Source: Candidatus Nomurabacteria bacterium (GTDB taxonomy: Bacteria; Patescibacteriota; Minisyncoccia; Phycocordibacterales; UBA9973). From it: a DNA stretch of 36,414 bases. The stretch lies in the NCBI GenBank assembly GCA_025361085.1, contig JANYAX010000023.1:1-36414 (forward strand). Direction: 5' to 3'. This document shows positions 1-36,414 of the stretch, in pieces. A program made the position numbers and the translations under genes. Below the pieces are notes generated by a model. That model saw only the letters and a program-made list of their open reading frames with translations, was not told the origin of the DNA and made no database searches. Within the stretch, counting starts at the first letter, position 1, and the number at the start of each line of letters is the position of its first letter.

Positions 1-1
1 A

Positions 2-136
2 TGGAAGAGTTTGAATGAATATTTAATGTGGTACAATTACGAAAGAATACATCTGGGAAAGTATCTTAATGGTATGATTCCGATTGAGAAGTGGCAGAAT
101 TATCAATTAAAAGTGTCACCTCTAAAGGTTAACTGA
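2..136 (+). pseudogene. C-terminal fragment of an IS-type (integrase-core/DDE, IS481-like) transposase, open at the window start
   Basis: Frame from nt 2 reads WKSLNEYLMWYNYERIHLGKYLNGMIPIEKWQNYQLKVSPLKVN*. The YNYERIHLGKYLNGMIPIEKW segment resembles the YN..RPH..L.G.TP C-terminus of rve transposases. May be intact upstream of the window. Confidence 0.6.
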
Positions 137-172
137 ACAAACACCCCCGACCGAAGTCGAGGGCGTTTTGTT
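137..172 (+). terminator. Hairpin terminator after the transposase fragment
   Basis: ACAAACaCCCCCGA-ccgaag-TCGAGGGcGTTTTGTT imperfect inverted repeat. Confidence 0.5.
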
Positions 173-251
173 ATGCAATTGCTTTAATAGAATAAATTAT
201 ATTAAAGTTGGAACTTTCTCACTAATAAGAGTATATCAGATAGTAGTGGTA

Positions 252-280
252 TTGTCAAGTTTTATGATACCTGGTATAAT
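252..280 (+). promoter_or_regulatory. rnpB promoter
   Basis: TTGTCA (252-257), 17-nt spacer, TATAAT (275-280); predicted start ~287-288 coincides with the 5' base of helix P1. Confidence 0.75.
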
Positions 281-308
281 CCAAAAAGGTTTGTATCGGA
301 TAGATGCG

Positions 309-424
309 CCAATTTTGTTTACCGCAGGTATTACAAAATTGAGCGCCCCGAGGCATTCGAGGGGCAGCCCTTCGACAAGCTCAGGGCACTCGATTTTTGC
401 GACACCTTCGGTGGGCAAAATCGG
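309..424 (+). repeat. rnpB-internal repeat copy 1 (P3 position)
   Basis: CCAATTTTGTTTACCGCAGGTATTACAAAATTGAGCGCCCCGAGGC...CACCTTCGGTGGGCAAAATCGG; shared with 446-560 and 801-914. Confidence 0.9.
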
Positions 425-445
425 TGAGGAAAGTCCGGGCACACG

Positions 446-560
446 CCAATTTTGTTCACTGAAAGTGATTACAAAATTGAGCGTCCCGAGGCATCGAGGG
501 GCTATCCTTCGATAAACTCAGGATTCTCAATTTTGCGACACCTCCGGTGGACAAAGTTGG
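446..560 (+). repeat. rnpB-internal repeat copy 2 (just 3' of the P4 5' strand, P5-P7 area)
   Basis: CCAATTTTGTTCACTGAAAGTGATTACAAAATTGAGCGTCCCGAGGCATCGAGGGG...GTTGG. Confidence 0.9.
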
Positions 561-800
561 CAGAAGTGTAGTGGGTAATACCCATCGCGAGCAATCGTAG
601 AGGTGCGAGCAGAGACGCTAGTAATCTGAAAAGATCTAGCTCCAGCAATGGATGAGTCTTCATATAAATTCGCAAGAATGAAATTGAAGAGTGAAACGGC
701 TAAATCCTTACATGTGTGCAAGATCGTACTCTCTGACTTAGGTCAGAGTCTGAATCGCTTGACCCCGAGAGTAATCGAGGGGCTAGATAAATATCTATCG

Positions 801-914
801 CCAATTTTGTTTACCGCAGGTATTACAAAATTAAGCGTCCCGAGGCATCGAGGGGTTATCCTTCGACAAGCTCAGGACCCTCAATTTTGCGACACCTTCG
901 GTGGGCAAAATTGG
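801..914 (+). repeat. rnpB-internal repeat copy 3 (between the P2 3' strand and the P4 3' strand, J2/4)
   Basis: CCAATTTTGTTTACCGCAGGTATTACAAAATTAAGCGTCCCGAGGCATCGAGGGG...CAAAATTGG. Confidence 0.9.
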
Positions 915-950
915 GACAGAACCCGGCTTATAGATACAAACCAAATAAAT

Positions 951-983
951 GAAAAACACCTTGTCCAAAGCATGGTGTTTTTC
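951..983 (+). terminator. rnpB terminator
   Basis: GAAAAACACC-ttgtccaaagcat-GGTGTTTTTC, 10-bp perfect stem. Confidence 0.85.
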
Positions 984-1330
984 ATTTGTATTTTATACTT
1001 AAAAATACGAAATAAAACATCATTTATCCCGAACGAAAATTTAAAATAATTTTTTTGGTATAATATTTTTTAATTTTAATAAATTATTTTTTTACTTAAT
1101 TTAAATTAATCAGAATTTTCTTACGGGATTCTTAATTTTCTAATTTGCGAAGCAAAAAGAAAATTGGAAAGTTATCCACACTTTTTTATAAAAAAGTATT
1201 GCAGTTATTTGTTTTATGTTAGATAATATATGTGTGAGTGTGATTAATTTTTTTTACAAATATTTTTTTAAAAATAATTTGTAAGGTCGTGAAGTCACAC
1301 ATCTTTTAAAAATAATCTTTTAAAAAATTT

Positions 1331-1405
1331 ATGGCAGCAAAAAAGAAAGTTAAAAAAGCAGTAAAAAAAGTAGCTAAGAAAAAGGCCACAAAGAAGAAGA
1401 AGTAA
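1331..1405 (+). CDS. Lysine/alanine-rich basic microprotein (24 aa), H1-tail-like
   Basis: MAAKKKVKKAVKKVAKKKATKKKK*; below the ORF-track cutoff; followed by a strong terminator hairpin. Confidence 0.6.
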   Translation: MAAKKKVKKAVKKVAKKKATKKKK

Positions 1406-1414
1406 TTTCTCTTT

Positions 1415-1446
1415 TAAGAAAATCCCCTCTCTATCGGGGATTTTCT
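1415..1446 (+). terminator. Terminator
   Basis: AGAAAATCCCC-tctctatc-GGGGATTTTCTTTTT. Confidence 0.85.
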
Positions 1447-1469
1447 TTTTATGTTACAATGAGGGATAT

Positions 1470-3980
1470 ATGGGAATATTTAAGAATATAATAGGAAACG
1501 AGAGCCATCGAGTTATAAACAAATGGAGTACCCTCGTAAATAAGATTAATGATTTAGAACCACAAATTGAGAAATTTGCGGACGCTGATTTCGTAGTTAG
1601 AACTGAAGAATTTAAAAATAAATTAAAAGAAGGCACAAATATCGATGACTTACTTCCAGAAGCATTTGCATTAGTTCGTGAAGCATCACACCGTACACAC
1701 AATGAACGTCCTTACGATGTTCAGCTTGTTGGAGGTATTGCGCTTCACAAAGGAAATATTTCTGAGATGAGAACAGGTGAAGGGAAAACTTTGTCAGCGA
1801 CACTTCCTGCTTATCTCAACTCTCTTCCTGGTCTTGGAGTTCACATTGTGACGGTCAATGATTATCTCTCACGTCGTGATGCTGTTTGGATGGGTCCATT
1901 ATTTGCATTACTTGGTGTGACAGTAGGAGTTATTAATTCACAAAATACATCTTATATTTTTGATCCTTCTCACCAAGACAGAGAAAGCGTTGAAGGGAAT
2001 GATATGGGATCATTTAAGGTTCAATACGAATTTTTGCGACCATGTACACGAACTGAAGCTTATGCCTGCGATATTACTTATGGGACAAACAATGAATTTG
2101 GGTTCGATTATTTGCGTGATAATCTAGCCAACAATATCAATGATCTAGTTCAAAGGGGACATTATTACGCTATTGTGGACGAAGTGGACTCTATTTTGAT
2201 AGATGAATCGCGTACACCTTTGATCATTTCATCTCAAGCAGAAGACAGTGAAGACCTCTATTATACTTTTGCCGATATTGCCAAGAAATTAAAACTCGAA
2301 GAAGATTACACCGTCGATGAAAAACTTCGTGCCATTTCGCTTTCTGACCACGGGATTACTTTGTCAGAAGAGTTACTTGGTATCTCAAATATTTATACTG
2401 AAAAGGGAATCAAATACGTCCATCACCTCGAGACTGCAGTGAAGGCTCGTGCTCTTTATGAGAACAATAAAGACTATGTTGTAAAAGATGGTGAAGTTAT
2501 AATTGTGGATTCATTTACCGGGCGTTTGCAACCGGGGCGTCGTTGGAGTGAAGGTTTGCACCAAGCCATAGAAGCGAAAGAAGGAGTGAAGATCGAGAAA
2601 GAAACTCGCGCCGTTGCCTCTATTACATTTCAAAACTATTTCAGATTTTATACAAAATTGTCTGGTATGACTGGAACGGCTGAAACTTCGAAGGAAGAGT
2701 TTTTGAAAGTTTATGGTATTGATGTAATAGTTATCCCTACTCATAGACCTATAAATCGAAAAGATTACAATGATACTATCTATCAGACAGAAAAGAGCAA
2801 ATTACTCGCTGTTGCTTCAAAAGTAAAAGAACTTCACACAAAAGGTCAGCCAGTATTGATAGGTACAGTTTCGATTGAGAAAAACGAACTTCTTTCTGCA
2901 TATCTCACACAAGCCGGGATCCCTCACACAGTATTGAACGCCAAGAATCACGAAAGAGAAGGGGAGATTATCGCTAATGCTGGGCGGCTTGGAGCAGTTA
3001 CTGTCGCAACCAACATGGCGGGTCGTGGAGTTGATATCAAGTTGGGAGGTGTTCCTTATGATAAAGACAAATACGAAGAAGTAAAAAATCTCGGAGGTTT
3101 GTTTGTCGTCGGTACAGAACGTCATGAAGCTCGTCGCATAGACAACCAGCTTCGAGGTCGTTCTGGTCGTCAAGGTGACCCGGGGTTCACTCAATTCTAT
3201 GTATCACTTGAAGATGACTTGATGCGTATTTTCGGGTCAGATAAGATTAAATCAATGATGGGGAAGCTTGGGGTTCCAGAAGATCAGCCAATTGAAAATC
3301 GCTTTATTTCCAATACTCTCGAGAATGCTCAGGCAAAAATAGAAGGTTTCCACTTTGATTCTCGTAAACATACTCTTGAGTATGATAATGTTATGAATCA
3401 TCAACGTAAGGTTATATATGAACGTCGTCGTATAATGCTTGCTGGTAATTTTGAAGAGATCGAAGGTTTCCTTAATGGCCTAATCGTGGAATATCCCAAT
3501 CTTGAAGAAGTTATTAAACAAAAAAGAAAGGCTTTGGGTGATGCCATGTTCTTCGAAACAATCCGTCGTATCGCTTTGTATACTACCGATACACTTTGGG
3601 TAGAACACCTAGAGACGATGGAATATACTCGTTCGTCGGTCAACCTTCGTGCCTATGGTCAAAGAGAGCCATTGATTGAATACAAGAAAGAGGGTTTGCG
3701 CTTGTTCCGAGAGTTAGAGATTGCTTTTAAAGAGCAAGTTTTCTCGTTGATAGGTACAATTAATTCAGATATTAAAGATAATAATCAAATAGAGGTGATC
3801 GAAGAGAAGCCGGAGCTCATATTGAGTACTTCCGATGGGCAAGATACTCCTGCTACCAAGAGAAATGAATCTCCAAAGATAGGGCGCAATGACCCATGTC
3901 CTTGTGGATCTGGCAAGAAGTACAAGAATTGTGGTTTATTGGAAACTAAAGAACATAAAGCAAATATGCTTAAGAAATAA
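1470..3980 (+). CDS. secA: Preprotein translocase subunit SecA
   Basis: 836 aa; MRTGEGKT, VDSILIDESRTPLIIS, GMTGTAETSKEEF, NMAGRGVDIKLG, RRIDNQLRGRSGRQGDPG, C-terminal SEC-C zinc motif RNDPCPCGSGKKYKNC. Confidence 0.98.
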   Translation: MGIFKNIIGNESHRVINKWSTLVNKINDLEPQIEKFADADFVVRTEEFKNKLKEGTNIDDLLPEAFALVREASHRTHNERPYDVQLVGGIALHKGNISEMRTGEGKTLSATLPAYLNSLPGLGVHIVTVNDYLSRRDAVWMGPLFALLGVTVGVINSQNTSYIFDPSHQDRESVEGNDMGSFKVQYEFLRPCTRTEAYACDITYGTNNEFGFDYLRDNLANNINDLVQRGHYYAIVDEVDSILIDESRTPLIISSQAEDSEDLYYTFADIAKKLKLEEDYTVDEKLRAISLSDHGITLSEELLGISNIYTEKGIKYVHHLETAVKARALYENNKDYVVKDGEVIIVDSFTGRLQPGRRWSEGLHQAIEAKEGVKIEKETRAVASITFQNYFRFYTKLSGMTGTAETSKEEFLKVYGIDVIVIPTHRPINRKDYNDTIYQTEKSKLLAVASKVKELHTKGQPVLIGTVSIEKNELLSAYLTQAGIPHTVLNAKNHEREGEIIANAGRLGAVTVATNMAGRGVDIKLGGVPYDKDKYEEVKNLGGLFVVGTERHEARRIDNQLRGRSGRQGDPGFTQFYVSLEDDLMRIFGSDKIKSMMGKLGVPEDQPIENRFISNTLENAQAKIEGFHFDSRKHTLEYDNVMNHQRKVIYERRRIMLAGNFEEIEGFLNGLIVEYPNLEEVIKQKRKALGDAMFFETIRRIALYTTDTLWVEHLETMEYTRSSVNLRAYGQREPLIEYKKEGLRLFRELEIAFKEQVFSLIGTINSDIKDNNQIEVIEEKPELILSTSDGQDTPATKRNESPKIGRNDPCPCGSGKKYKNCGLLETKEHKANMLKK

Positions 3981-4081
3981 CGATATTTATAGAACAAAAG
4001 GGGATTTATGTCAAAAATTCCTGAATATCCTTGTATTTTGGGCTTATTTTGACACAGTATTCATATGGCTGTCAAGGAATA

Positions 4082-4122
4082 AAACGTAAAAAATCCTTAT
4101 TATATAAGGGTTTTTTACGTTT
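4082..4122 (+). terminator. Terminator downstream of secA
   Basis: AAACGTAAAAAATCCTTA...TAAGGGTTTTTTACGTTT. Confidence 0.85.
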
Positions 4123-4312
4123 GACGATGGCAAAAATTATGTTATAACTATTGACTTTTAATACCCGTTGTGCTACTATATAAGAAGTTCCAAGTATATC
4201 GTTATAGTAATGGTATATAAGGAATTTTTTCGTTTAGCGCTAAAATGATGTTTGTCATAGAAGCACAAAGGCGAACCTTGACACGGCGTTTCGTGGAGCG
4301 TAACCACCAAAT

Positions 4313-4888
4313 ATGAACAAAAAAGATATTATAAGTTACTTGCAGTCAATTATAGCGATTCCAATGCTTGCGATAGCAATGCCATTATCAGGAGTTGTCT
4401 CATCAATACCAAATTTGACGGCATTAACTAATAACCCAACGGTTGAAAATTCTGTGATAACAACACCAGAAGAAGTAGCCCGGAAGGAGAAAGCAGAGTT
4501 TATTGATAACTATTTCGCAAAGTATGATGCTCCGCTTGAAGGATATGGAATGAAATTCGTAGAAGAAGCGGAAGAGCATGGTCTCGACTACCGTCTATTA
4601 CCAGCTATCGGAATGATAGAAAGTACTGGAGGTATACAGAAATGTCATAGTGTTTCGAACAGTGTCTTTGGTTATGGTTCATGTAAGATGGGTTTTGAAT
4701 CTATTGATAAGTCTATTGAGATTGTTGCTGAAAGTTTAGGAGGTGATAATCCCAAAACGTCTCGTCATTATGAAGGTAAAACTACTTTACAAATTTTAAG
4801 AAAATATAACTCGGTCATCCCAACCTACCCTCAAAAGGTAGAGAGAGTCATGAAAAAAATTCACGATGACGGAGAAGAAATAATTTAA
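4313..4888 (+). CDS. Exported protein with lysozyme-like/glucosaminidase-type fold
   Basis: N-terminal signal/TM segment; EEAEEHGLDYRLLPAIGMIESTGGIQKC...NSVFGYG...SIDKSIEIVAESLGG...ILRKYNSV.PTYPQKVERVMKKI, resembling Parcubacteria lysozyme-like domain proteins. Confidence 0.7.
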   Translation: MNKKDIISYLQSIIAIPMLAIAMPLSGVVSSIPNLTALTNNPTVENSVITTPEEVARKEKAEFIDNYFAKYDAPLEGYGMKFVEEAEEHGLDYRLLPAIGMIESTGGIQKCHSVSNSVFGYGSCKMGFESIDKSIEIVAESLGGDNPKTSRHYEGKTTLQILRKYNSVIPTYPQKVERVMKKIHDDGEEII

Positions 4889-4893
4889 TACTA

Positions 4894-4936
4894 AATACAA
4901 AACTGAGCTAGGCAAGACCTAGCTCAGTTTTGTATT
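4894..4936. terminator. Bidirectional terminator between convergent genes
   Basis: AATACAAAACTGAGCTAGG-caaga-CCTAGCTCAGTTTTGTATT, 19-bp perfect stem; overlaps the dnaE stop. Confidence 0.9.
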
Positions 4937-7900
4937 ATATTTTCTTAAATTTTTCTATCATTAGGCTTTTTTCGCCGTTGCGTTCGGTTACTTTTCCTTG
5001 GAGGGCGATGATTGTATCGGGAACCAATATGTCTTTATTCTTCTCATATAGTTCACTAAAGATAACTGCTTCAATACTGTCTGAAAAGTCGGATAATCGA
5101 ATAAATGCCATTCTTTTGTTGGTCTTAGTTGTAACCACTTTAACCGTATCTATTATCGCTGCTATCGTCACTGGCACACCGACCTTAATTTCAGTTTTTG
5201 CTTTCTTTATCAAAGTGCTAGACTTTTCGATCTTTTCTCTGAACTCGTCAAGAGGGTGTCCTGAAACGTAAAGACCCAACAACTCTTTTTCCCAAATCAA
5301 TTTTTCTTTTATTGTGACTTCCGGTTGCTTAACTAATGAGAGGTTCACTTTGATGCCACCAATAGAACCAAAAAGAGAATCTTGACTCCCACCACCGCGT
5401 GATTCTTTGTTGAAAGAGAGTAATGTTTCTAAATTGCCGACAACCATGTTGCGATCAGCCAATTCATCCATTGCTCCGCATTTAGCGAGCGCTTCCACGG
5501 ATTTCTTATTGAGGTTTTTGTGATTAATACGTTCAAAAAAGTCTTCAAGAGATTTGAATTTGCCATTCTTTTTGCGCTCTTCAATTATTGAATCAGAGAT
5601 ATCTGTTCCTAAATTTTTTATATTATAAAATCCGAATCTAATCTGTCGGCCTGTGGCGTGGTCAGAACCATGCACAACTGTAAATCCTCCGAAACTTTCA
5701 TTTATATTTGGTGGAAGAACATCTATATTCATTTTTTGACATTCCCCGATAATTTCTGCGACTTTCTCGATATCTCCCGACTCTGAAGTCATGATGGCAG
5801 TCATATATTCAACTGGGAAATTCGCCTTCATATATGCTGTCTGGTAGGCCACGAGTCCGTAACTGGCGGCATGAGCTTTGTTGAATCCATAGGCCGCAAA
5901 TGGTTCGATTAGCTGCCAGAATTCGTTGGCTTTTTTCTCGGTCATACCATTTTTAACGAAACCTTCAAGGAGTTTGCTTTTTTCGGCCTCCATAACCTTA
6001 GGGATTTTCTTTCCCATCGCTTTTCGAAGTTTATCGGCTTCAAGCCAAGAATACCCAGCCAGTTTGATAGCTGTCATCATGACGTCGTCTTGGTAGGTGA
6101 TAACTCCAAATGATTGATCTAGAATATCTTTGAGTCGATTATCCAAATATGTTATCAATCTTGGATTGTGTTTGCGTTTGATGTACTCAGGGATAGATTC
6201 CATCGGTCCCGGTCTGTAAAGAGCCACCATGGCATTGATGTCGTGAATGGTTGTGGGTTTTAATTCCTTGAGATACCTCGTCATACCTGAACCGTTCAAC
6301 TGAAAGAGCCCCATTGTTTCGCCCTTAGTCAAAAGTTCAAATGTTTTGGAATCATTGAGAGGGATAGAGTCTATATCGATATCTACTTTGTGTATTCTTT
6401 TTACTAATTTTACAGCTTCGGCAAGGATTGCCAGGTTTCTGATCCCCAGAAAGTCAAATTTGGGTAGGCCGGCGTCTTCTATACTGTACATGTCGTATTG
6501 AGTTATTATATTTCCACCCTTAGGATCTAGTTGAACCGGGGTAAATTCATAAAGTGGTCTAGGTGCCATAACGACTCCAGCCGCGTGGACCGAAATATGT
6601 CTAACACAACCTTCCATTTTTTTAGCCAAGTCGATAATCTTTTTTGTATCAGCTTCTTCTTTGTACGCTTTTTTTAATTCTGGAATTATTTTCATAGCAT
6701 GGTCGATCGTCATAGGCATTCCTTGAGAGCCGAGAGGTATCATCGACGAAATTCTGTCCCCAATATTATATGGGTACCCAAGTGCTCGGGCTACGTCGCG
6801 GACTGAACCTTTGGCCATCATTGTTCCAAATGTTCCTATTTGAGCGACTTTATCTTCTCCATATTTTTGTTTAGCGTAAGCAATTATTTCATCTCTTCGG
6901 TTATCGGCGTAGTCCATGTCTATATCTGGGAGAGACGGACGTTCAGGATTAAGAAATCTTTCGAATGGAAGTTTATAAGCGATAGGGTCAACTTTGGTGA
7001 TACCAATAAGATAAGTCGTCAATGAGCCAGCGACAGATCCTCGGATATTTGTGTAGATACCATTTTCTTTGGCGTACTTTAGAAGGTCTCCCACAACGAG
7101 GAAATATGTCGGATAACCTTTTTGTTTAATTATTTTGAGTTCGTATTCAAGTCTGTCCACGTAAATTTTTGTTTGTTCCAATTTTCTTTCAGTGAAGCCC
7201 TTATAGGCCAATTCGCGAAGCATTTCATCGGCCGTTTTTCCTTCGGTAATTGGGAAGTCAGGGAAGTATGCCGTTCCAAGCTCTAAATCATAATCCTCAC
7301 ACAGATCGGCAACAATTTTTGTGTTTGAGATAGCTTCGGGCACGTCTTTGAAATATTTTCTAGCTGTTTTTTCATCAATGAGAGAAAAGTCATCAATCGA
7401 GAATTCTAGTCCGGTACCTTCTTTACCGTCTATGACCCCAGTGTTTACTTTTAGTAGTGTCTCGTGAGCGTCATGATCTTCTTGACAAAGATAATGAGAG
7501 TCTTGGCCGGCCACAACAGGGATATTCCATTCCTTTCCAAGGGCGACGATACCATCTCGAAGTTTTTTATCGTTTTCTATATGTTCGTGGCTGTGAACCT
7601 CCAGAAAATAATTTTCTTTACCGAAAATATCTTGATGTTCTTTTATGAGTTTGTCGGACTTCTCTTTATTGTTAGCCAAGACAGCTCTCGAAAGTTCGCT
7701 TCCCATACAACCAGACAAACAAATAATTCCTTCTCCGAACTGGCGAAGAATTTCTTTGTCTATGCGTGGCTTGTAATAGTATCCTTCGAGATTGGCCAAA
7801 GTTACAAGATGCATTAGATTCTTGTATCCTTGCTTGTTTTTTGCTAGCAGAGTCAGGTGATATCTTTTATTATCTACTCCGGGCTCTTTATCTTTTCTAC

Positions 7901-8132
7901 CTCTTTCAGCTATGTAGGCCTCAACTCCGATGATTGGTTTAATACCCACCTTGTGAGCTTCTTTATAGAGTTCGATAGCCCCGTACATATTACCATGGTC
8001 TGTGATCGCCAGGGCATCCATGCCGTTTTCCTTACATTGCTTGACCATATCTGGGATTTTTGACAGCCCGTCGAGTAGAGAGTAGTGAGAATGAGTGTGC
8101 AGATGTATAAAATTAGAATCCAGTTTTTCCAT
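4935..8132 (-). CDS. dnaE: DNA polymerase III subunit alpha
   Basis: 1065 aa; PHP motif HLHTHSHYSLLDG, PDIDMDYADNRRDEII, YRPGPMESIPEYIKRKH, FNKAHAASYGLVAYQTAY. Confidence 0.98.
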   Translation of the reverse strand: MEKLDSNFIHLHTHSHYSLLDGLSKIPDMVKQCKENGMDALAITDHGNMYGAIELYKEAHKVGIKPIIGVEAYIAERGRKDKEPGVDNKRYHLTLLAKNKQGYKNLMHLVTLANLEGYYYKPRIDKEILRQFGEGIICLSGCMGSELSRAVLANNKEKSDKLIKEHQDIFGKENYFLEVHSHEHIENDKKLRDGIVALGKEWNIPVVAGQDSHYLCQEDHDAHETLLKVNTGVIDGKEGTGLEFSIDDFSLIDEKTARKYFKDVPEAISNTKIVADLCEDYDLELGTAYFPDFPITEGKTADEMLRELAYKGFTERKLEQTKIYVDRLEYELKIIKQKGYPTYFLVVGDLLKYAKENGIYTNIRGSVAGSLTTYLIGITKVDPIAYKLPFERFLNPERPSLPDIDMDYADNRRDEIIAYAKQKYGEDKVAQIGTFGTMMAKGSVRDVARALGYPYNIGDRISSMIPLGSQGMPMTIDHAMKIIPELKKAYKEEADTKKIIDLAKKMEGCVRHISVHAAGVVMAPRPLYEFTPVQLDPKGGNIITQYDMYSIEDAGLPKFDFLGIRNLAILAEAVKLVKRIHKVDIDIDSIPLNDSKTFELLTKGETMGLFQLNGSGMTRYLKELKPTTIHDINAMVALYRPGPMESIPEYIKRKHNPRLITYLDNRLKDILDQSFGVITYQDDVMMTAIKLAGYSWLEADKLRKAMGKKIPKVMEAEKSKLLEGFVKNGMTEKKANEFWQLIEPFAAYGFNKAHAASYGLVAYQTAYMKANFPVEYMTAIMTSESGDIEKVAEIIGECQKMNIDVLPPNINESFGGFTVVHGSDHATGRQIRFGFYNIKNLGTDISDSIIEERKKNGKFKSLEDFFERINHKNLNKKSVEALAKCGAMDELADRNMVVGNLETLLSFNKESRGGGSQDSLFGSIGGIKVNLSLVKQPEVTIKEKLIWEKELLGLYVSGHPLDEFREKIEKSSTLIKKAKTEIKVGVPVTIAAIIDTVKVVTTKTNKRMAFIRLSDFSDSIEAVIFSELYEKNKDILVPDTIIALQGKVTERNGEKSLMIEKFKKI

Positions 8133-8168
8133 TTCTTTAGTATAGCAAATAAGGTATTATTGTTCTAT

Positions 8169-8945
8169 ATGGAAGAAAAAGAGACCATAAAATACATTGT
8201 AGGGATAGATGAAGTGGGCAGGGGGCCGATAGCTGGGCCTGTGGCTGTTTGCGCGTTTTTGATAAAAGATGAGAATTTTATAGAATCAGCCATAAGTCGG
8301 ACTTATGGCGAAAATAATAAAGAAGAAAAAAGGCTTACCTCGACGCAAGACGGGTTGCCAAGGCTTCGGGATTCAAAAAAATTAACAAAAAAGCAAAGGG
8401 AAGAATGGTTTGAATATTTAAAAGTCGCAAAAACCGAAGGTTTTTGCGACTTTGCTGTGTCTTTCGTTTCTTCCGAAAATATCGACAAATTTGGAATTGC
8501 AAAATGTATTCAAAAGGCATTGAATGAATCACTTGCTAGGATCGCTTCACAGAATCTTCCAAATTTTTCCCGCTTTACCCTAAAGGGCGCAGGCTGGGAT
8601 AAAAATTTGGAAGATTCTGTTTCGCTTGCTTCGTATAATCATGAATCAATTTCGCAAGAAAAGAATTTCCTCGCGGAATTTAGTATTTTCCTAGATGGAG
8701 GTTTGCATGCACCAGTTGAATATATTCACCAAGAAACGATCATAAAAGGGGATGAACTTCACCCTGTTATTTCTTTGGCTTCAATCGTGGCGAAAGTTTC
8801 TCGCGATAAAGTGATGGAAACTTTTGCAAAAAAATATCCTGAATATGGTTTTGAAAAACACGTTGGATATGGCACAAAAGCTCACTACGACGCCATCAAA
8901 AAACACGGTCAAACCCCCATCCACCGAAAAACCTTTATCCACTAA
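8169..8945 (+). CDS. rnhB: Ribonuclease HII with in-frame palindromic insertions
   Basis: GIDEVGRGPIAGPVAVCA, DSKKLTKKQREEW, LDGG, SLASIVAKVSRD, HVGYGTKAHYDAIKKHGQTPIHRKTF. ATG 8169 preferred over track start 8085, whose N-terminus overlaps dnaE and has no homology. Confidence 0.93.
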   Translation: MEEKETIKYIVGIDEVGRGPIAGPVAVCAFLIKDENFIESAISRTYGENNKEEKRLTSTQDGLPRLRDSKKLTKKQREEWFEYLKVAKTEGFCDFAVSFVSSENIDKFGIAKCIQKALNESLARIASQNLPNFSRFTLKGAGWDKNLEDSVSLASYNHESISQEKNFLAEFSIFLDGGLHAPVEYIHQETIIKGDELHPVISLASIVAKVSRDKVMETFAKKYPEYGFEKHVGYGTKAHYDAIKKHGQTPIHRKTFIH

Positions 8946-8968
8946 ATATATGTTATAATACAGGAGTT

Positions 8969-10387
8969 ATGAAACAAATGCCTACGAATATAGATTCTTT
9001 AAGTATAGGAGTAAAAGAAAATTCTAATGAAATTCAAAAACAATTTTTAGATTCCTTTGAAAATGAATTTATAAAAAGAAGGAATGATGATAGTAGTTTT
9101 TATAGGAAATTATCTCAAGAAGAGAGAAAATTAACACCAATTTTTAGTGATGGCAATAAACCCCCATCTTTTATTGATAAAATTAGGGAGGTGAAAGATA
9201 AGACATCGAGAAATATTGAAAATTCAGAAAAAGTTTGGATTGTTATTGATTTTGATGACGTGATTAATAAAACAACAACTTATCAACGATCATTGGGGGA
9301 AAAAGTTTGTTCAGTTCTCGGATTAGATCAGAAGGAATACGAGAAAATGTACGAGGAATCTAAAGCAAAAAATGCCGAAAACAAAAAAGTTTTGCGTAAT
9401 GATGTCTTAATAAACAAAATTAAAGAAAAATATCCTGGCCAGAATGATTTGGTAGATAGTATTTTTAATGACAATATCAATTATAATGATTTTATTGACC
9501 AGGGAATAAAACGCGCTTTGTTGGCATTAGGAGGTTCTTCCAACGGAGAAAGAGATATAAGAATATCCATCTTAACTTTCGGTGATGTAAAATATCAAAA
9601 AGGTAGGATAGAACAAACTGACATTGATAATGTGGTTGATGATATCATTTATACAGAAGGGTCCAAACGGGAAGTGATTGAAGCCTTACTAAGTATAGAG
9701 TATGAAGAAAAAGGGATTGCCTCACCTTTTTTGATTACTATCGATGATAGCAAAGAACAAATTGAAGATTATTCAGATATCAATTTATCTAGTAAGTTTG
9801 TAAATATGCATTATCGAAATCCTCAAGGGAAAAAATCAATGCAAGAATCGTCAGCTGAACAAGTGGTCAGTGTTTTTGAAAATGAACAAAACGAAGCAGC
9901 TATAAACTTGTATAAAATATGTAAAGGGTGTTTAGATCCCGACACTAATTTATCAAGAGAAAAAGTTTTTGAAATGTTAAATGGCAAGAGCATTAGTGAT
10001 TTTTACCAAGTAAGAAATGAATATAATATGGGGAGAGAAAAGATCATCAAAAAAACGGATAGTAATGGAGTTACTCGCACTATTCATTTTCCAGCAAATT
10101 ATCAAATTGGAACGGGTGGTGAAAAAAAAATCATTGATGGTGATAATAATAATTATGATGATTATTATTCTAGCGTCGAGGCAATTTATCCAATCGAAGA
10201 GACTGATATAAAATATTTTCAAAAACCTGATGGTGGTGTCTATCGAAGTAGTGATATAAAGTTTACAAAAATAGAGAATGGAATTCAAAAAACAGATAAA
10301 AAACACAAAGAAAAATTAGTCATTCAAAATAATAAACTAGTTTATCCGTTTGTGAACATAGAAGAGTTTATAAAAAACGTTGAATAA
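8969..10387 (+). CDS. HAD-superfamily-like protein, 472 aa, uncharacterised
   Basis: Possible HAD motifs: WIVIDFDDVINKT (I), ISILTFGDVKYQ (II), PFLITIDDSKEQIEDYS (IV); low-complexity DGDNNNYDDYY near C-terminus. Confidence 0.6.
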   Translation: MKQMPTNIDSLSIGVKENSNEIQKQFLDSFENEFIKRRNDDSSFYRKLSQEERKLTPIFSDGNKPPSFIDKIREVKDKTSRNIENSEKVWIVIDFDDVINKTTTYQRSLGEKVCSVLGLDQKEYEKMYEESKAKNAENKKVLRNDVLINKIKEKYPGQNDLVDSIFNDNINYNDFIDQGIKRALLALGGSSNGERDIRISILTFGDVKYQKGRIEQTDIDNVVDDIIYTEGSKREVIEALLSIEYEEKGIASPFLITIDDSKEQIEDYSDINLSSKFVNMHYRNPQGKKSMQESSAEQVVSVFENEQNEAAINLYKICKGCLDPDTNLSREKVFEMLNGKSISDFYQVRNEYNMGREKIIKKTDSNGVTRTIHFPANYQIGTGGEKKIIDGDNNNYDDYYSSVEAIYPIEETDIKYFQKPDGGVYRSSDIKFTKIENGIQKTDKKHKEKLVIQNNKLVYPFVNIEEFIKNVE

Positions 10388-10445
10388 GATTATCGAAATT
10401 AAGTTTTTAACAATTTTTGTTTAGCCAGTTTCGAATTACTTTTTT

Positions 10446-10458
10446 AAGTCCTAGCGGA
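10446..10458. repeat. Orphan half-REP
   Basis: AAGTCCTAGCGGA identical to the 3' half of the REP at 11986-12012. Confidence 0.6.
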
Positions 10459-10503
10459 AAGTTTGTGTTAAAATAATTAATAATTTATGTTACAATTTTA
10501 TAC

Positions 10504-11277
10504 ATGGAAAATATTTTTGATCAATCTCCTTATCAATGTCGAATGGATTGGGGAGTCAAAGGTGTAATGGAAGCCTCAAATAGAGGAGATATTATCATTA
10601 TTGTAGATGTACTTAGTTTTTCATCCGCGGTCATAAACGCAGTCTATAATGGAGTAATTATTTACCCATTTCCCAGAACAGGAGATATAAATGAATTTGG
10701 TAAATTAGTTGATGCAGAAGTTTGCATACTAGAGAGGTCAAGAGCTCGTGAACTGGGCTTACCTTCACTTTCCGCGACTTCTTTTAATAAATCCCATCAA
10801 TATAAAAAATATGTATTGTCTTCGATTAATGGGGCGACATGTGTTAAGGTGGCAAATGAATCCGTAACTATTTTAATAGGAGGGCTGCTTAATCGTGCAG
10901 CGGTTGCAAAAGTTGTTAATAATTTACAAAAAGAAATAAATAAAAATGTTACAGTGATTGCTTGCGGTGAAAGGTGGAAAAGTAAAGGAGAAGAACCAAA
11001 AGAATTAAGACCAAGTATTGAAGACTATCTTGGGGTTGGTGCAATTTTAGAAAAACTTGAAGGAACAAAATCCCCAGAAGCAAAAGTTTGTATTTCAGCT
11101 TTTAAAAATTCACAATCAAGTTTATTTGAATTAATCTCAGATTCAGGGAGTGGAAGGGAGTTACTTAATATGGAGTTTCCAGAAGACGTAGAATTTTCTT
11201 GCCAATTAGATAAATTTGACGCCGTTCCTATTCTAACCAAAGATGAAAATAGTCAAATGTATTTCACAAAATATTAA
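10504..11277 (+). CDS. 2-phosphosulfolactate phosphatase (ComB)-family-like protein
   Basis: 257 aa; DIIIIVDVLSFSSAVINAVYNGVIIYPFP ... SLSATSF...YKKYVLSSINGATC ... ERW...LRPSIEDYLGVGAI pattern. Confidence 0.65.
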   Translation: MENIFDQSPYQCRMDWGVKGVMEASNRGDIIIIVDVLSFSSAVINAVYNGVIIYPFPRTGDINEFGKLVDAEVCILERSRARELGLPSLSATSFNKSHQYKKYVLSSINGATCVKVANESVTILIGGLLNRAAVAKVVNNLQKEINKNVTVIACGERWKSKGEEPKELRPSIEDYLGVGAILEKLEGTKSPEAKVCISAFKNSQSSLFELISDSGSGRELLNMEFPEDVEFSCQLDKFDAVPILTKDENSQMYFTKY

Positions 11278-11280
11278 TAT

Positions 11281-11307
11281 TCTCCGCCAGGACTGTCCTA
11301 GCGGAGA
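11281..11307. repeat. REP hairpin, 5' flank of RAYT
   Basis: TCTCCGCcAGGAC-t-GTCCTaGCGGAGA. Confidence 0.85.
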
Positions 11308-11328
11308 AAATTAATATATAATATAAGA

Positions 11329-11985
11329 ATGTCACTTCGTAAAGTAAAATTTATTCAAGGAGAATATTTCCATATTTACAATCGTGGAAACGATAAAAAA
11401 GTTATTTTTAAAGATAAGGAAGACTATGAGCGCTTTGTTGGCTTGATGTACGCATGCAATCAGGTTGAGAATTTTAAAATTGATAATTTACAGAAAGATG
11501 AAGGATTGTTTAATGTAATAAGGAAAAATCTTCTAGTTAATGTTGGAGCTTATTGTTTAATGCCCAATCATTTTCATATTTTAATTATACAAACTGAATA
11601 TGATGGTATTAGTAAATTTATGAAAAAGCTTTTAACTGCTTATGTAATGTACTTCAATAAAAAGTATAAAAGGACAGGAAGTTTATTCGAGGGTAAGTTT
11701 AAAGCAGAACATGCAGGGAATAGTAGATATTTAAAATATTTATATTCTTATATTCATCTCAATCCAATAAAACTAATTAATAAAAATTGGAAAGAGGAAG
11801 GAATAAAAAATAAAAATGAAGCTATTCATTACTTAAATCAGTATAAATATTCTAGTTATCTTGATTATTTAGGGGAGAATAGAGTTCAAAGTAAAATATT
11901 AAATATTAGCAGTTTCCCTAATTATTTTTTATCAAAAAAAGCCTTTAAAAATGAAATTTTTGAGTGGTTATCATTTAAAGATTAA
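11329..11985 (+). mobile_element. REP-associated tyrosine transposase (Y1/IS200-like, RAYT)
   Basis: FHIYNRGNDKKVIFKDKEDYERFVGLM ... AYCLMPNHFHILIIQ (HUH) ... LLTAYVMYFNKKYKRTGSLFEGKFKAEHAGNSRYLKYLYSYIHLNPIK. Confidence 0.95.
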
Positions 11986-12012
11986 TCTCCGCTAGGAAAG
12001 TCCTAGCGGAGA
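11986..12012. repeat. REP hairpin, 3' flank of RAYT
   Basis: TCTCCGCTAGGA-aag-TCCTAGCGGAGA, 12-bp perfect stem immediately after the stop codon. Confidence 0.9.
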
Positions 12013-12046
12013 TTGCGAGGCAGATTTTATTTTTTGCTCAATCAAT

Positions 12047-14629
12047 TTAAAAGTTCTTTTCTAACCAATTTTTAATATTGTTTTTATCGTCTTTTAGCCA
12101 AGCGGAATTAGAGGCGATTTTTTCGTATGATTGCAAGAGAGAGCGCTCAGCGCCCGGGGCGGAGTTTTTCTTGAAGAATTTTTCCGCATCATTTAAATCT
12201 TTTATATTTGTATGCCCACCAAGTGGGGAGAGAAGTCGAGAAAGGAAGTGCCCGCCCTCGCCGTATTTTTTGAGGAATATTTCCCAATTATTTTTTACAA
12301 ATTGCCAAGTCAGATCTCTTCCATAATTATTTTGCCAGACTATAGCAAGTAGGTGAGGTGTATCTTGAGTTCTTACGTGTTCTGACATAATGAAAGCAAG
12401 AGTTTTCTTTAGAAGATCTTTATTTTTAAACGAAGTGAGGGCATAACCAAATCTATCTTTTTCTTCGTGAAGCTTCTCATTTATATACAAATCTTTAAAT
12501 AATTTCCATTCAGCTTTTTTACCATTTGAAGCCGCGATTTTGAATACCGCACTGCGTATATCTTTATGAATTGGTTTTGTTTTTCTCTCTTTAAATAATT
12601 TCTTTGCTTCAGCAATTATTGTTTTATCTCCATAAAAGCTCGCTTGCGAGATGGCTAAACTTCGCAAGAAGGTTTTGGAGTGTTCTTCACTTTTCTCTTT
12701 CTCAAGTCCCATTTTTTTAGCCAGTGGGGAGAAAAGGGAACGTGCATAATTTTCATATTTTTCTGCGAAAACTTCACCATATATAAGACTATAAATTTTA
12801 TTTATACCTCCGGCAATTTCCACCCAGACGATATATTCTGTTTCATCCTTATAATTCAAGACGAAATTTAGAGCTATATCTGTCTTTATATATCCACCCT
12901 CGGCTAGAGCGAACAAATCACGAATTATTCCCAATCGATCTTTTGTCGAAAGTGTTCCACTTTTTATTTCATTTGCTAGTTTCGCAAGTGTTACATCGTT
13001 GTATTTCACTCGCATGAATGTTTCTTCTTCTTTATTTATTTTTCCGATAGATACACCAACAAGAGAGTCGGTTTTCTTTGTCATTAGCAAGCTGAGTGTT
13101 TCATTGTTGCCTGCCTGTGCAGACAGGGATTCATATTTTATAGGAATAGGCCACAAATGATTTTTCTTTTTTGAAATTGCATATTCCCTTGCTTTGATTC
13201 TACTTGAGAAAAATCTTTCTTGAGTAATTTCCCAGAGGTCTTGCCTCTGGGAAAGGGTGACGAGCGGATAGCCAGTTTCTTTTGTCCAGAGAGACATCAT
13301 TTTACTAATTGGTTTCTTGCTAACTCTTTCAAAAGAATCCCAAAGGTCTATCGTGTCTGTATTTTTATAACTGTGTTTTTTCAGATAATGCCGTAATCCT
13401 TCACGGAATTTGTCGTGACCAATATATTCGGCGATTTGTCTTATCATTGCTCCACCTTTGGCGTACGAAACCATATCAAATATTTCATTGATTTCATTCG
13501 GATGATTTACTTTTATTTCTATTGGATGTGAACTTGAAAGTGAATCGAGTCGCAATGCTAGAGCATATCGATCTGAAATATACAGATCCCATAAATGCCA
13601 TTCGGGGAATAATTTATCGATACAAAAAGTTTCCATGTATGTGGCAAATCCTTCATTGAGCCAAAGGTCAGTCCACCATTTCATTGTGACGAGATTGCCG
13701 AACCATTGATGAGCGAGTTCGTGAGCGATGACAATTGCAACCCACTGTTTGTTTGAGAGTGAAGTGTTTTCTTCGTCAACGAGAATTGCTGTTTCGCGGA
13801 AAGTAACAGCGCCCCAATTTTCCATTGCAGCACTTTCAAAATCAGGAATAGCAATGAGGTCTAGGGTCGGAAGTGGGTAAGGAATATTGAAATACTCATT
13901 ATAAAATTCGAGTGACTTAATCGCGACTTCAAGAGCAAATTTTGCTTGGTGTTTCTTGCCTTTTGTTGTAAAAACACGAACTTGTATTTTTCCAGCATAA
14001 CTCTCGACATATTCAAATTCGCCAATTATAAAAGCAAGAAGGTAAGTCGACATGCGAGGTGTCGGAGCGAAAGAAACTATTTTATACCCCGCGCTATGCT
14101 CTTTTATTTCTATTGGCAAAGTATTTGAGATAGCTGTATGATTGCCAGCGATAATGAGAGATACCTCAAACACTGCTTTGTGTTCTGGTTCGTCGAAACA
14201 TGGGAAAGCGCGTCTCGCGTCGGTTGCCTCGAACTGCGTTGTCGCAAGGTATTTTTCTTCTCCATTTAGGATATATTTCCCGCGATAAAATCCACGAAGC
14301 CCATCATTTATGATACCCTTGAAAGTAATATGAATTTTAGTTTTCCCAATCTTAATTTTATTTTTGAAATAGAACGTGACAGTTTCGCTTTCGGTGTCAT
14401 AATTAATTTTTAAAGCGAATTGTGTACAATCTTTTGCACCTACCTTTACTGACTCAACCTCGATGTCTTTGCTGTGCAAAGTAATTTTATTTATTTCTTT
14501 ATCAATTTTTATTTTAATTGTTTCGTCACCAGAAAAAGTAAATGACTCAAGGTCGGGCTTGATCGAGAGATTATAAGAGATCGGTGATATGTGACTTGGT
14601 AGCCGTACTGATTTTTTAGTTTTTGTCAT
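12047..14629 (-). CDS. pepN: M1-family metallo-aminopeptidase
   Basis: 860 aa; FESAAMENWGAVTFRE (GAMEN-type), VIAHELAHQWFGNLVTMKWWTDLWLNEGFATYME. Confidence 0.95.
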   Translation of the reverse strand: MTKTKKSVRLPSHISPISYNLSIKPDLESFTFSGDETIKIKIDKEINKITLHSKDIEVESVKVGAKDCTQFALKINYDTESETVTFYFKNKIKIGKTKIHITFKGIINDGLRGFYRGKYILNGEEKYLATTQFEATDARRAFPCFDEPEHKAVFEVSLIIAGNHTAISNTLPIEIKEHSAGYKIVSFAPTPRMSTYLLAFIIGEFEYVESYAGKIQVRVFTTKGKKHQAKFALEVAIKSLEFYNEYFNIPYPLPTLDLIAIPDFESAAMENWGAVTFRETAILVDEENTSLSNKQWVAIVIAHELAHQWFGNLVTMKWWTDLWLNEGFATYMETFCIDKLFPEWHLWDLYISDRYALALRLDSLSSSHPIEIKVNHPNEINEIFDMVSYAKGGAMIRQIAEYIGHDKFREGLRHYLKKHSYKNTDTIDLWDSFERVSKKPISKMMSLWTKETGYPLVTLSQRQDLWEITQERFFSSRIKAREYAISKKKNHLWPIPIKYESLSAQAGNNETLSLLMTKKTDSLVGVSIGKINKEEETFMRVKYNDVTLAKLANEIKSGTLSTKDRLGIIRDLFALAEGGYIKTDIALNFVLNYKDETEYIVWVEIAGGINKIYSLIYGEVFAEKYENYARSLFSPLAKKMGLEKEKSEEHSKTFLRSLAISQASFYGDKTIIAEAKKLFKERKTKPIHKDIRSAVFKIAASNGKKAEWKLFKDLYINEKLHEEKDRFGYALTSFKNKDLLKKTLAFIMSEHVRTQDTPHLLAIVWQNNYGRDLTWQFVKNNWEIFLKKYGEGGHFLSRLLSPLGGHTNIKDLNDAEKFFKKNSAPGAERSLLQSYEKIASNSAWLKDDKNNIKNWLEKNF

Positions 14630-14698
14630 GGTGCGATTATAACAAAATGGCCTGAATTTTCAAAGAAAATCCAGGCCACCTTTTTACGGAAATTAACT

Positions 14699-16183
14699 CT
14701 AATGTTTAAAATGGCGTATACCAGTGAAGACCATAGACATACCAAGTTCATTACATTTATCGATCGAATTTTGATCACCTTTTGAACCCCCGGGCTGTAT
14801 TACTGACGTGATTCCAGCTTCGCCTGCGATCGTTACGCAATCGTTAAATGGCAGGAACGCTTCGGAGGCAATCACTGCGTCTTTGACATCGAAACCGAAA
14901 TGCTTGGCTTTTTCAAGTGCTTGTCTCAAAGCATCAACTCGCGAAGTTTGACCACAACCCATTGACACAAGATGAGAATCTTTCACGATAGCAATCGCAT
15001 TTGATTTCAAATGCTTTGCCACAATGTTTGCAATCAGTAAATCTCTTTTCTCAGTTTCGGACGGTGCCTTGGTGGTTACGCATTTCAGATCGGCATCAGT
15101 TTCAATGCGTTCGTCGCGATTTTGAACCAAGATCCCGGTGAGGCAAGTGCGATGCATTTGCTTTTGCATATTCGGATTTTTCCATTTCAAAATCCGGATG
15201 TCTTTTTTTTGTTCAAGAATTTCCAGTGCTTCTTTTTCAAAATCGGGAGCAATGATAACCTCGACAAATAGTTTTACCTCACGGATTTTTTCAGCGATAG
15301 CTTTTGTGATTGGTTTGTTTGAGGCGAATATCCCTCCGAAGGCCGAGTCTGGATCAGCATCATATGCCTTTTGAAATGCCTCTGTAATGTCAGGACAGGT
15401 AGCAAACCCACAGGCATTCGTATGTTTGATGATCGCAAATGCTGGATCAGTAAAATCGTAAACAAGCTTGATGGCTGACTCTGTGTCGATCAGGTTGTTG
15501 TGTGACATCTCTTTACCATGAAGCTGTTTCCACGATTCATTTAAGTTTCCGACGAACATAGCGCTCTGGTGAGGGTTCTCTCCATAGCGAAGATGGTTCC
15601 CCTGGAAATACCCGCGGATCGCAAAATCGTACTGACTCGAAACTTCGAATGCACATCCTGCCAAATGAAATCTCTCTTCTTCGGTTGTTGTTTTCCCGCG
15701 AGAAAGAATTTCGGTGAGGTACTCGTACTCATTTTTGGATGGCACAATTACGACGTCATTGTAATTTTTCGCAGCCGCCCGGATGAGGGAAATCCCACCG
15801 ATGTCGATCTTCTCGATGATTTCAACTTTCTCGGCGCCAGAAGCGAGGGTTTCTTCGAATGGGTACAAATCCACAATTACCAGGTCAATGTCATCGATGT
15901 GGAATTTCTTTTTTTCTTCCTGGTCGCTCACATTGTCTCGGCGGTTCAGAATGCCGCCCATGATTTGTGGTTGTAAAGTTTTCACTCTTCCGCCAAATAC
16001 AGAAGGGAAGCCAGTTATTTCTTCAACGGTAGTAACCGGGACACCCATTTCATGAATGAAGTCTGCAGTACCACCAGTTGAAATAATTGTGATTCCATAA
16101 TCATTCAACAAGTTTATAATTCTGTCTAATCCATCTTTGTGATAGACAGAAATCAAGGCAGTTTTAATGGTTTTGTTGTTCAT
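14699..16183 (-). CDS. purH: Bifunctional AICAR formyltransferase/IMP cyclohydrolase
   Basis: 494 aa; TALISVYHKDGLDRIINLL...ISTGGTADFI, GFPSVFGGRVKTLQPQIMGGIL, DLVIVDLYPFEET, NLRYGENPHQ, KHTNACGFAT, DSAFGGIFASN. Confidence 0.96.
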   Translation of the reverse strand: MNNKTIKTALISVYHKDGLDRIINLLNDYGITIISTGGTADFIHEMGVPVTTVEEITGFPSVFGGRVKTLQPQIMGGILNRRDNVSDQEEKKKFHIDDIDLVIVDLYPFEETLASGAEKVEIIEKIDIGGISLIRAAAKNYNDVVIVPSKNEYEYLTEILSRGKTTTEEERFHLAGCAFEVSSQYDFAIRGYFQGNHLRYGENPHQSAMFVGNLNESWKQLHGKEMSHNNLIDTESAIKLVYDFTDPAFAIIKHTNACGFATCPDITEAFQKAYDADPDSAFGGIFASNKPITKAIAEKIREVKLFVEVIIAPDFEKEALEILEQKKDIRILKWKNPNMQKQMHRTCLTGILVQNRDERIETDADLKCVTTKAPSETEKRDLLIANIVAKHLKSNAIAIVKDSHLVSMGCGQTSRVDALRQALEKAKHFGFDVKDAVIASEAFLPFNDCVTIAGEAGITSVIQPGGSKGDQNSIDKCNELGMSMVFTGIRHFKH

Positions 16184-16255
16184 TTTTTTTAATTTAGTTT
16201 AAACATTTAAACATTAGTTTCAAAGATTTTAACCATAATAATACATATGTGATTA

Positions 16256-17491
16256 TTAGTCAATTACATGTACTAGTCCAGCACTTTCGATTCTCTCAAG
16301 CGCTATGACGAAAGCTGTTCGACGAATATCGGTGTTTAATTCTTTCGATCTATTCCAAATAATTTCTGTTTCTTCTTCCATTATTTTCTTTAATTTTGCG
16401 AAAACGTCTTCTTCTTTCCAATGTTCGCCTTTTATATTTTGTTCCCATTCAAAAGTAGAGACAGTCACACCACCAGCGTTAGCGAGGATATCTGGAACAA
16501 CTGGAATATTTCTTTCAAACAATATGTCATCTGCTTCTGGTGTAGTTGGTCCATTTGCGAGCTCAACTATCAATTGAGTTTTAATTTCTTTTGCATTTTT
16601 TCCAGTGATTTGGTTTTCCAGTGCAGCTGGAATTAAGACATCACAGGGGGTAGTTAGGAGTTCTTCATTCGTAATATTTTTTGACCCGGGGAAATTGGCA
16701 ATTTGGCCGTTCGTCTTTTTGTATTCATTGAGAGCTTTTATATCGATACCATCTTCTTTTAAAATTGCTCCTTTTGAATCTGAAATCGCGATAATTTTGT
16801 GACCATGATCTGTTAAGATTTCTGCTGCGTTTCCGCCTACATTTCCGAAACCTTGGATGATGATATCGCATGATTCTGGTAAACCCAATTTTTGACGTAT
16901 GATATCAAATACATAAAACCCTCCGAGGCCTGTTGCTGGGCCTCTGCCTTCTGAACCACCAACGGCGATTGGTTTACCTGTGATGACTGCGTTTGTTTTG
17001 TCGCCAGTAATTTTAGAATATTCATCTACCATCCATGACATTATTTCTGGTGTGGTATTTACATCAGGAGCGGGGACATCAACTTTGGGTCCGATAACTG
17101 GCGCCATAAGTTTTATCCATCCGCGTGATAATTTTTCTAATTCGTTTTTTGATAGAAGTTTCGGGTTAACTGTGATTCCACCTTTCCCTCCGCCCATCGG
17201 AATATTTGCGACGGCACACTTGAGAGCCATCCAGAAGGCGAGAGCTTTCACTTCATTGATGTCAGTATCTTGGTGATAACGGATTCCACCTTTGTATGGT
17301 CCACGTGCATTGTTGTATTGGACACGATAGCCTTCGAATAATTCTGTTTTGCCATTATCCATCGTAATCGGGATCGAGATTCTAATTTCTCTATTTGGCT
17401 GGCTTAAGATTTTTAAGAATTTTTCATCGAACTTTTTGATTTTTGTCGCTCTTTCGAGCTGTGACATTGCGTTTTGAAATGGGTTATTCAT
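16256..17491 (-). CDS. gdhA: Glutamate (Glu/Leu/Phe-type) dehydrogenase
   Basis: 411 aa; NARGPYKGGIRYHQDTDINEVKALAFWMALKCAVANIPMGGGKGGI, DVPAPDVNT, GFGNVGGNAA. Confidence 0.95.
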   Translation of the reverse strand: MNNPFQNAMSQLERATKIKKFDEKFLKILSQPNREIRISIPITMDNGKTELFEGYRVQYNNARGPYKGGIRYHQDTDINEVKALAFWMALKCAVANIPMGGGKGGITVNPKLLSKNELEKLSRGWIKLMAPVIGPKVDVPAPDVNTTPEIMSWMVDEYSKITGDKTNAVITGKPIAVGGSEGRGPATGLGGFYVFDIIRQKLGLPESCDIIIQGFGNVGGNAAEILTDHGHKIIAISDSKGAILKEDGIDIKALNEYKKTNGQIANFPGSKNITNEELLTTPCDVLIPAALENQITGKNAKEIKTQLIVELANGPTTPEADDILFERNIPVVPDILANAGGVTVSTFEWEQNIKGEHWKEEDVFAKLKKIMEEETEIIWNRSKELNTDIRRTAFVIALERIESAGLVHVID

Positions 17492-17510
17492 TCTGTTTAG
17501 AAACAGGTCG
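17483..17510. repeat. Partial copy of the intergenic palindrome at 17594-17636, overlapping the gdhA start
   Basis: TTATTCATTCTGTTTAGAAACAGG vs GGATTCATTCCATTTAGAAATAGG. Confidence 0.5.
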
Positions 17511-17593
17511 CAATCACTAATGTTTATTAATAATTTTGACTTGTGAAATTAATTTATAATAATACCTTGACCGTTTTTCCTCTTTTTCGTGAC

Positions 17594-17636
17594 CACGGTT
17601 TCTAACGGGATTCATTCCATTTAGAAATAGGCCGTG
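17594..17636. repeat. REP-like palindrome
   Basis: CACGG-TTTCTAACGGGATTCATTCCATTTAGAAA-tagg-CCGTG, nested dyad symmetry. Confidence 0.65.
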
Positions 17637-17765
17637 AATTTATAATATACGTATCAGTTTTTATCTAACCGTATAATATTTTTTTATTATACTCTTTTTA
17701 TTTATTTATTAATAATAGGCTGAAATATCCTTATTTTGCAGGTGATATCCGCATAAAGAGAGTAC

Positions 17766-17795
17766 TTGACAAAAGATATGGCTGTATGCTATAAT
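17766..17795 (+). promoter_or_regulatory. Strong promoter of the low-complexity surface protein gene
   Basis: TTGACA (17766-17771), 18-nt spacer, TGCTATAAT (hexamer 17790-17795), 6 nt before ATG 17802. Confidence 0.85.
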
Positions 17796-17801
17796 ATACT
17801 C

Positions 17802-18560
17802 ATGTTTAATAAAATATTGAAAAACCTAATAATACTTTGTGCTATAGTTTTCACATTTGCTATCGCAGGAGCATCTCAAGCTCAAGCATGTTTTGGCTAT
17901 AATTGTGAGTATAGTGATGTTGCCAATTACAATAATGCAAATTCTTATCCATATTATTATCAGAATCAGAATCAGAATCAGAATCAGAATTCAAACCAAA
18001 ATCAAGCATATTCACAATATAATGGTTATTACCAGCAACCAACAACGGGATATTACAATTCTTATCCTCAACAATTGGTGCAACCACAACCAATAATTAT
18101 TTATACTAATCCTACAACTACAACTACAGCTACTCCAGTAGCTCAAACACAAAAGCCGGTTGTAAACAATTATTATTACTATCAGACAGATCCAAACGCT
18201 TCTAAAGTTGTAACAACTACAGTCAATAATCCTATTCCTGTGCCAAAGACTGCAACTAATACAACAAATACTACAACAACTAATTATACAAATATTCCAG
18301 ATACGACTGCTAATCCATACAACTATAACAATAATTTAGGAGCAGCTGCATATACTGGTTATAATCCAAATTATACAAGTGGAACAGGTAACGGGATTGC
18401 CGCGCTTACATTTAGAGGAACTGGTGGTTTTCTCCCGAGTTCAATTTGGCAATGGATGTTAGTGGTAATATTGATATTAGCTATCGTTGTTATTGCTAGA
18501 ACATTTGTGAAGAAACCATCACCCGCAGATCACGCTGAACACACAATACACGTTCACTAA
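17802..18560 (+). CDS. Secreted/membrane-anchored N/Q/Y/T-rich low-complexity protein
   Basis: Signal peptide MFNKILKNLIILCAIVFTFAIAGASQAQA; NQNQNQNQNSNQNQ tract; C-terminal TM WQWMLVVILILAIVVIARTFVKK; His-rich tail. ATG 17802 replaces track start 17766, which lies in the promoter. Confidence 0.85.
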   Translation: MFNKILKNLIILCAIVFTFAIAGASQAQACFGYNCEYSDVANYNNANSYPYYYQNQNQNQNQNSNQNQAYSQYNGYYQQPTTGYYNSYPQQLVQPQPIIIYTNPTTTTTATPVAQTQKPVVNNYYYYQTDPNASKVVTTTVNNPIPVPKTATNTTNTTTTNYTNIPDTTANPYNYNNNLGAAAYTGYNPNYTSGTGNGIAALTFRGTGGFLPSSIWQWMLVVILILAIVVIARTFVKKPSPADHAEHTIHVH

Positions 18561-18563
18561 TTA

Positions 18564-18604
18564 GCAAAATAAAATGCCCCTCACATAGGGGCATTTTATT
18601 TTGC
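18564..18604 (+). terminator. Terminator
   Basis: GCAAAATAAAATGCCCC-tcacata-GGGGCATTTTATTTTGC, 17-bp perfect stem. Confidence 0.9.
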
Positions 18605-18640
18605 ATTTTTGTCCGTATTTTGATACTATGTCATAGTTAT

Positions 18641-18712
18641 TCCGTGGTAGCTCAGCGGTAGAGCGATCGCCTGTTAAGCGATTGGTCGTAGGTTCGATCC
18701 CTACCCACGGAG
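18641..18712 (+). tRNA. tRNA-Asn (anticodon GTT); CCA not encoded
   Basis: TCCGTGG...CCACGGA acceptor, D-arm GCTCAGCGGTAGAGC, anticodon loop CTGTTAA, T-arm GTAGGTTCGATCCCTAC, discriminator G. Confidence 0.97.
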
Positions 18713-18801
18713 CAAAATTTTGATCCCTATTCTATAAGGACTATTTTTGCTACCTTTCCCGAAGTTCGAACATTTGTTTTTTGTGTTAAAATAAAAGTAC
18801 T

Positions 18802-19155
18802 ATGATAAAAAGTTATAAATCAATTTATGTACAAATGGTTATGAGTTTTGTTTCTGGGGTTTTACTTTTAACAATTCCCAATAAATTGATTTCATTACTT
18901 GGTATTAAACAAACTGAAGAAATATGGATATACGGAATAGGTTTAATGGCATTAACTCTGTGTTTTTATTATTATCAAATGGCAAAAACAACAGATAAGA
19001 AAGTCGTAATGGGAACGGTTTATGGAAGACTATTTTTTACGATGACTATTGCTATTTTAGCTATTATAGGTAAAGCCCCATTAATATTTTTACCACTTCA
19101 AATATTTGAATTTAGTTTAGCTATCTGGGGATGGCGAGAAACAAAACAACACTAA
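18802..19155 (+). CDS. Small hypothetical membrane protein (117 aa)
   Basis: Several hydrophobic segments; -10 TGTTAAAAT (hexamer 18787-18792) upstream. Confidence 0.7.
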   Translation: MIKSYKSIYVQMVMSFVSGVLLLTIPNKLISLLGIKQTEEIWIYGIGLMALTLCFYYYQMAKTTDKKVVMGTVYGRLFFTMTIAILAIIGKAPLIFLPLQIFEFSLAIWGWRETKQH

Positions 19156-19236
19156 TAACCTTCCATTACAATCATCTTTTAGCCTCCCCAAAGTGACTTT
19201 TATTTTGAGTCTACTTTATAGGGTACAGAGAATATT

Positions 19237-19297
19237 GGGGTCAGCCACTATTTATTGATATTTGCACACAGAACATGAAAGAATGGTGACTGACCCC
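19237..19297. repeat. GGGGTCAG/CTGACCCC palindromic element, copy 1
   Basis: GGGGTCAGCCAC-tatttattgatatttgcacacagaacatgaaagaatg-GTGACTGACCCC. Confidence 0.9.
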
Positions 19298-19327
19298 ATT
19301 TCTTCTTTTTAGTGTTATAATTAAAAT

Positions 19328-19732
19328 ATGAACACACCTAATTGGTATTCACAATTAATAAAGCCGACATGGGCACCACCTAGTTATCTATTTGGTCCTG
19401 TTTGGTCTGTTTTATATACTATTATTTTTATTTCTTTCGGAACAGTTTTTTACAAAACATTTACAGGGAAGCTTTCTCTCATAGTTGCATTACCTTTTAT
19501 CTTAAATCTTATTTTTAATTTTTCTTTTACTTATTTCCAGTTTGGGCTTAAAAATAATCTACTTGCTGCGATAGATATACTCCTTGTATTAGTTACTCTG
19601 ATTTGGGCTCTTGTAGTGTTGTGGAGGGTGTCTGTTGATCTCAGATGGGTTGTATATGTGAATATCCCATATCTATTGTGGGTATCATTCGCGACGGCCT
19701 TGCAATTGACAATAACTTATCTAAATAGATAG
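19328..19732 (+). CDS. tspO: TspO/MBR-family tryptophan-rich sensory protein
   Basis: NTPNWYSQLIKPTWAPPSYLFGPVWSVLYTIIFISFG; five hydrophobic segments; NIPYLLWVSFATALQLTITYLNR. Confidence 0.93.
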   Translation: MNTPNWYSQLIKPTWAPPSYLFGPVWSVLYTIIFISFGTVFYKTFTGKLSLIVALPFILNLIFNFSFTYFQFGLKNNLLAAIDILLVLVTLIWALVVLWRVSVDLRWVVYVNIPYLLWVSFATALQLTITYLNR

Positions 19733-19743
19733 TCTTTAAACTT

Positions 19744-20097
19744 ATGCGCGTATGGGACATACATCCGAAATATTTATGTAGAAAGCATTTGCTCGCAGAG
19801 CACAGGGAACTTCATGGTCTTTGGAATATCATCACTAAGCATAAAGGTAAGGGTGGATATTCAAAACATCCAGAGACTTTGCGATGGGTAGGTAAAGAGA
19901 AGGCTCTTTATCTAAGGCACGAAGCACTAGTAGATGAATTTTCAAAGAGAGGGTACCAGCATCATACTCCACTCGACAAGCATCTAGCCAAAGGCAAGGC
20001 GATACAAGATGTATTTATAAATAGTATAAAAGAACAGAAAATACTTCTTAAAAATAAAAATTGTGATTGTTTTATTGACGTAAAAGATAAAAAATAA
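19744..20097 (+). CDS. Pyrimidine dimer DNA glycosylase (endonuclease V/Pyr_excise family)
   Basis: MRVWDIHPKYLCRKHLLAEHRELHGLWNIITKHKGKGGYSKHPETLRWVGKEKALYLRHEALVDE. Confidence 0.88.
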   Translation: MRVWDIHPKYLCRKHLLAEHRELHGLWNIITKHKGKGGYSKHPETLRWVGKEKALYLRHEALVDEFSKRGYQHHTPLDKHLAKGKAIQDVFINSIKEQKILLKNKNCDCFIDVKDKK

Positions 20098-20128
20098 AGC
20101 ACCCGTTGATATGGGTGCTTTCTTTTTT
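20097..20128 (+). terminator. Terminator
   Basis: AAGCACCC-gttgatat-GGGTGCTT followed by TCTTTTTTT. Confidence 0.85.
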
Positions 20129-20200
20129 TACTTACCAGATTTTAATTAGTGATAGTGAACCTGTTTTTTATCGATGAGATTTGAGTTCAAGTTGAATATT

Positions 20201-20262
20201 GGGGTCAGCCACTATTTTATTGATATTTACACACAGAACATGAAAGAATGGTGACTGACCCC
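20201..20262. repeat. GGGGTCAG/CTGACCCC palindromic element, copy 2
   Basis: Near-identical to 19237-19297. Confidence 0.9.
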
Positions 20263-20301
20263 ATTTCTTCGATTGGAAGTTGAGACCAGCTTTTAAAATT
20301 C

Positions 20302-20331
20302 TTGACAATATAGTATTATATGTGATATAAT
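20302..20331 (+). promoter_or_regulatory. Promoter of the putative DGR-target gene
   Basis: TTGACA (20302-20307), 18 nt, TATAAT (20326-20331) with upstream TGa. Confidence 0.8.
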
Positions 20332-20360
20332 ATAAAGAGTTCTTTTAAAATATCACTTCC

Positions 20361-20412
20361 ATGAGATGAGCTTTTTGAGCCTTACATTTAGGGTTTAAAA
20401 AGCTCATCTCAT
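20361..20412 (+). promoter_or_regulatory. Large leader hairpin upstream of 20506 ORF
   Basis: ATGAGATGAGCTTTTT (20361-20376)/AAAAAGCTCATCTCAT (20397-20412), 16-bp perfect stem. Confidence 0.85.
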
Positions 20413-20505
20413 AAGAGAAACGAGACGTAATAAAGGGACCGTATGCCCATAAATCCAGTCGTCCTGAGATAATATCGAAGGGCTAACAGAAAAGGAGAAC
20501 ATATT

Positions 20506-21264
20506 ATGAAATGGACAGAAATTTCATCAGGTCAAACCAATGGTGCATTCCAAAGGTTAATGGTATCACTTGGTGAACAAGCCGAAGTTGCAGTTACCCA
20601 TATTAACACGGAACCTGCATTTGTTGAAAGATTAGCAGAATATGCTATCAACGGATGTATTGTTCCTAATGCTTCACACGATGGAGCAAGAGAAATAATG
20701 GGTAAAAATTTCTTTGGTATTCCTGAAGCTATCAAACACTTCGGAATTAACCCAACGAGACGCCAACAGGCAATGTTGTCAGAAATACCATTTACCCCCG
20801 AGGAGTTGATGATGTGTAAAGACACCCACATCTTGATTGCAGTATTCCCGTTGTCAATTTGCGATCTTCGCAGTAAGGTTGCCAATAATACCAAAACCCT
20901 CTTTTATAAACAGGATTGGTATGACAAACAAGTATTCGCTAACGACAAGGGTGAAGCAAGCTGGCAGTTAATTTCAAAAGCACCAGTGGCAAACTCAACA
21001 AAAAAGAATTGGGAAGAGCAACAGCCCCTTATCTCTTCAGATGAAGAAATTCCGACAGCACAAACTATGGTTTATGCGATAATCGGACATTCTCTCAACA
21101 CTGGAGAGAGATTATTTGAAAACATTTACGTTCGCACATCCAGCCTCGGCTCGGACGGCGGTCGCGTTCGCGTCGGTAGCTTTGACGACGGGGGTCTCTG
21201 CGTCCGCTACGACTGGGATAGTGGCCGCAATAGCCTTCTCGGTTTGTCGGTCGCCAGGAAGTGA
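20506..21264 (+). CDS. Putative DGR-type variable protein (252 aa; C-type-lectin-like C-terminus suspected)
   Basis: SD AAAGGAG before ATG; C-terminus YVRTSSLGSDGGRVRVGSFDDGGLCVRYDWDSGRNSLLGLSVARK encoded by GC-rich, NNC-biased codons. Confidence 0.7.
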   Translation: MKWTEISSGQTNGAFQRLMVSLGEQAEVAVTHINTEPAFVERLAEYAINGCIVPNASHDGAREIMGKNFFGIPEAIKHFGINPTRRQQAMLSEIPFTPEELMMCKDTHILIAVFPLSICDLRSKVANNTKTLFYKQDWYDKQVFANDKGEASWQLISKAPVANSTKKNWEEQQPLISSDEEIPTAQTMVYAIIGHSLNTGERLFENIYVRTSSLGSDGGRVRVGSFDDGGLCVRYDWDSGRNSLLGLSVARK

Positions 21265-21302
21265 TACCTGATTACTCGAGGACTCGTTCCTCTTGAATAT
21301 TT

Positions 21303-21340
21303 GAGCCTTCGCGAAAAATTTTCGTGAAGGCTCTTTTTAT
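21303..21340 (+). terminator. Terminator
   Basis: GAGCCTTCGCGAAAA-ATTTTCGTGAAGGCTC then TTTTTATTTT. Confidence 0.9.
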
Positions 21341-21456
21341 TTTCCAATTTTACATATATAATTACCTTATCTTGCTAATGTAATATGGATTACGGTTCAT
21401 ATTCGCCAGATATCTCGCCTTGAGATCACCAGAATGTTGTGGTTTAAGGAAATATT

Positions 21457-21516
21457 GGGGTCAGTCACTATTTATTGATATTTACACACAGAGCAGAAAG
21501 AATGGTGACTGACCCC
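21457..21516. repeat. GGGGTCAG/CTGACCCC palindromic element, copy 3
   Basis: GGGGTCAGTCAC...GTGACTGACCCC. Confidence 0.9.
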
Positions 21517-21527
21517 ATTTCTTCCTC

Positions 21528-21568
21528 TGATATTTACACACAGAGCAGAAAGAATGGTGACTGACCCC
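21528..21568. repeat. Tandem partial (3' half) copy of the GGGGTCAG element
   Basis: TGATATTTACACACAGAGCAGAAAGAATGGTGACTGACCCC exact repeat of the end of copy 3. Confidence 0.9.
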
Positions 21569-21712
21569 ATTATTCCCATTATTTCATTATTTGGTAGGAA
21601 ATTCCTACTGCCAAACAAATGAAAATTATCAAGATTTTTGAGATATTTTATATAAAACATGCGTATTAAGAATGTAAGACAAAGGTCGATAAAAAAAATA
21701 AAAAACAACATT

Positions 21713-22165
21713 ATGAAAAAGATCTTTATTTTAGTGATATTACTAGTTACTTTGACTATTGGAACAGCTGGGATAGCACTTGCTGAAAAAACAACGACAT
21801 CACCTTTAACTACAAGGCCTTTAACCACAAAACCAACTGTCGTAGTCAACATATCATGCGTAGCTCAAGCTATTGCAACTAGAGAGTCATCTATAGAATC
21901 TGCTTACAATACTTATTCCAACGCTATCAGCTCCGCGCTTACAGCAAGAGCATCATCTCTTGCACAGGCTTGGACAATAACTGACAAAACAGCCAGAGGA
22001 CAAGCTATCAAGACAGCTTGGTCAACGTATTCAAAGGCGGTAAAAGTCGCCAAACAGGCGCACAATGTCGCAGTTAAGAAAGCTTGGAGTGATTTTGTTA
22101 CATCCAGAAAAGTTTGTAAGGCTCCTACAACAGGTGAGAATATTCAAGCAGACAACATAAACTAA
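21713..22165 (+). CDS. Secreted Ala/Thr-rich helical hypothetical protein
   Basis: Signal peptide MKKIFILVILLVTLTIGTAGIALAE; ATG 21713 preferred over track start 21659. Confidence 0.75.
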   Translation: MKKIFILVILLVTLTIGTAGIALAEKTTTSPLTTRPLTTKPTVVVNISCVAQAIATRESSIESAYNTYSNAISSALTARASSLAQAWTITDKTARGQAIKTAWSTYSKAVKVAKQAHNVAVKKAWSDFVTSRKVCKAPTTGENIQADNIN

Positions 22166-22197
22166 GTTACTTTAAATCTAAATTAGTTTAAACAAAA

Positions 22198-22223
22198 AAC
22201 TCCGGAGAATCGGAGTTTTTGTT
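22198..22223 (+). terminator. Terminator
   Basis: AACTCCG-gagaat-CGGAGTTTTT. Confidence 0.8.
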
Positions 22224-22344
22224 TTTTGAAACAATTTTATAATATTTGGTTATTTCTGAGCATTGCGATGAGTCCAGAATGAAAATTTCTAAACATTATT
22301 TAAAAACGCAGATTTGCAGTCTGCGTTTTTTATTTAATTCGTGT

Positions 22345-22737
22345 TTAATCGTAGTTGGTTGTGATCATCAAAGATTTGATGTCGCTCGCCGTATTTTTGG
22401 TAGATATAAGGGTTGTATCAATATTGATCCTTACTTTACCATCGGTATCTAACACACCTTCTTTCGAAGGGGTAATAGAGTTAGTCGCATTCACATCTGC
22501 AATTGCTGTTTTTGATACTATCACGCTATACCAGCAATTCGACGGCCCTTTAATTTCTAGGATGGAAGAAAAATGCAACGAGTTGTCTTTTGATTCCGAA
22601 TCCAAAACAGAACTGCCCTGGATGCTTAATGTTGGGTCTATATCCAACACTTCACACGTAATGTGCCCGGTTATAGTTTGGGAAAAACTGAAACTTAACC
22701 CAGAGAAAAACAGACAGAAAGTAACTATTATTTTCAT
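22345..22737 (-). CDS. Secreted hypothetical protein (130 aa)
   Basis: Signal peptide MKIIVTFCLFFSGLSFSFSQ; opposite-strand ORF 22355-22786 lacks a convincing start or signal. Confidence 0.6.
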   Translation of the reverse strand: MKIIVTFCLFFSGLSFSFSQTITGHITCEVLDIDPTLSIQGSSVLDSESKDNSLHFSSILEIKGPSNCWYSVIVSKTAIADVNATNSITPSKEGVLDTDGKVRINIDTTLISTKNTASDIKSLMITTNYD

Positions 22738-22997
22738 AAATTTTCGTTTATGGGGTTATCTATATTCCCAAGAGGAACAAAGATAACCCTGTAAACAAAA
22801 TACATATGTTCATTGAATGAAATAACACCGTCTAAGTATTTAATAAATATTTACAATTATGAATATTATGTGACAATACAACAACTAAACTAAATAAAAA
22901 AGACTTTATGGGCAGGAGTATCATTGTTAGAAAGAATTTTAACCCCTTGTATGGCTACAGTTAATGAAGAAATAAAAATGATAAAGGGGGATATAAG

Positions 22998-23015
22998 TTT
23001 GACACTAGTGTCAAA
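22998..23015. promoter_or_regulatory. 18-bp perfect palindrome, candidate operator overlapping a -35
   Basis: TTTGACACTAGTGTCAAA; contains TTGACA; TAATAT lies ~19 nt downstream. Confidence 0.6.
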
Positions 23016-23095
23016 TACCTCTTTAATATAGTTTGATTGATTTCTAAAGGAGACAGACCCTTTGTCTTTTGTGGTAACTAATTTAAAACAGAACT

Positions 23096-23431
23096 ATGAA
23101 AAAAGTATTTATTATTATTTTTTCGGTATCATGGATAACACCTACGAAAATTGAGAAAAGTAAGAAAATTGTGTTCGGAAGAACACAATGTATACCAGAT
23201 GATTATGATACCAGTATCGGGAATGGATTTACCCCCGATGGTGTCGTGACCGGAAAGGTGGTGAGGATTGTGGATAACTTTCAAGAATCACCACCTACTC
23301 GAACCTTTTTTATCGAAGTGGAGAACGCTATCAGTCATAAAGAGGTGCTTTATGTAAAAAGGACTATGGGGGAATACCATTGGGAGTTGTGGCCATCCAT
23401 CACAGCTTCGATGTTCCTACCATTTGGATGA
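23096..23431 (+). CDS. Hypothetical protein, possible signal anchor (111 aa)
   Basis: MKKVFIIIFSVSW...; upstream promoter-like palindrome; downstream terminator hairpin. Confidence 0.6.
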   Translation: MKKVFIIIFSVSWITPTKIEKSKKIVFGRTQCIPDDYDTSIGNGFTPDGVVTGKVVRIVDNFQESPPTRTFFIEVENAISHKEVLYVKRTMGEYHWELWPSITASMFLPFG

Positions 23432-23458
23432 CGACGACGATGATGATAATAATGATGG

Positions 23459-23488
23459 ACCGTTCGAAAGGACGGTTCTTTTTTTGTT
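23459..23488 (+). terminator. Terminator
   Basis: GACCGTTCgaaaGGACGGTTC then TTTTTTT. Confidence 0.75.
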
Positions 23489-23562
23489 TCTTTTTTTTGT
23501 TTATCTCTGGTATACTCTCTTTTGGTGCGTTTGATAATTATTAATTAATAAATATAAAAAAC

Positions 23563-24858
23563 ATGGCAATAGATTTGATTATTGGGCTTCAATGGGGAGA
23601 TGAGGGAAAAGGAAAGATCGTAGATATTTTGGCACCAAAATATAAGATTGTCACTAGATATAATGGCGGGCCTAATGCAGGGCATACAATTATATTTGAT
23701 GATAAAAAATTTGTCCTTCACGTAGTACCATCTGGAATTCATAGATCAACGTGTAAGAATTTTATTGGTAATGGTCTTGTGATCAACCCGATTCTTTTGA
23801 AAGATGAAATACAATCTCTCGAGCAAGCTGGTATCGATGTGAAAGGTTCACTTTATATTTCAAATCGTGCGCATATCATTCTCCCAACTCATTGCGCTAT
23901 AGATAAAGCTTCAGAGAATAAAAAAGGTTTTAACAAAATCGGATCAACGGGTAAAGGAATCGGTCCAACTTATAAAGATAAATCTGGACGTGACGGCCTG
24001 CGAATGGGCGACATCGCATACGGAACTTTTGCCGATGACTATAAAAAACTTAAAGATTTACATTTTGAAATTCTTGAAAATTTATATGGGGTTGAAAAAT
24101 CAGAAATTGATCTACAAATAGACAGGGAAGAAAAGAAATTCTTTGAAGCGATTGAATTTTTGAAAGCATTCAATATTTGCGACACTACAAAACTTATAAA
24201 TGAAGAACTTGCTTCCGGAAGCAATATTTTGGCTGAAGGTGCGCAAGGTACACTTCTCGATATTGACCACGGGACGTATCCTTTTGTTACCTCATCGAGC
24301 GTGACTGCGGGAGGAGTTGCGACCGGCCTCGGAGTTAGCCCGAAGAGTATTCGCAATATTTATGGAGCGTTCAAAGGGTACACGACTCGTGTCGGTAGTG
24401 GACCATTCCCAACCGAACTTATAAATGAGATTGGCCAAACTATGCAAAAACGCGGGAATGAAGTGGGTGCAACTACAGGCCGAGCTCGTCGTTGTGGGTG
24501 GCTTGATCTCGTCATTTTGAAATATTCTTGCACGATAAATGGAGTTACTGATTTAGTTATTCTGAAGTCAGATGTTTTGGACACTTTCGATAAGATCGAG
24601 GTATGTGTTGGTTATGAAGGAGAAAATGCTGGAGATGAGATCATGACTTGGCCACCTCGAGATCTGTCGAAAGTTAAACCAGTTTACAAGACATTTGATG
24701 GATGGAAAACTGATACGACGAAATGTAATAAGTTTGAAGATTTGCCAGAAAAGTTAGTTAAATATTTGAAATTTATAAAAGAGTATTTGGGTGTTCCTAT
24801 TTCTTATGTTTCAATTGGGCCAGATCGTGAACAAACCATTGAAGTAAAAAATATTTAA
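23563..24858 (+). CDS. purA: Adenylosuccinate synthetase
   Basis: 431 aa; IIGLQWGDEGKGKIVD, RYNGGPNAGHTI, GSTGKGIGPTYKDK, EGAQGTLLDIDHGTYPFVTSSS, TRVGSGPFPTE. Confidence 0.98.
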   Translation: MAIDLIIGLQWGDEGKGKIVDILAPKYKIVTRYNGGPNAGHTIIFDDKKFVLHVVPSGIHRSTCKNFIGNGLVINPILLKDEIQSLEQAGIDVKGSLYISNRAHIILPTHCAIDKASENKKGFNKIGSTGKGIGPTYKDKSGRDGLRMGDIAYGTFADDYKKLKDLHFEILENLYGVEKSEIDLQIDREEKKFFEAIEFLKAFNICDTTKLINEELASGSNILAEGAQGTLLDIDHGTYPFVTSSSVTAGGVATGLGVSPKSIRNIYGAFKGYTTRVGSGPFPTELINEIGQTMQKRGNEVGATTGRARRCGWLDLVILKYSCTINGVTDLVILKSDVLDTFDKIEVCVGYEGENAGDEIMTWPPRDLSKVKPVYKTFDGWKTDTTKCNKFEDLPEKLVKYLKFIKEYLGVPISYVSIGPDREQTIEVKNI

Positions 24859-24967
24859 ATTTTATTTTACATAACAAAAATCTTCTTTATTAAAGGAGAT
24901 TTTTGTGTTTGACAATCAGTGCTACATATAATAATGTAGAAATAAACGTTCTAAACCTATATTATTT

Positions 24968-25462
24968 ATGAAAAAATTAAATGAGTTAATTCGGCAAAGT
25001 GGGAATATCTATTCTATTCCATCTCATGAATTTATTGACTGTCTTCGTGAGTATTTTAAGGGGATTGATAATATTGATATGGGATTTGTTCCTACCGAAA
25101 TCATGAAAGTTATTAATACAAAAGAAAGCACCTCGATGCTTTTTATTGTAAAGATAAATGAGAAAGGTACTCCGGATAAAATTGTCATGTTGATGTTTGA
25201 AGAGAATGATTTTTATTGCAAAATTTATCCGAGTTTTCAATCGGTTCCTTCTTATTCACTGAAGAATAAATGGACAAAAGAAGATGAGTTTCTTTCTGTT
25301 GTCGAAGAGATCTATATGTTTTTTGATGAAGAAGAAACCGGTATTCTTTTTGGGGAAGGACAATTTATCTTAAATGTGCTAAATGATTCACCTCACCGTG
25401 AATTTAGAAGATTGATGCATTATTTGAAAAGTTGCGACTTCTCTGGATTGGAAGTAGCATAA
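24968..25462 (+). CDS. Hypothetical protein (164 aa)
   Basis: Isolated ORF between terminators; TTGACA at 24909-24914. Confidence 0.65.
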   Translation: MKKLNELIRQSGNIYSIPSHEFIDCLREYFKGIDNIDMGFVPTEIMKVINTKESTSMLFIVKINEKGTPDKIVMLMFEENDFYCKIYPSFQSVPSYSLKNKWTKEDEFLSVVEEIYMFFDEEETGILFGEGQFILNVLNDSPHREFRRLMHYLKSCDFSGLEVA

Positions 25463-25571
25463 GACATTATATAAATATTTTTACCCCGGGGATTCCCTGG
25501 GGTTTTATTTGACAATTATATTGAGAAATAATAAGGTAAATATAAATTGAACAAAAAAGAAAGGGGTAAAT

Positions 25572-25931
25572 ATGTATGCAACCTTAGGTTTGCTAGATAA
25601 ATCAAATTATAAAAGCATATGTTTTAAATCATACAGAGATGCAAAAAGATTTAAACGCTTTGTGCGTGTCTTTATTGAAGAAATAAAAAAGAAGAATGAT
25701 TATGATTTTTATTGGGTTTCGACAGATGTAAGAATTAAGTGGAGTTTAAGGGTTCCAAGGCTTTCAGAAAATAATCTGAAAGAGACGCTAATTAAAGAAA
25801 TGTTACATTTAATTTTGGTATCAAGAACAGGTAAGAGAATACCAGATATCGAGGTCGAGGTTTCTTTAAAAAAAATCGGCAAGGTTGTTTCTTTCAAAAT
25901 TGGGAAATTACCCAAAAGAATAAAATCGTGA
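25572..25931 (+). CDS. Hypothetical protein (119 aa), SD-led
   Basis: GAAAGGGG SD before ATG; TTGACA ~60 nt upstream; terminator downstream (25947-25973). Confidence 0.65.
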   Translation: MYATLGLLDKSNYKSICFKSYRDAKRFKRFVRVFIEEIKKKNDYDFYWVSTDVRIKWSLRVPRLSENNLKETLIKEMLHLILVSRTGKRIPDIEVEVSLKKIGKVVSFKIGKLPKRIKS

Positions 25932-25946
25932 TTAATCACTCAAATA

Positions 25947-25973
25947 TCCGGTCTCACAAGGTCCGGATATTTA
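25947..25973 (+). terminator. Terminator-like hairpin
   Basis: ATATCCGG-tctcacaaggt-CCGGATAT. Confidence 0.7.
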
Positions 25974-26045
25974 ATTTTATTTAACCTCATAAATTAGATT
26001 ATTTTTTAAATTTGAAGTATAATAGAAAAATATTAATAATAAATA

Positions 26046-26069
26046 TCACCTAAGTTTGCAACTTGGTGA
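26046..26069 (+). promoter_or_regulatory. Leader hairpin of basic microprotein
   Basis: TCACCtAAGTT-tgc-AACTTgGTGA. Confidence 0.55.
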
Positions 26070-26084
26070 ATAAAAGTAATAAAT

Positions 26085-26210
26085 ATGGCAAAAAGAGCTA
26101 CATCACTTCACCCACATGTGAAATCAAGGCATTCAAAAAAGACAGCAAAAAGACTCGCAGTTAAGAAAGTAATGCTTGAAAAGAAAAAAGGTAAAAAAGG
26201 GAAAAAATAA
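26085..26210 (+). CDS. Highly basic 41-aa microprotein
   Basis: MAKRATSLHPHVKSRHSKKTAKRLAVKKVMLEKKKGKKGKK*; not in ORF track; followed by a terminator-like hairpin (AAAACCagcgtaaaataacgccGGTTTTTC). Confidence 0.7.
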   Translation: MAKRATSLHPHVKSRHSKKTAKRLAVKKVMLEKKKGKKGKK

Positions 26211-26426
26211 GATTTCGAAAAACCAGCGTAAAATAACGCCGGTTTTTCTATACTCTTGACAAATTCATCTGATAGTTATATACTATAAGAGTAAGTTGTA
26301 TTCTCATTGGTTTCATCGCTTTTTAAGCGCCTAATATAATGTCTTATCCCTTGTGGTAATCTTTATGGAAATCAAAGGGTAATTCCAGTCCGTCTTACTT
26401 TTATATTTATAGACTGGAAAGATATT

Positions 26427-27737
26427 ATGTATAAAAATAAAAATAGCCATGGCTCTGGCCAAGGCCGTCCTTCCTCGTCAAGAACAAGTGGAGGCAGACC
26501 TGCATCTCATAGTGCAGGTCAATCAAGATCTAATCATGGTGGTCAAAAGAATGGTTTTCATAGTCGTTCATCTAATACATCTAATAATCGTCCATTCGGG
26601 AATCGACAAAAATCGAAGGGGCGTTTTGGTGGAACATCAATCCATCCATCGCGTTTCGTGTGCAAAGCTGATCCGATTATCGAAAGTGCTCCATATGTTC
26701 CAGTTCACAAATTTTCACAATTTAAAATTAGTGAAATTATTAAAGATAATATAATTAAAAAAGGTTATATTACACCAACACCGATTCAAGATATGGCTAT
26801 TCCTCATGTTTTAAATGGAAGAGATGTAGTTGGAATTGCAAATACTGGAACTGGTAAAACGGCGGCTTTTCTCATTCCACTACTCGATAAAATTGTAAAC
26901 AATCCACGTGAAAAAGTTTTGATAATTGTTCCAACTCGTGAACTTGCAACACAAATAAATGATGAGTTATTCGGATTCAAAGGCAATCTCCGAGTATATT
27001 CTGTTTGTTGTGTTGGTGGTGTCGGGATTCAAGGTCAAATATATAATCTTCGCCGTCAGCATAATTTTGTAATCGGGACGCCAGGACGTTTAAAAGATCT
27101 TGTTGATCGCAAGGTTATTCATCTTTCAGAATTTAAAACAATTGTTCTCGATGAGGCAGATAGAATGCTCGACATGGGGTTCATCGCTGATATGCGTTAC
27201 TTGATGGCCAACATGGCTCCCAATCGCCAAACGCTTTTCTTTTCGGCTACGACGACAAATGAGATTAATAAATTAATTGAAGAATTTCTAACTAATCCTG
27301 AAAAAATTTCAGTGAAGACAGGGGATACAGCAAGAAATGTCGAACAAGATATTGTTCGCGTTCGACATGGTGAAGACAAAGTCGAATCACTTGAATGTCT
27401 CCTTGCTAAAAAAGAATTTTCAAAAGTTTTAATTTTTGGACGAACAAAACATGGAGTTGAAAAGCTTTGTCAGACTTTGGTTAAGAGTGGATTCAAAGCA
27501 GAGTCGATTCATGGTGATAAAAATCAATCTCGTCGTCAAAGTGCACTTAAAGCCTTTCGTGAAAATCATAGTCAAATACTCGTAGCAACCGATGTTGCTG
27601 CTCGTGGTCTCGATATCCCAAACGTAACTCACGTTATTAATTTCGATATTCCTGCAACTTATGAAGACTATGTCCACCGCATTGGCCGTACTGGCCGAGC
27701 GAACCAAGTTGGGGTTGCACTAACGTTCGTAAATTAA
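26427..27737 (+). CDS. DEAD-box RNA helicase with S/G/R-rich N-terminus
   Basis: TPTPIQDMAIPHVLNGRDVVGIANTGTGKTAAF, PTRELATQI, VLDEADRMLDMGF, FSATTT, VATDVAARGLDIPNVTHVINFDIP, YVHRIGRTGRA. Confidence 0.97.
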   Translation: MYKNKNSHGSGQGRPSSSRTSGGRPASHSAGQSRSNHGGQKNGFHSRSSNTSNNRPFGNRQKSKGRFGGTSIHPSRFVCKADPIIESAPYVPVHKFSQFKISEIIKDNIIKKGYITPTPIQDMAIPHVLNGRDVVGIANTGTGKTAAFLIPLLDKIVNNPREKVLIIVPTRELATQINDELFGFKGNLRVYSVCCVGGVGIQGQIYNLRRQHNFVIGTPGRLKDLVDRKVIHLSEFKTIVLDEADRMLDMGFIADMRYLMANMAPNRQTLFFSATTTNEINKLIEEFLTNPEKISVKTGDTARNVEQDIVRVRHGEDKVESLECLLAKKEFSKVLIFGRTKHGVEKLCQTLVKSGFKAESIHGDKNQSRRQSALKAFRENHSQILVATDVAARGLDIPNVTHVINFDIPATYEDYVHRIGRTGRANQVGVALTFVN

Positions 27738-27777
27738 AATAAACTTTAAAATTTTTTTGTGTTATAATTAAAAGCGT

Positions 27778-28371
27778 ATGGAAAATTTTAAATTTGCGGT
27801 TGCATCAATCATTATCATTGTTATACTTGGACTCGGTGGTTATTGGGCATTTACAACGATAGAATCTGGAAGTTCCCATGTAGATAGCCAAAAACTAAAA
27901 GAATCTGAAGCTAAAAATAAAGATTTAACAAAAAAAGTTGCTGATTTAGAGAAACAAATTAGTCTTTTGCAAGCAGATAAAGAACAAGTATTGGCTGATC
28001 AAGCACAGGCCAAGGCCATCCTTGATGCAGAAGTTAGTAAGGCACAAACTACTACAATACCGATAAAGACGACTACGACATCTACCACCACAAAACCAGT
28101 TGTTTCTAAAAATCAAACTCTTATCAATGAATTACAAAAGCTTGCGGATAATAAAGTTTATCTCAAATTGAAATCTCAAGGAACGGCGGTGGGCTCTGTT
28201 CAAAAGTTTTTGAATCTTTATAATAAGACATCAAATAAGGTTGATAATGACTACGGCGCAAGTACCGTGACAGCTGTGAAGAATTATCAGAAGGCAGTGG
28301 GGATAACGGCTGACGGAGAAACAGGACCAAGTACTTACTTGAAAATGATCGTGTGGTTAAAGAACTATTAA
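27778..28371 (+). CDS. Membrane-anchored coiled-coil protein with C-terminal peptidoglycan-binding (PG_binding_1-like) domain
   Basis: N-terminal TM, coiled coil, then GTAVGSVQKFLNLYNKTSNKVDNDYGASTVTAVKNYQKAVGITADGETGPSTY. Confidence 0.85.
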   Translation: MENFKFAVASIIIIVILGLGGYWAFTTIESGSSHVDSQKLKESEAKNKDLTKKVADLEKQISLLQADKEQVLADQAQAKAILDAEVSKAQTTTIPIKTTTTSTTTKPVVSKNQTLINELQKLADNKVYLKLKSQGTAVGSVQKFLNLYNKTSNKVDNDYGASTVTAVKNYQKAVGITADGETGPSTYLKMIVWLKNY

Positions 28372-28408
28372 TTATATATTTATAATCAGCTTTCAGAGTA
28401 TTTTTTAC

Positions 28409-28625
28409 TTGACAAAATTGGTGATAAATGCAATACTTATGACAAATTCCATCGGGTTAATGGATAGTTGCAATATCATTAACCCAGGAATTATCTTTCA
28501 GAGCTTAGATTTCAGCAGGGTGCGGTCTTCCCAATTCCGTTACCCTGCCATGGGAATTCAGTTCGCTTTAAGCGAACGTCAACATATAAGAGACATTTCT
28601 ATTGCGATAGGAATGTCTTTCTTTT
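28409..28625 (+). ncRNA. Candidate structured ncRNA or leader with own promoter and terminator
   Basis: TTGACA (28409-28414) + TGCAATACT -10; hairpins AATTCC..GGGTTAATG/CATTAACCC..GGAATT, GCAGGGT/ACCCTGC, GTTCGCTT/AAGCGAAC; terminator GACATTtcTAT..ATAggAATGTC-TTTCTTTTTT. Confidence 0.6.
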
Positions 28626-28676
28626 TTATATGTGGAAATTTTCAAAAATTAAAATATTTATGATATTATATGGTAT

Positions 28677-30188
28677 ATGTTAAAAGATATACCAGTTTTC
28701 TTGGCCATGTTTCCTTTTTTAGTTTTCCTTTATTTATTATTTGTTCAGAAAGTTCCATTACTTTGGTCGTCGGTACTAACTTTGGCTATTTATACAATAC
28801 TCTCCATTTTCTATTGGCACATATTACCGTCATTTTTATACATTTCGTATGGAAAAGGATTTTTTGTTGGACTCGATATTTTCATAATTATTTTCGGTGC
28901 AGTTTTCTTTCTTGAAATATTAAAAGATTTAAAAATAATCAAACACATCTCATATTATCTAGGTGGACTTTCTAAAGATTATAGAGTGCAAATAATTATC
29001 ATTGCTTGGTTCCTTGAATGTTTTATCGAAGGTACCGCCGGTTTCGGGACACCAGCTGCGATTGCTGTACCGATTCTCATGGGGCTCGGTCTCACGCCGA
29101 TAAGAGCATTGATCGTCGGGCTTCTCGGTAATAGTACTCCGGGAGTCTTTGGTGCGGCTGGCACGCCGATCAAAATGGGATTAGTTGGATTGAACACTGC
29201 AATGGTTCCACTTTACGCTGCGCTTCTCAACCTTGTTGGATTTTTAGTTCCAGTATTTATGCTTTGGGTTATTACCAATGGAAGAGAAAATAGAAAAAAA
29301 GAATTTATCAAAGCATTACCGTTTGCGATATTCTCGGGATTACTTTTTGTTGTTCCTTCATTAATTTTCGTTTCGCTTGGCCAAGAATTTCCATCGATCC
29401 TCGGTTCAATCTTCGGATTGATAGTAATTGTAATAACTGTAAAGTTGGGGTTCTTGGTTCCTAAAGAACAAATTTCTCTTATTGAAGAAAATAAAGAAGA
29501 ACAAAAAGAAGAAGCTTCACTATCACCATTCAAATCTTTTTTGCCTTACATTATTCTCATAGTCTTACTCATTTTGGGAAAAATGTTTTTAGGTGGTTTG
29601 GGGATACCGTTATCGCTTGGATTTTCTCATACTTTCAATATATTTAATCCAGGATTTATTTTTATCATTTCTGGATTACTTGTAGTTTTGATTTGGAAAG
29701 AAAAATGGGGGACAATTCATAGTTCAATGAAGAGAGCATGGAAGGGGGCGATCTATCCTTTCTTTGTTGTTTTTTCAATGCTCGCAATGGTTCAAATAAT
29801 GATAAATTCTGGGAATAATTATTCTGGAATTTTATCGGCGATCAATCTAATCACTCATAGTTTTGAGACTACACTTCTGCCATTTTTTGCCCCATTCATT
29901 GGGGCCTTTGGTGCATTTATGACTGGGAGTGTAACTGTCTCAAATATCATGTTTGGTCATTTGTTTAATATGGCCGCTACCAATCTCGGCATGGATTCTA
30001 TGCTGATATTGTCACTGGGGGTTGTAGGAGCCGCTGCTGGTAATATGATCGCACTTGCGGATATACTGACCGCTGAGGCTGTAACAGGGGTCAAAAATGG
30101 CGAAATACACGTTTTGAAGGGGGTTATTGTTCCTTGTATTACTTATTTATTTATACTCGGTGTTATTGGTTTTATAATTCTTGGATGA
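28677..30188 (+). CDS. lctP: L-lactate permease family transporter
   Basis: 503 aa polytopic; WFLECFIEGTAGFGTPAAIAVPILMGLGLTPIRA; GAFGAFMTGSVTVSNIMFG; GNMIALADILTAEAVTG. Confidence 0.92.
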   Translation: MLKDIPVFLAMFPFLVFLYLLFVQKVPLLWSSVLTLAIYTILSIFYWHILPSFLYISYGKGFFVGLDIFIIIFGAVFFLEILKDLKIIKHISYYLGGLSKDYRVQIIIIAWFLECFIEGTAGFGTPAAIAVPILMGLGLTPIRALIVGLLGNSTPGVFGAAGTPIKMGLVGLNTAMVPLYAALLNLVGFLVPVFMLWVITNGRENRKKEFIKALPFAIFSGLLFVVPSLIFVSLGQEFPSILGSIFGLIVIVITVKLGFLVPKEQISLIEENKEEQKEEASLSPFKSFLPYIILIVLLILGKMFLGGLGIPLSLGFSHTFNIFNPGFIFIISGLLVVLIWKEKWGTIHSSMKRAWKGAIYPFFVVFSMLAMVQIMINSGNNYSGILSAINLITHSFETTLLPFFAPFIGAFGAFMTGSVTVSNIMFGHLFNMAATNLGMDSMLILSLGVVGAAAGNMIALADILTAEAVTGVKNGEIHVLKGVIVPCITYLFILGVIGFIILG

Positions 30189-30204
30189 TATAATAGAGCA
30201 ATAT

Positions 30205-30600
30205 ATGAGAAAAATATTAAATGTAATTCATAAAGTTTTTGATGAAATAGAAAATAAAGCAAGAATTAAGTTGGTTCACCACCCATTGGTGTATGCGTTT
30301 ATCGGTAGTGTCGGTATAGTTTCAATATGGCGAGGGATTTGGCATATTTCAGATGATTGGGGTATTTCTAGTTGGGCGTCTTTGATCTTCGGGACATTCA
30401 TAACAATGATTACTGGACTTTTCGTTTCATTTTTCATCGGTGAGAATATAATTATTTCTGGGCTCAACAAAGAAAAGAGAATTGACGAAAAAACCGAAGA
30501 AGAAATTCACAAAGAGAGAACTGCCTTAACCGATATAGAAAAAGACATCAAAGAGATTAAAGAAACTCTCATTAGATTAGAAAATAAAAAGAATAAATAA
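30205..30600 (+). CDS. Small conserved membrane protein
   Basis: LVHHPLVYAFIGSVGIVSIWRGIWHISDDWG; start ATG 30205, 10 nt after TATAAT (30189-30194), rather than track start 30181. Confidence 0.8.
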   Translation: MRKILNVIHKVFDEIENKARIKLVHHPLVYAFIGSVGIVSIWRGIWHISDDWGISSWASLIFGTFITMITGLFVSFFIGENIIISGLNKEKRIDEKTEEEIHKERTALTDIEKDIKEIKETLIRLENKKNK

Positions 30601-30608
30601 TTCTAAAA

Positions 30609-31478
30609 TTATTTATTGAAAGGTAGTTCAATAAAGAAAGTTGTGCCTTCACTTGGTCCATTTGATTTGGCATATATTCTTCCGTGGTGACGTCTAATAA
30701 TTTGATGTGATAGATATAATTTCAAACCCATGCCATCTGTATTCATGAGTTTGGCAGCTTTCCCCCGGTAGAATTTAGAGAAAATCATGATCTTGTCTTT
30801 CGTTTCTAGGCCTATACCTGTGTCGCTAATATAAAGAGTCAATCCTTTGCTTGTAGAGATACAATCAATAAGTATCTTGCCTCCTGGCTTGGTATAAAAA
30901 ACGGCATTTTCTACAATCGAATCGATAACAAAAGATATTTTTTTCAAATCAAGAGTTAAAAGTGGGATACCAGCGAATGTCGAGACACTGAAAGTGATAT
31001 TTTTCTTGTTGATATTGTTCGCATATTTCTTCATCGATTTTTCTATTATTTCTCTTATCGAAAGAGCCTCGAAATTATATCCAGAAATATTTTTAATATT
31101 TTTTATTCCTACTAAAATATCTACAACACCAAGAACTCTGTCTATGCCATTATTTATATTTTGCAAATACATGAACTTTTCGTTTTGTGGAATATTTTTT
31201 TCAAGTTCTTTTGTATACCAAGTCATACTTGTAAGAGGAGTTCTAAATGTGTGGTTTACTATAGATATTATTTCTTCTTCTAGTCTATCCTTAGTTGCCA
31301 AAAAATATATATATTTGTAACATATATATATCATACTAATGAAGAAAATAGTGGGGATCACAAATCCTGGTAAATTATAGAGAGTAGATATTTTGTCTTT
31401 TTGTATTATCAAGAAAAAGATAAAGACAATATAAATTACCCAAGATGAAATTTTAAGTGTTTTCAAAAATTTGCCCAT
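30609..31478 (-). CDS. Membrane sensor histidine kinase
   Basis: VNHTFRTPLTSMTWYTKEL (H-box), VIDSIVENAVFYTKPGGKI (N-box), LYISDTGIGLETKDKIMIFSKFYRG, GMGLKLYLSHQIIRRHHGRIYAKS. Start at 31478 favoured by TACAAT 6 nt upstream. Confidence 0.93.
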   Translation of the reverse strand: MGKFLKTLKISSWVIYIVFIFFLIIQKDKISTLYNLPGFVIPTIFFISMIYICYKYIYFLATKDRLEEEIISIVNHTFRTPLTSMTWYTKELEKNIPQNEKFMYLQNINNGIDRVLGVVDILVGIKNIKNISGYNFEALSIREIIEKSMKKYANNINKKNITFSVSTFAGIPLLTLDLKKISFVIDSIVENAVFYTKPGGKILIDCISTSKGLTLYISDTGIGLETKDKIMIFSKFYRGKAAKLMNTDGMGLKLYLSHQIIRRHHGRIYAKSNGPSEGTTFFIELPFNK

Positions 31479-31546
31479 ATACATATTGTATATCTTTTGG
31501 GAACTTTTATAAAGCACAAAAACGATAGTTTTGATATAATATAGAT

Positions 31547-31780
31547 ATGTTTATTAAAGTAAGGGTTGTTGCTGGAGTTAAAAAGGAAGAAGTTAAGAAA
31601 AAGGGAGAGGACACATACCTTATCTCTGTGCGAGAACCAGCAGAAAGGAATATGGCGAATAGAAGAGTTTGTGAAATTGTGGCGTCATTATTTGAAATAA
31701 ATGTGAAATCTGTGCGTATTATAAGTGGGTATCAAAGCCCAAACAAAATATTATCAGTTAATTTTAAAGAAGATCATTAA
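31547..31780 (+). CDS. DUF167 (YggU-like) protein
   Basis: IKVRVVAGVKKEEV...YLISVREPAERNMANRRVCEIVASLF. Confidence 0.88.
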   Translation: MFIKVRVVAGVKKEEVKKKGEDTYLISVREPAERNMANRRVCEIVASLFEINVKSVRIISGYQSPNKILSVNFKEDH

Positions 31781-31841
31781 ATTAATATAAATTTAACAAA
31801 TGTAGGTTATAATAGAATTATTAATAATAAAATATAAAAAT

Positions 31842-32228
31842 ATGATAAACACAAATATAAAAGCAACGAATATGGAATTGACAGGTGCCATCACTGATTA
31901 TGTTAATAAGCGTTTGGTTGGTATTGAAAAATTTGTGAAAGATGAAGATAAGGTTTTAGTTTATATTGAAGTTGGTAAAACCACAAATCATCACAGGCAA
32001 GGAGATATCTTTCGAGCTGAATTCAATGTAGATATATCTGGAAATAAATTTTATACCTTTTCCGAAAAAGAAGATTTGTACTATGCAATCGATGATGCAA
32101 AAGAAGAAATAATTCGTCAGATAACAAATAATAAAGATCGTAAACAAACCTTATTTAAGAGGGGAGCAATAAGTGTGAAGAAGATGCTAAGGGGGATGTC
32201 TAGGCGTGACCCATCAACCTCAAAATAA
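31842..32228 (+). CDS. hpf: Ribosome hibernation-promoting factor/RaiA family
   Basis: IKATNMELTGAITDYVNKRLVGIEKFV...FRAEFNVDISGNKFYTFSEKEDLYYAIDDAKEEIIRQI. Confidence 0.9.
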   Translation: MINTNIKATNMELTGAITDYVNKRLVGIEKFVKDEDKVLVYIEVGKTTNHHRQGDIFRAEFNVDISGNKFYTFSEKEDLYYAIDDAKEEIIRQITNNKDRKQTLFKRGAISVKKMLRGMSRRDPSTSK

Positions 32229-32230
32229 TA

Positions 32231-33115
32231 TCAGTTTTGCTTTAAAAAATCTTCGTAATCTATTTCCTTTTTACCTTCAGGAATTACACGTTTTATGATA
32301 AATTGGTCATCTTTTAAGATGGCTAATTTTATTTTAACTCGTATTTTTTTGTCTTTTTTTGTAATAAAAAAATATGTTCCAGGCCAACCGAAGTAAGCTC
32401 GGTATTTATTGTAGTTTTTGATTGAATCATTTGTTAGGTCAAGCTCTCCATCTTCTTTGTTTATTTTTTTACAATAAGTTGCTTTTTCTTCGTCTTGTTT
32501 TTTAAGAGTGATCGTCTTATTTAATATTTTTGGTAAAGTCTCACAGAGTAAATCCCCACCCATTTTTATCAATGAATTCCTTAATTCTTCTTTGGTTTCA
32601 TTTATACCAATAGCAATTTCCTTTTCTGCAATAATTGGACCGCTATCAAGTTTGAATTCCATTTGTTGAATGCTTACACCTGTTGTCTCATCTCCATTTA
32701 ATAGTGCAGATTCAAGAGGTGAAGCGCCTCGGTATTTTGGAAGAAGGGAATAATGTATATTTATTGTTCCCAACTCTGGAGTTTTAATAAGAGCGTCTGG
32801 AAGTATTTTACCGTAAGCAACAACTACGTAAAGATCTACCGAGGCAGATTCACGTGGTAAACTACGAAAAGAATTTGCTTGGGCAGATAATTTTTCTATA
32901 AATTCTGGAGTAATTTTTTCTGGTTTTAAACAAGTGATATTGTGCGCTTCTGCCCATTTGGAAACAGGGCTTGGAGTTAGATGAAGCCCGCGACCAGCGG
33001 GTTTGTCGGGGGAAGTTATTATTACCAAAGGCAAATATCCATTATCAAAAAGTATATCAAGTGTACGACTTGCTATATCTGGTGTACCCCAAAACGCAAA
33101 ATTTAAATTATTCAT
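32231..33115 (-). CDS. fmt: Methionyl-tRNA formyltransferase with short internal insertion
   Basis: FAFWGTPDIASRTLDILF...SPDKPAGRGLHLTPSPVSKWA...VVAYGKILP...INIHYSLLPKYRGASPLESALLNGDETTGVSIQQM. Confidence 0.95.
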   Translation of the reverse strand: MNNLNFAFWGTPDIASRTLDILFDNGYLPLVIITSPDKPAGRGLHLTPSPVSKWAEAHNITCLKPEKITPEFIEKLSAQANSFRSLPRESASVDLYVVVAYGKILPDALIKTPELGTINIHYSLLPKYRGASPLESALLNGDETTGVSIQQMEFKLDSGPIIAEKEIAIGINETKEELRNSLIKMGGDLLCETLPKILNKTITLKKQDEEKATYCKKINKEDGELDLTNDSIKNYNKYRAYFGWPGTYFFITKKDKKIRVKIKLAILKDDQFIIKRVIPEGKKEIDYEDFLKQN

Positions 33116-33117
33116 AA

Positions 33118-33654
33118 TTATTCTACGAGAATTTCTTGTAAATCTTTCGCTTTATCGATGAATAATATTCCATCTAAATGGTCTGTCTCGTGCTGAAATA
33201 TGTGAGCTAGCAAACCAGATCCTGACATTTCGAATTTTTTACCTCGTCCATCATAAGCTTCGACTGTTGCGCGAGTTGCACGTCGTACTTTACCGTAGAT
33301 CGGTCTGATAGAAAGACATCCTTCAGACATGAGTTTTTTGTCTTTAGATATTTTTTTAAGTATTGGATTTATAAAAACAAGATTTGGTTCTCTTTTTTTA
33401 TTTTGGTCCAAATGTTTTACTGGTTTTTCACCTCGGATAAAATCATCATCAAATATTTTACTTGAGACAACAAATACTCGAAGAGACACTCCTATTTGTG
33501 GAGCGGCAATAGCTACACCATCATACTGAGAATCAAGTGCCTCATTCATTTCAGCTATGATACTTTGTATTTTTGGTTTTTTGATACTATCTAAAGAAAT
33601 ATCTTTCGATATTTTTCGTAATATCTTATCATCATTTTGAACGATTATAACCAT
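33118..33654 (-). CDS. def: Peptide deformylase
   Basis: GVAIAAPQIGVSLRV, EGCLSIR, LAHIFQHETDHLDGILFID. Confidence 0.95.
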   Translation of the reverse strand: MVIIVQNDDKILRKISKDISLDSIKKPKIQSIIAEMNEALDSQYDGVAIAAPQIGVSLRVFVVSSKIFDDDFIRGEKPVKHLDQNKKREPNLVFINPILKKISKDKKLMSEGCLSIRPIYGKVRRATRATVEAYDGRGKKFEMSGSGLLAHIFQHETDHLDGILFIDKAKDLQEILVE

Positions 33655-33700
33655 TGTAGTACAAAATTTAAATATTAATTATTTTCTTCTTCTAATTCTT

Positions 33701-34993
33701 TTATTTTAAATTTTTTATATATTCAAGTAATTTTGGAAGTTTAACAGTTTCTTGCGAACGATTACTCATATCACGGAATATAACAGAATTCTCTAATGCT
33801 TCTTTTTGTCCAAAAATAATCGCATATTCCATGCCGAGTTTTTCAGCAATGGCGAGTTGTGCGCCTAAGTTGTCTTTTGAGATTGATTGAGCAATTGGTA
33901 CTTTGCCTTTTCTCAATATTTCAATAACGTTCAATGATTTTAATTTGGCGTCAAACCCAAGTTGGATGAAATATATTTTTGGTTTTTTAATTATTCTTGG
34001 CGAAAGTTTTGCAAACCATGGAGATTCAACGATCCTGTCTACTCCGATAGAAATACCGACAGCAGGAACATCTTTTTTACTACCAAGTTGGCGGCCTAGA
34101 TAATCGTAGCGGCCTCCGCCGGTGATTGTTATTTTCTTGCCAGTCTCAGGATCTTCTTGCATTATCTCTATAACTGTTCGTGTGTAGTATGAAAGACCAC
34201 GAACGAGACATTTGTTGATAGTATAAGGAATTTCCATTTGTTCCAAGTATTCAAGAACTTCTTTAAAATGTTTTTTGCAATTTGGACAAAGGTGAGAAAT
34301 ACTTTCAGGTGCGCCCTGATTTAATTCAACTGTTTTTTCTTCTTTGGAATCAAGAATGCGAAGAGGGTTTGTCTTCAATCTTTCGCGATCAATTACAGGA
34401 AGGACGTTTATATTTTTCTTATAAAAAGATACTAACTCTCTTATGTAAGAAGCACGGCATTCTTTGTCACCGATAGAATTTATATCAACTGAAAGATTAG
34501 TTGCTCCGGCCTCAAGAAGAATAGTCCAAGCTGTTTTGATAACAAGTGCATCGAGAATACTTTTATCACTTCCGATTACATCCATATCAAATTGCCAAAA
34601 TTGGCGATAACGACCCTTTTGAGGATTGTCGTGGCGGAATACTGGTCCATAACTATAGAACATTACAGGTTGTGGGAGAGCTTGCATGCCGTGTTCAATA
34701 TAACTACGCATGATTCCAGCAGTGTGTTCAGGGCGGAGAGCGAGATGATCACCACCTTTGGTTTTGAGTGTATACATTTCTTTGTCCACTATATCAGTAC
34801 CTATCCCTATTGAAGAGGTGAATACATCTTCTTCTTCAACAATCGGAGTTTCGATTGGCTTGAAGCCGTAGTATATTGCTATCTCTTGGGCTTTTTCAAA
34901 AAAACCTTGGAACTGATAATATTGACTATCGATAATATCGCGCATTCCTTTCACGGATGAGAGTGGCCCTTTGTTTGTTTTTTTCTTGTCCAT
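33701..34993 (-). CDS. hisS: Histidyl-tRNA synthetase
   Basis: 430 aa; LRPEHTAGIMRSYIEHGM, PVFRHDNPQKGRYRQFWQFDMDVIG, RGLSYYTRTVIEI, GGGRYDYL, VGISIGVDRI. Confidence 0.97.
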   Translation of the reverse strand: MDKKKTNKGPLSSVKGMRDIIDSQYYQFQGFFEKAQEIAIYYGFKPIETPIVEEEDVFTSSIGIGTDIVDKEMYTLKTKGGDHLALRPEHTAGIMRSYIEHGMQALPQPVMFYSYGPVFRHDNPQKGRYRQFWQFDMDVIGSDKSILDALVIKTAWTILLEAGATNLSVDINSIGDKECRASYIRELVSFYKKNINVLPVIDRERLKTNPLRILDSKEEKTVELNQGAPESISHLCPNCKKHFKEVLEYLEQMEIPYTINKCLVRGLSYYTRTVIEIMQEDPETGKKITITGGGRYDYLGRQLGSKKDVPAVGISIGVDRIVESPWFAKLSPRIIKKPKIYFIQLGFDAKLKSLNVIEILRKGKVPIAQSISKDNLGAQLAIAEKLGMEYAIIFGQKEALENSVIFRDMSNRSQETVKLPKLLEYIKNLK

Positions 34994-34999
34994 AAAATA

Positions 35000-35611
35000 T
35001 TATTTTAATTCTTTGTAATATCCTGGTAAGTAAGAAATTTCTTTTAGAGGAAGAAGACGTAGATATGCTCTTCCAACCATCAATTTACGAGATAATAATC
35101 CCCAAGTGCGTGAATCAGAACTTCTATTTCTGTTGTCTCCCATTACGAAATATTCTTCTGCTCCAGTTTTGTAATTGCTTGTTGTTCCGAATGGTTCATC
35201 GATATATGGTTCTGTGAGAGTAAAACCATTTGGATTATCTTTGTTGATGATTGTAATTTTACCACCACTTATGTTTATTTCTTCATTTGGTAAACCTATA
35301 ATTCTTTTTATAAAATATCTTTTTGGATCATTTGGATAATGGAAAACGATAACGTCACCACGATGGGGCTGGCCGATTGTGTAAGAAAGTTCATCTACGA
35401 TCAAATATTCACCATTGTGAAAAGTAGGGAACATCGAATCTCCGCTTACAACAAATGGTTGAGCGACAAACATTCGAATAGGTATCACGATAACAAGTGC
35501 GATTAACGCGAACTTGAGTAACTCCCATCCCTCTTTAAGGAATTTTTTAAATGTTGACTTTTCTGGTGTATTTACATCACTAACTTGTGCATTATTGTTA
35601 TTATTTTCCAT
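35000..35611 (-). CDS. lepB: Signal peptidase I
   Basis: RMFVAQPFVVSGDSMFPTFHNGEYLIVDEL, GDVIVFHYPNDPKRYFIKRIIGLPNE, YFVMGDNRNRSSDSRTWG; ATG 35611 (MENNNNNAQ) favoured over 35632. Confidence 0.95.
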   Translation of the reverse strand: MENNNNNAQVSDVNTPEKSTFKKFLKEGWELLKFALIALVIVIPIRMFVAQPFVVSGDSMFPTFHNGEYLIVDELSYTIGQPHRGDVIVFHYPNDPKRYFIKRIIGLPNEEINISGGKITIINKDNPNGFTLTEPYIDEPFGTTSNYKTGAEEYFVMGDNRNRSSDSRTWGLLSRKLMVGRAYLRLLPLKEISYLPGYYKELK

Positions 35612-35702
35612 ATATGGTTCATATTTTACCACACAAATAGGATTGACAGAATAGGAAATTGTGTGTTATTTTGATATTATATTTATTGATTAGAATGGCT
35701 TC

Positions 35703-35807
35703 TTTCTGAATAGCTCTTCTTGAAGGGTACGCAAATTTTTTACTAAAAATTTCCTCAGTTTTTGCGTCGACACGCTCAAAAGCCCCTTCAATAAGACTAT
35801 TCAGAAA
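35703..35807. repeat. 105-bp nested palindrome (MITE-like or structured RNA)
   Basis: TTTCTGAATAG/CTATTCAGAAA, TTGAAGGG/CCCTTCAA, ACGCAAA/TTTGCGT, inner AAATTTTT-tact-AAAAATTT. Confidence 0.75.
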
Positions 35808-35835
35808 TACGCCTGTTTATGATATTATGTATTAT

Positions 35836-36414
35836 ATGATACTAATTGTTGGGTTGGGAAATCCGGGTGAAGAATATGCCACTTCAAGACACAATACAGG
35901 TTTTATTGTGCTTGATAATATTTTAGGAAAAGTTGATTGGAAACAAAGTTCAGGAACTAAAGCTCTTTTTTATAAAGAGAAAATTGGTAAAACAGAAGTA
36001 GAATATTTCAAACCGCAAACATTCATGAATAACTCCGGCGTGGCTGTTTCTTTTGCACAAACGAAACACAAATTAAAACCAGAGAATATTATTGTTATTT
36101 ATGATGACATAGATTTGCCACTTGGAAGTTATAAAATTTCTTTCAATCGATCATCTGGTGGGCACAATGGTCTCGAGTCAATAATAAAAAAAGTTAAATC
36201 AAAAGAATTTGTTCGTATTCGTATTGGCATTTCTCCATCGACACCATCTGGTAAACTACGAAAACCAAAAGGAGAAGAGACAGTTCTAAAATTCTTACTT
36301 GGTAAATATAAAGAAGATGAATTGAAAGAATTAAAAAAGGTTTCCAAAAAAGTCGCCGAAATTATTGGAATGATTGTGACAGAAAGCCGGGAAAAAGCGA
36401 TGAGTGTGTATAAC
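35836..36414 (+). CDS. pth: Peptidyl-tRNA hydrolase (C-terminus truncated by window end)
   Basis: MILIVGLGNPGEEYATSRHNTGFIVLD ... KPQTFMNNSGVAV ... IYDDIDLPLGSYKISFNRSSGGHNGLESII...FVRIRIGI; not in ORF track because open at the edge. Confidence 0.96.
   Translation, partial: MILIVGLGNPGEEYATSRHNTGFIVLDNILGKVDWKQSSGTKALFYKEKIGKTEVEYFKPQTFMNNSGVAVSFAQTKHKLKPENIIVIYDDIDLPLGSYKISFNRSSGGHNGLESIIKKVKSKEFVRIRIGISPSTPSGKLRKPKGEETVLKFLLGKYKEDELKELKKVSKKVAEIIGMIVTESREKAMSVYN

Follow-up and report, generated by a model that had tools for sequence, protein, structure and literature searches.

The sole RNase P RNA gene (rnpB) of a Candidatus Nomurabacteria genome carries three copies of one palindromic, multi-hairpin element, each in the place of an ordinary hairpin of the RNA. 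The gene lies in the 36,414-nucleotide stretch of DNA analysed here (the window). Sequence comparison showed that the element belongs to a family found almost exclusively in rnpB within one order of Paceibacteria-type CPR bacteria. We propose, with moderate confidence, that this rnpB gene has been colonised by a horizontally spreading palindromic hairpin element, which is tolerated as a replacement peripheral helix. The features of the gene are listed below; bit scores of the elements refer to a covariance model of the family (R1).

252..280, + strand: promoter-like site TTGTCA-17-TATAAT with TG before the -10, directly upstream of P1 (consensus scan, 11/12 matches)
288..942, + strand: rnpB (RNase P RNA) from P1 to P1', with exact P1, P2 and P4 strands; the genome's sole RF00010 match
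309..424, + strand: element E1, replacing P3 (115 bits to R1; short P3 hairpin here in sisters)
426..440, + strand: P4 5' strand GAGGAAAGTCCGGGC (exact sequence match)
446..560, + strand: element E2, replacing the J5/7 hairpin (P5.1 position) between P5 and P7 (122 bits to R1; short hairpin in sisters)
561..800, + strand: P7-P18 core and P2 3' strand, P9 hairpin intact (RF00010 alignment and sister alignment)
801..914, + strand: element E3, replacing P19 (117 bits to R1; CCCTA-GCAA-TAGGG type hairpin in sisters)
916..930, + strand: P4 3' strand ACAGAACCCGGCTTA (exact sequence match)
947..987, + strand: terminator-like hairpin with 17-nt arms (94%), then TTGTATTTT (inverted repeat I11, directly downstream of rnpB)

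The conserved strands of the RNA were found exactly where the original prediction had put them, with P1 at 288-297/933-942, P2 at 299-305/793-799, and GAGGAAAGTCCGGGC and ACAGAACCCGGCTTA of P4 starting at 426 and 916. The P1/P2 pairing and the two exact P4 strands are as expected for bacterial RNase P RNA class A (RF00010). Its covariance score is nevertheless only 29 bits against a family gathering cut-off of 100, because the three inserts split the match; sister rnpB genes without inserts reach up to 140 bits. Subtracting the three elements from 288-945 leaves 313 nt, in agreement with the core of about 310 nt that had been predicted. The host is a CPR bacterium with a 771-kb genome rated 100% complete, and the RF00010 search proposed with the prediction matched only the gene at 288-942. 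This is therefore the sole rnpB, and a pseudogene accompanied by an intact copy elsewhere is ruled out. Membership in a group I or group II intron class was also considered, and no intron family appears among the Rfam matches (E<=10) in 150-1100.

The genome encodes RnpA. The promoter call rests on its position directly upstream of the gene, since a scan of such sites showed no excess over shuffled sequence, and the terminator scan gave no score for the hairpin at 947-987. Given the intact core, promoter and RnpA and the lack of any other rnpB in the genome, the RNA is predicted to work with its inserts. The P4 core motifs are likewise intact in the carriers that we examined. The first 139 nt of the window (1-139) recur identically at many contig ends of the assembly (C5, C8, C13, C14, C18, C26, C27 and C32), and the window begins at an assembly break in a multi-copy repeat just upstream of rnpB, probably the end of an insertion sequence.

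E1, E2 and E3 are 114-116 nt long and are copies of one element, 88-91% identical, so both the coordinates and the paralogy of the three predicted modules hold. Over their full length E1 and E3 share 90% and E2 and E3 88% identity (E 1e-37 and 3e-35), and identity between any copy and its closest sibling is 89-91%. Three instances of the palindromic end unit CAATTTTG-N-CAAAATTG are present in the window, against 0.01 expected from shuffles, and there are none in the rest of the genome. Together, the full-length matches and the end unit rule out chance similarity. An assembly artefact or collapse is unlikely, since the longest exact block common to two copies is 32 nt and the same element is found in other genomes. 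Each element reads, in order, CCAATTTTG, small hairpin a, CAAAATTGAG, two apical hairpins, CTCAATTTTG, small hairpin c and CAAAATTGG. Both ends are palindromic hairpin units of about 32 nt each (e.g. 310-341 and 882-913), and a single such unit stands alone at the P19 site of another rnpB gene (L045). The apex is not specific to the element, as its sequence CCTTCGACAAGCTCAGG is a short repeat that recurs elsewhere in this genome and in the order.

Alignment with rnpB of five species of the same genus (L012, L014, L016, L021 and L022) revealed a short ordinary hairpin at all three element sites, namely P3 (between GATGCG and TGAGGAAAG), the hairpin between P5 and P7, and P19 (between P2 and ACAGAA). 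The second site we take to be the P5.1 position of type B RNAs, using helix names from general knowledge of RNase P. In each case the element takes over the hairpin of its site from the first base pair; thus, the elements replace hairpins at the base and do not occupy unusual added places, as had been supposed. The predicted locations at P3 and just after the P4 5' strand were confirmed, but the third element lies at P19 and not in J2/4. The prediction had also set paralogous inserts against ordinary variable helices as exclusive outcomes of a sister alignment. By that alignment both descriptions apply, in that paralogous elements have taken over ordinary variable helices of rnpB.

The prediction did not foresee how widely the element is distributed: it forms a family present in many families of the order, with rnpB as almost its only location. 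When 297 genomes from the order were searched at the DNA level, long matches turned up in many families, and all 19 of the long-match loci fetched from other genomes have both P4 motifs nearby. R1, which was trained on rnpB copies so that distant free copies may be missed or under-sampled, matched 42 of the 297 genomes, the named genomes in this survey being metagenome assemblies. At 45 bits or above, 33 of 36 places fall in rnpB. The remaining three are all in one genome (G138): a copy inside a group I intron (305 nt by ARAGORN) in the anticodon region of tRNA-Met(cat) (L082; G138:C3, 914-1290), and two near-identical intergenic copies (L083 and L084). Counted among the 33 are apparently identical rnpB regions from genomes assigned to two families (L076 in G057 and L077 in G220), which suggests a contaminating contig common to both assemblies.

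A search of 85,462 species genomes with the exact left-end pattern of the element returned 26 matches, of which 23 are in rnpB (one on a truncated contig), two are located upstream of, and on the same strand as, 16S rRNA, where just the left part of the element is clear (L133 and L144), and one is probably due to chance. The names among these matches are Zambryskibacteria, Kaiserbacteria, Taylorbacteria, Nomurabacteria, Adlerbacteria, Ryanbacteria and Sungbacteria. One contig named as Omnitrophica WOR_2 (L124, MHGP01000077.1) has the element at the P3 site of a truncated rnpB, reflecting either mis-binning or transfer beyond the phylum. Weaker partial matches were seen upstream of 16S (L087), in a 16S gene adjoining a group I intron (L096) and beside tmRNA (L091); in the last case a partial element-like hairpin at 974-1086 lies directly upstream of the tmRNA gene, apparently on the antisense strand. 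Beyond the order, a 380-genome phylum-wide sample searched with strict filters matched the query genome only. The same exact pattern, a strict one, had no match in 2.9 million viral contigs, and viral spread was set aside. We found no report of this element family in open PMC papers.

The 46 full-length copies come from 37 distinct rnpB genes, with one to three copies per gene. Sites were named partly by flanking motifs; the copies occupy P19 (18), J5/7 (11), the P15-P17 region (7), P3 (5) and P9 (4), and one is best read as P12 region, giving six helix sites in all. Both strands were searched throughout, although the initial hits used to build the profile had been picked as sense. Of 48 full-length copies scored for orientation, 44 favoured the rnpB sense by 10 bits or more and none the antisense, so that all 44 clear cases are sense.

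Comparisons between families suggest that the element has moved apart from the gene around it. Identity of the element to copies from other families is mostly 75-85% (mostly 77-85% for L042, L043, L047 and L048; 70-73% for L031), while the rnpB cores of those genes are 62-71% identical to ours. Peripheral helices are normally more variable than the core, so the reverse order seen here suggests horizontal movement independent of the gene; L044 is an exception, with 77-81% for the element and 76% for the core. Additionally, 7 of 17 multi-copy elements have their nearest neighbour within the same gene, where 0.4 would be expected. These are the three copies of the present rnpB (L001), two in L048 (95%) and two in L134, and other copies are closest to same-site copies of other genomes. 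Taken together, the likeness across families and the close kinship of copies in one gene suggest that the element was acquired horizontally and then multiplied within the gene, and the two kinds of nearest kin fit same-site transfer between species plus local spread. In its own genus the element is present in one of 24 species; none of the 23 sister species searched has it, suggesting a recent acquisition by this lineage.

We therefore favour the following scheme for the colonisation of rnpB. The element, in which a pair of variable apical hairpins is flanked by two inversely ordered palindromic hairpin units, replaces ordinary rnpB hairpins at their base, always in the sense orientation in clear cases. 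Transfer between species at the same site may proceed by recombination via the conserved rnpB core. Local copying at helix bases, by gene conversion or template switching, could then seed other hairpins of the same gene. Such copying would account for near-identical copies within a gene, for their fixed orientation and for the lack of copies elsewhere in the genome. Presumably the elements would be retained in the RNA, adding long peripheral helices to it. The non-rnpB copies in G138, one in the tRNA-Met(cat) group I intron and two intergenic, argue against this scheme, and they make some DNA-level mobility likely.

The minimum-energy fold of the elements is a long rod of -54 to -58 kcal/mol (z -8 to -9), which beats a four-way form by 9-13 kcal/mol of predicted energy. 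While free energy alone predicts the rod, covariation favours a four-way junction bearing local side hairpins. Hairpin a shows compensatory changes at four of its five pairs in 21 aligned copies. It is perfectly Watson-Crick in 40 of 46 full-length copies, with at least five different pair sets (TGCC/GGCA, CACC/GGTG, CGCC/GGCG, TACC/GGTA and CACT/AGTG), which upholds the multi-hairpin nature that had been predicted for the modules. The outer cross-helix fits both forms, but the inner cross-helix of the rod is only 75% paired in the aligned copies and fully paired in 10 of 46, compared with 42 of 46 for hairpin a. A simple rod is thus disfavoured. The constraint behind this covariation could act on either the DNA or the RNA strand. 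In the minimum-energy fold of the whole RNA, E2 is predicted to pair with E3 across the core, which would be a folding hazard if all elements were retained; with three similar palindromes in one RNA, ordered co-transcriptional folding or removal should be favoured.

Removal is the core of an alternative that we consider somewhat unlikely, in which RNase III would cut the double-stranded insert stems from the precursor and leave a fragmented but working RNase P RNA, as for the intervening sequences (IVS) of 23S rRNA. Those sequences are also stem-forming, patchy in distribution and located at the ends of variable helices in a stable RNA (PMC4990558, PMC11270868). The size of the present elements, their patchy distribution, their position where helices of a stable RNA end and their long base-paired ends (z -8 to -9) are all in keeping with this. 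Such a mode is open to this bacterium because its genome encodes RNase III, and the predicted E2-E3 pairing would be a cost of keeping all three inserts. Furthermore, CPR rRNA has short ORF-less insertions of unknown type (PMC11270868). In contrast to 23S rRNA IVS, the host RNA here is RNase P RNA and a single family occupies six helix sites. The covariation of the side hairpins implies a constraint on a four-way fold that a throwaway spacer would not need, and excision leaves the near-confinement to rnpB unexplained.

It is unlikely, in our estimation, that the element is a REPIN- or MITE-type DNA element that a Y1 (RAYT/IS200-like) transposase mobilises in trans, with insertions outside rnpB lost fast in compact genomes and those in rnpB kept because the hairpin joins the RNA. 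Like REPINs, which pair two palindromic hairpins in inverted order over about 100 nt and are associated with REP sequences and RAYTs (PMC3116915), the element consists of two inverted palindromic units; G138 has its two near-identical intergenic copies, and the window itself holds a Y1_Tnp gene at 11329-11985. REPINs, however, occur as many dispersed intergenic copies, whereas the present genome has three copies in a 313-nt target and none at other loci. A near-palindrome should also insert both ways, yet the clear cases are only sense. The Y1 gene (IS200-like, RAYT-type) carries on both flanks, within 11285-12015, a different palindrome, TCTCCGCYAGGA..TCCTAGCGGAGA, which has no relation to the rnpB elements. 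The flanking palindromes thus do not support a role for this gene in moving them.

We regard as improbable a functional RNA domain that binds a protein or RNA partner, is kept by selection and can sit on any peripheral helix. The element is mostly better conserved than the core, its orientation is fixed, and it has a covarying hairpin with conserved flanks, all of which such a domain would show. However, 255 of 297 genomes in the order and 23 of 24 in the genus gave no match, indicating that the element is not needed, and copy number varies from one to three. Least probable is mobility at the RNA level, by invasion in one orientation of hairpins in folded, abundant structured RNAs followed by copying back into DNA; if true, structured RNA genes and not intergenic DNA would be the element's habitat, with RNase P RNA, the tRNA-Met group I intron and perhaps pre-16S leaders as targets.

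Short tandem repeats (STRR) inside cyanobacterial rnpB, offered as the precedent in the original prediction, are repeats within the same gene and lack a structured 115-nt unit. The precedent stands as far as repeats inside rnpB go; beyond that the comparison is weak, STRR units being short and arranged in tandem, and the units here are of 115 nt and dispersed, the copies lying 138 and 354 nt apart.

The nearest precedents are the rRNA intervening sequences considered above and the Rickettsia palindromic elements (RPE), which are reported from genes for M1 RNA and tmRNA (PMC2229807, citing Ogata 2002). RPEs are palindromic units of 105-146 bp with a long stem and terminal inverted repeats, present inside RNA genes including that of RNase P RNA, and the 114-116 nt of our elements fall within their size range. 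RPEs differ in being described from intergenic regions and reading frames (PMC2229807), whereas the present element is found almost only in rnpB, in up to three copies, hairpin for hairpin and locked in orientation. Divergent CPR RNase P RNAs are also on record, with scores below model thresholds and enlarged helices like those of the present gene (PMC8172020). The passages on these RNAs describe helix extensions and losses and no shared repeat family.

Palindromic elements in RNA genes have so far been known as isolated cases. Here, an essential ribozyme gene is the main home of an element family in about 14% of the order's sampled genomes, and the family stands in for natural helices at six positions, while its movement between lineages appears to be uncoupled from the surrounding gene. 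Two questions thereby become testable: how much extra RNA an RNase P tolerates, and how an element can be mobile despite near-confinement to one gene. The elements also explain some missed rnpB genes in CPR genomes, as illustrated by the 29 bits obtained here against a cut-off of 100.

The P19 site of one further rnpB gene (L036) holds an unrelated hairpin of more than 100 nt (CCGAGCACCACTTCTATACCTC..GAGGTATAGAAGTGGTGCTCGG), so the element is not the only sequence to displace rnpB hairpins in this group. A second hairpin family, CCCAGYTCCAGTTTTG..CAAAACTGGRRCTGGG, was seen at rnpB helix sites in L045 (J5/7) and L092, and is perhaps related to the ends of the element.
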